Origin: Patescibacteria group bacterium
GTDB taxonomy: Bacteria; Patescibacteriota; Patescibacteriia; Patescibacteriales; Patescibacteriaceae
Assembly: GCA_030583705.1 (NCBI GenBank)
Contig: CP129471.1
Coordinates: 672,506 to 736,505 of the forward strand
DNA length: 64,000 nt
Reading direction: 5' to 3'
Part shown: piece after piece, positions 1-64,000 of the stretch
How the letters are laid out: the number at the start of each line of letters is the position of its first letter
How positions within the stretch are numbered: the first letter of the stretch is position 1
Translations under genes and position numbers: made by a program
The notes under the pieces: model-generated
Database searches by the model: none
What the model was told of the DNA's origin: nothing
The model's input: the letters and a program-made list of their open reading frames with translations, nothing else

Positions 1-339
1 TAAACCTATTTCTTTGTCTTCTTCCATTAAACAATAAAGTTCGGTAAACATATCGGGAAAAGCCATGGTATCCGGATTCATGATAAAAAGATAATCCCCC
101 GAAGCTCTCCTTAAACCAAGATTATTACCACCACCCATACCCAAGTTTTTTTCACTTTGGATAAAGATTGTTTTGGGATATTGCCAGGCGATAATTTCCC
201 CTATGGTCTCGTCTGAATTGTTATCCACCACAATTACCTCTTTATGTAAATCGCCAAAATCAGCCTCTTCTATAGATTTAAGACAGTTAAGTGTTAATCC
301 CTTACTCTTATAGTTAACAATAATAATTGATATATCCAT
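1..339 (-). CDS. Glycosyltransferase family 2, partial (C-terminal part beyond the window edge)
   Basis: The gene starts at an ATG at 339 and runs off the left edge, giving about 113 residues. The N-terminus begins MDISIIIVNYKS, followed by VVDNNS and a glycine-rich nucleotide-binding stretch. A DXD-like FIMNPDT completes the pattern of a GT-A fold family-2 glycosyltransferase. Such enzymes transfer a sugar from a nucleotide donor, here presumably to a surface glycan on the cytoplasmic face of the membrane. It lies 9 bases downstream of another family-2 enzyme, so the two are probably cotranscribed. Donor and acceptor cannot be told. Confidence 0.85.
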   Translation of the reverse strand, partial: MDISIIIVNYKSKGLTLNCLKSIEEADFGDLHKEVIVVDNNSDETIGEIIAWQYPKTIFIQSEKNLGMGGGNNLGLRRASGDYLFIMNPDTMAFPDMFTELYCLMEEDKEIGL

Positions 340-348
340 AAAGCTAAA

Positions 349-1398
349 TTACCACCTGATTAAAAATTTTACAAGTCGCCAATAAAGGGCAAAAAAAGGA
401 TTAATCATTCTCAGCTTCCAATCATCAATTTCTTGGTACCAAATATGTCCGCTGATCATTTTTATAATTTCTCTGTCTTTAACTAAGCGAGTTTTCTGTA
501 TGGCTCGTCTCGCTTTAATTAAATACCGCCAAGTTTTAGGGGAAAGAAAATAAGCCCAAACCCTTAATTTTTCTCTCCACCAGCCACTCTTAAGAGCAAA
601 AAGACCTAATCCAAATTCCATTAAAACCAGGGCTGGTATAATTAAAACAATGGTTAGACAATGATAATTTTTAAAAATTGTAATTAAGCGATTGCGATCC
701 ATCCAATAATATTTTTTAACCGAACGAGCAAACTCATAATTATGAAAAACCAAGGCCCTAGGTTCAAGTCGGCAAGTCCAGCCTCTAAGCCATAAACGCC
801 AACCCAAATCTTCGTCTTCATTATACATCCACATTTCTTCATCAAAAAGACCGACTTCTTTTAAAGCCTTGACCCTTAAAATAACCGCTGCCCCAGAAGG
901 GTAAAAGATATCGCACACATCTTTAGGCAAGGTAGATAAAGGCTCTCTGTAACCTAGACAATAACCAAAACCAAGGAAATGGGATATGTTGCCAACACTG
1001 TTAAGAAGATGTCTATCCGGGTGAAGTAATAAGGCTGCCTGTATAGCACCAGCCTTAATATCAGAGTCCATAGCTTTAACCAAAGACTCCAAAGCCTTTG
1101 GTTCGATCTCGGTGTCCATATTAAAAAGTACGGCGTATTCATAATTTTTTTCAATTATTTCATGCAAGGCCGCATTATTACCACCGGCAAAACCGGCGTT
1201 ATCATTAAGTCTTTTAATAATCGCCTCAGGTGCCTCTTGGCGCAAAAAAGCAAAACTTTCTTCACTTGTTTCGTTGTCTATTAGATAAAGATCAAAGTCA
1301 ATAAAAGTCTGCGATCTTAAAGACGACAAACAAGCAGCCAAGTATTTTTTGGCATAATCTTTATAATTGGGACTAATAACTACCGCGACTTTTTTCAT
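349..1398 (-). CDS. Glycosyltransferase family 2, membrane-associated
   Basis: A 349-residue protein with a GT-A domain over roughly the first 230 residues. It shows LIDNETS, a glycine/asparagine-rich NDNAGFAGGNN, and the DXD-like FNMDTE. WMYNEDEDLGWRLWLRGW is the conserved acceptor-side block of rhamnosyltransferase-like GT2 proteins. A hydrophobic stretch near residues 250-270 could anchor it to the membrane. It belongs to a run of four GT2 genes beside the dTDP-rhamnose genes, so glycan chain extension is the likely role. Linkage specificity is unknown. Confidence 0.85.
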   Translation of the reverse strand: MKKVAVVISPNYKDYAKKYLAACLSSLRSQTFIDFDLYLIDNETSEESFAFLRQEAPEAIIKRLNDNAGFAGGNNAALHEIIEKNYEYAVLFNMDTEIEPKALESLVKAMDSDIKAGAIQAALLLHPDRHLLNSVGNISHFLGFGYCLGYREPLSTLPKDVCDIFYPSGAAVILRVKALKEVGLFDEEMWMYNEDEDLGWRLWLRGWTCRLEPRALVFHNYEFARSVKKYYWMDRNRLITIFKNYHCLTIVLIIPALVLMEFGLGLFALKSGWWREKLRVWAYFLSPKTWRYLIKARRAIQKTRLVKDREIIKMISGHIWYQEIDDWKLRMINPFFALYWRLVKFLIRW

Positions 1399-1469
1399 AT
1401 AATATAATATCCTTTAAAATTATACCTTAAACTTATACAGTAAAGTCTTAATAACAAAATATAAATTAA

Positions 1470-2330
1470 TTAAGCCTCTTTTTCTTCTTTACTCTCCCCA
1501 CTCTTTAAAATTCTGGTTAACAATAGTCCGAAGAACCAAGCAAGCTTAAGTAACCAAACCCTCCAACCAGGCTGCCATTTTTTAAAATAAGTCAGCTGGC
1601 TATCTTTAAAATATTTCTGCGCCTTTAAACGTGGTAAACGGTTAAAACTTTGCCCGACATAATCAATGGCTTTAACGGATGAAGTATACCAAACTTGTCC
1701 GCCTCCCTCCTTAACTGTCCGACAGTAATCCACTTCCTCAAACCAAAGAAAATATCTTTCATCCAAAAGACCATACTTTTCCAAAGTTCTTTTAGGTAGT
1801 ACAAAAAACGAACCGCGCAGAGAATCAACAACCCTGTCTTGATTATAATCAAAGCCAGCGCAAAGATAACGGTTAAGAACAGAGGGTACAAGATGCGGAA
1901 TCTTTAAAATAATCATTAGTTGATCAAAAAAGGTCGGGAACCGTCTAACTTGTGATACAAGTTTATCCTCTTCATTAAGTAGTTTAACTCCAACCACGTC
2001 AGCTTGATCATTATTCTTTAGCCAATTCTTAAGATCAATAAGCGTCTCGGGGAAAACTTTCATATCTGGATTTAAAAGAATAATATTATCACCTTTAGCT
2101 ATTTTAATCCCAATATTTGAAGCTTTGGCAAAACCCAAGTTTTCTTGGTTAGCTACTAGCTTAACTTCAGGCCAATCTCTTGCTAAAAAATCTTTAGTGC
2201 TATCAATTGAAGCATTATCCACTACGATTATTTCATAATCAAGCTCTCCTACACTTTCTTTTAAAGAAGCTAAATTAGCCGGTAACTGTACCCGACTGTT
2301 ATAACTCACGATGACTATAGAAAAGTCCAT
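1470..2330 (-). CDS. Glycosyltransferase family 2, rhamnosyltransferase-like
   Basis: A 286-residue protein beginning MDFSIVIVSYNS, typical of GT2 enzymes. Visible motifs are VVDNAS, ENLGFAKASN, LLNPDMK (DXD-like metal and nucleotide site) and FLWFEEVDYCRTV (catalytic-base region). The overall pattern resembles WbbL-type rhamnosyltransferases, which fits the dTDP-rhamnose genes upstream, but specificity is inferred only from context. The C-terminal 30 residues include a hydrophobic WLLKLAWFFGLLL segment suggesting membrane association. Confidence 0.85.
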   Translation of the reverse strand: MDFSIVIVSYNSRVQLPANLASLKESVGELDYEIIVVDNASIDSTKDFLARDWPEVKLVANQENLGFAKASNIGIKIAKGDNIILLNPDMKVFPETLIDLKNWLKNNDQADVVGVKLLNEEDKLVSQVRRFPTFFDQLMIILKIPHLVPSVLNRYLCAGFDYNQDRVVDSLRGSFFVLPKRTLEKYGLLDERYFLWFEEVDYCRTVKEGGGQVWYTSSVKAIDYVGQSFNRLPRLKAQKYFKDSQLTYFKKWQPGWRVWLLKLAWFFGLLLTRILKSGESKEEKEA

Positions 2331-2410
2331 ATTATTTAATCGTAAAATAAGGTTTTAAAATCTAAGTACTTAAAGGCGAAAAATATTAATAAAAATTAAA
2401 AAACTAACAA

Positions 2411-3460
2411 TTAATAGCGTTTTAAGTGTTTAGCGGTTTTTTTAATCGTCAAATAAGAGCTTAACAGATTTTGCTCAAAAAGCAAAACGGCAAAAAACCG
2501 TAAAGTGGCCTGCCAAATAATAAAAATCTTATTAAACCAAGACTGCCTACCCCAATATTTAATCCATAAAAAATGTTGGCCTAAAAAAGCTTGTCTACGA
2601 GCTTCGGGCGAACGTCCTAAACGATTAATAGCTCTTTTAAATAAAGAACCACCAGTAGAAGTGCGATCATGATAAACCACCGCCTCGCTTATTAATTTAG
2701 AGGAAAAACCAGCTAAATGAAGACGATAAACCAGGTCGCAATCTTCTTTATACATAAAAAAGTTTTCATCAAAAAATTGCAGTTCATTTACTTCTTTATT
2801 ACTTTCTTCTTGTTTTTTTCCTTGACTTTCTTCTTGACTGTCTTCTTGATTATCTTTAATATTTTTATTAGCCTCTTCTACCAAAGAAGACAAACGAAAA
2901 AGCCCGGCCGCCCCGGAGGGACCAATAATTGAAGCTTGGTCATACTGTCCGTTATCTATTTCTGCTTGTCCAAGATCAATAAAACGCAAGCCTGGTTTTA
3001 AAACTAAACCGCAAGTGTCTAAAATTTCTGTTTTAAGTTTATTATGAAAATCCCAAACTTTTATTTTAGGAGAGACTGATGATAAAGATTCATCACTCTC
3101 TAAAGCCAAAACTAATTTTTCAAGCATGTCCGGTTCGCACAAAGTGTCCGGATTAATCATTAAAAAATATTTATCTCCTAAGCCAACAGCTTGATTAAGC
3201 ATTATGTTATAGGCTTTCCCAAAACCCAAGTTATCCCCTCTTCTTATAATCTCTACCTGAGAATATTGAGATAATTGAGAGAATTGTTTTAGAATATGAA
3301 TATTCTCATTATCTTCTTCTGGGGTGTTATCAAAAGCTACTAGACGAAAGTTCTTATAAGTTTGTGCTGCCAGGCTTTCCAAAAACGACGGCAAATAAGC
3401 CGCCGTTAAATTACCGTAAGTAATAAAACCGACACCCAAACGGGGTAGTTGTTCGGTCAT
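2411..3460 (-). CDS. Glycosyltransferase family 2 with a hydrophilic insert
   Basis: A 349-residue GT2 enzyme: GVGFITYGN at the N-terminus, FDNTPEE, a GDNLGFGKAYN block, the DXD-like MINPDTL, and FFMYKEDCDLVYRLHLAG. Between the glycine-rich GPSGAAGLFR stretch and the FDENFFMYKED motif sits an unusual insert of about 30 residues rich in Glu, Gln, Asn, Lys and Asp. Homologues normally have a short loop there. The start lies 4 bases after the rmlA stop, which supports cotranscription with dTDP-sugar synthesis. Confidence 0.83.
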   Translation of the reverse strand: MTEQLPRLGVGFITYGNLTAAYLPSFLESLAAQTYKNFRLVAFDNTPEEDNENIHILKQFSQLSQYSQVEIIRRGDNLGFGKAYNIMLNQAVGLGDKYFLMINPDTLCEPDMLEKLVLALESDESLSSVSPKIKVWDFHNKLKTEILDTCGLVLKPGLRFIDLGQAEIDNGQYDQASIIGPSGAAGLFRLSSLVEEANKNIKDNQEDSQEESQGKKQEESNKEVNELQFFDENFFMYKEDCDLVYRLHLAGFSSKLISEAVVYHDRTSTGGSLFKRAINRLGRSPEARRQAFLGQHFLWIKYWGRQSWFNKIFIIWQATLRFFAVLLFEQNLLSSYLTIKKTAKHLKRY

Positions 3461-3464
3461 AAAA

Positions 3465-4190
3465 TTAAAATAATAACTTATCCTTTAATTTTGCTTTAGC
3501 TAGAATTTGTGCCTCCAAAAGACTATCAAAAGTACCAGCGTCCAACCATTCATTTTCTACGGTAGCTACTTCCAGCTCATTCTTATCTAAGTACCAATTA
3601 TGTAGATCAACAATTTCTAATTCACCGCGAGGACTGGGCTTAACTCCTTTAGCCGCCTCAACAACTCGGTTATCATAAATATACAGCCCGGTAATACAAA
3701 GATTGCTTTTAGGCTTAGCGGGTTTTTCTTCAATAGATAAAGCTTTATTATTTTCGTCTATTTCCACTACCCCAAAACGTTCCGGATCATGTACTGGTTT
3801 GGCAAAAATCTTAGCGCCACTCTTAAAAGAAGAAATTTCTTCGGAAAAATCATCTACAAAGATATTATCTCCCAAAATCATAGTAACATCATCTTTTCCG
3901 ATAAAGTGCTCGCCTAAGATAAAGGCGTCAGCCAGCCCCCTTGGTTCATCCTGTATTTCATATTGAAAATACGCCCCAAACTGTCTGCCGGAGCCTAGTA
4001 GATTAAGATAATCACCGGCCTCTGAAGGAGCTACAATAATTAAAATATCCTTAATACCGGCCTTAATTAACGTATTAAGCGGGTAATAAATCATTGGGCG
4101 GTTATAAACAGGCAAAAGACCCTTGCTGGTTACCAAAGTACATGGTCTTAGACGAGTGGCCTTACCGGCCGATAAAACTATACCTTTCAT
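3465..4190 (-). CDS. rmlA: Glucose-1-phosphate thymidylyltransferase (RmlA-like)
   Basis: A 241-residue nucleotidyltransferase that would form dTDP-glucose from dTTP and glucose-1-phosphate, the first step of dTDP-rhamnose synthesis. The N-terminus carries AGKATRLRP, a degenerate version of the usual GGxGTRL signature. It is followed by SKGLLPVYNRPMIYYPL and the metal-binding ILGDNIF. EIQDEPRGLADAF and VEEKP-like sequence (SIEEKPAKPKSN) are also RmlA-like. It is shorter than classical RmlA (about 290 residues) and matches the short form lacking the C-terminal extension. It is separated from rmlD by the AbiE-like pair. Another NDP-sugar product is possible but less likely given the context. 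Confidence 0.85.
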   Translation of the reverse strand: MKGIVLSAGKATRLRPCTLVTSKGLLPVYNRPMIYYPLNTLIKAGIKDILIIVAPSEAGDYLNLLGSGRQFGAYFQYEIQDEPRGLADAFILGEHFIGKDDVTMILGDNIFVDDFSEEISSFKSGAKIFAKPVHDPERFGVVEIDENNKALSIEEKPAKPKSNLCITGLYIYDNRVVEAAKGVKPSPRGELEIVDLHNWYLDKNELEVATVENEWLDAGTFDSLLEAQILAKAKLKDKLLF

Positions 4191-4370
4191 ATAAATAATG
4201 TAAAAAAATATAATATATATAGTAGAATACTAAAATTACTATCTTAATATCCAGCTCTTTATATTATACAACAAATCTTTAAATAATGGAACAAAATAAA
4301 CAATCCATAGCGTAAGACGATACTACCTTAATACCTTAAGTCTTTTTTGTCAATGTTTGTTTGGCAATGT

Positions 4371-5147
4371 TTATTTTGTCAATGTTTTGTATTTTTCCAA
4401 TTTATGTTTTCCCTTTTTATGTTTTTCTTCTTCACCTCGCAACATCATAAGCACTTCTCTTTTTAAAACCTTTCTTATAATTTTAAATTTAGGCAAAGAC
4501 AAAAGATAACTCAAATCCTCTGTGATAATTTTATCGGTTATCTTGTCTTTAATAAAAACATAGAGGTTAGCAAAAAAATCTTGCGCCTCAAAACCTGTTC
4601 GTTCTTTAATTACTTGAACGTTATAATCATAACCCTTTAAAAAGAAGTAGTGAATGTCATAGAGATCTCGACCGGCTAGTTTACCGGTCTTACGATAACG
4701 ATCCATTAAAGCACAAAGCTTATGAGAAAACATAGTTTCCTTAGTTTGGCAAATTAAAATCTTATTAATTTCCATTAACCGCTGAGGCTCATATTGACTC
4801 TTTTGGTAGAGCGGGAAAGAGGCTTCAAGTTTTAAAGTATTACGACCGAAATTTTCATATTTTAAAAAATATTGCAGACCCCTACGACTCTGATCCTTAA
4901 TGGACAAATCCAGGTTTTTAAATATTTTTTCCAATCTTTTTCTAGCTTGTTTAGCCTCAGTTAAAGAACCGGCGAAATCAAAATCCAAGTCAACCGAAAA
5001 ACGATCTAACCAGCCAAGCATAGCGGCACAAGTACCACCTTTAAAATACATTTTTTGAGCAAGATAATCGTCCTCGGCCACCGCCTCCAAAAGTCGGTAC
5101 ATCCAAGCTTTATGAAGATTATCTTGAGAATTAAAAGTCTGCATCAT
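4371..5147 (-). CDS. AbiEii-type nucleotidyltransferase toxin
   Basis: A 258-residue protein with the hallmark nucleotidyltransferase motif near residues 36-57: KGGT, then RFSVDLDFDF, giving the GG(T)...S-x-D-x-D pattern of AbiEii/AbiGii toxins. Members studied biochemically transfer nucleotides to tRNA acceptor ends and so block translation. That activity is family knowledge, not shown here. It overlaps the upstream antitoxin gene by 17 bases, the usual antitoxin-first order of type IV systems. The Lys-rich C-terminus contains short KHKKGKHKLEKYK repeats. The pair lies inside the rhamnose locus and has its own promoter. Confidence 0.85.
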   Translation of the reverse strand: MMQTFNSQDNLHKAWMYRLLEAVAEDDYLAQKMYFKGGTCAAMLGWLDRFSVDLDFDFAGSLTEAKQARKRLEKIFKNLDLSIKDQSRRGLQYFLKYENFGRNTLKLEASFPLYQKSQYEPQRLMEINKILICQTKETMFSHKLCALMDRYRKTGKLAGRDLYDIHYFFLKGYDYNVQVIKERTGFEAQDFFANLYVFIKDKITDKIITEDLSYLLSLPKFKIIRKVLKREVLMMLRGEEEKHKKGKHKLEKYKTLTK

Positions 5148-5649
5148 AATATTTTTTTGAATTAAAATAATTCATATCTTGTTTAGCTCTTTCAACCGTG
5201 GCTGTCCTTACACCGTTTTTAATAATAATACCACTATCATCATAAAGCAGTTCATCTTTCATTTGACGAACACGGTAGGTTGTATTAAGAACAGAAAATC
5301 TTTTTGAGGAATTACTCACTAAAGTTACTTCAAAAGGACGTTGATTAATAATTCCCTCTTCAAAAAGTACTGTTTCACAAGACACATAACCGTAGGTTGA
5401 TAAAGCCTTAAGGCCTAAAAGCCAAGGATGAAGATTTTGTGGTTTTTTAAGAGAATACAGTCCCTTAAAAATTCTATACAAAAAACCACGTTGAACATAA
5501 CGAGCGACCATAATTCTTAAACTCTGTCTATCTGAGATATTCCAAATAGTGGATAAATCTTGCAAAGAAAAAACAACTTCACCAGTTTTAGCTAAATCTG
5601 ACATTCTATCTCCAGCGGAAATCCTTGATTTTATTGGTCTTTTTATCAT
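5131..5649 (-). CDS. AbiEi-type antitoxin / autorepressor
   Basis: A 172-residue protein with an N-terminal winged-helix region around residues 20-70 (LQDLSTIWNISDRQSLRIMVARYVQRG) followed by FKGLYSLKKP, as in AbiEi antitoxins. The C-terminal part is the AbiEi antitoxin domain, ending near RTATVERAKQDM. In characterised systems AbiEi represses its own promoter by binding inverted repeats. Here a perfect 11-bp inverted repeat lies 10 bases upstream of the start codon and overlaps a strong -10. Gene order, overlap and operator agree with a type IV toxin-antitoxin module. Confidence 0.82.
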   Translation of the reverse strand: MIKRPIKSRISAGDRMSDLAKTGEVVFSLQDLSTIWNISDRQSLRIMVARYVQRGFLYRIFKGLYSLKKPQNLHPWLLGLKALSTYGYVSCETVLFEEGIINQRPFEVTLVSNSSKRFSVLNTTYRVRQMKDELLYDDSGIIIKNGVRTATVERAKQDMNYFNSKKYYDADF

Positions 5650-5658
5650 CTTGTTTAA

Positions 5659-5686
5659 TTATAATATACTTATATGTATATTATAA
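5659..5686. promoter_or_regulatory. Inverted-repeat operator of the AbiE-like pair
   Basis: Perfect 11-bp arms, ttataatatac at 5659-5669 and its complement at 5676-5686, are separated by 6 bases. The upstream arm (for minus-strand transcription) covers the -10 hexamer. The position just ahead of the antitoxin start fits a binding site for AbiEi autoregulation. Binding is inferred. Confidence 0.6.
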
Positions 5687-5707
5687 CAAAACTATAGAAT
5701 AAGTCAA
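5680..5707 (-). promoter_or_regulatory. Promoter of the AbiE-like pair
   Basis: On the minus strand TTGACT (5702-5707) is followed after 16 bases by TATAAT (5680-5685). It gives the toxin-antitoxin genes their own transcription inside the polysaccharide locus. Confidence 0.65.
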
Positions 5708-5744
5708 GCTAAGATAAATTTTCTGCAATAACTTTTAATATGGG

Positions 5745-6614
5745 TTATAAGGTTAAATATTCATCAAGAGCCTCCTGCCATGATCTAAGAGGTGGTCTTT
5801 TAGTGTTTAAAAGTATTGAAGAAGTCGGTCTTTTAGCCGGACGATCAAGTTCTTGGGGAGAGATAGGTTTTAGATCTACTTGGGCACCTATTTTTTCATA
5901 AAAATATTTTACTGCCTCATACCAAGTAACCGGACCAGTATTAATTAGATGATAGAAACCAACAGGTAAAGATTCTTCTAAGAGTTGTAAAGAAGCTTCG
6001 GCTAGATCGGGGGTATAGGTAAAACAACTTTTTTCTCCATCAACCACCCTAACCTCTTTTTCCAAAGCTTTATTTTTCATTATTTCAAAAAAACCGGGTT
6101 TAGCCGCCGGGCTATCTGCCTTGGGGCCAAAAAGTTTAGACGTTCTTATTATATAATAACTAAGTCCCATACCAGAAAGACGCACAAGTTCTTTTTCTCC
6201 CTCGACCTTGGTCATACCATAACGGTTAAGCGGTGAGGTTATTGAATTTTCATCATAACCCTCATTATTCTCTTTAGGTGAGCCGCCAAAAACGTAATCT
6301 GAAGAATAGGTAATTAAAGTAGCCGAATTAGCCAAAGCCATCTCCCCTAATTTCTTTACTGTTTCAACATTTAAAAGTTTGGCTTGTGAATAAGCTTCTT
6401 CTGAAACCTCACATTCATCCACTCGGTTATAAGCAACGGTGTTAATTATAACATCAGGCTTTAGTTTATTAATTTTTTTCTGTAATAAAATAAAGTCGGT
6501 AATATCCACCTCCGTACTATCCCAACCAATCATCTTTACTTCGGGTCTAGTAGACGCCAAAGACATCAAGGCTGAGCCAAGATTGCCGCGACTACCAAGG
6601 ATCAGATACTTCAT
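5745..6614 (-). CDS. rmlD: dTDP-4-dehydrorhamnose reductase
   Basis: A 289-residue short-chain dehydrogenase/reductase of the extended type. The Rossmann motif GSRGNLG is at residues 7-13. SSDYVFGG and the catalytic Y132-xxx-K136 (YGMTK) follow, as in RmlD. It would reduce dTDP-4-dehydro-L-rhamnose to dTDP-L-rhamnose with NAD(P)H, the last step of the pathway. Its ATG overlaps the TGA of the preceding 242-residue gene (ATGA), indicating translational coupling in the order rmlC-rmlB-unknown-rmlD. Confidence 0.9.
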   Translation of the reverse strand: MKYLILGSRGNLGSALMSLASTRPEVKMIGWDSTEVDITDFILLQKKINKLKPDVIINTVAYNRVDECEVSEEAYSQAKLLNVETVKKLGEMALANSATLITYSSDYVFGGSPKENNEGYDENSITSPLNRYGMTKVEGEKELVRLSGMGLSYYIIRTSKLFGPKADSPAAKPGFFEIMKNKALEKEVRVVDGEKSCFTYTPDLAEASLQLLEESLPVGFYHLINTGPVTWYEAVKYFYEKIGAQVDLKPISPQELDRPAKRPTSSILLNTKRPPLRSWQEALDEYLTL

Positions 6615-7339
6615 AAATCGTTTTCTTTAAGTAAAGATTCAAGATAAGTTCTTACTTCCAATATTTCATCTAAGTGATTAGCTAATTCAATAACCAAATA
6701 TTTACCAAAAGCCACTGGTGGCAAATGCATTAAATAACGAAGTTGTTTAAGAGAAGATAAGTTTCGGTAGTTAGCCTGAGAGGACATTAAATCACTCCAA
6801 ACTGAAGGCAGTACGGAAATATGGGTAGCTAAGACATCAAAATGATCTAAAACCGCAATGGTTTTTTCATGATTAGCGTGTCGCCTAATTCTTTCTTTTT
6901 CAAAAGCCGCCGCATCCAAAGCCACCCCAGGTACACCTAAAGATCGTAGATTATTTTCTACAAAACCGCTGTCTTGGCTCTTAATCATTGGTCCTTTAAC
7001 ACAAATTAAATGGACATAATGGGGCATGGTTGATAGAAAGCCAGAAAGATTAGCAAAAGAAGGACAGCTAAAAGACTCTGCCTTAAAACGAGTAGATAAA
7101 TAATCAAGTTCCCACTCTTCAGTTCCCTTATCTATCTCTACATAAGGAATTCTTTGCAATTTAGTACCTTCAAGCTGACGATAAAGAGCTCTTCTCTCAT
7201 CTGCTGGTAAATTATCTAAAATCAAGGCTAAACTAGTAACTTTAAATTCATCCAACTGTCCAACAAAAGAACGCCAATCGTTTTTCTCGGAAGCGATTAA
7301 GCCTGGTAGAATATCTATTACTGGTTTTTTGGTTTTCAT
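6611..7339 (-). CDS. Unknown protein coupled to rmlB and rmlD
   Basis: A 242-residue soluble protein that I do not recognise. It has alternating hydrophobic strands and helices (VIDILPGL, TSLALILDNL, YVHLICVKGP, VPGVALDAAAF, TIAVLDHFDVLATHISVLPS, KYLVIELANH). This could be a TIM-barrel of the sugar-phosphate isomerase type, but no diagnostic metal ligands can be assigned with confidence. It overlaps rmlB and rmlD by four bases at each end (ATGA junctions), so it is translated with the rhamnose enzymes. A role in nucleotide-sugar or glycan metabolism is inferred from this placement only. Confidence 0.75.
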   Translation of the reverse strand: MKTKKPVIDILPGLIASEKNDWRSFVGQLDEFKVTSLALILDNLPADERRALYRQLEGTKLQRIPYVEIDKGTEEWELDYLSTRFKAESFSCPSFANLSGFLSTMPHYVHLICVKGPMIKSQDSGFVENNLRSLGVPGVALDAAAFEKERIRRHANHEKTIAVLDHFDVLATHISVLPSVWSDLMSSQANYRNLSSLKQLRYLMHLPPVAFGKYLVIELANHLDEILEVRTYLESLLKENDL

Positions 7340-8322
7340 ATAGTAATTTCTTTACTAACAATCTTAAGCCACTGTTCATTCTCTTTATACCAGTCCACTG
7401 TTTCTTTAAGACCATTGGTAAAATCAATCTTTGGAGACCAATCTAGCTCGCGAGTGGCTTTGGTGTAATCAATAGCATAACGAAAGTCATGGCCCGCGCG
7501 ATCTTTAACAAATTCAAGGGCTTCCTCAGTGCGACCAACTGCCTCGGCGATAGCTTTAGCTACCTCCAAATTACTAAATTGTCGTCCTCCACCCAAGCAA
7601 TAAGTCTCACCAGCGCGACCCTTCATAATAATCGCCTCCAGTCCCTTAATATGATCATTAACATGAATCCAATCTCTTAAGTTCTCTCCATTGCCATAAA
7701 CCGGTAAGCTTTGGTTAGACAAGGCTCTGGTAATTAGGCGAGGGATAAGTTTCTCAGGTAGTTGGTATGGTCCGTAGTTGTTGCCACAATTAGAAATAGT
7801 GGCAGATAAACCGTGGGTATGAATATAAGCACGAACTAAATGATCAGAGGCGGCCTTAGAGGCGCTATAAGAGCTACGAGGAGCATAAGGAGTCTCTTCA
7901 TTAAAGGGTGGATCATCATAAGACAAGGCACCAAAAACTTCGTCAGTAGAAACATGATGAAAACGTATAGCTCTTGGCGAACGAACTGCCGCTTCAAGTA
8001 AGACACGTGTGCCTTCAACATTACTCATAATAAAAACCTGATCAGAATCAATAGAGCGATCTACATGAGATTCCGCAGCAAAATGAACAATCAAGTCAAT
8101 GGCTTTTTCTTTAATAATTTTTTCCACCAAAGAACTATCGCAAATATCTCCTTGGCAAAAAAGATAATTAGGATTATTTTGGAAATCAGCCGTATTCTCC
8201 AAATGTCCGGCATAGGTTAGGGCATCAAGATTAACCAAAAAATCTTTTGGATAATTTTTAAGCCAATGTCTAATAAAGTTTGAGCCTATAAAACCGGCGC
8301 CGCCGGTTACTAAAATATTCAT
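7336..8322 (-). CDS. rmlB: dTDP-glucose 4,6-dehydratase
   Basis: A 328-residue extended SDR. It has the NAD-binding GGAGFIG at residues 7-13, STDEVFG with the catalytic Asp-Glu at about 127-128, and Y152-xxx-K156 (YSASK). NNYGPYQLPEKLIP and NGENLRDWIHVNDH are typical RmlB blocks. It would convert dTDP-glucose to dTDP-4-dehydro-6-deoxyglucose. It starts 4 bases after the rmlC stop and its TGA overlaps the next ATG, so the operon is tight. The length is normal for the family. Confidence 0.94.
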   Translation of the reverse strand: MNILVTGGAGFIGSNFIRHWLKNYPKDFLVNLDALTYAGHLENTADFQNNPNYLFCQGDICDSSLVEKIIKEKAIDLIVHFAAESHVDRSIDSDQVFIMSNVEGTRVLLEAAVRSPRAIRFHHVSTDEVFGALSYDDPPFNEETPYAPRSSYSASKAASDHLVRAYIHTHGLSATISNCGNNYGPYQLPEKLIPRLITRALSNQSLPVYGNGENLRDWIHVNDHIKGLEAIIMKGRAGETYCLGGGRQFSNLEVAKAIAEAVGRTEEALEFVKDRAGHDFRYAIDYTKATRELDWSPKIDFTNGLKETVDWYKENEQWLKIVSKEITI

Positions 8323-8326
8323 AAAA

Positions 8327-8782
8327 CTAATCTATATGATAAGGCGAAGAAAGATTATCTTCCCAACGAATCTCATCAATTTCCTCAGCTTTAGCTGGAC
8401 CTTTATATAATTTATCCGGTAAATTAATTGAGTAAGCAGGAATTTGGCTAACACATTTATAACCATGTACCACACCAGGGGGTACAATTACCATAGTCGG
8501 ATTATCTTCCCCGACCGTTATCTTAATATATTCTCCTTTAGTCGGACTGTCTTCTCGACGATCCCATAAATGAAGATCAAAGCTACCCGGGCCAACAAAA
8601 ACAAAACAATCGGACTGGTGAACATGTTCATGTGGGCCACGCACTACGCCCGGTAAAGTTAAACTCACATAGGACATAGCCGGCTTAAAATCAAACTCAT
8701 CGTTCCTAAAAATCTCAATCAACCAACCTCTTTCATCAGTATAACGAGGTAAACTCTTTATTATCACTCCGGGCATTTCCAT
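8327..8782 (-). CDS. rmlC: dTDP-4-dehydrorhamnose 3,5-epimerase family protein
   Basis: A 151-residue single cupin. DERGWLIEIFR near the N-terminus, RGPHEHVHQSDCFVFV (in place of the usual RGLHxQ) and VIVPPGVVHGY match the RmlC family. The histidine of RGPHEH aligns with the catalytic base. It is shorter than classical RmlC (about 180 residues), so a related epimerase with altered specificity is possible. It heads the rmlC-rmlB-unknown-rmlD gene string, which supports the dTDP-rhamnose role. Confidence 0.82.
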   Translation of the reverse strand: MEMPGVIIKSLPRYTDERGWLIEIFRNDEFDFKPAMSYVSLTLPGVVRGPHEHVHQSDCFVFVGPGSFDLHLWDRREDSPTKGEYIKITVGEDNPTMVIVPPGVVHGYKCVSQIPAYSINLPDKLYKGPAKAEEIDEIRWEDNLSSPYHID

Positions 8783-8851
8783 ATAATTGAAATTACTTAA
8801 AAAACCAATAAAAACAAGAATAAAAAAAACTAATAAACTTTACTTAACAGC

Positions 8852-9043
8852 TTAATCAAGCTTCTTTATAGATAATATCATTATACCCCAAATAAGCCAA
8901 ACAAGCAACCAATAATTAAGGTTAAGATAAGCAATGACCATACCGGGTTTAACCATCTCCATTAAAACGAACATTAAAAAACCCAAAGTTAAAAAATAGA
9001 AAACTTCTTTTAAGAAAAATTGTCCTTGATCTTTGATTTTCAT
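8852..9043 (-). CDS. Small two-helix membrane protein
   Basis: A 63-residue protein with two hydrophobic segments (about residues 12-31 and 41-59) and charged ends (MKIKDQ, KKLD). No family is recognised. It sits between the rhamnose operon and a larger membrane-anchored protein, all on the same strand, so it may belong to the envelope locus. Confidence 0.55.
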   Translation of the reverse strand: MKIKDQGQFFLKEVFYFLTLGFLMFVLMEMVKPGMVIAYLNLNYWLLVWLIWGIMILSIKKLD

Positions 9044-9054
9044 AAAGTGAAAAA

Positions 9055-9101
9055 TTAAAATACAAAATTAAAATATAAACTTAAAATACAAAATTAAAAT
9101 A
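9055..9101. repeat. Short AT-rich direct repeat
   Basis: A 21-base unit occurs at 9055-9075 and again, identically, at 9081-9101, with a 26-base period. It lies in the gap between the 63-residue and 531-residue genes. No function is visible. It may be slippage or a spacer before a promoter. Confidence 0.6.
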
Positions 9102-9123
9102 CATCCCCACTTAATCTTTCCCC

Positions 9124-10719
9124 CTAATCTTTATTAGTCATCAAGCGCTGCCATAAAACTCGTAAACGATCGAAAATCGTACCACCCTCAAAGCTGACCG
9201 CTAAAGAATAAACCCTAAAATCTTCTTCCAAAGAATCCTCAGGCAAAGCCAACATTAAAGAATATTCGCCAAACCTTCCCCGTTCTGTTGGCAAAAAGAA
9301 TTCTGTTTCTGAAACAAAGGTTGCTTCTTTGGTCGAATCAAATTCGTTGGTTAAATCAAGTGATGTGTCTTGTGGGTCTTTAAAAAAACTTTTTCTTGAT
9401 TTATTCTTTTCCTTGGTTTTTGATTCATAATTCGCTAGTAAATAAGAAAAGTCAGAAGAGTTTTTAAACAAAGAAGGCGTAAAACGATAAGGCAAGGGAT
9501 TAAATAAAGATTCTTCGGACCAAGCAAAAACTCCATCGCCGGTAATAATTAAATCATCTTTAGCTAAAGTTATAGGCCTAATTAAACGACTAAAGTCTTG
9601 GCTATGTACGGAAAATTGTTCAAAGGTACGCTCTAGGGGCAAAGAAAATTCTCCAAAAGATATATTTTGTCTGGAAGCTGCTTTAGCGGTTTGGGCGTTT
9701 AAGGTTTCACTGTCTGTGTAAAGGGTAAAATTATTTCTGTCTTCTCCGCTTAAAGATAAACGATTAAGAAAAGAAACTTTAACTTGTCTAGTACTAATCT
9801 TCTCGGTTACCGCTAAATCCGAAGCTCTAACCTCAAGACGATAAACTCCGGGAGTAAGGTCAGTGGCGGAAAAAGTCCCTAAACCTTGCTCAAGTGGCCA
9901 CTCTTCTTCTTTAACCAAAGTACGATCAACAAATAAAAGAATTTTAAAAAAGCGCTTAGCTGAGTTTGAATTACTTTTATTATCCGCCTTATTCTCCATC
10001 TCATCTTTTAATTCATTTTCCATCTCATCTCTCCAGGAAAAATTAAAAGACAAAGGAGAACCATCCGAATAAGTTAAAAAAGAATAATCACCTCTTAAGC
10101 CCACTGACTGAGTTACTTCTTCATCAAGTAAAGAACTAGACTTAAATTCAGATTCGGATTCAGACAAAGAAAGCTCTGATAATGAGCTAAATGGTAAATC
10201 GTAATTATAAACCGCTGTTAGACTGCTGGGCAGTTCGGCCGCTAGAAATTCTTTTAAAGATGAAAATTTCTTTTCAGCCGAAGGTCTTTGCCAAAATAAA
10301 ACTCCTTCATTATAAATAGTTGAGTCTTCATTTTTATCTTTATCTTGAATAAGTTCATCCAGAAGTTTTACGTATAAAGGTTTTTTTTCATAGTGCCAAC
10401 CTTCAGCTCCGTGGCGAATGCCTATCTCAACCGCCTGGGCCGAAGCATTATGCTCTAAAGAAATCGTTATTTTTTGAAAATTACGAGGAGGAAATATTTC
10501 AAGATACAGAGGTTGTCCGATTAAAGAAAAACCTTTGTCTTCCATAGTAAATCTTTCAGCAGGTTTTGGTTTAGAGATAAAATAAGAAGGACTTTGCCAG
10601 TCTGTTTTATAAGTGATCTTACCAAAAGGCACAATAGCCAAATAAGAAAAAAGCAAAAACAAGGCCAGTAAAAGACCACCCCCTAATAAACGAACATTTT
10701 TTTGTTTAAAATATGACAT
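9124..10719 (-). CDS. Membrane-anchored extracytoplasmic protein, unknown
   Basis: A 531-residue protein with one N-terminal transmembrane segment (about residues 12-31, preceded by KQKNVR), so most of it should be outside the cytoplasm. The rest is rich in short beta-type stretches (KITISLEHNASAQAVEIGIRHG, GVYRLEVRASDLAV, LIITGDGVFAWSEESLF). It also has a Ser/Glu-rich linker near residues 180-195 (SELSLSESESEF) and an acidic Asn/Lys/Glu linker near residue 245. No known domain is recognised. Its place at the head of the glycan locus suggests a surface role. It is transcribed divergently from asnS. Confidence 0.7.
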   Translation of the reverse strand: MSYFKQKNVRLLGGGLLLALFLLFSYLAIVPFGKITYKTDWQSPSYFISKPKPAERFTMEDKGFSLIGQPLYLEIFPPRNFQKITISLEHNASAQAVEIGIRHGAEGWHYEKKPLYVKLLDELIQDKDKNEDSTIYNEGVLFWQRPSAEKKFSSLKEFLAAELPSSLTAVYNYDLPFSSLSELSLSESESEFKSSSLLDEEVTQSVGLRGDYSFLTYSDGSPLSFNFSWRDEMENELKDEMENKADNKSNSNSAKRFFKILLFVDRTLVKEEEWPLEQGLGTFSATDLTPGVYRLEVRASDLAVTEKISTRQVKVSFLNRLSLSGEDRNNFTLYTDSETLNAQTAKAASRQNISFGEFSLPLERTFEQFSVHSQDFSRLIRPITLAKDDLIITGDGVFAWSEESLFNPLPYRFTPSLFKNSSDFSYLLANYESKTKEKNKSRKSFFKDPQDTSLDLTNEFDSTKEATFVSETEFFLPTERGRFGEYSLMLALPEDSLEEDFRVYSLAVSFEGGTIFDRLRVLWQRLMTNKD

Positions 10720-10801
10720 ATTTAACTTTGTATAACTTTATAATCATTATAACCCCACCAAGAGAATTTGTCAGGTAATTTAAAATTTTAGATTAAAAAG
10801 G

Positions 10802-10830
10802 TTGATTTTTCAAGCTTTAACTGCTATGAT
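10802..10830 (+). promoter_or_regulatory. Promoter of asnS
   Basis: TTGATT (10802-10807), a 17-base spacer and TATGAT (10825-10830) lie 50 bases before the asnS ATG. A 6-bp hairpin with an AAAA loop (10854-10869) sits in the leader just before the start codon. Confidence 0.6.
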
Positions 10831-10880
10831 CAAAATATCTTAACATTAAATTACAGGTTAAAAAACCTGCAAGAATTCTT

Positions 10881-12182
10881 ATGGAAAAAGACATCAAAAA
10901 AACTTATATTAAAGATCTGGCCTCTTTTTTGGGAGAAACCGTTAAAATTAACGGTTGGGTATACAACTTCCGCTCTTCCGGTAAAATCGCCTTTTGGCAA
11001 ATCAGAGATGGTTCAGGCTTTTGCCAAGCTGTTTTAGTAGAAGATGAACTCTCTAAAGAACTTTGGACAAAGGCTGGACAAGTAACCCAGGAAACTTCGG
11101 TTTGTCTAACCGGTTTAGTAACCAAACACCCTAAAAAAGAAGAATACGAAATACAGATCTCTGACTTTGATTTTTATCAAATAGCCGAAGAATACCCGAT
11201 CGCCAAAAAAGAACATGGTGTGGACTTTTTATTACAAAACCGTCATCTTTGGTTACGCTCCAATAAGCAATGGGCAATTATGCGTGTTCGCGACACCCTA
11301 ATCCGGGCCACTTATGACTTTATGAAAGAACATAATGTTACAAAAATAGATTCACCGATTGTCACCGCTAACGCTGGAGAAAACACCACTGACCTTTTTA
11401 AAATACAATACTTTGAAGAAACCGCTTATCTTTCCCAAACCGGGCAACTTTATCTAGAAGCAGCCATAGCGGCTCATGGAAGAGTTTTTGATTTTGGTCC
11501 AACTTTTAGAGCAGAAAAATCTAAAACCAGAAGACACTTAACCGAATTTTGGATGATGGACGCTGAACTGGCTTTTATTGATTTAGAAGATAATTTAAAC
11601 TTTCAAGAAGAGTTAATTAGATACATGGTTAAAAAAGTTTTGGAAGATAATGTAAAAGAACTTGAGATATTGGAAAGAGATACTACTGTCTTAAATAACA
11701 TAGATAAGCCTTTTCATCGCTTAACCCACCAAGAAGCCGTTAAAAAATTACAAACTCTAGGCTCTGATATTAAAGACAGAGACGACCTGGGCGCTGATGA
11801 TGAAACAAAACTAACCGAAAGCTATGATAACCCGATTTTTATCACTCACTATCCGGCTGAAGTTAAAGCTTTTTATATGAAGCGAGATGAACAAGATAAC
11901 TCCAGGGTCTTGGGGGCGGATTTATTGGCTCCTGAAGGCTACGGGGAGATTATCGGGGGTTCACAACGTGAAGAAGATTACGAAACCCTAAAAAGACAAC
12001 TTGAAGAATTTGGACTTAAGCCAGAAGACTATGAATGGTATTTGGAATTAAGAAAATACGGCTCAGTACCACACGGAGGTTTTGGTTTTGGACTTGAAAG
12101 AATTGTTGCTTGGGTCTGTGGCTTAGAACACATAAGAGAAGCTATTCCTTTCCCAAGAACCATTTACAGGATTAGGCCATAG
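10881..12182 (+). CDS. asnS: Asparaginyl-tRNA synthetase
   Basis: A 433-residue class IIb aminoacyl-tRNA synthetase. The N-terminal OB-fold anticodon-binding domain covers about residues 15-110 (VKINGWVYNFRSSGKIAFWQIRDGSG). The catalytic core shows motif 2 (FRAEKSKTRRHLTEFWMMDAE) and motif 3 (GGFGFGLERIVAW). The length and the PHGGFGFG signature fit AsnRS rather than AspRS. It would charge tRNA-Asn. It is a single-gene unit with its own promoter and a terminator downstream, and it ends with TAG. Confidence 0.93.
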   Translation: MEKDIKKTYIKDLASFLGETVKINGWVYNFRSSGKIAFWQIRDGSGFCQAVLVEDELSKELWTKAGQVTQETSVCLTGLVTKHPKKEEYEIQISDFDFYQIAEEYPIAKKEHGVDFLLQNRHLWLRSNKQWAIMRVRDTLIRATYDFMKEHNVTKIDSPIVTANAGENTTDLFKIQYFEETAYLSQTGQLYLEAAIAAHGRVFDFGPTFRAEKSKTRRHLTEFWMMDAELAFIDLEDNLNFQEELIRYMVKKVLEDNVKELEILERDTTVLNNIDKPFHRLTHQEAVKKLQTLGSDIKDRDDLGADDETKLTESYDNPIFITHYPAEVKAFYMKRDEQDNSRVLGADLLAPEGYGEIIGGSQREEDYETLKRQLEEFGLKPEDYEWYLELRKYGSVPHGGFGFGLERIVAWVCGLEHIREAIPFPRTIYRIRP

Positions 12183-12273
12183 AAGAATTAAAAAGATTAC
12201 CTAGACATCTAAGTATAAAAAACTCATCTAACAACCAGGTACCCTACTTCCTAATTTAAAACCCATTTAAAAT

Positions 12274-12299
12274 AAACCCGCCAACCGCCTGGCGGGTTT
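12274..12299 (+). terminator. Intrinsic terminator after asnS
   Basis: A perfect 10-bp stem (aaacccgcca / tggcgggttt) with a 6-base loop lies 91 bases after the asnS stop. Its arm ends in TTT followed by mixed AT sequence, so the U-tract is weak. Confidence 0.6.
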
Positions 12300-12352
12300 A
12301 TAGTATTGATTTTATTGGTATATCTAACTAAATGATACCTTATAATAAGGCC

Positions 12353-12381
12353 TTGACTTATTTTATAAAATAATATAATAT
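12353..12381 (+). promoter_or_regulatory. Promoter of the DUF4143 ATPase gene
   Basis: TTGACT (12353-12358), a 17-base spacer and TAATAT (12376-12381) lie 52 bases ahead of the start codon. A large inverted repeat begins 4 bases downstream of the -10. Confidence 0.55.
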
Positions 12382-12384
12382 AAG

Positions 12385-12421
12385 TATACTATATCTAAAA
12401 ACTATATTTAGATATAGTATA
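12385..12421. promoter_or_regulatory. Inverted repeat between promoter and start of the DUF4143 gene
   Basis: Perfect 15-bp arms, tatactatatctaaa (12385-12399) and its complement (12407-12421), flank a 7-base centre. The repeat covers the expected transcription start, so it may be an operator. As RNA it would form a 5' hairpin next to the start codon. Confidence 0.55.
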
Positions 12422-12432
12422 TATATTTTAAT

Positions 12433-13710
12433 ATGTTAAAATCAATAGTATACAAACAAAAAGAAGATCGTGATCGCCTCTTGACTAAAAGCTATATAGA
12501 ACGCCTTAAAGGAGAAAAAGCTGACCAATTAATTGCTTCTGACCTCATAAAGGTTATTCTTGGACCCAGGCGAGCTGGAAAGTCGGTTTTTGCTTTAAGG
12601 CTTTTAAAAGACAAAAAATTCGCTTATTTTAACTTTGATGATGAGGCTTTTGCGGGACAAGAAAGAATTGATCTTGATGAGCTTTTAACAGAGCTTAAGG
12701 TTGTCTATGGAGATACTAAATACTTACTCTTTGATGAAATACAAAATCTTGATAAATGGGAACTCTTTGTTAATCGTCTGCACCGCTTAGGTTATAATCT
12801 TGTAATTACTGGCTCAAACGCCCAACTGCTTTCCCAAGAACTAGCCACTCACCTAACTGGTAGGCATATACCGATAGAAATAATGCCTTTTTGTTTTAAA
12901 GAAATGCTAATTGCCAAAGAATATGATTACTCAACAGATAAACTTTTTATTCCCCAAGAAAAAGCCGACCTGTTAAAGCACTTAAACGACTTTTTAATAA
13001 ACGGTGGCTATCCGGAAGTTATTACCAAAGAACTTGAACCTCGCGGTTATCTTGATGTATTGTTTGACGCGGTATTATTTAAAGATGTAGTAAAAAGACA
13101 TAAAGTCCGTTTTTCTGAACAACTTAATAATCTTGGATCTTACCTAATGAATAATTTCGCAGGGCTTTATGACATGAGTAAATTAGCTGGATTTCTTGAC
13201 TTTAAAAGTAAGATAACCTTAGATAATTATTTGGGTTATTTAAAAGAAGCTTATCTGATATTCTCTTTAGAAAACTACTCGGCTAAAGCCAGAGAAAGGA
13301 TAAGAGCACCAAGAAAAATTTATGTAGTGGATAATGGCTTTATAACAGCCAAGGCCGTACAACATTCTCCCAATAACGGAAAGCTTCTGGAAAACCTGGT
13401 TTTTAATGAAATAGTAAAAAAAGGTAAACGTCCTAATCTTGATCTTTTTTATTATAAAACCAAGAATGGAAAAGAAGTGGACTTTTTACTTAAAGAAGGA
13501 TATAAATTAAAACAATTAATACAAGTTACTTATGACACCTCCGCTAAAGAAACCGAGGAAAGAGAAATAAAAGCGCTAATTGAAGCAGGACAAGAGCTGG
13601 GAGTTAAGGACTTACTAGTTATAACCTATAACGAAAAACGTGAAGTTAAAAAACAAGGAAAAACCGTAGTTTTCTTACCATTTTGGGAGTGGGCTTATAA
13701 AACAACTTAA
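12433..13710 (+). CDS. AAA ATPase with DUF4143 nuclease-like domain
   Basis: A 425-residue protein. The N-terminal AAA domain has Walker A GPRRAGKS at residues 44-51 and Walker B YLLFDEIQNLDKW. The C-terminal DUF4143 region (NYSAKARERIRAPRKIYVVDNG ... LLENLVFNEIVKKG ... KEVDFLL) resembles a PD-(D/E)xK fold. Such proteins are widespread, mobile-prone accessory genes, often linked to defence or toxin-antitoxin functions. No activity is established for most. It is a monocistronic gene with its own promoter and an inverted repeat in the leader. Confidence 0.85.
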   Translation: MLKSIVYKQKEDRDRLLTKSYIERLKGEKADQLIASDLIKVILGPRRAGKSVFALRLLKDKKFAYFNFDDEAFAGQERIDLDELLTELKVVYGDTKYLLFDEIQNLDKWELFVNRLHRLGYNLVITGSNAQLLSQELATHLTGRHIPIEIMPFCFKEMLIAKEYDYSTDKLFIPQEKADLLKHLNDFLINGGYPEVITKELEPRGYLDVLFDAVLFKDVVKRHKVRFSEQLNNLGSYLMNNFAGLYDMSKLAGFLDFKSKITLDNYLGYLKEAYLIFSLENYSAKARERIRAPRKIYVVDNGFITAKAVQHSPNNGKLLENLVFNEIVKKGKRPNLDLFYYKTKNGKEVDFLLKEGYKLKQLIQVTYDTSAKETEEREIKALIEAGQELGVKDLLVITYNEKREVKKQGKTVVFLPFWEWAYKTT

Positions 13711-13755
13711 AAGAATAAAAATAAAATTAATTTAAATCAAAATATTTAAAGTTAT

Positions 13756-16500
13756 TTAAAGACTCTCCATCTTCTCTTTTAATTTAATCAAAGCCTCTTG
13801 ATTATCTTTAAGTTTAATTGTTTCCTCTTCAATAATCTTAGCTGGAGCCTTTTGTTTAAATTCTTCATTAGACAATCTTTGTGTTTGAGCTAAAATCAAA
13901 CTCTCTAGTTTAGTTGTTTCTTTATCAAGTCTTTGCTTTTCGGCCTCCTTATCTACCGGTACATCAAGATAAATATCTACACCGCTAATCGTTGTGTATA
14001 AAGCCCTTTCTATGGCTGAGCCGCTTTCTTTAATAACCACTTCTTCAAGACCGGTTCTTAAAGCCACTATTAAATGACTGTTCTCTCTAAGCTCCTGGGC
14101 TCTTTTAGATGAATAAAGATAAGCTTTGATTTTTTGTCCGGGTGGTACCTTATGTTCGCTTCTTAAATTACGGATAGCTATAATAACCTCTTTAACCAAA
14201 CCAATAGCTAACTCTGCTTGCTTATAGTCCTCTTCTTTTTTTACAACTACTGTCTTATTATTTATCATTTCCTCATTCATTATATTAGTTATCTCCTCTT
14301 CTTTAGGCCAAGAAGAGATCATAAGTAATTTTTTCTCCGAATTATCTTGCTGTAGATAATCCCACATAACTTCCGTAACAAAAGGCGTAAAAGGATGCCA
14401 AAGTCTTAAAAGAGTCGTAAAAACTTTTCGTAACTTAGTCGTTTTATCTGTAGCTGGTTCAAACTTAGCCATTTCAAGATACCAATCTGCCAAATCATCC
14501 ATTGTAAAGCTCTTTAAAACTTCTCCGGCACCGGAAAAATCGTAACGCTCTATTCTTTGCCCCACTTCTTTAACGGTAGCTTTAAGCCTGGACTCTAACC
14601 AAAGATCGGCTGGACTGTTACGAGAACCGATGCTTTCTTTTTGATTATCTTTTTGATCATCTCCTTTGTCCCCAGCTTTATCTTCTTCTCTATCTCCATC
14701 TTCCTCCCTGGTTATAATATAACGACCAATATTCCAAAGCTTGTTAATAACATTTCTAAAACCAGCTATCTTTTCTTCACTTAAACGCGTATCCACACCA
14801 GGTGTGTTCCCGATTAAAAGAGATAACCTCACCGCGTCTGCTCCATATTGCTCACTAACCATCACTGGATCAATACCATTGCCTTTAGATTTACTCATCT
14901 TCTTCCCGTCTTTATCTAATATCATACCATGGAGATAAACGGTTTTAAAGGGTACTTCGTTTAAAGCAAACAAAGACATCATAATCATCCGAGAAACCCA
15001 AAGAGTTATTATCTCATAACCTGTCTCTAAAACATCGGTTGGATGAAATTTTAATAAATCGCCCGATTTCTTATTATTTTTATAATTATCCGGCCAACCT
15101 AGGGTGGAAAAGGTCCACATACCGGAAGAAAACCAAGTATCTAAAACATCGCTATCTCTAATCCAACCTTCTGTCTGGGGCTCTTCTAGTCCAACAAAAA
15201 CTTCCCCGTCTTTATACCAAGCCGGTATAGTGTGCCCAAACCAAATTTGACGACTAATGCACCAATCGTTAAGATTTTCCATCCAATCGCAATATCTTTT
15301 ATGAAAACGTTCTGGCACAAAAGAAATCTCTTGTTCTTTAGCTATGGCAAAAGCTTTTTGTTTAAGAGAAAGTCCGTTAAAACGTTCTAACGGCTTATCT
15401 ACTCCAACAAACCATTGCTTGGAAGGCAGGGGCTCTATGGGGGTATCGCAACGATAACAAACAGAAAGATTATGAGATAAAGTTTCTTCTTGTGTTAAAA
15501 GATTATTTTGTCGCAAACTTTCTACTATTTTAGTCCTAGCTTCTTTAATAGATAGTCCTGAATAAGATCCGAGATTTGTTCCGATTAAACCTTGCTCATT
15601 AATAACTTTAATAATCGGTACATAGTGTTTTTCTGCCAAGCGCCAGTCAATCGCCGAATGGGCTGGGGTAACACCCAGAGCGCCGGTACCAAAAGCCATG
15701 TCTACCTCACGATCCGCAATGATCTTTATGGTTAAACTTTGTCCGCAAAATTCTCCCTTAAACTCTTGTCCGACATATTGACTATATCTCTCATCTTTAG
15801 GGTTAACCGCTACCGCTGTATCTCCTAACTTTGTCTCCGGACGAGTGGTGGAAATGGCGATCGGGAAATCTGGCCAATATTTAAAAGTGTATAGGGTTGT
15901 TTCTTCTTCACGATACTCAACTTCATCATCGGCTAAGGTGGAATGACAACGAGGACACCAGTTAACAATTCTCTCTCCACGATAAATAACCCCAGCCTGA
16001 TACATGTCAACAAACATTTGCTTAACCGCCTTTTGTCTTTGTTCATCCAAAGTAAAAGCCAAACGAGACCAATCTAAAGAAGCACCCATGCGCCTGAACT
16101 GAGAAAGAATAGTCCCCTGGGTTTGCCCTAAGAACTCCCAAACTTTTTCCAAAAACTTTTCTCGACCTAAATCATGTCTAGTCTGTCCGGTGGAAGCGTG
16201 TAAATGTTTTTCCACTACTGCTTGAGTCGCAATGGCCGCATGGTCCGTACCAGGTAACCAAAGAGTCCGAAAGCCTTTCATTCTATGATAACGAATTAAA
16301 AGATCCTGGATAGCCAACATAGAAGCATGTCCAAGATGAAGTTTATCTGTTACATTAGGCGGAGGCAGGATAAGGGTATAGGTAGGAGCACTATCGGGCA
16401 AGGGTAAATTGTCTGGATTATAATAACCGGAATCCTCCCATTTTTTATTAATAACCTCCTCATGATCTTTTGCCTGATAAGCCTTGGGAATATCTTTCAT
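13756..16500 (-). CDS. valS: Valyl-tRNA synthetase
   Basis: A 914-residue class I synthetase. The HIGH-type motif HLGH is at residues 55-58 after ILPPPNVTDKL, and KMSKS lies near residue 533 in GKKMSKSKGN. An editing domain is inserted between them (PIAISTTRPETKLGDTAVAV), and a C-terminal coiled coil (about residues 850-914) matches the ValRS tRNA-binding arm. An acidic low-complexity insert (EEDGDREEDKAGDKGDD) sits near residue 600 between the catalytic and anticodon domains. It charges tRNA-Val; a tRNA-Val(GAC) gene is in this window. Confidence 0.95.
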   Translation of the reverse strand: MKDIPKAYQAKDHEEVINKKWEDSGYYNPDNLPLPDSAPTYTLILPPPNVTDKLHLGHASMLAIQDLLIRYHRMKGFRTLWLPGTDHAAIATQAVVEKHLHASTGQTRHDLGREKFLEKVWEFLGQTQGTILSQFRRMGASLDWSRLAFTLDEQRQKAVKQMFVDMYQAGVIYRGERIVNWCPRCHSTLADDEVEYREEETTLYTFKYWPDFPIAISTTRPETKLGDTAVAVNPKDERYSQYVGQEFKGEFCGQSLTIKIIADREVDMAFGTGALGVTPAHSAIDWRLAEKHYVPIIKVINEQGLIGTNLGSYSGLSIKEARTKIVESLRQNNLLTQEETLSHNLSVCYRCDTPIEPLPSKQWFVGVDKPLERFNGLSLKQKAFAIAKEQEISFVPERFHKRYCDWMENLNDWCISRQIWFGHTIPAWYKDGEVFVGLEEPQTEGWIRDSDVLDTWFSSGMWTFSTLGWPDNYKNNKKSGDLLKFHPTDVLETGYEIITLWVSRMIMMSLFALNEVPFKTVYLHGMILDKDGKKMSKSKGNGIDPVMVSEQYGADAVRLSLLIGNTPGVDTRLSEEKIAGFRNVINKLWNIGRYIITREEDGDREEDKAGDKGDDQKDNQKESIGSRNSPADLWLESRLKATVKEVGQRIERYDFSGAGEVLKSFTMDDLADWYLEMAKFEPATDKTTKLRKVFTTLLRLWHPFTPFVTEVMWDYLQQDNSEKKLLMISSWPKEEEITNIMNEEMINNKTVVVKKEEDYKQAELAIGLVKEVIIAIRNLRSEHKVPPGQKIKAYLYSSKRAQELRENSHLIVALRTGLEEVVIKESGSAIERALYTTISGVDIYLDVPVDKEAEKQRLDKETTKLESLILAQTQRLSNEEFKQKAPAKIIEEETIKLKDNQEALIKLKEKMESL

Positions 16501-16691
16501 AAAACAATTAAAATTAATCTTAAAACTAAACCTGTTTCTTAATTATTAGCAAAAATAAGGGTATTTTGCAAGCTAAGGCTTAAAGATTGTTGCCTGTCAC
16601 CACAATACCTCTCTGCTGCCATCCTAACAGTTAAAAAGAAATGAAAATAAATATTCCCTACCTCGTAGGAAGAACTTTATAAGCTCTAATA

Positions 16692-16719
16692 AAAACACCT
16701 CAACTTATTGAGGTGTTTT
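16692..16719 (-). terminator. Intrinsic terminator after the FISUMP pilin
   Basis: A perfect 12-bp stem with the loop ctta lies 26 bases after the pilin stop. On the minus strand it is followed by a T-rich run. The same stem core (aaacacctcaa) recurs at 27103-27128 with a one-base loop change. Confidence 0.8.
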
Positions 16720-16744
16720 GGTATTAAATACTAAAAAAATAAAA

Positions 16745-17935
16745 TCAGTTCTTAAGACAGCGCACCCCATACCCGTGGGTCTGAGGAACATTATCGCGGT
16801 AAACCCTCGCCTCGTATGAACCCAAGCCACGTCTCCAAGCCGAACCCCCGGAAGGAGAAGATGACCACAGATTCGCGTACATGGAACGACTGCTGAACGA
16901 CGAGCCATTCGTATCTCGAAGGCCGGCAGGAAGAGCAGAAAAACCAGAAGTGTCAGTACCAAAGTTGGCGTAGTAATCCCAACGAGGGTGATCACTTGTT
17001 GGTATGCCTGGGGGAGGACTTCCATTAACTGTACGCTCTGATTTAAGTCTTCTACCTTCGTCTGTGCCTCGCCAACTACTAGTATCAGCTTGTGCTTGAC
17101 TCACACCAAGATACATTTCCATGATTTTAAATTCATCGTCTGTTGGGATGTGCCAACCTGTCGGGCAAATGCCTTGGACTCCCGGAGTGGTAGATCCATT
17201 CATAGCAGCTGCCCAGGTGTAGAGAGAACCGTCGGTAGCACAAATTACTTCACTATTGGAATAACATGATCTTCCTAAACCATTGTCTGAAACTGAAGCG
17301 GTGGGGCAAGGAGGGCTACCTCCACCATTAATACAAGTACCGTTTGGTCTAATCTTAGTGTTAAGATTCTCTTTCATCCAACATTGAGATCCAATTTGGA
17401 CAGTGTTGTAAGCATTGCCATCCAGATCATTGATTATTGTTTGTCCACATTGAAACATGCCTGAAGGAGAGTATGTAACTGTGGTAGAAGTGGTAGCTGG
17501 GGAGTTGGGAGCTTGGGTACCAAGACAGGTTGATATAATATAACTTTGTCCTGAATTTACTTGGGTATAGGTATAGTCATTATCCGGACAACCCCCGTCT
17601 GTATGAGGAGTAGGGTTATTTGGTACTTTGCCCATATAAACTACTCCACCGGCTTCAAAGGTAGCTCCAGGGGAAAAGTTATCTGCTTCAGGGTATGAGT
17701 TATTATTAGCATAATATAGCTCTAGAGCATTAGCCATAGCTTTTAGATCATTTAATCTTTTAGCGTCTCTAGCACTAGTTCTAGAGTTACCTAGGGCTAC
17801 TACTACTAAAGTAGATAATATACCTATGATGGCTATGACTACTAATAATTCTATTAGGGTGAAGGCTTTTGGTTTATTGGTGTAACCAATTAAGGCGTAA
17901 GATGTCTTATTTACTTTATTCTTTAGTAAAAACAT
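16745..17935 (-). CDS. Type IV pseudopilin with C-terminal FISUMP domain
   Basis: I place the start at the ATG at 17935 (396 residues). An upstream ATG at 18013 would put a second hydrophobic segment before the prepilin signal, and a TATAAT-like -10 at 17964-17969 lies downstream of it. The leader ends KAFTLIELLVVIAIIG, a class III prepilin signal with Ala instead of Gly before the cleavage site. The stalk region (SARDAKRLNDLKAMANALELYYANNNSYP) is shared with two other pilins here. The C-terminal 200 residues carry FISUMP hallmarks (QCWMKENLNTK, LYTWAAAMN, GICPTGWHIPTDDEF, GFSALPAGLRD, WSSSP, GYGVRCLKN). The likely role is a minor pilin or surface-displayed tip. Confidence 0.85.
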   Translation of the reverse strand: MFLLKNKVNKTSYALIGYTNKPKAFTLIELLVVIAIIGILSTLVVVALGNSRTSARDAKRLNDLKAMANALELYYANNNSYPEADNFSPGATFEAGGVVYMGKVPNNPTPHTDGGCPDNDYTYTQVNSGQSYIISTCLGTQAPNSPATTSTTVTYSPSGMFQCGQTIINDLDGNAYNTVQIGSQCWMKENLNTKIRPNGTCINGGGSPPCPTASVSDNGLGRSCYSNSEVICATDGSLYTWAAAMNGSTTPGVQGICPTGWHIPTDDEFKIMEMYLGVSQAQADTSSWRGTDEGRRLKSERTVNGSPPPGIPTSDHPRWDYYANFGTDTSGFSALPAGLRDTNGSSFSSRSMYANLWSSSPSGGSAWRRGLGSYEARVYRDNVPQTHGYGVRCLKN

Positions 17936-18006
17936 AAGGAGATATAACCATAAACTTAATACTATTATAATAACATGAAAAAGGATGATTCGCCAATAGC
18001 TGCAAA

Positions 18007-18035
18007 TTGACAAAATAGATAATGTTTAATAGGAT
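18007..18035 (+). promoter_or_regulatory. Promoter of the 78-residue membrane protein gene
   Basis: Consensus TTGACA (18007-18012), a 17-base spacer and TAGGAT (18030-18035) lie 24 bases before the ATG. Confidence 0.65.
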
Positions 18036-18059
18036 ATAAGAAATCAAAAAGGTTATAAA

Positions 18060-18296
18060 ATGCGAAAAAAAATAAGACTAATTGTAATAATTGCGGCCTC
18101 AATCATTATAATAATAGGCTCATCTACAATATTACCACCTCCCCTAGCTGAGGAGCTTATAAGAACAATAACAGCCTTATCAATAATAACAGCTGTATTG
18201 ATCTTTAGTTTAATACTAAATGGTGTAGGGTGCATTATAATAACTCTTCCTTATTGTCTATATGATAAAATACGATATAGATACAGAAAGAGCTAA
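18060..18296 (+). CDS. Small membrane protein with own transcription unit
   Basis: A 78-residue protein with two strongly hydrophobic segments (about residues 6-24 and 39-62) and basic ends (MRKKIR, KIRYRYRKS). No family is recognised. Expression is well supported: a near-consensus promoter is directly upstream and an intrinsic terminator starts 6 bases after the stop. It lies between the FISUMP pilin gene (divergent) and hisS. The function is unknown. Confidence 0.65.
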   Translation: MRKKIRLIVIIAASIIIIIGSSTILPPPLAEELIRTITALSIITAVLIFSLILNGVGCIIITLPYCLYDKIRYRYRKS

Positions 18297-18301
18297 AATT
18301 T

Positions 18302-18329
18302 AAATGAGGATATATTGTCCTCATTTTTT
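18302..18329 (+). terminator. Intrinsic terminator after the 78-residue gene
   Basis: A perfect 9-bp stem (aaatgagga / tcctcattt) with a 7-base loop ends in a run of six T. It insulates hisS from the small gene. Confidence 0.8.
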
Positions 18330-18383
18330 GCTATATATAAAGAAATTTGCTAATATAATAATATAACTGATTATAAAAAGATT

Positions 18384-19679
18384 ATGATTAATCCAAGAAA
18401 ACCAGCTGGCTTTCATGAATTTCTGCCCCCAGAGCAGTTGTCTTTTGATGCTATGGTGGCTGTTATTAAAGCCTCTTATGAAAGTCACGGTTATACCCCA
18501 ATTGAAACTCCGGCCTTAGAGTTAGCCGAGGTTTTACACGCCAAAGAAGGTGGGGAAACCGCCAAACAGGGCTACCAGTTTACTAAAGGAGACACTAAGC
18601 TAGCTCTGCGTTTTGATCTAACCGTTCCCCTAGCTCGTTATGTAGCCGAACACTACCATGATCTGGCTTTACCTTTTAGAAGATACCAAATCCAAAATGT
18701 TTGGAGAGCAGAAAAACCTCAAGCCGGTCGTTACCGACAATTCTATCAGTGCGACATTGATATTATCGGGACAGATAGTGCTACCGCCGACGCAGATATT
18801 TTAATTACTATGAACGGAACCATGCAAGCTTTAGGTTTAGAAAAATCTTTAATTAGACTCAATAATCGTCTACTGATGTCTGGACTTATTATTGCCCTTA
18901 AAGCAGAAAAAAATAATACGGAAATTCTTAGACTCTTGGATAAAATGGATTCTCAAGGACCCGCTAAACTTAAAAAATCTTTAATAAATATTGGTCTTAA
19001 TAAAAAACAAGCAGATACTTTAGTTAAGCTCGCCGGCTTAAAAGGTAGTATTGAACAAATTACTAAAGCTTTAAAATCCGAAGATCTTTATAATACAAAT
19101 ATAGACGAAGGACTTGGAAGACTTAGAAGAATTTGTGAACTACTTAAGGCTGCCGGTCTTTCTTCTAAAAATTACCAAATAGATTTAGGTATTGTCCGCG
19201 GTTTAGATTACTACACCGGCATGGTTTATGAAATAATTTTAACGGATAAAAAAGAGATAGGTTCGGTTGGTGGTGGAGGAAGATATGATAACTTAATAGG
19301 TTATTACAAAAAAGATAATGTTCCAGGTGTAGGTGGTTCCATTGGTTTATCCAGACTCTTTGCCGCCCTCTCCGAAGAAAGTAAAGACGGACAAGGGTGT
19401 CCGGCCGATGTTATGGTAACCGCTCTTTCTTCAGATCTTTTACCATATGCCTTTAAAGTAGCCGCCACCTTAAGAGTAACTGGTATTAACGTATTTATTT
19501 ACCCCAAAGACGGCAAAATAGCTAAACAACTCTCTTACGCGGATAAACTAGGCATTCCCCTAGTAGCGGTCTGCGGAGAAGAGGAAGAGAAAAAAACCAA
19601 AGTAACGATTAAAAACTTAGAAACCGGAGAACAAGAAACTGTATCACTTAAACAAGCTGCTAAGTTTTGTAAGAGTTAA
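18384..19679 (+). CDS. hisS: Histidyl-tRNA synthetase
   Basis: A 431-residue class II synthetase. The catalytic core shows LRFDLTVPLARYVA, RYRQFYQCDIDIIG (motif 2 and HisRS loop), RGLDYYTGMVYE (histidine-binding signature) and GGGGRYDNL. The C-terminal anticodon-binding domain follows from about residue 330. It charges tRNA-His. A TATAAT-like hexamer at 18354-18359 could be its -10, but no good -35 is visible. It is followed 21 bases later by a transporter gene on the same strand. Confidence 0.95.
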   Translation: MINPRKPAGFHEFLPPEQLSFDAMVAVIKASYESHGYTPIETPALELAEVLHAKEGGETAKQGYQFTKGDTKLALRFDLTVPLARYVAEHYHDLALPFRRYQIQNVWRAEKPQAGRYRQFYQCDIDIIGTDSATADADILITMNGTMQALGLEKSLIRLNNRLLMSGLIIALKAEKNNTEILRLLDKMDSQGPAKLKKSLINIGLNKKQADTLVKLAGLKGSIEQITKALKSEDLYNTNIDEGLGRLRRICELLKAAGLSSKNYQIDLGIVRGLDYYTGMVYEIILTDKKEIGSVGGGGRYDNLIGYYKKDNVPGVGGSIGLSRLFAALSEESKDGQGCPADVMVTALSSDLLPYAFKVAATLRVTGINVFIYPKDGKIAKQLSYADKLGIPLVAVCGEEEEKKTKVTIKNLETGEQETVSLKQAAKFCKS

Positions 19680-19700
19680 GTAATATAACTATTTAAATAA

Positions 19701-20603
19701 ATGAATTGGTTTTTAATTGCTCTCATAGGACCCTTTCTTTGGTGCATAAGTAATTACATAGATAAATATCTTTTAAGTAGCTACTTTAATAAAGTAGGTA
19801 TCGGAGCTTTGATTATTTTTTCCGCCTTGATAGGTTTAATAGTATCTCCTTTAATATTGTTATTTAAACCGGAGGTTCTTATTATCGGTGGAAATGAAAT
19901 AATTTGGATGATAACGGCCGGCATTATCTTAATGCTGAGTTTCTTGCTTTATTTATATGCCCTTGATAAAGATGAAGCTTCCATTGTTGCGCCTCTTTTT
20001 CAAACCATCCCGATTTTTCTTTATATCCTGGGCTACATTTTTTTAAAAGAAACATTATCATCAATACAGCTATCAGGAGGATTTCTAATTATGATCGGAG
20101 GCATTGCTATCGCTTGGAACATTGAACTTCGTAAGCTTAAGGGTTATATATTTTTAATGATGATGGTAGCTTCTTTACTGCTGGCTGCCGAGGGGACCAT
20201 CTTTAAAGTTATTGCCCTGGAAACTGATTTTTGGACAGTGGTTTTTTGGCAGTATATAGGAGCAACTCTATTTGGAGCCTTACTGCTCTTTATCCCGAAT
20301 TACCGAAGACAATTTTTCTCTTTATGGAAAAAACATAAAGCCGCTCTACTAAGTATTAATTTTATCAATGAAGCCATAACCACCATCGGAATCCTAACCT
20401 TTCGTTTCGCTATGTTGCTGGCACCCTTGGCTTTAGTTCAAATGGTTAACGGGTTTCAGCCGCTTTTCTTATTAGTTATAGGTCTACTTCTAACAAAGTT
20501 CTGGCCTAAAATAACTAAAGAAAGAATAGATAAAAAACACCTTATTCATAAACTAACTGCTATTATAATAATGATTGCGGGATCTTTTATGATAAACTTC
20601 TAA
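19701..20603 (+). CDS. EamA / DMT-superfamily transporter
   Basis: A 300-residue polytopic membrane protein with about ten hydrophobic segments in two halves, the EamA repeat architecture. YALDKDEASIVAPLFQTIPIFLYILG in the first half and the Ala/Leu/Pro-rich FRFAMLLAPLALVQMVNG in the second are typical. Family members export or import small metabolites; the substrate cannot be predicted. It follows hisS on the same strand and may share its transcript. It ends 12 bases before a convergent gene. Confidence 0.82.
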   Translation: MNWFLIALIGPFLWCISNYIDKYLLSSYFNKVGIGALIIFSALIGLIVSPLILLFKPEVLIIGGNEIIWMITAGIILMLSFLLYLYALDKDEASIVAPLFQTIPIFLYILGYIFLKETLSSIQLSGGFLIMIGGIAIAWNIELRKLKGYIFLMMMVASLLLAAEGTIFKVIALETDFWTVVFWQYIGATLFGALLLFIPNYRRQFFSLWKKHKAALLSINFINEAITTIGILTFRFAMLLAPLALVQMVNGFQPLFLLVIGLLLTKFWPKITKERIDKKHLIHKLTAIIIMIAGSFMINF

Positions 20604-20614
20604 GAAAGATGAAC

Positions 20615-21628
20615 CTAATTTATTTTTTTAATGCAGTAATTAAACAAAGTACTAAAAATTTCTCTTAATTGTCCTCTCCTTTCCTGACTATCTTGATTAA
20701 CATTTATATCAATCAGTAAAGCACCTATACATCTTTCGGCCATATTAAAGAAAAAAGCTTTTTTAAAATTACTATCTTGAGCTAGGGTCTTTATCTTAAG
20801 ATAACCGTTAAACCATTCTTCAAGATGTTTAATCACCTCTTTAGATGATATATCAGGTGAAGACATACTCTGAAAGATCGCCCAAATATGAAAAGTCGTG
20901 TCATAGTATTTGGGACGATAAGACCAAAGAAGATTTGACATTAAAATATAATCACCGTTAGGTAAAACAAAAATATCGTCTTTGGTGAGGTGCCCATGCA
21001 TAAAAGACATAGGCGCAAAAGAAGCCGCTTGTGCGGCTACGATTAAAAACTCTTCTGTTAAGCTAATTTCTTTATTAGTTAAAAATCCTCTACTCTCGGC
21101 AATAGATAACCAATGGGAGACCCTTCTGTTTATAAATACCAAAGTACTTGTTTCAGTATCAACAGGTGCCCAAAAAGCCCTATTAAGACAGCCCCTACTG
21201 TATTCCTCGTAGAAAGAACAAAAAGAAGCTATCTCATCCTCTTTAAGTGGCCAATTTTTGTAAATTTTTTCGCCTTCAATATATTCGCAAATCAAATAAC
21301 CATAACCCGTATTTTCTTCCCATTTTTCTCCGGCATAAAAAGCTGGTAACCCAACAACTTGGCTTTGGTTTTGATTATTAAAAGCCTCTATAATATCCAC
21401 TTCTTGAACTGAAAGTTTGAGAAATTGAATTTTTAAAACAGCTGGTTTTTTCTTCCACTTTCCTTTATAAATAACACTGCCTATTTTATCTTTATCATAA
21501 ATCTGTCCACGAAAAATCTCCCTTTCAATAATAAAACCAGTTTTAATGGACAAGGCCTCGGTAATCTCTTTAACATACTCATCCGTTCGTGTATAAGAAA
21601 AGTACTGCTCAGTTATCTGATTAGACAT
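20615..21628 (-). CDS. Kinase-like (aminoglycoside phosphotransferase fold) protein, probably inactive
   Basis: A 337-residue protein laid out like a choline/aminoglycoside kinase. The N-lobe has a VLKI lysine near K66, a hinge around YLICEYIEG, and a C-lobe HGHLTKDDIF at about residues 211-220, where active enzymes have HGDxxxxN. The second metal site, normally a DxD, reads ILMSN here. Loss of both acidic positions suggests a pseudokinase or a very divergent enzyme. It is followed 4 bases upstream by the yggU-like gene on the same strand. The ligand is unknown. Confidence 0.6.
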   Translation of the reverse strand: MSNQITEQYFSYTRTDEYVKEITEALSIKTGFIIEREIFRGQIYDKDKIGSVIYKGKWKKKPAVLKIQFLKLSVQEVDIIEAFNNQNQSQVVGLPAFYAGEKWEENTGYGYLICEYIEGEKIYKNWPLKEDEIASFCSFYEEYSRGCLNRAFWAPVDTETSTLVFINRRVSHWLSIAESRGFLTNKEISLTEEFLIVAAQAASFAPMSFMHGHLTKDDIFVLPNGDYILMSNLLWSYRPKYYDTTFHIWAIFQSMSSPDISSKEVIKHLEEWFNGYLKIKTLAQDSNFKKAFFFNMAERCIGALLIDINVNQDSQERRGQLREIFSTLFNYCIKKIN

Positions 21629-21632
21629 ATAA

Positions 21633-21899
21633 TTATTTCTTAACCACCACCAACTTATCCTTGGAAAACTTACCCAAAGTAACGGTTATGTTGTTAGTGG
21701 AGACAGCAAATTCTTCAGCTAAGAAGTTAACCAAAGCTTCATTGGCTTTACCTTTTTCCGGAGCGACTTGCAAATCTATCTTAACCACTCCATCCGCCAA
21801 AACAGACTTGACTCTGGTTTGCTTAGCGCTTGCATGAACCTTAACAGCTATGGTTATCTCGCCTTTTGTCTCCAGGGCCTCTTTTAGATCTTCCAGCAT
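21633..21899 (-). CDS. DUF167 (YggU-family) protein
   Basis: An 88-residue protein matching the DUF167/YggU family: VKVHASAKQTRV, then the conserved KIDLQVAPEKGKANEALVNFLAEEF block and NITVTLGKFSKDKLVVV. Members are small alpha/beta proteins of unknown biochemical role found in most bacteria. It lies upstream of and close to the kinase-like gene, so they are probably cotranscribed. Confidence 0.88.
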   Translation of the reverse strand: MLEDLKEALETKGEITIAVKVHASAKQTRVKSVLADGVVKIDLQVAPEKGKANEALVNFLAEEFAVSTNNITVTLGKFSKDKLVVVKK

Positions 21900-21962
21900 A
21901 AATTATGGGTTATAAATATTAATTAATGGTTATTAATTTAATTATACTATTATACTACTATA

Positions 21963-23183
21963 CTACTGAGCATGTTCACTAAAGACCAAGGCATTAGGGA
22001 TAGCTCGTCCCGGACCCAGAAGATAACGATCATTGTACATTAGAGCGGTAGATCCTCCACCGTCCATATTAATGGCATATTCCATACCCAAGGCTTGGCT
22101 AACTTGTGCCACCTCAGGTACGGTGGAACGATGGGCTACGATTAGGTAAAGCTTGTTATTAGCATACCCAACAGCGTGCCTGGTTGATTTAACCGTTCTT
22201 TGCGACTCATTAACTTCCCAGTCTATTAAATAATTAAGACCATTCTCAATCATACGTGGCTTGTTACCAAAAGCCGCCTGCAAAGTAACTCCGTAATTAA
22301 GCTCAAAATCCGCTACTGACTTAAATTCCCTGCTGTCTTTAAAGTAATAGAAACGATTATTGGTATCAAAAGCCATGATTGGTCCGGTGGTCCAATATTT
22401 TAACTGATCTTCATTAATGAAAACCCTTTTTAAGGAATTATAAACCGGGAAAAAATAATAATTTCTTTTGGAGGCTGAAGTGTCAAAATAAGTGCCGTTC
22501 ATGGCGGCAAAACCAAAGCCTTCTTCATAATAATGCGCCAAAGAACGAGCCGGACAACTAGACTGACAATTAGCCGCCGAAGCAGTTAAGGTATGAATTT
22601 TTAATTTTGGATTACTTAGATCAATAGTAATAACATCAGTTAAGAAAGAGCCGTAGGTTTCAGTCTGAACAGTTTTTCTTTCATAAGAATGATAAGGACT
22701 ATTAACATTTGTACCGGCCCGTCTAACGGTAGATAAATCTCTAACCGTAATACCTAAACCAAGTTCTCTCATAATAGCAAAAGCGTCATGGGGACGACCA
22801 AGAAAATATTTACGCAAATTAACTGGATTAATATACCAAGCTTCACCGTTTTTCTCCACCTGCAGCACTATGCGTCCAGCTAAAGAACGAGCTAAATCAA
22901 GATCTTTTACTTCAGGATCATTAACTGAAGACAAACGGTTAAAGTTAGCTTCATTAATACCTAAGCCAAGCTCTCTCATAATAGCAAAAGCGTCATGGGG
23001 ACGACCCAAGAAATAACGACGCTTTTCTGTTGGGTTAACATACCAAGCTTCACCGTTTTGTTCCACACTTAAAACAATTCGTCCAGCTAAACGATCTGTT
23101 ATGGTCTGAGCCCCTGCTGGTCTAATAAAAATAAAAACAGCCGAGAAGATAAAGATTGATAATATATAAAATTTATAATTCAT
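21963..23183 (-). CDS. Secreted phosphodiester glycosidase (NAGPA-like) with duplicated N-terminal module
   Basis: A 406-residue protein with a signal peptide (hydrophobic residues 5-22, ending PAGAQ). Two copies of a ~46-residue module follow (about residues 32-77 and 101-146), sharing GRIVL.VE.NGEAWY.NP and YFLGRPHDAFAIMRELGLGI. The C-terminal domain matches the NAGPA/phosphodiester glycosidase family: FAAMNGTYFD, ARHAVGYAN-like (TRHAVGYANN), and YAINMDGGGSTALMYN. It probably acts outside the cell on sugar-phosphodiester bonds in surface glycans. The module is likely a surface-binding or structural element, which is an inference. Confidence 0.82.
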   Translation of the reverse strand: MNYKFYILSIFIFSAVFIFIRPAGAQTITDRLAGRIVLSVEQNGEAWYVNPTEKRRYFLGRPHDAFAIMRELGLGINEANFNRLSSVNDPEVKDLDLARSLAGRIVLQVEKNGEAWYINPVNLRKYFLGRPHDAFAIMRELGLGITVRDLSTVRRAGTNVNSPYHSYERKTVQTETYGSFLTDVITIDLSNPKLKIHTLTASAANCQSSCPARSLAHYYEEGFGFAAMNGTYFDTSASKRNYYFFPVYNSLKRVFINEDQLKYWTTGPIMAFDTNNRFYYFKDSREFKSVADFELNYGVTLQAAFGNKPRMIENGLNYLIDWEVNESQRTVKSTRHAVGYANNKLYLIVAHRSTVPEVAQVSQALGMEYAINMDGGGSTALMYNDRYLLGPGRAIPNALVFSEHAQ

Positions 23184-23240
23184 ACAATTTTTATTTTAAT
23201 ACAATAATTGAAATTTTAGAATATCCCATGTCGTTTATTG

Positions 23241-23311
23241 TCGGGATGCCGAGAATTGAACTCGGTCTACACGCACCCGAAGCGTGCGTACTACCGGTAT
23301 ACTACATCCCG
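23241..23311 (-). tRNA. tRNA-Pro (anticodon CGG)
   Basis: On the minus strand the acceptor arms CGGGATG / CATCCCG pair perfectly. The anticodon stem CACGC / GCGTG encloses the loop TTCGGGT, so the anticodon is CGG. The T-arm is CCGAG-TTCAATT-CTCGG. The discriminator is A and no CCA is encoded, so the CCA-adding enzyme in this window would be needed. Confidence 0.9.
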
Positions 23312-23358
23312 GCAAGGATTGTTTTAACAACCCTTAAACTAAGATTTTTATTTATCTC

Positions 23359-23712
23359 TTAGCTTTTTTCCTTGGCTCCCTTAAACAAGGTATTTAGAGC
23401 ATAGCTGAAAACAGACAAAATAATACTAAACAAAACCGCAGTCCAAAAACCTTCAACCGTAAAACCTTGGACAACCGAAGAAACCAACATAATTAACAAG
23501 GCGTTGATAACAAAAGTAAAAAGACCCAGAGTTAAAATATTTATCGGCAAAGTTAAAAGTACCAAGATTGGACGCAAGACCGCGTTGACCAAGCCTAAGA
23601 ATAGAGCCGCCCAAAGAGCCGCCCAAAGACCGCTAACGGTAACTGTCGGTAAAAAATAACCAATTAGCATAATACCAACCGTGGCAATTAGCCACTTAAT
23701 AAGAATATTCAT
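23359..23712 (-). CDS. Holin superfamily IV-like membrane protein
   Basis: A 117-residue protein with four hydrophobic segments. It contains LWAALFLGLVNAVLRPILVLLTLPINILTLGLFTFVINALLI, split here by family convention into two helices, which is the signature of the phage holin 4 superfamily (PF04020). Chromosomal members are common in bacteria and their role is undefined. There are no phage genes nearby, so it is not evidence of a prophage. Confidence 0.85.
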   Translation of the reverse strand: MNILIKWLIATVGIMLIGYFLPTVTVSGLWAALWAALFLGLVNAVLRPILVLLTLPINILTLGLFTFVINALLIMLVSSVVQGFTVEGFWTAVLFSIILSVFSYALNTLFKGAKEKS

Positions 23713-23767
23713 ATTTTTAAATTAACTATTAATTAAAGATAAATAAAGATTAAACAAAACCTCTCCC

Positions 23768-24109
23768 CTATTTCTTGTTAAGCAGTTCGTCATTACGGAT
23801 AATAAACTTAATGACAAAATATAAGAACACCATGACAATAATAAAGGTTAGGGCCGCACTAAGAATTATGCCGATATCAAAAACCGTACCGTTAATTGTA
23901 TAACGAAGATCATCAAAAACATCTGGTAGGAAAAACTTAATAGCCGGTGTAAAAACACCCTTAACAAAGGAGTCCACTAAATCTTTGGAGGCTTGAGCTG
24001 TAATTACTCCAATAGCCAATCCTAAAACCGAATACTTTCTCATGAACTCAATCAAGCCCTGAGAAAAGCTTTTACCAGTTTTACTTATTTTCTTAACTTG
24101 TTCAAACAT
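23768..24109 (-). CDS. mscL: Large-conductance mechanosensitive channel
   Basis: A 113-residue protein. The amphipathic N-terminus is followed by the pore helix TM1 (SVLGLAIGVITAQASKDLVDSFVKGVFTPAI), with the small-residue pattern of MscL, then a periplasmic loop (RYTINGTVFDIG) and TM2 (LSAALTFIIVMVFLYFVIKF). It would open under membrane tension to release solutes during osmotic downshock. The C-terminal cytoplasmic bundle is short (RNDELLNKK), so the protein is slightly shorter than E. coli MscL. Confidence 0.92.
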   Translation of the reverse strand: MFEQVKKISKTGKSFSQGLIEFMRKYSVLGLAIGVITAQASKDLVDSFVKGVFTPAIKFFLPDVFDDLRYTINGTVFDIGIILSAALTFIIVMVFLYFVIKFIIRNDELLNKK

Positions 24110-24167
24110 ATAAACAGTTTACCATAAAATCAGAGAGAAAACAAGCAAAACAAACGCCTAACCCAGG

Positions 24168-24196
24168 TTGACAAAATAATTTCAAACTGCTTGAAT
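24168..24196 (+). promoter_or_regulatory. Promoter of the 177-residue gene
   Basis: Consensus TTGACA (24168-24173), a 17-base spacer and TTGAAT (24191-24196) lie 31 bases before the GTG start codon. Confidence 0.5.
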
Positions 24197-24227
24197 TAAG
24201 ATAACAAAAATCAAAAAGGAGAAAGAG

Positions 24228-24761
24228 GTGATACAAGCACAAAGCTCTATTTATCCACCGAATATAGGCGGAGAAGTACAAGAAGAAGTTTTTAAAAAAG
24301 GACTTCGAGACATTACTGTTTATGGTTACATTTATAACCATAAAGAAGATCAAGAATCCTTTTTTAGTTCTTTAGAAAATGGGCTAAGAGATCCACGCAA
24401 TAAAGGAACTCTTAATTTTTATAACCAACGCGATAAAGAAATCATCTGGGAACATGCCCCAATGGATGGTTACCGAAATCCCTTTAAAGTGGAATTATCC
24501 ACTGAAGAGGGGCAAAAAATTAGCTATCATATATATGGAAATCATAAGCTGATTGAACAGATCGAGTATGAGTTTAAATACATGTACTGCCCCGAAAGAA
24601 GATCATATGAAGCAATCAGGGTTTTTGGATGTCCTTTGTATATAGAAAAAAATGACGATAAATATTTTAAAATAAAAATCGTCATTACTGATTTATTTGT
24701 TTCTCCTATAACCTGTAAAAACAGTATTTTTTCAGATAAAAGGAGTGTTTTAATAGAGTAG
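24228..24761 (+). CDS. Unknown 177-residue cytoplasmic protein, GTG start
   Basis: I chose the GTG at 24228 because AGGAG precedes it at a normal distance. The protein has no signal peptide or membrane segment and no family that I recognise. It is rich in aromatic and charged residues (YGYIYNHKEDQESFFSSLENG, IIWEHAPMDGYRNPFKVELS, YEFKYMYCPERRSYEAIRVFGCP). A promoter and a terminator delimit a single-gene unit. Its AT-rich codon use resembles other accessory genes here, which could mean recent acquisition. Confidence 0.65.
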   Translation: MIQAQSSIYPPNIGGEVQEEVFKKGLRDITVYGYIYNHKEDQESFFSSLENGLRDPRNKGTLNFYNQRDKEIIWEHAPMDGYRNPFKVELSTEEGQKISYHIYGNHKLIEQIEYEFKYMYCPERRSYEAIRVFGCPLYIEKNDDKYFKIKIVITDLFVSPITCKNSIFSDKRSVLIE

Positions 24762-24773
24762 AGAATTTAAATC

Positions 24774-24800
24774 AAAGCGGAATAGTTTAGTTCCGCTTTT
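24774..24800 (+). terminator. Intrinsic terminator after the 177-residue gene
   Basis: A perfect 9-bp stem (aaagcggaa / ttccgcttt) with an 8-base loop, followed by TTTTTATTTTT, begins 13 bases after the stop codon. Confidence 0.8.
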
Positions 24801-24843
24801 TATTTTTAGCTCAATAAGAGAACCATCTTTTTATATAAACCCC

Positions 24844-25989
24844 CTAGACAACAACTCTTTTAATTAAAGGGTTAAGTCTGGTAACTATTTCGTAGTTAAT
24901 TGTTTTGTTTAGATCGGCCAGATCCTGGGCTGAAATTGACAGACGACCACTTTTTCCTATTAAAACCACCTGATCTCCCACACTAACATTCTTTATTTTG
25001 GTAATATCAAAACAAATCATGGACATGGAAACCCGGCCAACGATCTTAGCCTCTTGTCCATTAATTAACACCCTCCCAACCGAAGATAATGCTCTTGGTA
25101 GACCATGCCAGTAACCAACTGGTAAAACCGCTATTTTAGAGCCTGGAGATAATTTTTCAGTTAAATCATAGCCAGTTCGTCCACCCTTGGGTAAATCTTT
25201 AATTTGTGCCACTACACTCTTCCATGATAAAACCGGTTTTAATTTTATCTTTTTAGACAAAGATTTTTGGGTTTCTTGAGACGGCCAAAGACCATATAAA
25301 CCGATACCGACCCGGACCATATTAAAATGACTTTCCGGAAAAATCATAGTACCACCGGTGGCCGCAGCATGTTTAAGAGGTATATTAAAACCAGCTTCTT
25401 CAAAAAGCAAAATTACTTTCTTAAACTCTTTAATCTGTCTCTTGGTTTCTCTTAAACTAGACGGATCTTTAGCTGAAGAAAAGTGTGTATAAAGACCTTC
25501 AATAATAACCGGTAGATTATATTTTTTAAGATAAGTGATCAAAGCCGGAACTTCTTCAACTAAAAAACCTTGTCTATGCATACCAGTATCTATCTTAAGA
25601 TGAATTCTTAACGGTCTAGCTAAACTCTTAAGAGATTTAATAGCTTTAAGCGCAGAAAAATCTGCAATGGTTATAGCTATTCGATTTTGGGCAGCTGAAG
25701 GAATTTTTTCAGGCAAGGTATACCCCAAAACCAAAATAGAAGACTTAAAACCAGCCTTCCTTAAACTCTCCGCCTCAATTGCCGAATCAACACCCAGCCA
25801 GTCTGCTCCCAACTTAACTACCAAATTGGCAAAGTCCAAAAGACCATGTCCATACGCATTAGACTTAACTACAGCCATTAACAAACAAGTCGGCTTAAGA
25901 AGACGCCTAAAAGAATTATAATTATTTTTTAGAGCTTGTCTGTCTATCTCAATCCAAGTCCTTAGACCCATAGCCTCTTTTGGTTTCAT
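24844..25989 (-). CDS. alr: Alanine racemase
   Basis: A 381-residue PLP enzyme of fold type III. The PLP lysine is K42 in AVVKSNAYGHGL. The second-domain tyrosine lies in GRTGYDLTEKLSPGSKIAVLPVGYWHGLPRAL. It interconverts L- and D-alanine for peptidoglycan, consistent with the MurJ gene elsewhere in the window. A shorter start at M7 is possible. The gene begins one base after the stop of the methyltransferase gene upstream, so the two are likely cotranscribed. Confidence 0.92.
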   Translation of the reverse strand: MKPKEAMGLRTWIEIDRQALKNNYNSFRRLLKPTCLLMAVVKSNAYGHGLLDFANLVVKLGADWLGVDSAIEAESLRKAGFKSSILVLGYTLPEKIPSAAQNRIAITIADFSALKAIKSLKSLARPLRIHLKIDTGMHRQGFLVEEVPALITYLKKYNLPVIIEGLYTHFSSAKDPSSLRETKRQIKEFKKVILLFEEAGFNIPLKHAAATGGTMIFPESHFNMVRVGIGLYGLWPSQETQKSLSKKIKLKPVLSWKSVVAQIKDLPKGGRTGYDLTEKLSPGSKIAVLPVGYWHGLPRALSSVGRVLINGQEAKIVGRVSMSMICFDITKIKNVSVGDQVVLIGKSGRLSISAQDLADLNKTINYEIVTRLNPLIKRVVV

Positions 25990-25990
25990 A

Positions 25991-26611
25991 TTAAGTTTTT
26001 AGCTTTTTATTCTTTATAATTAAATAAAGCCATTTTTCATCCCTACCGCGTCGCATATCAATAATCTCAAACATAGAATTTTTAAAGATATCTTTTAGTA
26101 ACTCTTCGTTGTAATAATAGAAGTATCTTGGATCATCCATTTTTTCCGTTGTTATTTCTTCACCTTCCCCAGCTTTAAGAGAAAGAGCCGCAAAACCCTG
26201 ATCCTTTAAAATAACCGATATATTGTTAATCATTTTCTTAAAGACTTCTAAAGAAGCGTGCAATAAAACGCCATTAGCAAAGAAGCCATCAAAATTATTA
26301 ATCCAGTCTTGTCTTGGCTCATCTCTAAAATCAAATTCAAAAGTCGAAAAACCTTCTTTGGATAATCTTTCGAGAGCCTGAGGAATTATATCGGTACAAA
26401 CGACACTATAACCCTTTTTAACAAAATACCTAGCATCCCGACCTGAAGCCGAACCGATTTCCAAAATCTTAGACCCTAAGGTAAGTTGATTAAGAAAATT
26501 ATCCATCCAAGCCTTGGGTTCTCCACCTGGCTCAGAAACTGTTTTTTGTAAATATTTATCAAAATTATTACGATAGGTTTCTATTGTTTGTTCATAATGA
26601 TTATTTTCCAT
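25991..26611 (-). CDS. Class I SAM-dependent methyltransferase
   Basis: I place the start at the ATG at 26611 (MENNHYEQTIETYRNN, 206 residues). The longer reading to 26701 would overlap the upstream gene by 86 bases, whereas this start leaves a 4-base gap. SAM-binding motif I is KILEIGSASGRDARYFVKKGYSVVCTD, shown here in halves KILEIGSASGRD and VVCTD. Later come FDGFFANGVLLHAS and GFAALSLKAGEGE, as in UbiE/tellurite-resistance-type methyltransferases. The substrate is unknown. Confidence 0.85.
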   Translation of the reverse strand: MENNHYEQTIETYRNNFDKYLQKTVSEPGGEPKAWMDNFLNQLTLGSKILEIGSASGRDARYFVKKGYSVVCTDIIPQALERLSKEGFSTFEFDFRDEPRQDWINNFDGFFANGVLLHASLEVFKKMINNISVILKDQGFAALSLKAGEGEEITTEKMDDPRYFYYYNEELLKDIFKNSMFEIIDMRRGRDEKWLYLIIKNKKLKT

Positions 26612-26615
26612 AAAC

Positions 26616-27056
26616 CTATCCTTCAACAATCTCTTTAAGTTTTTCAAGGGCCTTTGGCCACATGTCTTCAAAACTGTCTTGGTATTCATTTGGTATGCCA
26701 ATCATCTCAATTAATAATTCAGTTTCTCCATTATGATCTACGAAAGTATAGTTTTCAAAAATATTCTCTCCCAAAGTCCAAGGTTTTTTAAGACCATCGT
26801 TAATCTCTCCCAAGTGTTCAATTGAGACAAAATCATAGGGCCGGTTTTCAGCAATCCTAGAATACATACCACCCTCTTTCCCATCAGGTCCGGGAGCGAG
26901 AAACTCTATCTCACTACCTTGTTCCCAATTACCTTTAAAATAAGAGCCTAGTGAAAAAGCCTCTGTCCATGCCCGATAAGTCTCATCCGAGAGCATAACG
27001 TCCCAAACTTTTTGCTTAGGAGCTTTAATTACAATTTTATAGTTAAGAGTTATCAT
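26616..27056 (-). CDS. SRPBCC / AHSA1-like ligand-binding protein
   Basis: A 146-residue protein with the START-like fold pattern of the AHSA1 family: an N-terminal KIVIKAPKQKVWDVMLSDETYRAWTEAF, split here as KAPKQKVWDVM and YRAWTEAF. A strand-rich middle (ENRPYDFVSIEHLGEIN) and a C-terminal helix (FEDMWPKALEKLKEIVEG) follow. Members bind hydrophobic ligands or act as stress-linked co-chaperones. The role here is unknown. It is followed closely by the methyltransferase gene. Confidence 0.8.
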   Translation of the reverse strand: MITLNYKIVIKAPKQKVWDVMLSDETYRAWTEAFSLGSYFKGNWEQGSEIEFLAPGPDGKEGGMYSRIAENRPYDFVSIEHLGEINDGLKKPWTLGENIFENYTFVDHNGETELLIEMIGIPNEYQDSFEDMWPKALEKLKEIVEG

Positions 27057-27102
27057 AATATTAAAATTAATTATTAAATTAGTTTATTCTTATAAATAAA
27101 AT

Positions 27103-27128
27103 AAACACCTCAACCTATTGAGGTGTTT
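27103..27128 (-). terminator. Intrinsic terminator after the membrane-tethered winged-helix gene
   Basis: A perfect 11-bp stem with the loop ccta. The stop codon of the upstream gene overlaps its first arm. Its stem is the same as the core of the terminator at 16692-16719. Confidence 0.7.
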
Positions 27129-27492
27129 AATCAACACGACGATATTTAGATGAAACCCCAGTTGAACCTATCTGAGTAACCTTACCATCAGCTTCCAACT
27201 CATCCATATAACGAACAACAGTGGCTGAAGAAACTCCAAGGGCTTTACGAATATCAGAATTGGTTAATTCCGGACTAGTTTCAAGTAAAACTAGTATTTT
27301 AGACTTATTCTGCTCTTTAACTATAGACTGCTTCAAAAAAAAGGCGGGAGCATCTGGACTGGTTTTTCCTTTATCTACAGCCTTATCTGTATCTATGGTC
27401 TTATTCTCTGCCCCAGAAAAAGGCCGCCTAACAACTAAAAAGATAATTAACGCCAAAATGGCAATTATGAGTATGATAAGAAAATATGTCAT
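27127..27492 (-). CDS. Membrane-tethered winged-helix protein
   Basis: A 121-residue protein with an N-terminal transmembrane segment (about residues 4-21, then RRPF) and a hydrophilic linker. The C-terminal winged helix is at about residues 58-121 (KILVLLETSPELTNSDIRKALGVSSATVVRYMDELEADGKV). The topology places the DNA-binding domain inside, tethered to the membrane. Partners and targets are not evident. It is monocistronic with its own terminator. Confidence 0.75.
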   Translation of the reverse strand: MTYFLIILIIAILALIIFLVVRRPFSGAENKTIDTDKAVDKGKTSPDAPAFFLKQSIVKEQNKSKILVLLETSPELTNSDIRKALGVSSATVVRYMDELEADGKVTQIGSTGVSSKYRRVD

Positions 27493-27545
27493 AAAATAAT
27501 ATTATATAACTAGTATATCATAACTTGGAGATAGTGTGAAATACG

Positions 27546-27575
27546 TTGACTTAATTAGCGCAATATGATTATATT
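27546..27575 (+). promoter_or_regulatory. Promoter of the 308-residue gene
   Basis: TTGACT (27546-27551) and TATATT (27570-27575) are separated by 18 bases and lie 18 bases before the ATG. Confidence 0.55.
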
Positions 27576-27592
27576 AGTAAAAAAATCAGCAC

Positions 27593-28519
27593 ATGAAAAA
27601 TAGAAGAAAAAATACTACAATGCCTCGTTGTTATGATTTAACTTTTGAGGCAAACTCTCTTACTCTCTACCTTTCCTTGGAAAAATGGGTTATTGAACCA
27701 TTAAAAGAGCTGCTCCTAGCGGAAACCAGGTTTAATGAATATTTTTTTAAAGAACATGGTGGAGACAAATCCATCTTCATGGATTTTGCAGTACCAAATA
27801 AATCATTTGGTTATAAAAATTCATTCATTTGGCATAAAGAAAATGAACATGAATTTATTTATAAACATCAAATACAACCAATGATAGTACAGGGCGATCA
27901 AACTTGTCCAAAATGCGAGGGTACAAAGATTGATAAAGATTCTCACTTTGCTTGTTATACTTGTAGAAAAACTGGTAAAGAATTCATTCACACAGACTAC
28001 AATATAAATGACTTCATGTTGAGCCTTTATCCGGTGATAAATTCACTGAATAAAGCATTAATTCAAAGTTCTTGTGATAATGAGGGAGAGAAATATTGGA
28101 AACCGAAAACTAGAAGAAAGCAAAATATGGCTTTTGATTATACAGATTCTATCGGTATATGTAATTGTAGAATATATGCTTGGATCAGTAATAGTCTAAG
28201 AGATTTCACAAAAAAAATGACTGCCGAAGATGACCAAAAGGTTGTTAATGCCATGGGCAAGGTTGAAGGCTTTGTATATTTACGAGAAATCACACCTAGT
28301 TATGGATTTGAATTATTTAACTCTGAAGAACACTTAATGTTAAGAGTTCCCGGCAATGCCTGTAGCCTTTCGACAAGGAATCATGGAATAGCTTGGCTAG
28401 ACTATAATATAGGCATAAATTTATATCCGCATAATATAGACACCAGGTTCCAACAACTCAGCTTCTTAGCTGGTCTGGCAAAAATAAACCATCTATATAA
28501 GGATAAGGTTAAAAAATAA
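27593..28519 (+). CDS. Unknown protein with a CxxC pair zinc ribbon
   Basis: A 308-residue protein. Near residues 102-125 it has CPKCEG followed by CYTCRKTGKEF, a four-cysteine zinc-ribbon-like motif. The rest is not recognised. It is rich in aromatic and Asn/Lys residues, with no signal peptide or membrane segment. It forms a single-gene unit between a promoter and a strong terminator in the accessory region. Its base composition is AT-rich like the neighbouring 177-residue gene. A role in nucleic acid handling is only a guess from the zinc motif. Confidence 0.65.
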   Translation: MKNRRKNTTMPRCYDLTFEANSLTLYLSLEKWVIEPLKELLLAETRFNEYFFKEHGGDKSIFMDFAVPNKSFGYKNSFIWHKENEHEFIYKHQIQPMIVQGDQTCPKCEGTKIDKDSHFACYTCRKTGKEFIHTDYNINDFMLSLYPVINSLNKALIQSSCDNEGEKYWKPKTRRKQNMAFDYTDSIGICNCRIYAWISNSLRDFTKKMTAEDDQKVVNAMGKVEGFVYLREITPSYGFELFNSEEHLMLRVPGNACSLSTRNHGIAWLDYNIGINLYPHNIDTRFQQLSFLAGLAKINHLYKDKVKK

Positions 28520-28549
28520 GGTTAAAGATGAATAATAATGAAAGATCAG

Positions 28550-28579
28550 AAACCCGTTAAATCAAACGGGTTTTTTATT
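28550..28579 (+). terminator. Intrinsic terminator after the 308-residue gene
   Basis: A perfect 9-bp stem (aaacccgtt / aacgggttt) with a 6-base loop ends in TTTTTT followed by ATTTTT. It also abuts the end of the convergent toxin gene. Confidence 0.8.
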
Positions 28580-28922
28580 TTTCTTTATTTCTTAAATACT
28601 CTTTTATCCTCTCTTTATCCTCATTTTCTTTGTCCCCCTTAAAGTATAGTTCAATAAAATCAATACGTTGATCTTCTTCGAAATAGGCATAAATAACCCG
28701 CAAAGAGCTTTTGCGTAAGGCCCTACAAGCCAATCTGATTTTGATTATCCTGCACTCTTCATTCTCAGTAAGAAAGGCAGTATGTTTATCTGTTGGTATC
28801 GCACAAACACTAAGCGCCAATTGCAGGCGCTTAAAATCTTCCAAAAGTGTTTGATATTTTTTTCTTAGTTTCTTGAAATCATTTTGGAATTTAACTGTCT
28901 GATTAAAGCGGATCATCGTCAT
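28575..28922 (-). CDS. RelE/ParE-superfamily-like toxin
   Basis: A 115-residue protein with an N-terminal helical hairpin (KFQNDFKKLRKKYQTLLEDFKRL) and a C-terminal beta sheet (CRIIKIRLACRALRKSSLRVIYAYFEEDQRIDFIELYFKGDKEN), split in the family as RVIYAYFE and IDFIELYFKGDKE. That is the pattern of RelE/HigB-type toxins. It overlaps the upstream antitoxin gene by 20 bases. RelE-like toxins usually cut mRNA on the ribosome and ParE-like ones target gyrase. Which applies cannot be decided here. Confidence 0.75.
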   Translation of the reverse strand: MTMIRFNQTVKFQNDFKKLRKKYQTLLEDFKRLQLALSVCAIPTDKHTAFLTENEECRIIKIRLACRALRKSSLRVIYAYFEEDQRIDFIELYFKGDKENEDKERIKEYLRNKEK

Positions 28923-29688
28923 AACTTCTTACAGAATGTTTATGGTCACGATAAAATACCATTTCATACTCTAATTGATTACCGTTCTCTTTGGCCGCCT
29001 TCCATGGCATGTCCTCGTGAGAATAATCACTAATCTCATTGGCACTCATATGTGCCAAACGATTAAGCTCTTCATCAATATGCTCTAATTCTTGTGCCGA
29101 CAAAACCGAAAGGTCCGCCTTACGACGAGGTAAATACTTCTTTTGTTCATAGGTAAAATATGAACTTTTAACTTTCTCTATCTCACCTTTTTTAATCATT
29201 CTCTCTGTTATAGCTTTAAACTCCAAGGGTGTCGGACCATAGGTATTACGGGTATAGGTAGCTCCCATAAGTTGTTCTTCATATTTTTCGTAGTAATCAA
29301 AGTCAATAAAATAAAGTAACTTATATAAAACAGTTTCACCAATATTCGCTCGCGCACCAACACGTTCTAGTATATAAAGTAATACTTCGGTAAATTTTTT
29401 AACATTTTTTTGTGGAACATCTATTCGTATATCCGGTTTTTTTAACCTCTCTTTATCTAATTCTTTTTCCAAATGTACCACCGGTTGTTTTGGAGCACAT
29501 TGTTCCAAAAGATTTTGCAATGACATATCAAAAAGAGCCGCCAGCTTTTTTGCTTCGGAAATAGTCAGCTCTCGTTCCCCTCGTTCAATTTGCATATAAG
29601 TGGGACGAGACATACTAAGCACTGAGGCTAAATACTCCTGAGTCATATTCTGCTTAGTGCGTTGTTGTTGTATAAATTTTCCAAACAT
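28903..29688 (-). CDS. Panacea-domain antitoxin with N-terminal HTH
   Basis: The start is set at 29688 (MFGKFIQQQRTKQNMT, 261 residues). An upstream ATG at 29730 would add an unrelated hydrophobic stretch. Residues 1-65 form a Cro/C1-type HTH (SMSRPTYMQIERGERELTISEAKKLA, split as SRPTYMQIERGERELT). From about residue 105 a Panacea/DUF4065 domain follows (ETVLYKLLYFIDFDYYEKY, GPTPLEFKAITERMIKKGEI). Panacea domains are antitoxins that neutralise many unrelated toxins (PanAT systems). The HTH implies autorepression. Confidence 0.85.
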   Translation of the reverse strand: MFGKFIQQQRTKQNMTQEYLASVLSMSRPTYMQIERGERELTISEAKKLAALFDMSLQNLLEQCAPKQPVVHLEKELDKERLKKPDIRIDVPQKNVKKFTEVLLYILERVGARANIGETVLYKLLYFIDFDYYEKYEEQLMGATYTRNTYGPTPLEFKAITERMIKKGEIEKVKSSYFTYEQKKYLPRRKADLSVLSAQELEHIDEELNRLAHMSANEISDYSHEDMPWKAAKENGNQLEYEMVFYRDHKHSVRSYDDDPL

Positions 29689-29774
29689 ATTATATAGATA
29701 TTTATATAGAAAATATAATATTAACCTCACTTAAGAGACATAATACTAAATTAATACCAATAACTTATGTTTTC

Positions 29775-29803
29775 ATAATATATTATGTAAATTTATTTGT
29801 CAA
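29775..29803 (-). promoter_or_regulatory. Promoter and palindromic operator of the Panacea toxin-antitoxin pair
   Basis: On the minus strand TTGACA (29798-29803), a 17-base spacer and TATTAT (29775-29780). The -10 lies inside a perfect 14-bp palindrome (29774-29787), a plausible site for the antitoxin HTH. Confidence 0.65.
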
Positions 29804-29929
29804 TAGCAATGTAAAGAAAACTATACATAAACCCTACTTGGGTTTAAAATGCATTAAATCAACTAATACTACTTTTACTTAGAAACAAAAACAATAAGCT
29901 ATAATTCTTTTTAAAATAATCACCTCTCT

Positions 29930-29958
29930 TTGACTCCTTAGCCCTTATTTGCTATAAT
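29930..29958 (+). promoter_or_regulatory. Promoter of the secreted-protein pair
   Basis: TTGACT (29930-29935), a 17-base spacer and consensus TATAAT (29953-29958). The predicted leader before the first ATG is about 130 bases. Confidence 0.65.
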
Positions 29959-30095
29959 ATTATATAAGATACCTTTAAGTAGAGAGCTTATTATATATAC
30001 CTTTATAGATTCCTTTACTTTAAGAGATTTAAAACCTAAAAGATTTTCAATAACAAGGGTGGTCGACCCTGTTTCTAATTACTTAATCTTATTTT

Positions 30096-30425
30096 ATGCA
30101 AATAAATTGGAGAATATGGGTGCCAGTTTTAATAGCACTTTTAATAATCGCTTCTTTTCTTATTGTTAAATATAGCCAAGAAGAAGAGATTGTTAGTGAT
30201 CAGCGCCCAGCTTTTTTGGAAGAACCTTCTGATACAGCATATTCTTTTGAAGAAGATAATGTGCCTGTTTCCGGTGATGTTGATGATGCCACAGAGTCAA
30301 TCCTTATTGAAGCCTCAGATGATGAGGTCTTCTTCTCTGAATCGTCATCAGATGCCGACTTAATCTTTAATGACAGTCAACTAATTAACGATATCAACCA
30401 ATCATATGATGAAAATGATTTTTAA
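30096..30425 (+). CDS. Membrane-anchored acidic protein
   Basis: A 109-residue protein with one N-terminal transmembrane segment (about residues 7-25). An extremely acidic, Ser-rich tail follows (SFEEDNVPVSGDVDD, EASDDEVFFSESSSDAD) that should lie outside the membrane. There is no enzyme-like feature and no family is recognised. Its end overlaps the start of the next gene by 20 bases, so the pair is likely translated together. An acidic tail next to a partner rich in basic residues suggests electrostatic pairing, which is an inference. Confidence 0.65.
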   Translation: MQINWRIWVPVLIALLIIASFLIVKYSQEEEIVSDQRPAFLEEPSDTAYSFEEDNVPVSGDVDDATESILIEASDDEVFFSESSSDADLIFNDSQLINDINQSYDENDF

Positions 30426-31296
30426 TAACAAAACAATTAGCCGTTCGGTTTCGTTACTGATTGTTTTTTCTGTCCTTATCCCCTTCTCTTTATCGGCGCA
30501 AAGAAACAGTATTTCACCATCAACTGTTCAGGGCGTTAAGAATGTTGAAACATCAAGAACAACTCCCGTAAGAGCTAACGAAGCACGAGAAACAAGGCCA
30601 TCCGAAACTGTGAGACAAGACAATGCCACTATCAATACACGTACCAATGCGCAATCTTTTTGCTCTACTTTGGAAGAAAGATTTTCTTCGTTTGAAAAGA
30701 GAGTATCAAATAATGAAGCAAGAGTAGCTAAAAAACATGAAGAAATAAACTCAAAGATTCAAACTCGCTTAGATGAGAGATTGTCCTTAGTTGCCCAAAA
30801 AAGAGATGAGCGTCAAGAACGAAGACAAGAACATTACATCGCTTTAATGAAAAGAGCCTCCACTGATCAACAAAAAGCAGCGGTCGCGGCTTTTAAAGCC
30901 TCAGTTGAAGAAGCTGTAATTACAAGACAGACAGCTCTTGATAAAGCGGTGGAAGTTTTTCATGCAGAAATTATTGCCGCTTCGCAAGCACGCCAAACTG
31001 CCATGGATTCAGCGATTAATGCTTTTAAAAGTGCTCAAGAAGCAGCCTTTTTAAAAGTTAAAAATAACTGTACGGATGAAGTAGATAGAGAGAGTTTAAT
31101 GAGAGAGTTTAGAGAAGATATGAAAGTGGCTCGTGAAGAATTTATGAAAAGCCAAGAAGCCTTAAATACTAAACAAGAAGTATTAACACAAGCTCGTGAA
31201 AAAAGAAAGGAATCTGTTGACCGGGCTATTGAAAACTTCAAACAAGCCGTCCAAGAAGCTCGCGAAGAACTTAAACAAGCTCTTAATAATCAATAA
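30406..31296 (+). CDS. Secreted coiled-coil protein
   Basis: A 296-residue protein with a signal peptide (KTISRSVSLLIVFSVLIPFSLSAQ, cleaved near residue 31; shown here as SVSLLIVFSVLIPFSLSA). A Thr/Arg-rich linker and a long coiled coil from about residue 85 to the end follow (heptads of Ala/Glu/Lys/Arg, e.g. AFKASVEEAVITRQTALDK and AVQEAREELKQALNNQ). It contains two cysteines (CSTLEE and NNCTDEV). The ATG at 30406 is followed by further ATGs at 30409 and 30415. A structural or periplasmic scaffold role is likely; no family is known to me. Confidence 0.72.
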   Translation: MMKMIFNNKTISRSVSLLIVFSVLIPFSLSAQRNSISPSTVQGVKNVETSRTTPVRANEARETRPSETVRQDNATINTRTNAQSFCSTLEERFSSFEKRVSNNEARVAKKHEEINSKIQTRLDERLSLVAQKRDERQERRQEHYIALMKRASTDQQKAAVAAFKASVEEAVITRQTALDKAVEVFHAEIIAASQARQTAMDSAINAFKSAQEAAFLKVKNNCTDEVDRESLMREFREDMKVAREEFMKSQEALNTKQEVLTQAREKRKESVDRAIENFKQAVQEAREELKQALNNQ

Positions 31297-31334
31297 ACTA
31301 TAAAGTTAGCTTTATTAGATTAAACTAAAAAAAC

Positions 31335-31369
31335 AACACCCCTTCCTCTTTAAGAGGAGGGGGTGTTTT
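31335..31369. terminator. Bidirectional terminator between convergent genes
   Basis: 14-bp arms with a single wobble position (31335-31348 and 31354-31367) and a 5-base loop. T runs follow on the plus strand (TTTT) and, reading the minus strand, after the other arm (about seven T). It serves the coiled-coil gene and the cyclophilin gene. Confidence 0.8.
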
Positions 31370-31389
31370 AAATAAGATCGTTTTATCTA

Positions 31390-32088
31390 CTACTTTTTCT
31401 CCTTAAGCTCTACTCTCTCTATCTTAACACTTTGGACAGGATTATCTCTTTCATCTGTTGGCAAAGCCTCTATTTTATCCACTACTTCCATACCAGAGAC
31501 TACTTCTCCAAAATTAGTATGCTTACCATCCAACCAAGGAGTTGACTCGGCAGTAACGATAAAGAACTGTGAACCATTGGTACTTGGTCCTGAATTAGCC
31601 ATAGCCAAAGAACCTTTAACCAAAGGACGATTATTAATCTCATCAGCAAAACTATAGCCAGGGCCACCCATACCATGAGTAGCTCTATCCGCATTCTTAG
31701 AATTTGGATCTCCTCCTTGGATCATAAAATTTTTAATCACTCGGTGAAAAATAGTGTTGTCATAAAAACCGCCTTGCGCCAAAGTTAAAAAGTTCGCGGC
31801 TGTTACTGGATTTTCTTCATAAAACTCCACTTCAATTTCTCCGAGGTTGGTTACTATAACCACTCCACTATATTGTTCGGCCAAAGCCAAATTTATCTCA
31901 TTGGGTACATTCATATTTTGTTGATTAATTTCATTAGTTTCTTCAACTAAAGACGGTAAAGCTTCCTGCGTACCGCTTTCGTTAAAAGAATAAGTTTTTT
32001 GTTTAGTGCCGCAACCGGCTAGTATAAAAACCGCTAGAACCAAGGTACTTGACAAAAGCCAAGCTTTTTTATTTTCTCTTATCTTCAT
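31390..32088 (-). CDS. Cyclophilin-type peptidyl-prolyl isomerase lipoprotein
   Basis: A 232-residue protein with a lipoprotein signal peptide ending at the lipobox LAGC (Cys near residue 26), then a linker and a cyclophilin domain from about residue 75. Diagnostic blocks are FYDNTIFHRVIKNFMIQGGDP, split as IFHRVIKNFMIQGGD, then GSLAMANSGPSTNGSQFFI and LDGKHTNFGEVVSGMEVVDKI. It would catalyse proline isomerisation in secreted proteins on the outer face of the membrane. Its size is typical for single-domain bacterial cyclophilins plus a leader. Confidence 0.93.
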   Translation of the reverse strand: MKIRENKKAWLLSSTLVLAVFILAGCGTKQKTYSFNESGTQEALPSLVEETNEINQQNMNVPNEINLALAEQYSGVVIVTNLGEIEVEFYEENPVTAANFLTLAQGGFYDNTIFHRVIKNFMIQGGDPNSKNADRATHGMGGPGYSFADEINNRPLVKGSLAMANSGPSTNGSQFFIVTAESTPWLDGKHTNFGEVVSGMEVVDKIEALPTDERDNPVQSVKIERVELKEKK

Positions 32089-32144
32089 ATTTATATGGTT
32101 AAAAATTAATAATAATCTTTTATATTTTAAACAAACTTACAACT

Positions 32145-33587
32145 TTAGGCAACCCTATGCTCTTTTTTTATCTCCCGGTCTTCTTCTTCTCTTTTTTCTT
32201 CAATCACTTCCTTAGCTCTTTGTCGTAATTCCGCCAGATCATACTGATTAAGTTCAAGACAACGACGACTAAGATAATCTTCGGTATTTAACTCCGGATT
32301 TTCAATCACCTCAGCTAACAAAACATCTAAAATTGCTCCAATCTTTGGTCCTGGCTCGGTCTTTAATATTTCCATTACCCCTTCTCCATTAATTTTTAAC
32401 ATTTTAACTGAGGTGGGGTCATGCCTTACCTTATCCATCATATAACGCAAATGTCTGAGTTTGTAAGGCATGGCTTTTGGTACGCCAGAGCCAAGCCTAT
32501 CTGCTACTCGCAGATCAATTAAATCGGAAAGATTTTCCTCCCCCACCTTACGAATTAAACGACGAACCGAGGCGGCTGTTACTTCTCCGACATTGTAATA
32601 AAACATATGGTGTCTAACCAGATTAACCACCCTTTCACTATCTTTCGTGGAAAAACGTAAACGTTTCATAATTTTAGCTACCATTTTTGCACCAACCATT
32701 TCATGATTATAAAAAGTGGCGGAATTATTAATTATCTTTTTAGTTCGTGGTTTGCCAATATCATGAAATAAGGCGGCTAGTCTAACTTGCCACTCTAAAC
32801 TGGGGCAATATTTAAGAGCCGAAAGATTGTGATCAAAAACGTTTAGGCGATGATGATGATTTTGTGCCATACCCACACCTTCTTGCAGTTCTGGAATAAT
32901 ATATTGTAAAAGATTAAGCTCATAAAGCTTTCTAAGACCCTCGGCTGGTCGCTCGGAAGATAAAAGACCTATTAACTCATCGCGTACTCTTTCTTTGGCC
33001 ACAAACTTAAGACTACCAGCCAACTTAATAATCCCTCGTTCGGTTTTGGGTTCAATAACAAAATCTGCCTGGCAAAAAAAACGCACTGCTCGCAGCATCC
33101 GTAAAGCATCTTCTTTAAAACGATCTTCAGGCTCTCCAATAGCCCGAATAATCTTTTTGGATAAATCTTTTTGTCCACCAAAAAGGTCAACCATCTCACC
33201 CTTTAAAGGTAGAGCTAGTGCGTTAATGGTGAAATCACGTCGGCTTAAATCAGCTTCCAATTTATCCTCAAACTTTATTTCATCCGGGCGACGATGATCC
33301 GAATAGCCTTGCTCGCTGCGGTAGGTGGTAACTTCCACTACATCATAGGCTTGTCCGTCTTCATTTCTAATAGGGACAAGAACAGTACCAAAACGGTTCT
33401 CATTTTTAGCTTCCGGTAAAATATCCAACATCTTCTCCGGACGAGCGTTAGTGGTAATATCCCAGTCTGAAGGATCAAGACCACGACAAAGATCTCTCAC
33501 ACAACCCCCAACCGCGTAAGCTTCAAAACCGGCTTGTTCAAGCCGGCTCATAATATCAACAACATAAGGAGGGATTTTTTCAACCAT
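32145..33587 (-). CDS. cca: CCA-adding tRNA nucleotidyltransferase with HD domain
   Basis: A 480-residue class II CCA-adding/poly(A) polymerase-type protein. The N-terminal motif is YAVGGCVRDLCRGLDPSDWDITT, split as VGGCVRDLC and DWDITT, with metal-binding DxD. RRDFTINALAL follows, and the HD domain contains RLAALFHDIGKPRTK. It adds CCA to tRNA 3' ends; the HD domain may repair 2',3'-cyclic phosphates. It is required because none of the four tRNA genes in this window encodes CCA. The start is 4 bases after the alkyltransferase gene stop. Confidence 0.92.
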   Translation of the reverse strand: MVEKIPPYVVDIMSRLEQAGFEAYAVGGCVRDLCRGLDPSDWDITTNARPEKMLDILPEAKNENRFGTVLVPIRNEDGQAYDVVEVTTYRSEQGYSDHRRPDEIKFEDKLEADLSRRDFTINALALPLKGEMVDLFGGQKDLSKKIIRAIGEPEDRFKEDALRMLRAVRFFCQADFVIEPKTERGIIKLAGSLKFVAKERVRDELIGLLSSERPAEGLRKLYELNLLQYIIPELQEGVGMAQNHHHRLNVFDHNLSALKYCPSLEWQVRLAALFHDIGKPRTKKIINNSATFYNHEMVGAKMVAKIMKRLRFSTKDSERVVNLVRHHMFYYNVGEVTAASVRRLIRKVGEENLSDLIDLRVADRLGSGVPKAMPYKLRHLRYMMDKVRHDPTSVKMLKINGEGVMEILKTEPGPKIGAILDVLLAEVIENPELNTEDYLSRRCLELNQYDLAELRQRAKEVIEEKREEEDREIKKEHRVA

Positions 33588-33591
33588 ATAA

Positions 33592-33918
33592 TTAACGATA
33601 AAGAAAATTCTTTAGGGGGATAATAAAACCCTTTTCTATTCTAACACCTTCTTTTTCTAAAAGCTTAACCTTACGACCGCTACCATCGGCAAAACCTCCC
33701 ACTCGTCCATCCGAACAAACCACCCGATGACAAGGCACCTTAGGCCAATAAGGGTTCTTGTTAAGAGCATTACCCACCGCTCTGGCGGCTTTGGGTTTAT
33801 TTAAGGCTTTAGCTAAAGAAGCATAAGTCATAACCCTCCCGCGAGGAATTTTAGTGGCCATCTTCCAGACAGCTAAAGTAAAGCTTGGAAAGATTTTTGG
33901 TAAAGAAGACTTGGGCAT
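33592..33918 (-). CDS. Methylated-DNA-protein cysteine methyltransferase family protein
   Basis: A 108-residue protein from the ATG at 33918; an ATG at 33936 would add six residues. It consists of the C-terminal MGMT domain only. It has IPRGRVMTYASLAKALN, RAVGNALNKNP and the active-site VPCHRVV, with the acceptor cysteine at about C63. The cysteine is retained, so it is a potential alkyl acceptor rather than an ATL protein with Trp there. It would repair O6-alkylguanine. It lies upstream of cca on the same strand. Confidence 0.85.
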   Translation of the reverse strand: MPKSSLPKIFPSFTLAVWKMATKIPRGRVMTYASLAKALNKPKAARAVGNALNKNPYWPKVPCHRVVCSDGRVGGFADGSGRKVKLLEKEGVRIEKGFIIPLKNFLYR

Positions 33919-34019
33919 ATAAAACAAACAATTCAAAACAAGAGTAAAAAATAATCTTTTAATAACCTATAACTTCCTTTAACTCCCTTAAGTTATAACT
34001 TACTTAGTTATAAAAGACC

Positions 34020-34232
34020 CTACAAAAAACCACCGTAAATGGCTCTAATTTGCTCAAAAAAAGAAGGCAGATAAAGCGCAGCAGCAATTAAAGGAATAAG
34101 AATAACCACTAGTTTTACTACCGCAAAAATCTTAGCCCATCTAATATAACGGCTAATTTTCTTAACAGTTTCATGGGTTTCCTCAAGGAGGATAGTATTT
34201 CTTTCCAAAAGATTCTTTAGTTCTTCGTCCAT
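34020..34232 (-). CDS. Small single-helix membrane protein
   Basis: A 70-residue protein from the ATG at 34232. The longer reading to 34316 lacks a plausible start context. The N-terminal half is a charged amphipathic helix (MDEELKNLLERNTILLEETHETVKKISRYIR), split as LKNLLERNTILLEE and VKKISRYIR. One transmembrane segment (FAVVKLVVILIPLIAAALYL) and a short tail follow. No family is recognised. Similar short helix-plus-anchor proteins are common in this lineage. Confidence 0.6.
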   Translation of the reverse strand: MDEELKNLLERNTILLEETHETVKKISRYIRWAKIFAVVKLVVILIPLIAAALYLPSFFEQIRAIYGGFL

Positions 34233-34499
34233 ATAGGTTATTTTAAGATAAATTAAAGGGATAATTAAGACTAAGGGATATATTATAAGAGTACAACATC
34301 GCCCTAAAGGATGCAACCTTAGACAAGAGCCCCATGGGACACCATGGAAGGTAATATAAAAGCCGCCGGGGCTTTTACCAAAGCGGCTTCTACGTCAGCC
34401 TTTAAAGAACTATTTTATCTTTCGGCCGACAAGCAAGGGGTATATTTAGGAACTCATCGCTATTATCTTTCTTTTTTTGTTATTTACTACATTTTTCTT
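34233..34499. other. Gene-free interval with alternative hairpins downstream of nrdR
   Basis: No supported gene. The central part is GC-rich for this genome and holds two mutually exclusive hairpins. One uses aaaagcc/ggctttt at 34358-34376 and the other aagccgc/gcggctt at 34360-34389. Two CCATGG sites lie at 34332-34347. On the minus strand the second hairpin is followed by TTTATATT and could end the nrdR transcript. A structured RNA cannot be excluded. Confidence 0.45.
34358..34389 (-). terminator. Possible terminator of nrdR
   Basis: Overlapping stems of 7 bp, followed on the minus strand by TTTTATATT. It lies about 110 bases after the nrdR stop. The T-tract is weak and the two stems exclude each other. 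Confidence 0.35.
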
Positions 34500-35003
34500 C
34501 TACTTTTCTTTTTTCTCTTTTTCTTTCTTCGCCTTACCGACAGCTTTAACTTTCTTAGCTATCAGCTTGTTAAGTTCCCGTTTAAAGCTCTGTACATCCT
34601 TAAAGGACTGGTAAACGGAAGCAAAACGAATGTAGGCCACCTGATCAATTTTCTTAAGTTGCTTCATAACAATCTGGCCCACTTGATCGGACAGGATTTC
34701 GTTTTTACGCAAAATCTGTAAATCCCGTTCAATCAGGTGTATCAGACGCTTAAATTTTTCTTCAACAATCGGTCGCTTCTCTAGGGCTCTTTTAATACCT
34801 TTAATAAGCTTTTCCCGGCTATAATTCTCTTTATGACCGTTACGTTTAACAATAGTTACATCCAAAATTTCCATTTCTTCATAAGTGGAAAAACGAAAAC
34901 CGCATTTTAGGCACTCTCGTCGGCGACGAATGGATAAACCATCTGTTGCAGCTCGGGAATCAACCACTTTAGTGTCTTGAAAATAACAAACCGGACATTT
35001 CAT
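34500..35003 (-). CDS. nrdR: Transcriptional repressor NrdR
   Basis: A 167-residue protein. The zinc ribbon has C3, C6, C31 and C34, with the intervening RRRRECLKCGFRF, followed by an ATP-cone domain from about residue 49 (VTIVKRNGHKENYSREKLIKGIKRAL). NrdR represses ribonucleotide reductase genes according to dATP/ATP status. The C-terminal extension is Lys/Glu-rich (KKVKAVGKAKKEKEKKEK). The upstream region holds its own promoter, a NrdR-box-like site and a terminator-like hairpin. No ribonucleotide reductase gene is in the window. Confidence 0.94.
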   Translation of the reverse strand: MKCPVCYFQDTKVVDSRAATDGLSIRRRRECLKCGFRFSTYEEMEILDVTIVKRNGHKENYSREKLIKGIKRALEKRPIVEEKFKRLIHLIERDLQILRKNEILSDQVGQIVMKQLKKIDQVAYIRFASVYQSFKDVQSFKRELNKLIAKKVKAVGKAKKEKEKKEK

Positions 35004-35010
35004 AATACAA

Positions 35011-35053
35011 AAAACACCCCGGACGGGCCGTTAGGCTCGCTTAAGAGTGTTTT
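35011..35053 (-). promoter_or_regulatory. Terminator-like hairpin in the nrdR leader
   Basis: Outer stem aaaacac/gtgtttt (35011-35017 and 35047-35053). Reading the minus strand, two small internal hairpins (GCC-TAAC-GGC and CCCG-TC-CGGG) lie inside it and a run of T follows it. It ends 7 bases before the nrdR ATG and lies downstream of the nrdR promoter, so attenuation is possible. Confidence 0.5.
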
Positions 35054-35089
35054 GGTTGTTGAATAAAATTTTAAACACGTATTTGGAAG

Positions 35090-35105
35090 ACACAACATCT
35101 AGTGG
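35090..35105. promoter_or_regulatory. Candidate NrdR box
   Basis: ACACAACATCTAGTGG matches the 16-bp NrdR-box pattern ACACwATATATwGTGT at 13 of 16 positions, counting the two w positions. It lies just after the predicted start of the nrdR transcript. The second box usually found about 15 bp away is not clear. Confidence 0.45.
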
Positions 35106-35116
35106 TTGTTGATTAC

Positions 35117-35144
35117 AGTTTAGCACAATGAAAAGTTTTGTCAA
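35117..35144 (-). promoter_or_regulatory. Promoter of nrdR
   Basis: On the minus strand TTGACA (35139-35144), a 16-base spacer and TAAACT (35117-35122). The leader to the ATG would be about 107 bases and contains the NrdR-like box and the hairpin. Confidence 0.5.
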
Positions 35145-35171
35145 GAGAAAAAATATGAAGAAAGCCAGAAA

Positions 35172-36407
35172 CTATCCCTCCTCTTTTTTAATATATTTTT
35201 TGCCCTTGCCTAGTTCTTTTGGCCAATAGGTTTGTTCTTCTTGGTAGTTATGATTCGGGCTGTATTTATAACCATCACCATAACCCAAGTCTTTCATTAA
35301 ATCAGTTGAGGCGTTACGAAGATGGAGAGGTACCCCGTAATTAGAGGTGGCTTCAGCATCTTTAGCTGCGGCTTGGTAACCCATATAAAGAGCATTGGAT
35401 TTTTTACAACGAGCCAAATAAACAACCAGTTGAGCTAAAATAACCGAACACTCCGGCATTCCAATAAAAGCACATCCCCGATAGGCGGCCACTGCTTGTT
35501 CAAGAGCGCGAGAATTAGCTAATCCCACATCTTCTGAAGCAAAACGTACTAAGCGCCTAGCTACATAAAGTGGATCTTCTCCGGCTTCAAGCATTCTAGC
35601 TAACCAATACAAAGCCGCGTTCTCGTCCGAGCCTCTAAGTGATTTATGCAGAGCCGAAATAGCGTTATAGTGTTCTTCTCCAGCCTTATTATAAAGTAGA
35701 TGAGACTTCTGGGCAGCGGTCTTAATAATTTCTGTGGTTATCTTTTTATCTAAAAGAGCGGAAGCTTCCAAAATATTTAAGGCCGCCCGAGCATCGCCTT
35801 GACTTAAATTAATTAAAAGCTCCAAGGCTTCATCTTCCATTGAAACCTTATTTTCTCCCAAACCTCTTTCCTTGTCCGTAAGAGCTCTTTTAATGATCTC
35901 CCGCAAAGCCTCTTGGGACAGGGTCTTTAAAACAATCACCCGACAACGAGAGAGTAAAGCACTTCTTAACTCAAAACTTGGGTTCTCGGTAGTAGCCCCG
36001 ATTAAAATAATGTCCCCACCTTCTAAATGTGGTAATAGGGCATCTTGTTGCGCCTTATTCCAACGATGAATTTCGTCAATAAAAAGAATTGTTCTTTGTT
36101 CCAATAACTTATTCTCTCTGGCTCTGCCCAATGCCCGACGTAGATCAGCTACTCCTTCTGTAACGGCCGAGAAACGAATAAAATCCGCCTTAATTTTAGA
36201 AGCTAAAAGCAAAGCTAGGGTAGTCTTCCCAGAACCCGGTGGACCCCAAAAGATAAGTGAAGGTAACTGTTCGGCCACTAAAGCCCGACGCAATAAAGAA
36301 TTATCTTTAATTAACTCATCTTGTCCAAAAAAATCTTCAAACTCTACCGGACGCAGACGATCCGCTAAAGGGGCGTTATTATTTATCTTGTAATCTTTTT
36401 CGGACAT
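35172..36407 (-). CDS. rarA: Replication-associated recombination protein A (RarA/MgsA)
   Basis: A 411-residue AAA+ ATPase. N-terminal ADRLRPVEFEDFFGQ, Walker A GPPGSGKTT at residues 55-63, Walker B ILFIDEIHRWNKAQQDALLPH (split as ILFIDEIHRW), sensor IGATTENPSF, and a C-terminal tetramerisation region (ASEDVGLANSRALEQAVAAY, YLARCKKSNALY). It acts at stalled replication forks with SSB. The length is normal. It lies upstream of nrdR, but nrdR has its own promoter. Confidence 0.94.
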   Translation of the reverse strand: MSEKDYKINNNAPLADRLRPVEFEDFFGQDELIKDNSLLRRALVAEQLPSLIFWGPPGSGKTTLALLLASKIKADFIRFSAVTEGVADLRRALGRARENKLLEQRTILFIDEIHRWNKAQQDALLPHLEGGDIILIGATTENPSFELRSALLSRCRVIVLKTLSQEALREIIKRALTDKERGLGENKVSMEDEALELLINLSQGDARAALNILEASALLDKKITTEIIKTAAQKSHLLYNKAGEEHYNAISALHKSLRGSDENAALYWLARMLEAGEDPLYVARRLVRFASEDVGLANSRALEQAVAAYRGCAFIGMPECSVILAQLVVYLARCKKSNALYMGYQAAAKDAEATSNYGVPLHLRNASTDLMKDLGYGDGYKYSPNHNYQEEQTYWPKELGKGKKYIKKEEG

Positions 36408-36509
36408 ATTATTATTTAATTAAACTTTATTTATATTTATTAATTCCTCTCTATTTTTTATCATAGCCTATTTATTGCATAAAATATTTATTGCATGAAC
36501 TATTTATTA

Positions 36510-37688
36510 TTATTTATTATCTTCAACCACTTCTTTAAAAATTTCCAGATAAGCTTCAGCGGTTTTTTGCCAAGTAAATAAAGCAGCCTGTTTAATTCCC
36601 TTTTGGGATAAATCGTTTTTAAGATCATCGTCAGTTAAGACCAAGCTAATTGCCTCAGCCAGCTCGGAAGAATTATCCGGATTAATAAGAATCGCGGCTT
36701 GTCCAAGAATCTCAGGCAAAGAAGAAACAGCCGAAGCTATGGTCGGCAAACCACAAGCCATAGCTTCAAGTGGTGGAAAGCCAAAGCCTTCATAAAAAGA
36801 AGGATAAACAAAAAGTTGAGCCGCGTTATAAAGTGCCGGTTTATCTGCTCGGTCAACATAATCTAAAAAAACAATGTCCTTATGATAAGGTGAAGCTTGA
36901 GCCGCCTTAATAATCGGTCGCCATTTCCAACCACGTCCACCAGCTAAAACCAGTTGTCCGTTAGAGAAAACTCCTCTCTTCTTTATCTGCTCAAAAGCCG
37001 CAATTAGACATAAAAGATTTTTTCTTGGCTCTAGGGTACCGAGGGATAAGATAAAGGGCGCTTTAAGCCCATAGCGCTCACGCACAGCTACAATTTTTTT
37101 ATCTTCTTTGTCCATTGGATGATAAGTTTCATCCACCCCAGAATAAACAGTAACAACCTTTTCCGGAGGCAAACCGCAAAGTTCAAGTAAATCAAGCCTA
37201 GTCTGTTCAGAAACCGCCACCACTTTTTGACAAGACATTAAAATCTTCTTAACCCTTAAAAACTTATGCCAAAGATTTTTCTTAAAATTGAAAAATTCAC
37301 TAAAACGCAGAAAGGAAACATCATGGACAGTTATAACCTTAGGTAAAGATTTTGAAGAAGCGGAAAAATTAAAGTGCGGTAAATATAGAAGATCAAAAGA
37401 AACAGGCGATTGTCTATCATAAAGCGGCAAGAGCTTATCCAAGAACGGACGATTAAAAACCCACCACAAACCGTTTAAAACCTTATTAGGCCAAGGCAGG
37501 CGAGTAATCTTAAGCGGCTGAGAAAAACTTGGTAAATGGTGAGATAGATCATGAAAAGAAGTATACAACCCCTGGTAATTATTTGCTTGGTCAAGTATCA
37601 ATAAATGCCGAACCAACTGAAGGTTGAATTCGGCCACACCACTGTAATATTTATCCGTCAGAGGACGAAGATCAAGCAGAATATTCAT
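36510..37688 (-). CDS. Glycosyltransferase family 4
   Basis: The start is set at the ATG at 37688 (MNILLDLRPLTDKYYSGV, 392 residues), because this is the GT-B N-terminal strand. The longer frame to 37868 overlaps the previous gene by nearly 200 bases. It has SLGTLEPRKNL, FVYPSFYEGFGFPPLEAMACG and the terminal helix LFTWQKTAEAYLEIF, typical of GT4 mannosyl/rhamnosyl-type enzymes. It overlaps the preceding GT4 gene by 17 bases and belongs to an envelope-glycan operon. Confidence 0.88.
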   Translation of the reverse strand: MNILLDLRPLTDKYYSGVAEFNLQLVRHLLILDQANNYQGLYTSFHDLSHHLPSFSQPLKITRLPWPNKVLNGLWWVFNRPFLDKLLPLYDRQSPVSFDLLYLPHFNFSASSKSLPKVITVHDVSFLRFSEFFNFKKNLWHKFLRVKKILMSCQKVVAVSEQTRLDLLELCGLPPEKVVTVYSGVDETYHPMDKEDKKIVAVRERYGLKAPFILSLGTLEPRKNLLCLIAAFEQIKKRGVFSNGQLVLAGGRGWKWRPIIKAAQASPYHKDIVFLDYVDRADKPALYNAAQLFVYPSFYEGFGFPPLEAMACGLPTIASAVSSLPEILGQAAILINPDNSSELAEAISLVLTDDDLKNDLSQKGIKQAALFTWQKTAEAYLEIFKEVVEDNK

Positions 37689-38793
37689 TGTCTTGGCAAA
37701 ATTTCGGATACTCTCTATCAATAACCTCTTTAATTTCTTTTTTAAATCTCTCGGCTGAGAATTTCTCAGCTTCTTGTCTAATAACTTGAGGATTAAAGAC
37801 GAGAGTGTCAAATTTATCCAAAATACTGCCAAGTGCCTCCGGACTTTGTTCATCAAAAAAGAGACCACTTAGGTTCTCAGTAACTGTTTCAGTCGCCCCA
37901 CCGCGACGATAGGCAATAACCGGCCGGCCACAAGCCATAGCTTCAACCACCGTAATACCAAAATCTTCTTCTTGTGGATTAATAAAAGCCAAACAGTTCT
38001 TATAAAGCTCGGCCTTGGTTGCCTCGTCCACTCTACCTAAAAATTCTATATTATCAGCTCCTTGGGCCAAAGCCTTAAGCCGTCCTTCATCAACACCGCT
38101 ACCGAAAATCTTTAAACGCTTAGTTGAGCCTAAAAAGGCTTTAATAACAATATCCACTCTCTTATAAGGCGCCAGTCGTCCGCCAATTAAAAAATAATCT
38201 CCAGGCTTATCCGCCACCGAGAAACGTTCCAGCTCCACCGGCGGATAAATAACCTGACTCTTGCGCTTATAATACTTAGAGATTCTTTTTTGAACGGTTA
38301 GGGAGTTGGCCAAATAATAATCCACTCGCTCAGCGGCTTGCCTGTCCCAAAGACGAATATAGTTTAAGACCAAAGAAATGATTTTTTTAAAATATTTATT
38401 ATACCTAAGTTCTTCAATATATTGATGACTGTAATCCCAAAGATACCTGGTTGGGGTATGACAATAGCAAAGATGGAAAGTTTTAGTACTGGTAATTACC
38501 CCTTTGGCAAAAGCACTAGCATCCGAGATAACCAAGTCGTATTTATTTAAATTAAAAAATTCTACCGCCATGGGCATAAAGGGCATGTACCACTGATAAT
38601 GTTTAACTCCTCCAGGTAGACGTTGAATAACCGAGGTATGAATTTTCTTATCCTTATAATGCTTAGCTACATTATTTGGCTCATAAAGCAAAGTATATAT
38701 AGAGGCCTCAGGAAACATCTCGCAAAGAACTTGTAAAACCTTTTCGGCGCCTCCGTCTTGGGCTAGATGATCATGAATCAAAGCAATTTTCAT
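37672..38793 (-). CDS. Glycosyltransferase family 4 (WbaZ/PimB-like)
   Basis: A 373-residue GT-B enzyme. KIALIHDHLAQDGGAEKVL at the N-terminus, CYCHTPTRYLWDYSHQY, GGRLAPYKRVDIVIKAF, and the donor-site FINPQEEDFGITVVEAMACGRPVIAY. The CHTPTRYLW block is characteristic of the mannosyltransferase-like GT4 group close to WbaZ. It follows the priming glycosylphosphotransferase by 9 bases. Together they would start and extend a lipid-linked oligosaccharide. Confidence 0.9.
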   Translation of the reverse strand: MKIALIHDHLAQDGGAEKVLQVLCEMFPEASIYTLLYEPNNVAKHYKDKKIHTSVIQRLPGGVKHYQWYMPFMPMAVEFFNLNKYDLVISDASAFAKGVITSTKTFHLCYCHTPTRYLWDYSHQYIEELRYNKYFKKIISLVLNYIRLWDRQAAERVDYYLANSLTVQKRISKYYKRKSQVIYPPVELERFSVADKPGDYFLIGGRLAPYKRVDIVIKAFLGSTKRLKIFGSGVDEGRLKALAQGADNIEFLGRVDEATKAELYKNCLAFINPQEEDFGITVVEAMACGRPVIAYRRGGATETVTENLSGLFFDEQSPEALGSILDKFDTLVFNPQVIRQEAEKFSAERFKKEIKEVIDREYPKFCQDNEYSA

Positions 38794-38802
38794 AAATTAA
38801 AA

Positions 38803-40218
38803 TTATTCGGTCTGTCTCGGACGTATTACTGCCCAAGGTGTTTTTAACAAAATAAAGAGGTCAGAAAGAATAGACCAGTTTTCAATATAATAAACATCTA
38901 AACGAACTTCTTCCTCAAAAGACAAATCACTACGACCGGAAACTTGCGTTAAACCGGTAATACCAGGCTTAATGGTTAAAACTTTTTTATGTCTGCCTTC
39001 GTATTTAGCAACTTCTTCGGGTAAATGCGGACGTGGGCCAACCAAGCTCATTGAACCCACAAAGACCAAGAATAATTCTGGTAATTCATCCAAACTAAAA
39101 CGACGAATAAAACGCCCGACTCTGGTTACCCTGGGGTCATCTTTAATTTTAACCATTGGTCCGTCTTTACGCAAGTTTCTATCAGCCAACTCAGTATAAC
39201 GCAAACTATTGGTTTTAACCAACATGGAACGAAACTTAAGATAACGGAATTTCTTTTCTCCCTGTCCGACTCTATATAAAGGAGAACCATCATCCAACTC
39301 GGAAAAGAAGACCGGACCGCGTGAATCAAGCTTAATGGCTAAGGCGACCAGTAACATAATCGGAGAAACCAGAATAATTAAAAAGAAGGAACCAATAATA
39401 TCCATTAAACGCTTAGCTACTCTACCCCAACCATCTAAAGGAGTTTTTTTAACCTCAACAATCGGGATACCTTCAAGTTCGTCTACTTGAATACGTAAAG
39501 ACTTAGCCTCTAAAAGATCGGCAGCGTATTTAAAAACAATATGATGCTCATCAGCAAAGTCAAAAAGTCTCAACCAATCCGCTTTAGATAAATTGGGATC
39601 AGCCTGAATAACTTCATCCACTTCTTGAATCCTTAAAAATTCCTCGAAGTCGGTTGCTTCCTCACTACCAAAACAATCATAACGTTTAACTACCGTAAAG
39701 CCCAAATTCTTTTTAACAGAAAATTGTCTAACCAATCTGTCCGCTGTTTGACTATTCCCGATAATTACCACTCGGTAACGCCCGAATCCGTGGCTTCGCA
39801 AAAAACGACGAAGCCAAGTCATTAAAGCTCTACCTAAGCTAACATAAATAATAGCCAACAACCAACCGGCTAAAACGATAAAACGAGAAGAAAAAAGTTC
39901 ACGGTTAAAGAAAATGAAAATAACCACCGCCACGAATCCCAAAGAACATCCGAGAACCACTTTACGAAATTCACTTTTAAGACTACCAATCTCACGAAGA
40001 TTATAAAGTCCGGCAAAACTAAAAATCACCAACCAAGCCAAGGCGATGATTAAAACAATATGAAGATAATTAAAAAAAGCCAGATCAGCAATCACTGGAC
40101 GAAGTTCGGTAGAAATGTCCGACAAACGAAGATAGTAGGCAGACAAACCGGCCGCCACTACCATTAAAAAATCAACCGGTAATAAAATAACAGATAATAA
40201 TAAATCTTGTTTTTTCAT
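38803..40218 (-). CDS. Polyprenyl glycosylphosphotransferase (priming sugar transferase)
   Basis: A 471-residue membrane protein. Four to five N-terminal transmembrane segments (residues about 1-140) lead to a nucleotide-binding-like middle domain (RYRVVIIGNSQTADRL). A further transmembrane hairpin (IIGSFFLIILVSPIMLLVALAI) precedes the catalytic bacterial sugar transferase domain (KFRYLKFRSMLVKTN, RFSLDELPELF, SLVGPRPHLPEE, KPGITGLTQVSGRS). It attaches a sugar-1-phosphate to undecaprenyl phosphate. The sequence between GPVFFSE and KFRYLKFRSM has a short insert (LDDGSPLYR) compared with the usual GPVFFxQxRVG. Confidence 0.92.
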   Translation of the reverse strand: MKKQDLLLSVILLPVDFLMVVAAGLSAYYLRLSDISTELRPVIADLAFFNYLHIVLIIALAWLVIFSFAGLYNLREIGSLKSEFRKVVLGCSLGFVAVVIFIFFNRELFSSRFIVLAGWLLAIIYVSLGRALMTWLRRFLRSHGFGRYRVVIIGNSQTADRLVRQFSVKKNLGFTVVKRYDCFGSEEATDFEEFLRIQEVDEVIQADPNLSKADWLRLFDFADEHHIVFKYAADLLEAKSLRIQVDELEGIPIVEVKKTPLDGWGRVAKRLMDIIGSFFLIILVSPIMLLVALAIKLDSRGPVFFSELDDGSPLYRVGQGEKKFRYLKFRSMLVKTNSLRYTELADRNLRKDGPMVKIKDDPRVTRVGRFIRRFSLDELPELFLVFVGSMSLVGPRPHLPEEVAKYEGRHKKVLTIKPGITGLTQVSGRSDLSFEEEVRLDVYYIENWSILSDLFILLKTPWAVIRPRQTE

Positions 40219-40322
40219 AAACTTGTATTTATATCTTGTTTCTTATATCTCTTATCTTTAATCTATGTCTTAACATTAATCTCTATCTTAATCTTAATAC
40301 TTTTACCTTATAAAGAAATAAT

Positions 40323-40705
40323 CGCCGGGTAAGCGATAAGCCGGATTCTGTCCCACTGCTTTTTTGATTAAACAGCGAGGACGGCCATCTGTCTTGATCC
40401 GCAATTACTTACGGATTCCAGCGAGCTACGTTCCTCTTTTGAAATTTTCAAAAGGTTTGCTCTTGCTCCAGGCAGGGTTTACCACGTCATCCCGTCACCG
40501 GGAGACGAAGATCGTAGTCTTAACGACACCGATCAACTTTTCACCTTTCTCTTGAAAAAATTTTTCAAGATAGTATTGTCTCTGTGGCACTTTCCCTGGG
40601 ATTACTCCCGGTGGGCGTTACCCACTGCCCTTTTTCCGGAGTCCGGACTTTCCTCTTAACCTGTTTTTATTAAATCAGGCCAAGCGACCGTCTGCTTACC
40701 AAGCG
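40323..40705 (-). ncRNA. rnpB: RNase P RNA
   Basis: The minus strand carries the conserved RNase P RNA elements in order. These are a 5' P1 arm, AGAGGAAAGTCCGGACTCC, AGGGAAAGTGCCACAGAGA, GGTAAACCCTGCCTGGAGC (P15 region) and the 3' ACAGAATCCGGCTTATCGC. The P1 stem pairs 40694-40705 with 40323-40334 with one mismatch, which sets the ends. It processes tRNA 5' ends. Two tandem promoters lie upstream. Confidence 0.93.
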
Positions 40706-40731
40706 CTTATCTCATTACAAGGGTATAATAT

Positions 40732-40760
40732 AGGATAGACAAAAATTAAGAAAAAGTCAA
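40732..40760 (-). promoter_or_regulatory. Proximal promoter of rnpB
   Basis: On the minus strand TTGACT (40755-40760), a 17-base spacer and TATCCT (40732-40737). It predicts a start about 20 bases before the P1 stem. An overlapping TATTAT (40725-40730) could also act as -10. Confidence 0.5.
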
Positions 40761-40878
40761 TGAAAAAATTGGAAAAATAAACTGTAAAAATAGTGTTTTT
40801 AAGAAGAAAATAAAGAAGAATAAACAACAAAAAGGCTTAAAAAACAAAAGAAAATAACCCTATTTACCCTATTATTTA

Positions 40879-40907
40879 ATTATATCATATATAATAGAAA
40901 AAGTCAA
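40879..40907 (-). promoter_or_regulatory. Distal promoter upstream of rnpB
   Basis: On the minus strand TTGACT (40902-40907), a 17-base spacer and consensus TATAAT (40879-40884). It points toward rnpB with an AT-rich leader of about 170 bases and no gene between. Confidence 0.55.
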
Positions 40908-40947
40908 GGGGCAGTGTAGGAAGCTCTATGAAAAAGTTTTTTAAAAC

Positions 40948-42018
40948 TTAATTCTTAATTTCATATATAGCCTCTATTTCTTCGGCAGATAAAACCCTAT
41001 TATAAATACGTACATCATCAATTAAACCGTTCATCCTATAATGTATAGAGCCATCACTACCGATTCTTGGAGAACTTGGAAAAACCACAGCTCCGGCATT
41101 GGTTGTATTAGCTACACCATTTATATACCACTGAGATAAACTGTTTTCATAAACATAAGCTATGTGATGATATTGACCTCTAGGCATTAAACTATCGGAA
41201 AAATGACTACCAGCTCCAACTTGAGCCAACATTCTTCTTCCGCCACTCAGGCTATCAGAAACTGTATACAATAATCTCCCCGATGTAAAACTATTATAAC
41301 CAGTTGCCCCTGTTAAACTATCTCCATCACCTCTAATCCAACCCATGATCGTGAAGCTTGTCATAGAACCTATATTGGGAAGCTGAACATAATCATCAAG
41401 GCCGTTAAAATATGCCGCATAAGTGCCCGCCTTTCCTTCTCCATATCTATTTACAGAAGTTCCGTTCCACGTACCATGATAACCATTACCACTGGAATCC
41501 AAGGCCACCTCCCCACTCCCTTCATTAAACTGCCACCAGCCACGCAAACCAAAATTACCTATTCCTCCCTGAGAAGTAGCGGTATTAATACCAGCTTTAA
41601 CAGAACCAACATCTGAACCCAAGCAAAAGCCCATAGCGTATGATGTTCCACTTGCATTAACTGCATATGAATAATCACTATCTGGACAATCTCCATCCGT
41701 TCTTGGAGTTGGGTTATTAGGTACTTTACTTATATAGATTATATCATTGGCTTCTAAGGGTTGTCCCGGAGTAATAGATGCTGGATATTGATTATTATTA
41801 GCATAGTATAACTCCAAAGCATTAGCCATAGCCTTTAGATCATTCAGTCTTTTAGAATCTCTTGCTTTAGCTCGTGAATTACCAAGCGATACTATGACTA
41901 AAGTAGCTAATATGCCAATGATCGCAATTACAACAAGGAGTTCTATGAGGGTGAAGGCTTTTGCGCTCAGCTTCACCGATTTTTGGATGGTAAAATTTTT
42001 AAGTGTCATATTTTTCAT
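40948..42018 (-). CDS. Type IV pseudopilin with LamG-like C-terminal domain
   Basis: A 356-residue protein. The leader ends KAFTLIELLVVIAIIG with Ala at -1, then the shared stalk (DSKRLNDLKAMANALELYYA, NNNQYPASITPGQPLEA) and a PNNPTP-TDG-CPD block. From about residue 155 it is a concanavalin/LamG jelly-roll domain (GLRGWWQFNEGSGEVALDSSG, DDYVQLPNIG, RIYNRVLSAEEIEAIY). Such domains bind carbohydrate or protein ligands. It lies 6 bases after the preceding LamG pilin gene, so the two are cotranscribed. Confidence 0.87.
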   Translation of the reverse strand: MKNMTLKNFTIQKSVKLSAKAFTLIELLVVIAIIGILATLVIVSLGNSRAKARDSKRLNDLKAMANALELYYANNNQYPASITPGQPLEANDIIYISKVPNNPTPRTDGDCPDSDYSYAVNASGTSYAMGFCLGSDVGSVKAGINTATSQGGIGNFGLRGWWQFNEGSGEVALDSSGNGYHGTWNGTSVNRYGEGKAGTYAAYFNGLDDYVQLPNIGSMTSFTIMGWIRGDGDSLTGATGYNSFTSGRLLYTVSDSLSGGRRMLAQVGAGSHFSDSLMPRGQYHHIAYVYENSLSQWYINGVANTTNAGAVVFPSSPRIGSDGSIHYRMNGLIDDVRIYNRVLSAEEIEAIYEIKN

Positions 42019-42024
42019 ATATAT

Positions 42025-43131
42025 CTATAGTACAAAACGGTCTTTAGTGGCATTGTAATTTTGGAGAATTTCAGATGCGGTAAGTTCTCGATTGTATATT
42101 GAGGTTTGATAAATATTACCGTTAAGCGAACCTTGTGTTGCTGGGCGTCTTTTTCCCATCCAAGTTGTTTCATTTGAAATAGTTGTATCTGTTAAATTAT
42201 TTCCTACAACAACATTATCTTTTAGTATTGAATTAATATATAATTTAACTCCGCTAGCATCTGAACTACCGTCATAACTAACGGACACAAATAAAAATTT
42301 ATTAAGTTCAGATATATCAACATCACGTACGCCAATAAAATTAGTATTAACAGTATTTCTGAAAAAGAAGGTTAAATTACCGTTTGAAGAAATCGCAAAC
42401 TGATACCCCCTGTATGAACCATTCTCATTATTTATAATCTGACTATTAGTAGATTTAACTAACACCCATGATGATAGTGTAAAAGCATCTGTTCTATCAA
42501 ATTGAATTTGATTAGATAGGTTTATATAATCATTCACCCCGTCAAAGACAATACTACCTCCATTATCACTATTAAATATTGGTCCATCTATGAGGGTGCC
42601 GTGATTATTACTTCCACTCAAATCATACCAAGTATTACCAAAACCAGGATAAGAAGCTGGGTTAGAAGCATCTAAGTAAAGAACAAGACCATTAGTCGCA
42701 CCGATAGACTGTAGTCCTGAATTATTAGTAACACTTACTCCTCCTGCTATTAAGTTGCCTTGACTAGATCCTATGCAACTGATAACTGAATAGCTTTGAG
42801 GTGAATTGGAAAGATATCTATATTCTTCATCTGGACAATTACCGTCTGTGTAAGGAGTTGGGTTATTAGGTACTTTACTCATGTAGACTATTCCACCTGC
42901 TTCTAGAGGTTGTCCTGGAGTAATAGATGCTGGGTATTGATTATTATTAGCATAATATAGCTCCAGGGCATTAGCCATAGCTTTTAAATCATTTAATCTT
43001 TTAGCGTCTCTAGCGCTAGATCTTGAATTACCTAGAGCTACTATAACTAAAGTGGATAATACGCCTATGATAGCTATGACTACTAGGAGTTCTATTAGAG
43101 TAAAAGCTTTTTTATTTTGACGATATATCAT
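42025..43131 (-). CDS. Type IV pseudopilin with LamG-like C-terminal domain (first of tandem pair)
   Basis: A 368-residue protein with a very short leader (MIYRQNKKA) before FTLIELLVVIAIIG. The stalk SARDAKRLNDLKAMANALEL is the same as in the FISUMP pilin. The C-terminal half is a LamG/concanavalin domain (NGLVLYLDASNPASYPGFGN, SIVFDGVNDYINL, TSIYNRELTASEILQNYNA). An extended -10 (TG-T-TATAAT on the minus strand, around 43174-43182) lies about 45 bases upstream. Its divergence from the next pilin is mainly in the C-terminal domain. Confidence 0.87.
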   Translation of the reverse strand: MIYRQNKKAFTLIELLVVIAIIGVLSTLVIVALGNSRSSARDAKRLNDLKAMANALELYYANNNQYPASITPGQPLEAGGIVYMSKVPNNPTPYTDGNCPDEEYRYLSNSPQSYSVISCIGSSQGNLIAGGVSVTNNSGLQSIGATNGLVLYLDASNPASYPGFGNTWYDLSGSNNHGTLIDGPIFNSDNGGSIVFDGVNDYINLSNQIQFDRTDAFTLSSWVLVKSTNSQIINNENGSYRGYQFAISSNGNLTFFFRNTVNTNFIGVRDVDISELNKFLFVSVSYDGSSDASGVKLYINSILKDNVVVGNNLTDTTISNETTWMGKRRPATQGSLNGNIYQTSIYNRELTASEILQNYNATKDRFVL

Positions 43132-43220
43132 AGGGTTATTGAAGATAACAGTATTGTTTTCATTATAACACAGTTTTTTTGATTATTATGCTTATAGCTT
43201 AATATTATGAGCTAATATAA

Positions 43221-43245
43221 TATAAGGCTTAAATTAAGCCTTATA
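43221..43245 (-). terminator. Palindromic terminator after the RNHCP gene
   Basis: Arms tataaggcttaa / ttaagccttata (43221-43232 and 43234-43245) are perfectly complementary. On the minus strand a T/A-rich tract follows. It starts about 19 bases after the RNHCP stop. Confidence 0.5.
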
Positions 43246-43263
43246 AAATATAAAAAATAATCT

Positions 43264-43566
43264 TTAACCAATGAAGCTTCCTAACTCTAAAAGCTTAGAA
43301 AGATTATCTTCTTTAGCTCTTTTATTCTTTCTCTTAAAACCACATTGTACACAACGATAAACAATAATCCAGTCTTCTCCCTTGTTCTCCAAAAAAATCG
43401 GCTCCATTAAACCTTGGCAAATCTCTTGCCTGTCTCCGGGATTAATATCAACATGCTTACTCCATAAGCAGTGTGGACAATGGTTAGTATAACCATTACC
43501 CTTAACAAAAGCTTGGCAATGCTCACAAGTAAAGTCTTCAATCTTTCTTTGGAATTTTTTTAACAT
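43264..43566 (-). CDS. RNHCP domain protein
   Basis: A 100-residue protein with two CxxC pairs per ribbon (FTCEHC, NHCPHCLWSKHVD, YRCVQCGFKRKNKR). It contains the R-N-H-C-P-type signature (GYTNHCPHCLWSKHVD) that defines the RNHCP family (PF12647). It probably binds zinc; the function is unknown, with a nucleic-acid role often assumed. It is the last gene in the pgk-mutase-murJ-RNHCP string. Confidence 0.85.
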   Translation of the reverse strand: MLKKFQRKIEDFTCEHCQAFVKGNGYTNHCPHCLWSKHVDINPGDRQEICQGLMEPIFLENKGEDWIIVYRCVQCGFKRKNKRAKEDNLSKLLELGSFIG

Positions 43567-43598
43567 GAGTTTATACCTTCCAAGCTAAACTTAATTTT

Positions 43599-45233
43599 TT
43601 AAATGCCCCTGGCCTCTCCCTGACCATCCGCCGGTGTCCGTGGTTTCTTGCCGGACAAAAGACGACGCTTAACCGCGCTCCAAAGCTCCGAAGCTTCTTC
43701 AACATGTAAAAGAGAACAAACCCCTAAATAAACAACTAAGCCGAAAATTCCGGCCGCCCCACCCTGTAACAAAACTCCCCAAAAACGAGTCATGTCAGCG
43801 ATCGGCCAAACCAAAAGCTTCATGGCTTGAATAGCTACCGCGGCAAACAAAGCAGCCACTGAATATTTTAAAATTGCCATAATAATGTTTTTTTCATCCA
43901 AGCCTCCCAAATTATGCCTTAAGAAAATAAAGAGTAATAAGAATTGCACTATGGCACTTAAAGAGAAAGCCAAAGCTAAGCCGGCTACACCTAAAGACGG
44001 CGCCAACCACCAGGCTAAAAAGATATTAAGCAGTACCGAAAAAAGAGCGGTATAAAAAGGAGTCTTGGCGTCCTGTCTGGCATAGAAGGCTCTTACCACT
44101 AAAGGCAAAGCCGCTTGAGCAAAAAGCGAGATTGAGAAAAAGGCCAGAGTATCAATAGTTAAGATAGTAGCTTGCCAATCAAACTCACCAGAACCTAAAA
44201 TTAAACGAACCAACTGGGCCCTTAAACTCAACATAATAACTGTTACCGGAATAATGAAAAACATTATCTGCCTAAGGGTTTTGGCAAAATAATAAATAAA
44301 ACGACTTGTCCCAACAGTGGAAGATAAAGCCGGGAAAGCGGCGATCGCAAAAGAGATACCAAATATTCCCACCGGAAAAGATTGTAAATTATTAGCCAAG
44401 TTAAAAACAGATAAAGAGCCTGACACCATAGTGGAAGCAATGGCTGTAATAACAATTAAATTAATTTGTGAAACCGCCAAGGCCATAACTCGCGGTGTCA
44501 TTAAAGCAAAAACCGAACGCATGGTCTTATCTTTAAAATCTATAATCGCCCGATAAGCAAAGCCCAAACGATAGAAAGTTGGGAGCTGAACTAAAACATG
44601 AGCTGCTGAACCAATGGCCACTCCCCAAGCTAAACCGCTAATACCATATTGTGGAACCAAATAAAGCGCTCCGAAGATAATACCGAAATTATAAAAAATA
44701 GGAGAAAGAGAATAAGCAAAAAACCGACGATAAGATTGTAAAACACTACCCACAATACTGGAAAGACCCAATAAGAAAGGCGAGATAAACATAATCCTGG
44801 TTAAGGAAGTTACTGTGTCAGCCGCTTCTCCGGTAAAACCCGGAGCCACTAACTTGGTAATCCAAGGAGCCAACCAAACACCGATAACGCAAATAAATAA
44901 AAGCGCTACCGACATGGTATTTAAAATATTGTTAGATAAACGCCAAGCTTCTTTGTCTTGCTTATGAGCCAATAATTTGGAAAAAACCGGAATAAAACCG
45001 GCAGACAAAGCGCCTAAAACTAAAATATTAAAAATAAGGTCAGGTAAACGAAAAGCTGCATAGTAAATATCCAGTGTCTCTCCCGCACCAAAAGAGCCGG
45101 CTAAAATTCTGTCCCTAACCACTCCTAAAACTCTACTCACTACTGATAAAGAAGCAATCACCACCGCCGCACCGGCTACGGTTTCCGCGGCGCCGAATAA
45201 ATTGGCTAATCTTTTTTTTACAAAACCTATCAT
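43599..45233 (-). CDS. murJ: Lipid II flippase MurJ
   Basis: A 544-residue polytopic protein of the MurJ/MviN family with about 14 hydrophobic segments. ASLSVVSRVLGVVRDRILAGSFGAG near the N-terminus is the family signature, followed by AFRLPDLIFNILVLGALSAGFIPVFS. It flips lipid II across the membrane for peptidoglycan synthesis, matching the alanine racemase in the window. The C-terminus has a basic, Pro-rich tail. It starts 14 bases after the mutase-like gene. Confidence 0.93.
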   Translation of the reverse strand: MIGFVKKRLANLFGAAETVAGAAVVIASLSVVSRVLGVVRDRILAGSFGAGETLDIYYAAFRLPDLIFNILVLGALSAGFIPVFSKLLAHKQDKEAWRLSNNILNTMSVALLFICVIGVWLAPWITKLVAPGFTGEAADTVTSLTRIMFISPFLLGLSSIVGSVLQSYRRFFAYSLSPIFYNFGIIFGALYLVPQYGISGLAWGVAIGSAAHVLVQLPTFYRLGFAYRAIIDFKDKTMRSVFALMTPRVMALAVSQINLIVITAIASTMVSGSLSVFNLANNLQSFPVGIFGISFAIAAFPALSSTVGTSRFIYYFAKTLRQIMFFIIPVTVIMLSLRAQLVRLILGSGEFDWQATILTIDTLAFFSISLFAQAALPLVVRAFYARQDAKTPFYTALFSVLLNIFLAWWLAPSLGVAGLALAFSLSAIVQFLLLFIFLRHNLGGLDEKNIIMAILKYSVAALFAAVAIQAMKLLVWPIADMTRFWGVLLQGGAAGIFGLVVYLGVCSLLHVEEASELWSAVKRRLLSGKKPRTPADGQGEARGI

Positions 45234-45246
45234 AATTTTAAAAACT

Positions 45247-46761
45247 TTAAATAAAACTTTTACCGTTCATACTAGATGGCACAGGCAAGCGCAACATACT
45301 TAAAATCGTCGGGGCAATATCTATTAAGGTACCAGTCGGTTGCAAAATACTCAAATCCCCTCCCAAAGGTTCTGGTAAAGACAGCTGCCTACCTTCAAAT
45401 TCTTCGGCAATAATCAAAAAAGGCACTGGATTAACCGTATGAGCCGATCTACCGCCGGTTAAATCAACGGTCCGTTCGGCTATACCGTGACTGGAAGTAA
45501 TTAAAGCAGCTCCACCAGCATCTAAAAGATGGCGAATAATCTTCTTTAAAGCTTCATCAACCGCCAAAATCTCTGTCTTGGTTTTTTCAATATCTCCGCT
45601 ATGGGCCGCTCGGTCTACCGAAGAAAAAGCTATAGCCATAAAATCATAGGCTCCGATATCTATAGCCTCAACTGCCGCCTTAGCTATTTTATCTGGATCA
45701 CTCATAAAATTTTCTTGGTCTAAAGGTAAAAGTAAACTCTCAAGACCGCTTATAAAATCTGTTCTCCCATCATCAAAAAACTCGGTAACCACCGAATAAC
45801 TCTCGCTATCACCCAACCTAATCTGTTTTAAACCAGCCTCAGCCAAGACAGTGCCGAGACAAGCTCTAGTTTCTTCACTAATTTCAGTTACTATAGAACG
45901 GTTCTTATCAGTACCTCTTAAATAAAAAATATTATTTTCTCCGTGTTCCTTTTCCATTAAAAGTCCCAAATTTCTTTGTGAAAAACCTTTATGATTTAAA
46001 AAAACCACCGTCTCATCTTGTTTAATCAAGGAATTTTCATCAGATAACAAAACGGTTGGTGGAAACTCTTCATCAAAAATTTGTTGGCTATAATTTTTAG
46101 TCAAAGCTTCTTCGGCTGAAGGATAAAAACTACCTTCGCCCGAACTTAGTAAACGCCAAGCCTTGGCAACTCTCTCCTTATTCCCTAACTGATCAAGCGC
46201 ATAAAGACGACCGCATAAAGTAGCTAATTTAATCCGTGAATCTTTATTAAGATAAGTCTCTAACTGCGCCACCGCTTCCTTACCAGCCGTCGTCGGAGCA
46301 TCTCTTCCATCCAAAATACCATGAATTAAAATTTCAACATCATTAGGTATTAAAGCAATAAAACTTTTAAGATGCTCTAAAGAAGACTCAGCCTCAGAGG
46401 TGGACAAAAGACTAATCAGGTGTAAACGTTTTTTGGAAGAAGCCGAAGAAATAATCTTGGATAATACTTTATTTTTATTATTTTTCTTTAAAACATTAGT
46501 GGCTGCATTAAAGGTTGAATCATCAATAGCTCCCCTACCTATTAATCTACACCCTCGACGAGTGGAACCAGTATCACCCTTGGATAAACCAATAGAAAGA
46601 CCGGACGCCTCAATCACAGTCGCCGGAAATTTACCAATTAATTCATTAAAGTAAGCAGGTGTAGCTTCAGTAATAGCGTTACCGCTGCCGGCCGGAGCTA
46701 CGCCCCACCCCTCTATAATAATTAACGCCAAAGGCTTTGGTCTTTTGGATAATAAACTCAT
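45247..46761 (-). CDS. iPGM-family (alkaline phosphatase superfamily) protein with degraded active site
   Basis: A 504-residue protein co-linear with cofactor-independent phosphoglycerate mutase (ALIII-GWG, HGILDGRD, D-x3-H in VDRAAHSG, SAHTVNPVPF). Key positions differ: the first metal Asp is E17. The phosphoserine motif GNSEVGHLN reads GSTRRGCRL, putting Thr at T67. TADHGN reads TSSHGI, the VHSH loop is gone, and the RPDR and TEKY motifs are replaced. It therefore should not work as a standard iPGM. It lies 15 bases after pgk, so a glycolysis-linked role remains possible. Confidence 0.75.
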   Translation of the reverse strand: MSLLSKRPKPLALIIIEGWGVAPAGSGNAITEATPAYFNELIGKFPATVIEASGLSIGLSKGDTGSTRRGCRLIGRGAIDDSTFNAATNVLKKNNKNKVLSKIISSASSKKRLHLISLLSTSEAESSLEHLKSFIALIPNDVEILIHGILDGRDAPTTAGKEAVAQLETYLNKDSRIKLATLCGRLYALDQLGNKERVAKAWRLLSSGEGSFYPSAEEALTKNYSQQIFDEEFPPTVLLSDENSLIKQDETVVFLNHKGFSQRNLGLLMEKEHGENNIFYLRGTDKNRSIVTEISEETRACLGTVLAEAGLKQIRLGDSESYSVVTEFFDDGRTDFISGLESLLLPLDQENFMSDPDKIAKAAVEAIDIGAYDFMAIAFSSVDRAAHSGDIEKTKTEILAVDEALKKIIRHLLDAGGAALITSSHGIAERTVDLTGGRSAHTVNPVPFLIIAEEFEGRQLSLPEPLGGDLSILQPTGTLIDIAPTILSMLRLPVPSSMNGKSFI

Positions 46762-46776
46762 AAATAACAGCCTAAC

Positions 46777-47958
46777 TTAAATTGTTAAACGTTTCAAGCC
46801 CGGCATTTTAACACCAGCAATATAAGACACGGAAGCACCACCACCAGTAGAAAGCCAAGAAACCTTACTAACCGCCGCCAAACGTCTGGCGGCCGCCACA
46901 GTTTCGCCCCCGCCAATACAGGTAAAACAACCTTTAGCCGAAGCTTCAACCATGGCTCGGGCAATAACCCTGCTACCCTCTTGTCCGTATTTTTTTTCAA
47001 AAATACCCACAGGACCATTCCAAAAAACCGTAGAGGCGTTAGCAATAATTTTACGATAATTCTCAGCTGTTTTAGGACCTATATCAACAATAACATCATG
47101 CTTGTTTAAGAAACCAACTTTTTTAATTGATTTAACTTTGCCAGATAAAACAGTTAGATCAACCGGCAAAGAAAGTACTTTGTCATAAACCTCGGTCTGG
47201 CGCAAAGTAACACTGTGATCATACAAAGATCCCCCTATCTCATAACCCTTAAAATAAATTTCAGTATTAGCTATGCCTCCACCGATCAGAAGTTTTTCAG
47301 CTTTGGGAGCTAAAGATTTAATTAAAGGTAATTTAGTGCTTATCTTGGCTCCACCCAAAACAACCACCAAGGGTTTTTTAGGACTAATAACATTATTTAG
47401 ATTTAAACACTCTTCCAAAAGCCTAGGCCCGGGATAAACAGGTAAATAATCTGCTATAGCCTCAACCGAAGCATGCGCTCGGTGTGAAACGGCAAAAGCA
47501 TCATTAATATAAACTTCCCCTAAGCGCGCTAAGCGGGCTGCTAGCTTGGAATCATTTTCAGTTTCTCCGGCTAGCAACCTAACATTGGGCATAACCATTA
47601 TTTCTCCAACCTGAAGATCTTTAGCTTGTCTAAGTAAATCGCTAAAATTACCCTCAGCCGAAAAAATCTTTCCTCCCATTTTTTGTTTAAGCCAACGAGC
47701 TAAAGGAGCGGTAGAATATTTAACCGAAGAGAGAGGAGTATTTTTAGGCGGTTGTCCCAGGTGGGTAATAACCACCAAAGGTGAAGATTTTCTTAAAAGA
47801 CGAAGTGTGGGTAAGGCGATACGCAGCTTAAAATCATCAAGTACCTGTCCACCAGCTACTGGTACATTAAGGTCAAGGCGCAAAACTAAACGACTACCAG
47901 CAAAAAGGGATAATCTTTGCTCAAAGGGCTGGCTGGAAAATTTTTTTGTCTTTTTCAT
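46777..47958 (-). CDS. pgk: Phosphoglycerate kinase
   Basis: A 393-residue protein with intact family signatures: RLDLNVPV, VVITHLGQP, YINDAFAVSHRAHASVEAIA, VVVLGGAKISTKLPLI, NGPVGIFE and the nucleotide-binding CIGGGETVAAARR plus STGGGASV. It transfers phosphate from 1,3-bisphosphoglycerate to ADP. The length is normal and no key residue is missing, unlike its neighbour. It lies between the HtrA-like gene and the mutase-like gene on one strand. Confidence 0.95.
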   Translation of the reverse strand: MKKTKKFSSQPFEQRLSLFAGSRLVLRLDLNVPVAGGQVLDDFKLRIALPTLRLLRKSSPLVVITHLGQPPKNTPLSSVKYSTAPLARWLKQKMGGKIFSAEGNFSDLLRQAKDLQVGEIMVMPNVRLLAGETENDSKLAARLARLGEVYINDAFAVSHRAHASVEAIADYLPVYPGPRLLEECLNLNNVISPKKPLVVVLGGAKISTKLPLIKSLAPKAEKLLIGGGIANTEIYFKGYEIGGSLYDHSVTLRQTEVYDKVLSLPVDLTVLSGKVKSIKKVGFLNKHDVIVDIGPKTAENYRKIIANASTVFWNGPVGIFEKKYGQEGSRVIARAMVEASAKGCFTCIGGGETVAAARRLAAVSKVSWLSTGGGASVSYIAGVKMPGLKRLTI

Positions 47959-47998
47959 GAAAATTTTTAGAAAATGAATAAATAATTATTTTTGGTAC

Positions 47999-49078
47999 CT
48001 ACAAATCAGCCGCTACCGGTAATTTTTCCAAAACAATCTCCGTAGTTAAATTACTCTCACCCCTTTTAAAAGAAACATTAACTTTGTCTCCAGGAAAATA
48101 TTCTTGAATCAAAGAAGAAAAATTAACAAAGGGTGTTAAGTTTACTCCATCAAAAACGGTAATAACATCACCAGCTCGTAAACCTGCTTTAGCAGCTGGA
48201 CTATTTGGTAAAACAGCTGGTAAATCATTAGCGGTATTAGCTGTTAATAAGATTCCGGTCGGTGCTCCAGAAATAGTCGCTAAGCCTGGCTCAAGATAAT
48301 TAAAGCCTAAAAAAACTCTGTTAATTTCTCCTTTGATTATAAGCTGATCAGCCGCCAAGCGAACGGAGTCAATAGCTAAACTTTTTCCGTCTTTTAAAAG
48401 ACCCATAACTCTACCTTGGCTATCAAAAATAAAAGCGTCAGTTAAAGTAAGCCCATTAATTAAAAGAGGGCGCTCCGGCGAGTCACTGGAGCGAACAAAA
48501 GATAAGGCGCGAGACAACCTAGCAACTTCAGCCTCACCATGCCAACGCAAAGCAATAACTGTCTGTCCTGGAATCAGGTCTCGGCTAGAAACAAAATCAC
48601 GTACCGGCATATTACGAGCTTCTTTTAGTTTTAAAAAGGTTAACCCACTAATAGCGTCAGCTACTACCTTATCTATTTCATAAACTGTTTTATCCGAAGT
48701 TGCCACCCGATAAGAAGAAAAATTTACGGGTATAGATAAATCGGTAGCCAACCAACCATCGCCTGTAATAATCAAACCCTGACCAACAGCTCGTTCGGGT
48801 AAATAAATCTCATCAGTTGCCGGTGCACTAAAAATACCCGACAAAGCTGTCTCAGCCGAGATAATGGCCTGACCAACCTGAACATCTTCTTCAATGACGC
48901 TCTTTTTTGATGACCTAATAACCAAATCGGAATTAAGCGAGCCGTTAACCGGTGCACCGTAATAATAAGTGTCTAAAGCGTACATAAAAAGCCAGTTACC
49001 TAAAATGCCCCCAACAAAGCTGGCAATAATGATTAGGCAAGTTAATAAGATTAAAGGCGTCTTTTCAGAAATTTTCAT
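47999..49078 (-). CDS. HtrA/DegP-like membrane protein with PDZ domain, catalytic residues missing
   Basis: A 359-residue protein with an N-terminal transmembrane segment (about residues 10-32). A trypsin-like domain (residues about 60-250) and a C-terminal PDZ domain (LPNSPAAKAGLRAGDVITVFDG) follow. In active HtrA proteins the His lies in TNxHVV and the Ser in GNSGGPL. Here the regions read GWLATDLSIPVNF and TDAFIFDSQGRVMGLL, with no equivalent His or GxSGG. A scaffold or peptide-binding role is more likely than proteolysis. Confidence 0.78.
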   Translation of the reverse strand: MKISEKTPLILLTCLIIIASFVGGILGNWLFMYALDTYYYGAPVNGSLNSDLVIRSSKKSVIEEDVQVGQAIISAETALSGIFSAPATDEIYLPERAVGQGLIITGDGWLATDLSIPVNFSSYRVATSDKTVYEIDKVVADAISGLTFLKLKEARNMPVRDFVSSRDLIPGQTVIALRWHGEAEVARLSRALSFVRSSDSPERPLLINGLTLTDAFIFDSQGRVMGLLKDGKSLAIDSVRLAADQLIIKGEINRVFLGFNYLEPGLATISGAPTGILLTANTANDLPAVLPNSPAAKAGLRAGDVITVFDGVNLTPFVNFSSLIQEYFPGDKVNVSFKRGESNLTTEIVLEKLPVAADL

Positions 49079-49096
49079 ATCTTTAAAGTTAAATAA

Positions 49097-49849
49097 TTAA
49101 AACCATCTGGCCGTTATAAAAACCGCCAACCAACCGGCAGCTACCACTGCCAAGGCTAAACGATATTTGGCTGGACGTAAAGATTCGGCAATTTTTTCGG
49201 ACAGAATAAATAAAAACAGATAATAAACCGAGGCAGTTAAAAAACCTTGGGCATGAAAATCCAACGGCAAGAAAAGAGCAGCTATAAAAATTTGTAAAAC
49301 AGTTAACCAAACAACCAAACCAACTCGCCAGGCTTTAGCGGATGGTATCTTCCCAACCCAACTCCATTGATAAAGCAAAAGAAGAGAATAAAGAGCCATT
49401 AAGGCTAAAAGATTTAGGAAAGAAAAATTTAAAAATACACTTAAACCGAAAAGAGCCGAAGAACCAAAATAAAGAGCCAAAACACTTAAAGAAAGAGATA
49501 ATCTCTCCAAGCTAAAAGGTGGGTAAGAAGATGGCCTAACCGCATAAAGCATGAAGTAGTACCAATAAAAAATCTGAGCTACAAAACCAAGTAAACCAAC
49601 AATGATTAAAAGGATCGTTTCAGAAATCATCATGCCATAACCAACAGTACCAAGAAACAAAAGTAAAGGCATAATAACAAAGTTCCACCAACCTGTTCGT
49701 CCATCATTTAAACGCCAAGCAGCCATTAAGTAAAAAATCGTAATACCTATAATAAAAGTTAAAAGACGTTCAGGAACAAAATAGCAAGCCACCAAAGAAG
49801 AGGCGGTAAAGATAAGAACGGCTGGCATAAAGAGTCTTTGGAGTACCAT
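49097..49849 (-). CDS. Polytopic membrane protein, unknown
   Basis: A 250-residue protein with about eight hydrophobic segments and only short loops (MAAWRLNDGRTGWWNF, YAVRPSSYPPFSLERLS). No transporter signature is visible. It lies 18 bases upstream of the HtrA-like gene and 39 bases after the beta-propeller gene start side, all on the minus strand, so it is likely in the same transcript. Function unknown. Confidence 0.72.
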   Translation of the reverse strand: MVLQRLFMPAVLIFTASSLVACYFVPERLLTFIIGITIFYLMAAWRLNDGRTGWWNFVIMPLLLFLGTVGYGMMISETILLIIVGLLGFVAQIFYWYYFMLYAVRPSSYPPFSLERLSLSLSVLALYFGSSALFGLSVFLNFSFLNLLALMALYSLLLLYQWSWVGKIPSAKAWRVGLVVWLTVLQIFIAALFLPLDFHAQGFLTASVYYLFLFILSEKIAESLRPAKYRLALAVVAAGWLAVFITARWF

Positions 49850-49888
49850 ATTTGTTAGGTGGAATTAAAATTATAATCAGAACTAAAA

Positions 49889-52105
49889 CTAAAAATCAAT
49901 AGGGAACGATCTAGGTAAAGGTTTATCCCAAAGATTATTTTGCTCAAAAGGTAACTCAATAACCGAAGATAAAGATAAGTCAAGCAAATTAACCGATCTT
50001 AAGAAAGAAGCGGATAAAGAATAAGCATAATTTCCAATATACAACGCTCGTCTGGCAGTGTCGTCTTGAAAATTATTTTCTTCAAAACGCGAAGACAAAA
50101 GATTATGTTCTATCCTGCCCCTTTCTCTTAAACCGCTTTCACTTATCTCATAAACTATTATACCTTGGAAAATTTGTTCATAACTGCCGCCTTCATTGGT
50201 TAAAGAAACTGGCAAGAATAACAAATCTCTTTCAGCTGATAAAAGAAAAGCTTTATGATCGTAAATAACCGGAGATTCACTACCCGGTCCTCCCAGGACC
50301 ATATTAAAGACTTCTTGCGGACTGCTCATATCGGCAATATTAAACAAAGAAAGTTTAAGCCCTTTAACCACTGGATTGTTTCCTTCTCCAACTTCCACCT
50401 CTCGCCCCACCCCTATTAAAATATTTTCTTTATAGGGATGAAGGTAACTGGAAAAACCAGGAATTTTTAACTCACCGGTTACTTTGGGATTATAAGGATC
50501 GGACAAATCAAGCACAAATAAAGGATCTATTTGTTCAAAAGTTACCACATAACCTTTTTCTCCCATAAAACGTACGGAATAAATTTGCTCACCCGGAGCT
50601 AAATTTTCCACCAAACCAACTGTTACTAAATCCTCATTCATAATATATACCTGGTTAGAGGAAAGATTGGTAACCGAATCTGGAGGTTCAGAAGAAACAA
50701 CTGTATCAAAACCAAAACCACCCAAGCCAGAGCTAAAAGGATGTTCAGGCGAAAGAGTGGTAGCTAAACGTAAAAAACTGGCAAACTCATCAACCGAAAA
50801 TTGATTCAAAAGCCGCCCTGGTACAAAACCTGAAGCAGTGTATGAAAGTTCATCACCGTTAATTTCTATTTTATGAACAGAAGTTTTTTCACTAATAATA
50901 CCCTCTTGGTCTTTCTTGTTTTTAAAATAATTTTCCGCTAAAGATCTTAATTCAATCTGTTTATCCGTAGACTGAAGCCTGAAATACTTATCTATTACTT
51001 CACCTATCTTATAACTCTTTTCCTGATCTGATAAAACAACTTGTTCAACCTCTTCAATAGCCAAAATAGCTGTTTGCTCTTTTTCTCCAAGAAGATCAAA
51101 CAAAGCTTCCTTGAGCCAGAAACCGCGTAATGAGTAATAATCAAAATACTCGGTATTAGTTAAATAAAGAGCTTTCTCGGAAACATAAGTCACATGACCG
51201 GAAGGCATAAAGTAAACTTGGGAATTAAATGGAGTGGATAAATTATCAAGGTTAAGAACAGAAACAGTGGTGGCTTCATAGCCAGACGAAGAGGGCAAGT
51301 AATAAACACCGGGAAAAAGATAATCTTCGGTTGTTTGGTTAGAGGAAATAATTTCTCCGTCTCTTTTAATGGCCGGCAAAACTTTTTCTTCACTTGGGTA
51401 AAATCCGTAAGATACGGTTATGAAATAAAGATGGTTATCAATCAAGCGCGAAGAAAAATAGTTGCCTTCAAAATCAAAACGTTTTTCTAAAGAAGGTGCT
51501 TGACGATCAGCTATTGAATAAACTTCCACAAAAGCTTGCCCAAACCAAGGCATAATCATTCTATCCGAAAAAACGTTAGATTGATCATAAGCCGAGCCGT
51601 AAACTACTAACTTATCATTATGGATATATATTTCAGTAGGAGAATCTTTAAGGTCAGTTTGTGAAACCATGGTAGCCGGCAAATCTTCTTTTTCAGCTGA
51701 AACTATAACCAAAGAACGGCCTGTTACCAAATAAAGATAATCCCCATCAGTTTTAACAATATCCGCCTCATCTACACCCTTAACTTGTACATTGGTTGTT
51801 GAATAAGATTGGTCTAATGAAGAAGCGAAGTTTTCCGCCGAACCCAAACCTTCTGGTATGGCTCTAGCTGATGAACCTATAGTTGGTACCATACCGTCTT
51901 CCTTTAAACCCACCTGAGAGGAGATGGTGTTAATAATTTCCTGGGCATCAGCCAAACGTCTAAGTTCACCTGTTGGAGTAAAAGTATTATTAGGAGAAGA
52001 GGGCCAAATATCATCTACTCCTTGTTTGTAAAAAACTGTCAGCCAAACCGAGGCCAAAACCACTAAGATAAGAACGGATAAAACCGCTATAATGTTTTTA
52101 TTCAT
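49889..52105 (-). CDS. Secreted beta-propeller domain protein
   Basis: A 738-residue protein with an N-terminal membrane anchor or signal (about residues 5-26). A beta-propeller domain (PF09826 type) follows, with the diagnostic VKGVDEADIVKTDGDYLYLVTG, split as VKGVDEADIVKT and GDYLYLVTG. Also visible are VYVSEKALYLTN-like blades and YSVRFMGEKGYVVTFEQIDPLFVLDLS. Members are extracellular proteins of unknown biochemical role in archaea and bacteria. It is one of the largest proteins here and probably surface exposed. Confidence 0.83.
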   Translation of the reverse strand: MNKNIIAVLSVLILVVLASVWLTVFYKQGVDDIWPSSPNNTFTPTGELRRLADAQEIINTISSQVGLKEDGMVPTIGSSARAIPEGLGSAENFASSLDQSYSTTNVQVKGVDEADIVKTDGDYLYLVTGRSLVIVSAEKEDLPATMVSQTDLKDSPTEIYIHNDKLVVYGSAYDQSNVFSDRMIMPWFGQAFVEVYSIADRQAPSLEKRFDFEGNYFSSRLIDNHLYFITVSYGFYPSEEKVLPAIKRDGEIISSNQTTEDYLFPGVYYLPSSSGYEATTVSVLNLDNLSTPFNSQVYFMPSGHVTYVSEKALYLTNTEYFDYYSLRGFWLKEALFDLLGEKEQTAILAIEEVEQVVLSDQEKSYKIGEVIDKYFRLQSTDKQIELRSLAENYFKNKKDQEGIISEKTSVHKIEINGDELSYTASGFVPGRLLNQFSVDEFASFLRLATTLSPEHPFSSGLGGFGFDTVVSSEPPDSVTNLSSNQVYIMNEDLVTVGLVENLAPGEQIYSVRFMGEKGYVVTFEQIDPLFVLDLSDPYNPKVTGELKIPGFSSYLHPYKENILIGVGREVEVGEGNNPVVKGLKLSLFNIADMSSPQEVFNMVLGGPGSESPVIYDHKAFLLSAERDLLFLPVSLTNEGGSYEQIFQGIIVYEISESGLRERGRIEHNLLSSRFEENNFQDDTARRALYIGNYAYSLSASFLRSVNLLDLSLSSVIELPFEQNNLWDKPLPRSFPIDF

Positions 52106-52110
52106 ATTTT

Positions 52111-52437
52111 TTAATTAATAAAAGCTTCGCCGGTAATAGGCAACCAATCTTGATTATCTTCATCAAAACGCCAAGCTTCCAGCGAATAACTGAAGTCGTC
52201 TTGACTATATACTTTTTCAATCTTTACATCAGAACCTATACGGTTGGAATATTTTGTCTTGGTTTCCAATAGAATCGGACGAGCTATAAACTCCAGCATC
52301 ACTTTACCGGCCGGAGAAATAAAAACTACGGTTTCAACCGTAGAGCCGCTCTCGGGATCACGAGAGTTTTCTTCTGAAAGAATTTCAAAATTATCTTTAA
52401 TTTGTCCTAAGACATTTTGCCAACGATCCGGAGTCAT
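52111..52437 (-). CDS. Unknown 108-residue protein
   Basis: A soluble protein with no signal peptide. The strand pattern (ETVVFISPAGKVMLEFIARPILLETKTKYSNRIG) and the C-terminal EAWRFDEDNQDWLPI give an alpha/beta impression, but no family is recognised. It lies between pilT and the beta-propeller gene with 5 and 16 base gaps, so it is probably cotranscribed with one or both. Confidence 0.65.
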   Translation of the reverse strand: MTPDRWQNVLGQIKDNFEILSEENSRDPESGSTVETVVFISPAGKVMLEFIARPILLETKTKYSNRIGSDVKIEKVYSQDDFSYSLEAWRFDEDNQDWLPITGEAFIN

Positions 52438-52453
52438 ATAATATCTTTAATAA

Positions 52454-53500
52454 TTAAAAATAAGCGGCCTTGGTATCAGTATCTCTTTTGCGACTTTCAC
52501 CAACCGCTTCGTCAATAATTCCTTCACTTACCAACCTCTCTATTGATTTATTCATTGAAACCATACCTTCCTTGGCGTTAGTCTGAATAACCGACATAAT
52601 TTGGCTAACCTGATTACGCCTAATTAAATTGGACACCGCTTGGTTATTAATTAAAATCTCATGGGCAGCTACCAAGCCACCACGCTTACGAGGCAAAAGC
52701 TGTTGGGCGATAATAGCTCGCAAAGAAGAAGCTAACTGATTAAGCACTTGTTGGTGCTGATAAGGAGGAAAAGAGTCAACAATTCTAAAAATAGTGTCTG
52801 CGGCAGTAACCGTATGCAAGGTAGAGAAAACCAAGTGACCGGTTTCGGCAGCCGTTAGAGCCGCTTCTATGGTTTCAGGATCACGCATTTCTCCTACCAT
52901 AATAATATTGGGATCTTGTCTAAGAGAGTACTTTAGAGCAGCAGCAAAACTATGAGTATCCGCTCCTAGCTCACGTTGTTCAATAATAGAGCGGTCGTTT
53001 TCAAAAATATATTCAATTGGGTCCTCAATGGTAATAATATGAGAGTCTCTTTCTTTATTAATAACATTAATCATGGCTGCTAAAGTTGTTGACTTTCCAG
53101 AACCAGATGGACCGGTAACCAAAATCAAACCATCTCGCATTTTGGTTAAATCATACATAACATCCGCAAAACCGAGCTGTCCGGGATTAGGAGAAAGCGA
53201 GGAAATCATACGAGCGGATACTCCAATTAAACTTCGCTGAAAATGTAAGTTAATACGAAAACGTTTCCCGAAAAATTCATAAGAAAAATCAAACTCTTTA
53301 CTTTGAATAAAACTACTCCAAAGATCAGGAACAATTAATTGACTCACTTCTTTCATTAAAAAATCATTCTCAAGTAAACCAAACTCACTGAGTTTTTCCA
53401 AATGCCCATTAACTCTAATAGCCGCATAAGCCCCAGCCACCAAATGTAAATCTGAGGCCTGACGGTCTATGGCGATCTTAAAATAATCTCTTAACATCAT
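52454..53500 (-). CDS. pilT: Type IV pilus retraction ATPase PilT
   Basis: The start is placed at the ATG at 53500 (MMLRDYFKIA, 348 residues), with AAAGG just upstream; an ATG at 53518 is also possible. N-terminal QASDLHL matches the PilT PAS-like domain. Walker A is GPSGSGKSTT, the Asp box is IEDPIEYIF, Walker B is IIMVGEMRDPET, and the His box is HLVFSTLHT. It drives pilus retraction by ATP hydrolysis. It is the only pilus motor gene in the window; the pilins are elsewhere in it. Confidence 0.92.
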   Translation of the reverse strand: MMLRDYFKIAIDRQASDLHLVAGAYAAIRVNGHLEKLSEFGLLENDFLMKEVSQLIVPDLWSSFIQSKEFDFSYEFFGKRFRINLHFQRSLIGVSARMISSLSPNPGQLGFADVMYDLTKMRDGLILVTGPSGSGKSTTLAAMINVINKERDSHIITIEDPIEYIFENDRSIIEQRELGADTHSFAAALKYSLRQDPNIIMVGEMRDPETIEAALTAAETGHLVFSTLHTVTAADTIFRIVDSFPPYQHQQVLNQLASSLRAIIAQQLLPRKRGGLVAAHEILINNQAVSNLIRRNQVSQIMSVIQTNAKEGMVSMNKSIERLVSEGIIDEAVGESRKRDTDTKAAYF

Positions 53501-53526
53501 ACCTTTATAATATATCATAAATAAAA

Positions 53527-53561
53527 AAATTTGTCAGTTCCCTAGAGAAACTAACAAATTT
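53527..53561 (-). terminator. Intrinsic terminator of the trxB transcript
   Basis: 14- to 15-base arms with two irregular positions (53527-53540 and 53547-53561) and a 6-base loop, followed on the minus strand by seven T. It separates trxB from pilT. Confidence 0.75.
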
Positions 53562-53660
53562 AATCTAAAGCAAGTGATAAAAACAAAAAATCTCAAAGAT
53601 TTAACGATTTAACCCGTACTAAATAAGGCTAACCCCACTTAATACTAACCCATGATTAAA

Positions 53661-54578
53661 CTAACCCACACTTAGATTCTTATAAATAGTATCAGCAGCA
53701 ATTGCTCCCTCGGAACAAGCCGTAACGATTTGGTGAAAGTCATTAGAATAATCAGTAGAATCACCGGCTGCGTAAACTCCGACTAAATTAGTGGACATAT
53801 CTGGCTTAACTTTAATATAACCCAAGTCATTAACTTCTCCACCCATAGATTTAAAAAGTTCGGTTTGTGGCATCAGCCCGATTTCCACAAACATACCATC
53901 CACAGCTAATTCATCCGATTCTTTATATGGGTTATCAAGTTTAAGGGCAGTTAAGCGGTCTTGCCCTAAAAGATCAATAACGTTGGTGCTATAAAGCATT
54001 GTTACATTAGCTTTTTTAATAAGCTCGTCACGCCACAAAGGCTCACCCTTAAGTTCTGGACCCCGACAAATAACATAAACAGACGAAGCTACATCAGATA
54101 AGTACATAGCCGCCGAGATTACCGAATTACCTCCTCCAACCATCGCTACTATTTTATCTTTAAAAAAGGGTCCATCGCAAGTAGCACAATAGGCTACACC
54201 TTTACCAAGTAATTCTTCTTCGCGAGCTAAGCCTAATTTTCTGTGTTTGGTTCCCACGGTAAATAAAACAGTTTTAGAGGTAATGGTTTTACCACTCCTT
54301 AAAACTACGGAAAAACCGCCATCAGTCTTTTCAACCGTGTTAACTAAGTCTAGAAGAACCTCTCCACCAGAAGCAACAACATGATCGGACATTTTTTTAG
54401 TTAATTCAAAACCGGAAATACCTGGTTCACCAGGCCAGTTATAAATCTTATGGGCTTCAGTGGTTAATCCACCAATTAAATCACCAACCACAACGCTCTT
54501 AAGCTGATAACGAGAGGCGTAAATACCGGCCGTTAAACCAGCCGCTCCAGCTCCAATAATAATTAAATCGTAATCCAT
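53661..54578 (-). CDS. trxB: Thioredoxin reductase
   Basis: The start is set at the ATG at 54578 (MDYDLIIIGAGAAGLTAG, 305 residues), because this puts the FAD-binding GxGxxG at the N-terminus. The longer frame adds an unrelated 15 residues and overlaps the previous gene. Redox motif CATCDG (AYCATCDGPFF), NAD(P) site MVGGGNSVISAAMYL, and C-terminal GVYAAGDSTDY. It reduces thioredoxin with NADPH. The length and motifs are normal. Confidence 0.93.
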   Translation of the reverse strand: MDYDLIIIGAGAAGLTAGIYASRYQLKSVVVGDLIGGLTTEAHKIYNWPGEPGISGFELTKKMSDHVVASGGEVLLDLVNTVEKTDGGFSVVLRSGKTITSKTVLFTVGTKHRKLGLAREEELLGKGVAYCATCDGPFFKDKIVAMVGGGNSVISAAMYLSDVASSVYVICRGPELKGEPLWRDELIKKANVTMLYSTNVIDLLGQDRLTALKLDNPYKESDELAVDGMFVEIGLMPQTELFKSMGGEVNDLGYIKVKPDMSTNLVGVYAAGDSTDYSNDFHQIVTACSEGAIAADTIYKNLSVG

Positions 54579-54610
54579 ATGATAATAATGTTTATTTAAT
54601 AAATATTTAA

Positions 54611-55213
54611 CTACTCTTTCCAATCTCCTTTAGTAAAACGGTTAACACCTTTAATGTGCCAATCTGCGGGGGAAGACTCTACTATCTTATCCCAAAACTT
54701 TTTCGCACAATCCGTATAAAGATGATTTTCTCTAACCGCTCTTCGGCTTTCCTCCATTCCTTCAACCAAGGCTGGGTTGGCTCGCATAGCTGTTTCTTTA
54801 AGTTCAAGTTCAACGTCCAAGGTATCTGCATCTTTAACAATCTTAGCTTCAAGACTTTCCCTTTTTTCATAATCAGCAAAAAGTTCAAGTAGCTCGCCTT
54901 CAAGCAAAAGATCTTTGGCCATATCAGAAAAAGCTTTTTCTTCATCTCTTTTAACATAAAGACGAGAAACATAATGAGTGTCCCCAGTACGGGTTTCCGC
55001 AATGTCATGCATTAAAGATAACTTTAAAACTTTTTCAAGATTAACCTCCAAGCCCTCTTCTTCCTTAACGGTTTTAGATAATAACAAAGCGATCCAGGCC
55101 ACCCTAAAACTATGCTCGGCTACGTTAGCCATCTCAGGAATCATAAACTGGCGCCAAGTACGATCAACAAAACGCAAAGTGCCAAGTTCAAAGAGAAAAT
55201 TTATTTCTTTCAT
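54611..55213 (-). CDS. HD-domain 5'-deoxynucleotidase-like protein (HDDC2/YfbR type)
   Basis: The start is placed at the ATG at 55213 (MKEINFLFELG, 200 residues), since the longer frame runs into the tRNA-Glu gene. HD motifs: ANVAEHSFRVAWIALLL, LSLMHDIAETRTGD, and a distal Asp in KIVKDADTLDVELELKE. This arrangement matches HDDC2/YfbR proteins that hydrolyse deoxynucleoside 5'-monophosphates. It starts directly after the tRNA gene in the minus direction and precedes trxB by 32 bases. Confidence 0.85.
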   Translation of the reverse strand: MKEINFLFELGTLRFVDRTWRQFMIPEMANVAEHSFRVAWIALLLSKTVKEEEGLEVNLEKVLKLSLMHDIAETRTGDTHYVSRLYVKRDEEKAFSDMAKDLLLEGELLELFADYEKRESLEAKIVKDADTLDVELELKETAMRANPALVEGMEESRRAVRENHLYTDCAKKFWDKIVESSPADWHIKGVNRFTKGDWKE

Positions 55214-55218
55214 AAATG

Positions 55219-55290
55219 TAGTCCCTAGGGGAATCGAACCCCTGTTGCCAGGATGAAAACCTGGTGTCCTAACCACTAGACGAAGGGACC
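55219..55290 (-). tRNA. tRNA-Glu (anticodon TTC)
   Basis: Minus strand: acceptor GGTCCCT pairs with AGGGACT (one G-T). The anticodon stem CCAGG/CCTGG encloses TTTTCAT, anticodon TTC. The T-arm is AGGGG-TTCGATT-CCCCT. The discriminator is A and CCA is not encoded. A strong promoter lies 38 bases upstream. Confidence 0.93.
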
Positions 55291-55327
55291 AAAAAGGCGC
55301 TCCTTAGCACCATTAATTACTTTTGTA

Positions 55328-55356
55328 AGTATAAAAAGGTTATTAAGATATGTCAA
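55328..55356 (-). promoter_or_regulatory. Promoter of tRNA-Glu
   Basis: Minus strand consensus TTGACA (55351-55356), a 17-base spacer and TATACT (55328-55333), 38 bases before the mature tRNA. Confidence 0.7.
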
Positions 55357-55547
55357 GAGACTATGGTAATGTGTACACACATATTGAACTTTCTACTATG
55401 TAAAACATGTAAATACATACTAGAAGATAATCATAAATAGATTATAGCCATAAAAACCATAAAACAAAAAATAAATCTATTATCTATAATGTATCCCTGC
55501 CAAAAACTTAATAAGACACAAAAGAACAAAAAATACTACTACTTCCC

Positions 55548-55576
55548 TTGACAGTACCCCTAATTTAACTTAAATT
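55548..55576 (+). promoter_or_regulatory. Possible promoter of the DHH-like gene
   Basis: TTGACA (55548-55553), a 17-base spacer and TAAATT (55571-55576). A better -10 (TATAAT at 55576-55581) is 22 bases away, which is too far for a standard promoter. Confidence 0.4.
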
Positions 55577-55756
55577 ATAATATCGTGCCTCTTTAAAAGA
55601 TTTAATGAGATTAATAGTTTTAATTAACTTTATCGTACCCATCCTTTAACTCTAATTATACTTTTAAACTTTTTAAATTAATAATATAAAAATTTCTTAA
55701 AATTCTTCTGAGGAAAAAGAAACGGTCGCTTTGGCGGCTTTTCTTTAATAAGGCGT

Positions 55757-56896
55757 ATGCTCAGTCTTGAACAACAAATTTTTGAACAAATCAACAAAGC
55801 CAACCGCATTCTTGTCACCTTCAACCGTGGCTGGAGAGGTGATGCCGTGGCCTCGGCTCTGGCTCTTAAGCTTTGGCTTGAACAACTTGATAAACAAGTT
55901 GAGATTGTAGCCGAAAAAAAACCAGATAGTTCTATCTATAGTTTCCTACCGGGCTTTGCTCTAATTAAAAACTCTTTAGATAACCTGAGAAGATTTATTA
56001 TTTCTTTGGACATTAGTCAAACAGCGGTAGAGCAAATTGAATATCATGTTGAAAATAATCATCTTGATTTTCTTATCTCTCCCAAAAATGGTTTTTTTAC
56101 CCATGAAGATATTTCTTCACGAGCCGGTGGCTTTCGCTATGACCTAATCATTACCCTAAGCGCCCCAGACCTTGAGTCTTTGGGTTCAATCTATGATAGT
56201 GATACAGAATTCTTTTTTGAAGTCCCAATTATTAACATAGATCATCAGGCGGCTAACGATAACTTCGGACAAATTAATCTGGTTAATGTTAAAGCCGTCT
56301 CTTCTTCAGAAATACTTTACGGACTGTTTAAGCAACACAAGACAACAGTCTTTAACGATGACCTAGCCACCTGCCTTTTAGCCGGTCTAATTTCGGAAAC
56401 CAGAAGTTTTAAAACCGCCAATGTTACACCACAGGCTATGCAAACAGCCGCTGAGTTAGTTGGACATGAAGCTAGAAGAGAAGAGATTATCAACGCCCTG
56501 TATCGTTCACGCAGAATGCATGTACTTAAACTTTGGGGAAGGGTTTTATCTAAACTGGAAGGCTCTAAAGATCATCGCCTGGTTTGGTCAAGTGTTAAAG
56601 CCGAAGACTTCTTAGAAACCCAAACAGATCCCAAGCACCTAACTGATGTTATAGACGAACTAATCGTCAGTATGCCGCAGACTCAACTAATCTGTCTTTG
56701 CTATGAACACCCGGCTGGTACAACCAGAGCTCTGGTCCATGCGGTTAAAAACTTGGATGTTTTAGACTTAGTTAAACCCTATCCATCTGAAGGCACCAAA
56801 CAAAACGCTCTAGTCTTTTTCTCTGGCCCACTTAAGCAAGCCAAAGAAGACCTAATAAAACTACTTGAAGAAAAACTGAATAAAATAAACCTTTAA
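55757..56896 (+). CDS. DHH-superfamily phosphoesterase homologue with degraded metal sites
   Basis: A 379-residue protein with the layout of NrnA/GdpP-type DHH proteins. Motif I is FNRGWRGDAVAS (active enzymes: H-x-PDGDAxGS), motif II IITLSAPDLESLG (normally with Asp at the start), motif III INIDHQAANDNFG (D162-H163-Q164 in place of DHH), and motif IV GLISETRSFKTAN (normally DTGSF). The DHHA1 GGGH motif is not seen. Most metal ligands are lost, so binding without hydrolysis is plausible. It lies between two tRNA genes. Confidence 0.75.
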   Translation: MLSLEQQIFEQINKANRILVTFNRGWRGDAVASALALKLWLEQLDKQVEIVAEKKPDSSIYSFLPGFALIKNSLDNLRRFIISLDISQTAVEQIEYHVENNHLDFLISPKNGFFTHEDISSRAGGFRYDLIITLSAPDLESLGSIYDSDTEFFFEVPIINIDHQAANDNFGQINLVNVKAVSSSEILYGLFKQHKTTVFNDDLATCLLAGLISETRSFKTANVTPQAMQTAAELVGHEARREEIINALYRSRRMHVLKLWGRVLSKLEGSKDHRLVWSSVKAEDFLETQTDPKHLTDVIDELIVSMPQTQLICLCYEHPAGTTRALVHAVKNLDVLDLVKPYPSEGTKQNALVFFSGPLKQAKEDLIKLLEEKLNKINL

Positions 56897-56956
56897 TCAT
56901 TTAATTATTAAAGGTGATCCATATAATAAAGAAAATAAAATAAGGAACAAAAAACC

Positions 56957-56985
56957 TTGAAATAAAGTTAGCAATATGCTAACAT
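56957..56985 (+). promoter_or_regulatory. Promoter of tRNA-Val
   Basis: TTGAAA (56957-56962), a 17-base spacer and TAACAT (56980-56985), 55 bases before the tRNA. A perfect 6-bp inverted repeat (gttagc/gctaac) covers the spacer and -10. Confidence 0.5.
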
Positions 56986-57039
56986 CAAGACAGTTTAAAA
57001 TGATTAAAAATAACTAAATAAAAATACTCAAACAAATAA

Positions 57040-57113
57040 GACCGCTTAGCTCAGTTGGTTAGAGCGCCACGTTGACATCGTGGAGGTCAGTGGTTCGAGT
57101 CCACTAGTGGTCA
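57040..57113 (+). tRNA. tRNA-Val (anticodon GAC)
   Basis: Acceptor GACCGCT pairs with AGTGGTC (one G-T). Anticodon stem CCACG/CGTGG with loop TTGACAT, anticodon GAC. D-arm TAGCTCAGTTGGTTAGAGC and T-loop TTCGAGT are standard. The discriminator is A and the following CCG is not CCA. Confidence 0.94.
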
Positions 57114-57152
57114 CCGTGATAATTAAAAATATAACAAGACAAAAAATAGCTT

Positions 57153-57683
57153 ATGAATTTTATTAAAAAACATATCAAAATAATAATAATTGTACTATTA
57201 ATAATGGTATCAATTATTTTGTTTTTAAAAATAAAAAATTTAGAGCATCAAATACTTAACATAAAAGCCATACCAAGTGTTGAGCTAGTAAATTATCTAT
57301 CTATAGGAGATAATGATATTATCTCGGGTAGCGTTGTTGGCTTTGTTAAATTTAACAACACGAATGATCAGCCAATAAATTTGCAACAATATATAAAGAT
57401 AACAGCATTAGATGAATTTGACTCAAATGGAAATCAGATATTTCTATATCAAGATATCATAAAAATGGACGTTCTTGCTCCTCGTTACCTTGAACCAATT
57501 TATTTAAAAACTGTAGACAAAGGGAGCAATAGAATAACAATGAGTGATGACGCTGGTAATTTATTTTTTATAAATAAGTATAATCGTGAGGTTGGAATGT
57601 TTGATGCGACATCTGATAATACTATATTAATAACGGATAATTCTGATTTTCGTAGATTTATTTTTAATTTTTATAGTAATTAA
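57153..57683 (+). CDS. Membrane-anchored extracytoplasmic protein, unknown
   Basis: A 176-residue protein with an N-terminal transmembrane segment (about residues 8-26) after a basic MNFIKKHIK. The remainder is a strand-rich outer domain (SGSVVGFVKFNNTNDQPINL, APRYLEPIYLKTVDKGSNRI). No family is recognised. It lies between tRNA-Val and tRNA-Ile and is very AT-rich, unlike its neighbours, so it may be an insertion between tRNA genes. Confidence 0.6.
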   Translation: MNFIKKHIKIIIIVLLIMVSIILFLKIKNLEHQILNIKAIPSVELVNYLSIGDNDIISGSVVGFVKFNNTNDQPINLQQYIKITALDEFDSNGNQIFLYQDIIKMDVLAPRYLEPIYLKTVDKGSNRITMSDDAGNLFFINKYNREVGMFDATSDNTILITDNSDFRRFIFNFYSN

Positions 57684-57775
57684 TATATTCTCGAAAAATA
57701 TAATTTTAAAATAAAATTTATGTCATAAAAAAATCAAAATTTAAATTTTACTTAAATTAGTTCCAAAAAACTTTT

Positions 57776-57849
57776 GCGCCTGTAGCTCAGTTGGTTAGAG
57801 CACCGAGCTTATACCTCGGCGGTCCTTGGTTCGAGTCCAAGCAGGCGTA
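57776..57849 (+). tRNA. tRNA-Ile (anticodon TAT)
   Basis: Acceptor GCGCCTG pairs with CAGGCGT (a terminal G-T). Anticodon stem CCGAG/CTCGG encloses CTTATAC, giving the anticodon TAT at 57810-57812, which reads AUA. The T-arm CTTGG-TTCGAGT-CCAAG is standard. No CCA is encoded. Most bacteria use a lysidine-modified CAU tRNA for AUA instead. Confidence 0.92.
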
Positions 57850-57854
57850 CTTTA

Positions 57855-58775
57855 ATGATCAACAGTCTTTTAATGGAGGAAAAAGATTACCTGATCGCCC
57901 TCTCACAAAGCAATTTGTTCGGACCGCTTACTCTGCTTCGTCTACGGTCTTTTTTTGGTAGCTTCAAAAGAGTTTGGCAAGCACCTTTGGGCCAGTTATC
58001 ACGATCGCCTTGTTTTAAACTTAATCTTAACCTTAAAGAAGAAAAGCTTTTAAAGTTTCAAGCTTTCAGGCAAACAAATAGTCCGGAAAAAATAATCCAA
58101 AGGCTTAATTATTTAAAAATTAAAACCGTTTGTCTTGAAGAAGAAACTTACCCCTATCTTCTTAAACAAACTTATGACACTCCTCCCCTACTATATTATA
58201 AGGGAAGGCTTGATATATTTAAAAAACCCTGTCTAGCCATTGTGGGCTCAAGAAAAACAGATAAATATTCTGAAGAAGCAGCTAAAGAATTAACCCGCGA
58301 AGCCGTTAAGCTTGGCTTTACCATCATTAGCGGACTAGCTCGTGGCATTGATTCTGTCGCTCATTTAGCTTGTTTAAATAATCAAGGCTTAACTGTCGCT
58401 GTTATGGCTACCGGAGCCGAGAAAATCTACCCACCAGAAAATTGGCTTTTAGCCCAAAGAATTATTGAACAAGGTTGTCTAATCTCTGAGTTTCCTCCCG
58501 AAGTTAATACTAAGGCTAATCATTTCCCTCGCCGTAACAGACTAATCGCTGGCCTGTCTTTAGGGGTATTGGTTATTGGTGCTCCAATAAAGTCTGGCGC
58601 TCTAATTACCGCCGAACAAGCTCTTAGAGAAAATCGCGAAATAATGACCATACCAGGCCCTATCTTTAATCCTTTACATGAGGGAAGTAATAATCTTTTA
58701 AAACTAGGAGCCATACCGATTTGCTCTTACTTAGATCTAGGCGAAGCTTTACAAAACTTGACAGTTACCCAATAA
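57855..58775 (+). CDS. dprA: DNA-processing protein DprA
   Basis: A 306-residue protein. An N-terminal SAM-like region is followed by the Rossmann-fold DprA domain: VGSRKTDKYSEEAAKEL, ISGLARGIDSVAHLACL, AVMATGAEKIYPPENW, FPRRNRLIAGLSLGVLVIGAP, SGALITAEQALRENREI and PGPIFNPLHEGSNNLLKLGA. It loads RecA on incoming single-stranded DNA in natural transformation. It starts 6 bases after the tRNA-Ile gene. Combined with pilT and pilins it supports DNA uptake. Confidence 0.94.
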   Translation: MINSLLMEEKDYLIALSQSNLFGPLTLLRLRSFFGSFKRVWQAPLGQLSRSPCFKLNLNLKEEKLLKFQAFRQTNSPEKIIQRLNYLKIKTVCLEEETYPYLLKQTYDTPPLLYYKGRLDIFKKPCLAIVGSRKTDKYSEEAAKELTREAVKLGFTIISGLARGIDSVAHLACLNNQGLTVAVMATGAEKIYPPENWLLAQRIIEQGCLISEFPPEVNTKANHFPRRNRLIAGLSLGVLVIGAPIKSGALITAEQALRENREIMTIPGPIFNPLHEGSNNLLKLGAIPICSYLDLGEALQNLTVTQ

Positions 58776-58897
58776 TAAGTAGACTAAAAATTAAAGAGAG
58801 TCCAAGTACTTATATCAATAAATAATCTGAGTTATTTTGAGATAACCCTATAATAGAAACTTAAGGATAAATTTTTAATTAATAAATAAACAATCTC

Positions 58898-61126
58898 ATG
58901 AAACTTGTTATCGTTGAATCTCCCACCAAGGCCAAAACCATTACCAAATTTCTAAGCAAAGGGTTTACGGTTGAATCTTCTTTTGGTCATATCCGCGATC
59001 TGCCAAAATCGGAGATAGGCGTGGACACAGAAAAAGGCTTTGCTCCTCGCTATGTTGTTCCCACCAAAGCCAGAAAAACCGTTACCAAGCTTAAAAAGTT
59101 AGCCGATAAAGCGGAGCAGATAATTCTAGCTTCCGACGAAGACCGCGAAGGAGAGGCTATTGCTTGGCACCTAGCGGAAGCCCTTAAGTTACCCGAAGAA
59201 AAAATTTCTCGTATTGTTTTCCACGAAATAACTAAAGAAGCTATTGAAGAAGCTTTGGCTGGTCCAAGAAGTCTGGACGTTAATTTAGTAGATGCCCAAC
59301 AGGCCAGAAGAATTTTGGACAGATTAGTTGGTTATGAGCTATCTCCTTTTTTATGGAAAAAGGTCGCCCGCGGTCTTTCCGCTGGTAGGGTACAATCTGT
59401 AGCGGTGCGTTTAATTGTAGAAAGAGAAAAAGAAATCAGAGCCTTTAAGACCGATGAGTACTGGACTATCTCAGCTGAGCTAACAACTTCTGGAAAAGAA
59501 ATCTTTAAAGCCGAGCTTTTTTCTTTAGATAAAAAAACTTTGGATAAGTTTGCGATCAAAAACGAAGAAGAAGCTTTAAAGTTGGTTAAAGAGCTAGAAA
59601 AAGAAGATTACCAGGTAAGTTCAGTAGAAAAAAAACGCGGACAAAAAAATCCCCCCTCGCCTTTCACTACCTCAAGTCTTCAACAAACCGCCAATCGTTT
59701 CTTGGGTTTTTCCGCCAAGCAAACCATGATGATCGCTCAACAGCTTTATGAGGGTCTTGAACTTGGCAGCGAAGGCAGTGTCGGTTTAATTACTTATATG
59801 AGAACCGATTCTCTTCATCTATCTGAAAAATTCTTAAACGAAGCTAAGGATTATTTGCAAAAAACCTTAGGAGATAAATATCTGTCTGCTAGTCCAAGAC
59901 GCTTTAAAACCAAAGCCAAAGGAGCCCAAGAAGCCCACGAAGCCGTTAGACCAACCGAGGCCGGACGTTCACCGGATGAAATAAAAGAATTCTTAAATCC
60001 GAACCAACTTAAACTCTATCGTTTAATCTGGCAAAGAGCGGTGGCTAGCCAAATGGCACCGGCTGAACTGGATCAGGTAACGATTGAAGTTAAAGCCGGA
60101 CGTGGTGACTTTAGAGCTAACGGACAAACCATCGCCTTCCCGGGCTACTTAGCTATTTACCCGGAAAAAAGTAAAGAGCTTTTATTACCAACAGTTAAAG
60201 AAAACGAGAAGCTTAGCCTTAATGCTCTTTTACCAGAACAACATTTCACCAAACCTCCAGCCCGCTACAGCGACGCTACTTTGGTTAAGGAATTAGAAAA
60301 GAACGGTATTGGACGACCTTCCACTTACGCTCCAACTATTGCTACTATTGAAGCTAGAAACTACGTCGAACGAGACGATCAAAAAAGACTTAAACCCACC
60401 GCCATTGCCGAAGTAGTTAATGACGTCTTAACAGCCCACTTCCCAAATATTGTAGATCTGCAGTTTACGGCTAATCTGGAAAACGATTTTGATGAAATCG
60501 CCGCGGGGAAAATAGGTTGGCAAGGTGTCTTGGAAAGATTCTACGGACCTTTTCATGAAAACCTGCAAAATAAATATGAAGAAGTTAAAAAAGATGAGAT
60601 TATGCCAGAACAACCTACCGAAGAGATCTGTGAAAAATGCGGTAGCCAGATGATAATTAAAACCGGACGATATGGACCCTTCCTGGCTTGCGGCAACTTT
60701 CCGGAATGTAAGAATATTAAAAGCCTGGATAAAGACAAGCCAGAAGAAGATGAAAAGATTAAAGCTTTAAAAGAAAAACACCAAGAAGATAAATGCGAAA
60801 AATGCGGAGAAGCGATGGTAGTTAAAACCGGACGCTTTGGACCGTTTTTAGGCTGCAGCAATTATCCTAAATGCAAAAATATTAAAAACCTGGAAACTGA
60901 AGAAGGTCCAAAGGTTGTCTGCCCAATTTGTAAAGAAGGACAAATTGTTACCAAACGTAGTCGTCGCGGGATCTTCTACGCCTGTAACCGCTATCCGGAT
61001 TGTAAAACTGCCTATAATAATAAACCAACCGGTGAAAATTGCCCTGAGTGCGGAGATCTTTTATTAGATAACCCAAAAGGTATTAAGTGCGGTAGTAAGA
61101 GCTGCTCTTATATTAAAGAAGCTTAA
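58898..61126 (+). CDS. topA: DNA topoisomerase I
   Basis: A 742-residue type IA topoisomerase. Toprim domain at the N-terminus (VIVESPTKAKTITKFL, ASDEDREGEAIAWHL), active-site tyrosine in GLITYMRTDSLHLS. Four C-terminal zinc-ribbon repeats start at about residue 575 (CEKCGSQMIIKTGRYGPFLAC, CEKCGEAMVVKTGRFGPFLGC; each shown by its first 20 residues or fewer as CEKCG...GPFLAC). It relaxes negative supercoils. The gene is monocistronic or leads toward rmuC. Length is within the family range. Confidence 0.95.
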   Translation: MKLVIVESPTKAKTITKFLSKGFTVESSFGHIRDLPKSEIGVDTEKGFAPRYVVPTKARKTVTKLKKLADKAEQIILASDEDREGEAIAWHLAEALKLPEEKISRIVFHEITKEAIEEALAGPRSLDVNLVDAQQARRILDRLVGYELSPFLWKKVARGLSAGRVQSVAVRLIVEREKEIRAFKTDEYWTISAELTTSGKEIFKAELFSLDKKTLDKFAIKNEEEALKLVKELEKEDYQVSSVEKKRGQKNPPSPFTTSSLQQTANRFLGFSAKQTMMIAQQLYEGLELGSEGSVGLITYMRTDSLHLSEKFLNEAKDYLQKTLGDKYLSASPRRFKTKAKGAQEAHEAVRPTEAGRSPDEIKEFLNPNQLKLYRLIWQRAVASQMAPAELDQVTIEVKAGRGDFRANGQTIAFPGYLAIYPEKSKELLLPTVKENEKLSLNALLPEQHFTKPPARYSDATLVKELEKNGIGRPSTYAPTIATIEARNYVERDDQKRLKPTAIAEVVNDVLTAHFPNIVDLQFTANLENDFDEIAAGKIGWQGVLERFYGPFHENLQNKYEEVKKDEIMPEQPTEEICEKCGSQMIIKTGRYGPFLACGNFPECKNIKSLDKDKPEEDEKIKALKEKHQEDKCEKCGEAMVVKTGRFGPFLGCSNYPKCKNIKNLETEEGPKVVCPICKEGQIVTKRSRRGIFYACNRYPDCKTAYNNKPTGENCPECGDLLLDNPKGIKCGSKSCSYIKEA

Positions 61127-61254
61127 CGAACAAATAAAGAGAAAAAATAGCGAGCAGATTCAGACCAAATAAGCCAAGCTGTAATAAAACCCAATAAAAA
61201 GGCTATTAATTGCCAAGCTAAGGCTGGACTAAACTTCCAAGAAAAAAAAGACAT
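61123..61254 (-). CDS. Small membrane protein antisense to the topA end
   Basis: A 43-residue reading frame starting at the ATG at 61254 (MSFFSWKFSPALAWQLI) with a single hydrophobic segment (ALAWQLIAFLLGFITAWLIW) and a basic end (FFSLFVR). Its TAA overlaps the topA stop region by four bases. It fills the otherwise empty start of the gap between topA and rmuC. No promoter is clear and no family is known, so it remains tentative. Confidence 0.4.
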   Translation of the reverse strand: MSFFSWKFSPALAWQLIAFLLGFITAWLIWSESARYFFSLFVR

Positions 61255-61346
61255 AAAAATTAAAAAGCAATAATGGTATTATAGCGGCTCTTGTAGTATA
61301 ATCATTATATAATAAATATAACTTAACTATAGCAAGATAAAACTTT

Positions 61347-62411
61347 ATGTCAATTTCACCCCTCATTATATTTTTTCTTATTCTCGGCTTTTTGGTTATT
61401 GTGGCCCTACTGGTTTTTTTAGTCATTAATCTAAGAAAACCAAGAAACCAAGGAGAAATGTCTGCCATGATGGAAAGACTGGCCTCTTTAAATGACCACA
61501 ATAAAGAAATGCGCCAGCTTTTAGACCAAAAACTTTCCGAAACCCATTTAGCTCATCATAGACAGTTTAGCGAAACCGTTAAGATTGTCGGGCAAGTTAC
61601 AGAAAAGCTCACTCAACTAGACGAAACTAATAAGCAAGTTATTAATTTTTCCAGCCAGTTACAGAGCCTCCAAGATATCTTAAAAAACCCTAAACAACGA
61701 GGTGTGCTTGGAGAATATTATTTGGAAACTCTTTTAAAAAACGTTATGCCTCCCGGTAGCTACCAGATGCAATATTCTTTTTCCGATGGCACCATAGTGG
61801 ACGCTGCGGTTTTTGTTAAAGAAAAGATTATTCCAATTGATTCAAAATTCTCTTTGGAAAACTATAACCGCCTGGCTGAATCCCCTCCTGGAGGAGAAAG
61901 AGATAGGTTGGAAAAAGTTTTTCTTAATGATCTCAAATCAAGAATCATAGAAACCAGTAAATATATTCAACCGCAAAATAAAACCACAGACTTTGCCTTT
62001 ATGTTTATTCCCCATGAAGCTATCTATTATGATCTTTTAATTAACAAGATTGGTGGCAAAGGTGAAGAAAACGACAACCTAATCCAAAGAGCGGCTGGTA
62101 CTTATAAGGTAATCATTGTTTCTCCTACGTCCTTCTTGGCTTATCTACAAACCGTCCTACAGGGTCTACGAGCTCTACAAATTGAAGAAAGTGCGCTGGC
62201 TATTCGCGGCAACGTGGAAAAACTCCATAAACATATTTTAGTTTATGAAGATTATCTCCAAAAAATGGGTAATAGCCTAAATACTACAGTTAACCACTAC
62301 AATAATGCTTACAAAGAATTTAAAAAAGTAGACAAAGACGTAGTTAAAATTACTGAACAAGAATCTACGGTAGAGCCGTTGATTGTAGATAAAGCTAATT
62401 TGGAAGAATAA
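61347..62411 (+). CDS. rmuC: RmuC family DNA recombination protein
   Basis: A 354-residue protein. One N-terminal transmembrane segment (about residues 5-29) and a coiled coil (about 45-110) precede the RmuC nuclease-like domain: KQRGVLGEYYLETLLKNVMP, DGTIVDAAVFVKEKIIPIDSKFSLENY, FMFIPHEAIYYDLL and VIIVSPTSFLAYLQTVLQGL. RmuC proteins are predicted nucleases limiting recombination at inverted repeats. Typical E. coli RmuC is longer (about 475 residues). Confidence 0.92.
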   Translation: MSISPLIIFFLILGFLVIVALLVFLVINLRKPRNQGEMSAMMERLASLNDHNKEMRQLLDQKLSETHLAHHRQFSETVKIVGQVTEKLTQLDETNKQVINFSSQLQSLQDILKNPKQRGVLGEYYLETLLKNVMPPGSYQMQYSFSDGTIVDAAVFVKEKIIPIDSKFSLENYNRLAESPPGGERDRLEKVFLNDLKSRIIETSKYIQPQNKTTDFAFMFIPHEAIYYDLLINKIGGKGEENDNLIQRAAGTYKVIIVSPTSFLAYLQTVLQGLRALQIEESALAIRGNVEKLHKHILVYEDYLQKMGNSLNTTVNHYNNAYKEFKKVDKDVVKITEQESTVEPLIVDKANLEE

Positions 62412-62486
62412 CCAAAACTTAAAAAAATAACCAAAAGGTAAATATTTTAAAACAATATTGAAGAGACCTAAGACATAATAAAAAAT

Positions 62487-63380
62487 ATGGACAATCTTAA
62501 TTCTCATATCCTAAAGACCCTGGCCCTCTTTGATATTTTCAGTCGGCCTTTAACGGATTTTGAAATTTGGCAATATTTGACAGTACCAGCCTCTTATTCT
62601 GAAGTAAGGAGAGTTTTAGAAAACAATGAAGTTAACTTTAATCTAGAAAATCAATATGGCTTTTTTTATTTACCAAATCGTTCAGACATTATTGAAACCA
62701 GAAGACAAAGATACTCAGAGACAGATAAAAAGCTTAAAATCGCCCAAAGAAGGTTGCTCTTAATCAGCTGGCTACCGTGGATAAAGCTAATTTGTTTGGC
62801 CAATAACATTGGTTCACGAAATATCCGTCGTGAAGGGGATCTGGATCTTTTTATTATCACCTCTGCTAACCGAATTTGGTTAACAAAATTATTAACTACC
62901 ACAATTTTAGCTTTAAGTGGTCTTAGGCCTACTGAAAAAAGATTTCAAAACAAGCTTTGCCTGAGCTTTTTAGTGGATGAAACAAAACTTAATTTAGAAT
63001 CAATACTTTTAAGCGATGATCCTTATGTACCTTGTTGGCTGGCCGGTCTTATGCCCCTACGAGGAGACTGGAACGTCTATCTTAAACTAATGGATAATAA
63101 TCCATGGCTAAAAGAATCTTTACCTAACCTGGTTTACCCTGAAGCTGCCTCCAAATACTTTATCCAATCAAGGATAAGAAAATCACCAAAAAACTCTTTT
63201 AACTTCTTAGAAGTTTTAGCCAAAAAGTTTCATAAAAAAATTATGTCAAAAAAAATTCTTAGTCAAGCCGGCCAAGGTTCTTCGGTAATTATTGAAGATC
63301 ATATTATAAAACTCCATACCGAAGATCGTCGAGAAAAATTTAGAGAAGCTCTAAAAGAAAGACTCCAAAAATATGCTTAA
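62487..63380 (+). CDS. Nucleotidyltransferase-like protein next to an O-antigen ligase-like gene
   Basis: A 297-residue protein with an N-terminal winged-helix-like region (LALFDIFSRPLTDFEIWQYL). A nucleotidyltransferase-type signature follows: S110 in NNIGSRN and D118-x-D120 in EGDLDLFIIT. The C-terminal third is basic and helical. No substrate is suggested. Its last eight bases overlap the start of the next gene, so the two are coupled. The combination of predicted nucleotidyltransferase and glycan ligase suggests an envelope role, an inference from context. Confidence 0.65.
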   Translation: MDNLNSHILKTLALFDIFSRPLTDFEIWQYLTVPASYSEVRRVLENNEVNFNLENQYGFFYLPNRSDIIETRRQRYSETDKKLKIAQRRLLLISWLPWIKLICLANNIGSRNIRREGDLDLFIITSANRIWLTKLLTTTILALSGLRPTEKRFQNKLCLSFLVDETKLNLESILLSDDPYVPCWLAGLMPLRGDWNVYLKLMDNNPWLKESLPNLVYPEAASKYFIQSRIRKSPKNSFNFLEVLAKKFHKKIMSKKILSQAGQGSSVIIEDHIIKLHTEDRREKFREALKERLQKYA

Positions 63381-64000
63381 TAAAATATTTAATTGGCTAG
63401 TCCTTGGTATACTTGTTTTATTGCCTTGGCAAACCAGGTTAATTATCGCTCCAGCCGAAATTAACGGCGCTTTTTGGGAGTACGGCACCATCAGCTTATG
63501 GCTAATTGATCTTTTAATTCTAGCGGCTTTATTTTTCTGGTCAATTAAGCAAAAAATTAATTTTACCTCTCTTCTTAAAAAACCCTCCAACCTTAAGGTA
63601 CTACTCCTCGGGCTAATTATTATCTTGATTATCTCAGTTAGCCAAGCCCTAATGCCGCTACCGGCTTTATTAAAAGCCGTTAATATTATATTAGCCATAG
63701 TTGCCGGTTATCTTATAACCCAGACCACCCTGTCTTATAAAACACTTTTAAAAACCTTTTTAATAAGCGCTTCTTTATGTGGTCTTTTGGGTATTGGGCA
63801 ATTTATCAGTCAAGAAGCTCCAGCTAACACCTGGCTTGGTCTTGGAGGACATGATCCAAAAGAACCGGGAGTTTCGGTAGTAGAAGCAACAGCCTCGGAT
63901 GGCGTTAACGAAAGATGGCTCCGCGCCTATGGTAGTCTTGATCATCCCAATGTCTTAGGAGGCTTAATGGCCATAGCCTTTCTCTTCTCGGTTTGGTTAC
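63373..64000 (+). CDS. O-antigen ligase-like membrane protein, partial at the right edge
   Basis: The frame starts at the ATG at 63373 and runs past the window, giving 209 residues. It begins MLNKIFNWLVLGILVLLPWQ and has several hydrophobic segments. The later RWLRAYGSLDHPNVLGGLMA resembles the R-x-x-G-x-x-x-HPN-x-x-G motif of O-antigen ligase/polymerase (Wzy_C) proteins. It would join or polymerise lipid-linked glycans at the outer face of the membrane. The final periplasmic loop and C-terminus lie outside the window. Confidence 0.78.
   Translation, partial: MLNKIFNWLVLGILVLLPWQTRLIIAPAEINGAFWEYGTISLWLIDLLILAALFFWSIKQKINFTSLLKKPSNLKVLLLGLIIILIISVSQALMPLPALLKAVNIILAIVAGYLITQTTLSYKTLLKTFLISASLCGLLGIGQFISQEAPANTWLGLGGHDPKEPGVSVVEATASDGVNERWLRAYGSLDHPNVLGGLMAIAFLFSVWL

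Follow-up and report, generated by a model that had tools for sequence, protein, structure and literature searches.

The gene next to pgk in this Patescibacteria genome probably encodes a pseudoenzyme. It is a relative of the phosphoglycerate mutase iPGM that appears to have been displaced by the unrelated mutase GpmA, and retained for a non-catalytic role, most plausibly one in binding. The window, meaning the whole 64,000-nucleotide stretch that was analysed, is G000:C1:672506-736505. The genome is a single 870-kb contig and is 95% complete. Features are listed in Table 1.

Table 1. Features of the locus. Positions are those of the window unless a locus number is given; residues are numbered as in the window protein, or as in Bacillus stearothermophilus iPGM where marked canonical or where a replaced residue is named.
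Feature	Position	Strand	Basis
Probable pseudo-iPGM (P1 lineage), 504 aa	45247..46761	-	family match, residue mapping, tree, insert
Glu17 replacing metal ligand Asp12	46711..46713	-	Glu in all four genus members
Thr67 replacing phosphoserine Ser62	46561..46563	-	residue mapping
Asp383-x3-His387, metal-1 ligands kept	45601..45615	-	residue mapping
Ser424-His425, equivalent to canonical Asp444-His445, Asp lost	45487..45492	-	residue mapping
His441, equivalent to canonical His462, metal-1 ligand kept	45439..45441	-	residue mapping
P1-type C-terminal insert (GRQLSLPEPLGGDLSILQPTG region)	45328..45399	-	shared with intact P1 iPGMs; not in P2 or B. stearothermophilus iPGM
pgk, directly upstream, gap of at most 18 bases	46777..47958	-	PF00162, 321.5 bits
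PDZ-domain protein, conserved first cluster gene	47999..49078	-	locus comparison
murJ, directly downstream, 13-bp gap	43599..45233	-	locus comparison
Degenerate cluster enolases of sister genera	L043:5520-6722, L045:4762-5973, L046:5343-6596, L049:5601-6761		catalytic Glu/Lys/His/Arg lost

The window protein and its genome

The reading frame runs from ATG to TAA with no internal stops. The encoded protein matches positions 1-503 of the 504 in the iPGM model TIGR01307 (250.6 bits, E 2.5e-74), but scores below the equivalog cut-off of 330.65 bits. Both domains of the family are recognised by Pfam (Metalloenzyme, PF01676, 115 bits; iPGM_N, PF06415, 113 bits). Among solved structures, bacterial iPGMs come closest, with an E of 2.6e-55 for the B. 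stearothermophilus enzyme 1ejj. Homology to two-domain iPGM is therefore full-length. A preliminary description of the locus had aligned the protein with all of iPGM and placed its gene beside pgk; both statements agree with these data.

Residues were mapped onto B. stearothermophilus iPGM, whose numbering is quoted first. Metal site 1 of the enzyme consists of D403, H407 and H462, and metal site 2 of D12, S62, D444 and H445; the remaining catalytic residues bind substrate. The window protein has GSTRRGC at the position of the canonical GNSEVGH, so that the phosphoserine is replaced by threonine (S62 to T67). Other replacements are D12 to E17, H123 to E125, R191 to Q191, R261 to K258, R264 to S261, K336 to S321 and D444 to S424. 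Changes at D12, S62 and D444 mean that the protein does not have two complete metal sites, and five of the eight substrate residues are lost. Metal-site residues D403 (D383), H407 (H387), H462 (H441) and H445 (H425) are kept. The motif losses, and the retained D-x3-H and last His, had been recognised earlier. The three surviving substrate residues, R153, D154 and R185, had been omitted. Judged from these residues, the protein would be unable to complete the catalytic cycle of iPGM: the phosphoserine is missing, the second metal site is incomplete and the Arg/Lys/His substrate cage is gone. Homology to an enzyme family is thus combined with loss of required catalytic residues, as in a pseudoenzyme. 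The gene has neither the disrupted frame nor the dN/dS near 1 of a pseudogene. A frameshift or sequencing error was considered as the cause and rejected; the motif does not reappear in either of the other two frames, and the other three genomes of the genus are degraded too.

The preliminary description had warned that glycolysis would be interrupted below 3-phosphoglycerate if no other mutase existed, and proposed looking for GpmA or a canonical iPGM. With both Pfam models, no second PF01676 or PF06415 protein, and so no further iPGM or member of the alkaline-phosphatase superfamily detectable by them, was found in the genome; the window protein is the only one. A GpmA (dPGM) of 218 aa is encoded at G000:C1:602664-603308. 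It scores 289.6 bits against TIGR01258 (cut-off 81.7), carries the catalytic motifs RHGES, NERHYG, WRR and AHGNS, and has 5vve as its best solved match (E 4e-74). A canonical enolase, in which the catalytic and metal residues checked are intact, lies outside the cluster at C1:237608-238417. Hence, the conversion of 3-phosphoglycerate to PEP is encoded in the genome and the anticipated interruption does not arise.

Elsewhere in the window, at 40948-43131, two adjacent genes each encode a lectin-like Laminin_G_3 domain joined to an N-terminal methylation motif of type IV pilin-like character.

An ancestral tandem pair and its repeated dismantling

The locus was compared across 111 genomes of the order. 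Most families that bear iPGM carry two tandem iPGM genes, in the order PDZ-domain protein, pgk, enolase, P2 and P1, with murJ often next. The ancestral arrangement is PDZ-pgk-eno-iPGM(P2)-iPGM(P1)-murJ, and most families still have both iPGMs intact. Outside the affected lineages, nearly every P1 and P2 protein has all 15 catalytic residues. Intact pairs of P2 followed by P1, the norm in the order, occur at loci L059-L078, L082, L083, L085 and L095-L136. A C-terminal insert (GDLSLVQPxG and its flanks) is present in P1 but not in P2.

The window gene has the position of P1 and its insert; enolase is missing from the cluster in the window genus. In a midpoint-rooted tree, P1 and the degenerate copies are separated from P2, B. 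stearothermophilus iPGM and other iPGMs by a bipartition with support of 100/99. Branching order among the degenerate copies is unreadable because of their long branches. Descent from P1 therefore rests on synteny, the insert and this one well-supported bipartition; on that basis the window gene is a descendant of P1.

P1 is degenerate throughout the family of the window genome (f1), wherever it is present, and in one or a few genomes each of families f3, f6, f17 and f19. The active site is dismantled in all four members of the window genus. Position 62 is T, G, S and S in these proteins. Metal-1 ligands are kept in three of the four, and R153 and R185 in all. In the window-genus homologue from G003 the serine and Asp403 survive, alongside the changes D12E, H407A, D444S, H445N and H462S. 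In G007 (f1, genus g4) the serine and all metal ligands are kept and the changes are H123Q, D154E, R261L and R264G. Conversely, G033 (f6) keeps its substrate residues except R153, and has lost the serine, H407, D444, H445 and H462. Such opposite patterns of decay must reflect no fewer than two independent inactivations. The copies of f19, like those of f1 genera g3 and g5, are without the transferase domain (262-306 aa); in g5, nearly every catalytic residue is gone as well. No iPGM copy was detectable by the order-wide comparison in genus g6 (G012).

A degenerate P1 is almost always accompanied by another mutase. GpmA is encoded in 12 of the 13 f1 genomes; it was not found in the 50-contig assembly of G010. 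Genomes of f3, f6, f17 and f19 with a degenerate P1 have an intact P2 or a further iPGM. In family f15, iPGM occurs in nine genomes and GpmA above the cut-off in 27 others, with no overlap; here the displaced iPGM was lost cleanly. In some GpmA proteins, namely those of genus g5 and some of f15 (L196, L205), the sequence is ASGNS or ASGNN instead of the expected AHGNS, which contains the second catalytic His. AHGNS was also not found in the GpmA loci L197, L202, L204 and L207.

The cluster enolase is degenerate in f1 genera g2, g3 and g4 (for instance E209F, K342T/R, H370N/Q/S, R371G/D/A and S372D/Y/I), and each of these genomes encodes a canonical enolase elsewhere. The g4 pair of degenerate enolases has a dN of 0.18 and a dS of about 2. 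The cluster enolase of g5 is intact. It is conceivable, but on balance doubtful, that iPGM and enolase, which act at successive steps of glycolysis and share a cluster in family f1, both became pseudoenzymes once isofunctional replacements were present, and were retained as non-catalytic subunits with an organising or regulatory role in glycolysis, the dead scaffolds of a former 3PG-to-PEP complex.

Selection, predicted fold and competing explanations

Degenerate P1 proteins are maintained by purifying selection, although dS is saturated within the window genus. Its four members are 34-40% identical and the frame is open in all of them. A codon model put omega for the pseudo-iPGM of this genus, where pairwise dS is saturated and the estimate depends on the model, at about 0.09; the values for pgk, murJ and the PDZ gene were 0.06, 0.05 and 0.11. 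Fixing omega at 1 was worse by 186 log units for the pseudo-iPGM. Less saturated ratios were obtained for copies of g4 (dN 0.208, dS 1.04), truncated copies of g5 (dN 0.132, dS 0.804; codon-model omega 0.17 from three sequences) and truncated copies of f19 (dN 0.222, dS 1.57), which belong to sister genera or another family and may serve another end. Overall, dN/dS is about 0.09-0.20. The pseudo-iPGM gene evolves faster than pgk and murJ; given this, and the lack of a detectable copy in g6, the protein is dispensable somewhere.

Intact P1 proteins share 171 invariant columns. The four genus members all retain 53 of these without change, and 113 vary. The same new residue is found in all four at two catalytic columns (D12E and H123E). 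Catalytic positions have been lost at about the same frequency as other positions that were once invariant. Thus, selection protects something other than catalysis.

The C-terminal segment is better kept in the window protein (19 of 23 positions, p=0.0007). Intact iPGMs of other groups show part of this trend, so the insert was set aside as the uniquely protected part of the protein and stays a lead. The last metal-ligand His is followed by a strand, and this in turn by the insert. In cyanobacterial iPGAM, a loop at the corresponding position affects control by PirC (PMC12077085). By analogy, the P1-type insert might offer a contact surface, for which it is a plausible candidate.

AlphaFold2, using an alignment of the window protein, its genus and intact P1 proteins, predicted a structure with a pLDDT of 81 and a pTM of 0.68. 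Foldseek superposed this model on iPGM 1o98 with a TM of 0.80 (E 1.5e-40). The homologue from G003 was predicted with a pLDDT of 86 and a pTM of 0.77 despite loss of most metal ligands. Intact iPGMs in such alignments bias predictions towards the canonical fold. The window protein is thus predicted still to fold like iPGM.

Because an iPGM-like fold is predicted and purifying selection is evident, we infer that the protein may act by binding a partner protein or ligand. The gene is derived from the downstream member (P1) of the ancestral tandem iPGM pair in a Falkowbacteria pgk-eno-iPGM-iPGM cluster. GpmA, which is present and can convert 3-phosphoglycerate to 2-phosphoglycerate, may then have left iPGM catalysis free to be lost.

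Four other explanations were weighed against this one. That the protein has kept or gained a different activity, for instance as a phosphatase or phosphotransferase with one metal held by Asp383, His387 and His441 and Thr67 as nucleophile, is unlikely. The three metal ligands do survive in the window protein and two relatives, so residual metal or ligand chemistry is possible, and the retention of R153 and R185 across the genus fits such a role, as does G007, where only substrate residues are lost. Against this, the nucleophile position varies within the genus, G003 has lost H407, D444, H445 and H462, and the g5 copies are under selection with nearly all catalytic residues and the transferase domain gone. 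The roughly equal loss of catalytic and other formerly invariant positions also argues against it. A Thr67-dependent phosphatase or transferase, which the preliminary description had offered as one option, is thus unlikely as the conserved function, given how this position and most metal ligands vary between relatives. Its other option, a pseudoenzyme, is well supported by the residue losses, the parallel decay in relatives, the replacement mutase and purifying selection.

Slightly less probable still is plain decay, with a gene displaced by GpmA and caught before its loss having no present function. Fast evolution, heterogeneous damage, the domain deletions of sister genera and the missing g6 copy would all be expected of such a gene. 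Conversely, a neutral simulation of the window frame with 0.2 substitutions per site already introduced about 10 stops, whereas the frame is open in all four diverged genus members. The low dN/dS, the confident fold prediction for G003 and the clean loss of displaced iPGMs in f15 also speak against decay. It is improbable that only the open frame matters, with translation through it needed for expression of downstream murJ by coupling or polarity. The short gap to murJ, and the presence of murJ as the next downstream gene in 11 f1 loci, suit this idea; an open frame alone would not conserve amino acids, as a dN/dS of about 0.1 indicates, and murJ does not come after P1 in several other families. 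Finally, it is scarcely credible that the protein is a working mutase with catalytic residues supplied from elsewhere. Its full-length iPGM fold and its R153, D154 and R185 speak for this reading, but the serine, H123, R191, R261, R264, K336 and D444 are replaced, alignments reveal no alternative residues, and the genome has GpmA. We therefore favour a displaced pseudoenzyme with a probable binding role.

Implications and comparison with known systems

The distribution of iPGM and dPGM is patchy, and whether dual-mutase bacteria are in mid-displacement has been left open (Foster et al., 2010; PMC2964296). Phosphoglycerate mutase and enolase are likewise patchy across CPR bacteria (Jaffe et al.; PMC7304191). 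Family f1 bears on the question of Foster et al. because it displays stages of displacement side by side: metals without a substrate pocket in g4, a half-dismantled protein in the window genus, domain-deleted copies in g3 and g5, and no copy in g6. Its sister family f15 adds clean loss. In the open-access literature searched, we found no iPGM pseudoenzyme, no inactive enolase of the kind described here and no study of Falkowbacteria mutases. Testable non-catalytic roles of glycolytic proteins are indicated by the persistence, in streamlined genomes of some 0.9 Mb, of a 504-aa glycolytic protein that is dead yet under selection, joined in three sister genera by a degenerate enolase. For annotation, similarity alone would label the degenerate genes as active mutase and enolase.

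The window protein resembles GpmI/iPGM (TIGR01307, PF06415 plus PF01676; B. stearothermophilus 1ejj and 1o98) in full-length homology, two-domain fold and position next to pgk. It differs in having replacements of the phosphoserine, of D444 and of five of the eight substrate residues, a Glu for D12 and a score below the curated cut-off. With the intact P1 iPGMs of Falkowbacteria-related Patescibacteria (e.g. L113, L095 and L103) it shares locus, C-terminal insert and side of the tree; those proteins have all 15 catalytic residues and usually lie beside an intact P2. Cyanobacterial iPGAM carries its PirC-responsive loop at a position matching the P1 insert, but is an active enzyme and has another loop sequence (PMC12077085). 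Catalytically dead regulatory paralogues are known from trypanosomatids, as the AdoMetDC prozyme (PMC5201418), and for DHS (PMC3663545). In these systems, as here, a dead enzyme copy is retained. However, the prozyme and the dead DHS paralogue act on an active homologue, whereas the window genome has no active iPGM and its mutase is the unrelated GpmA.
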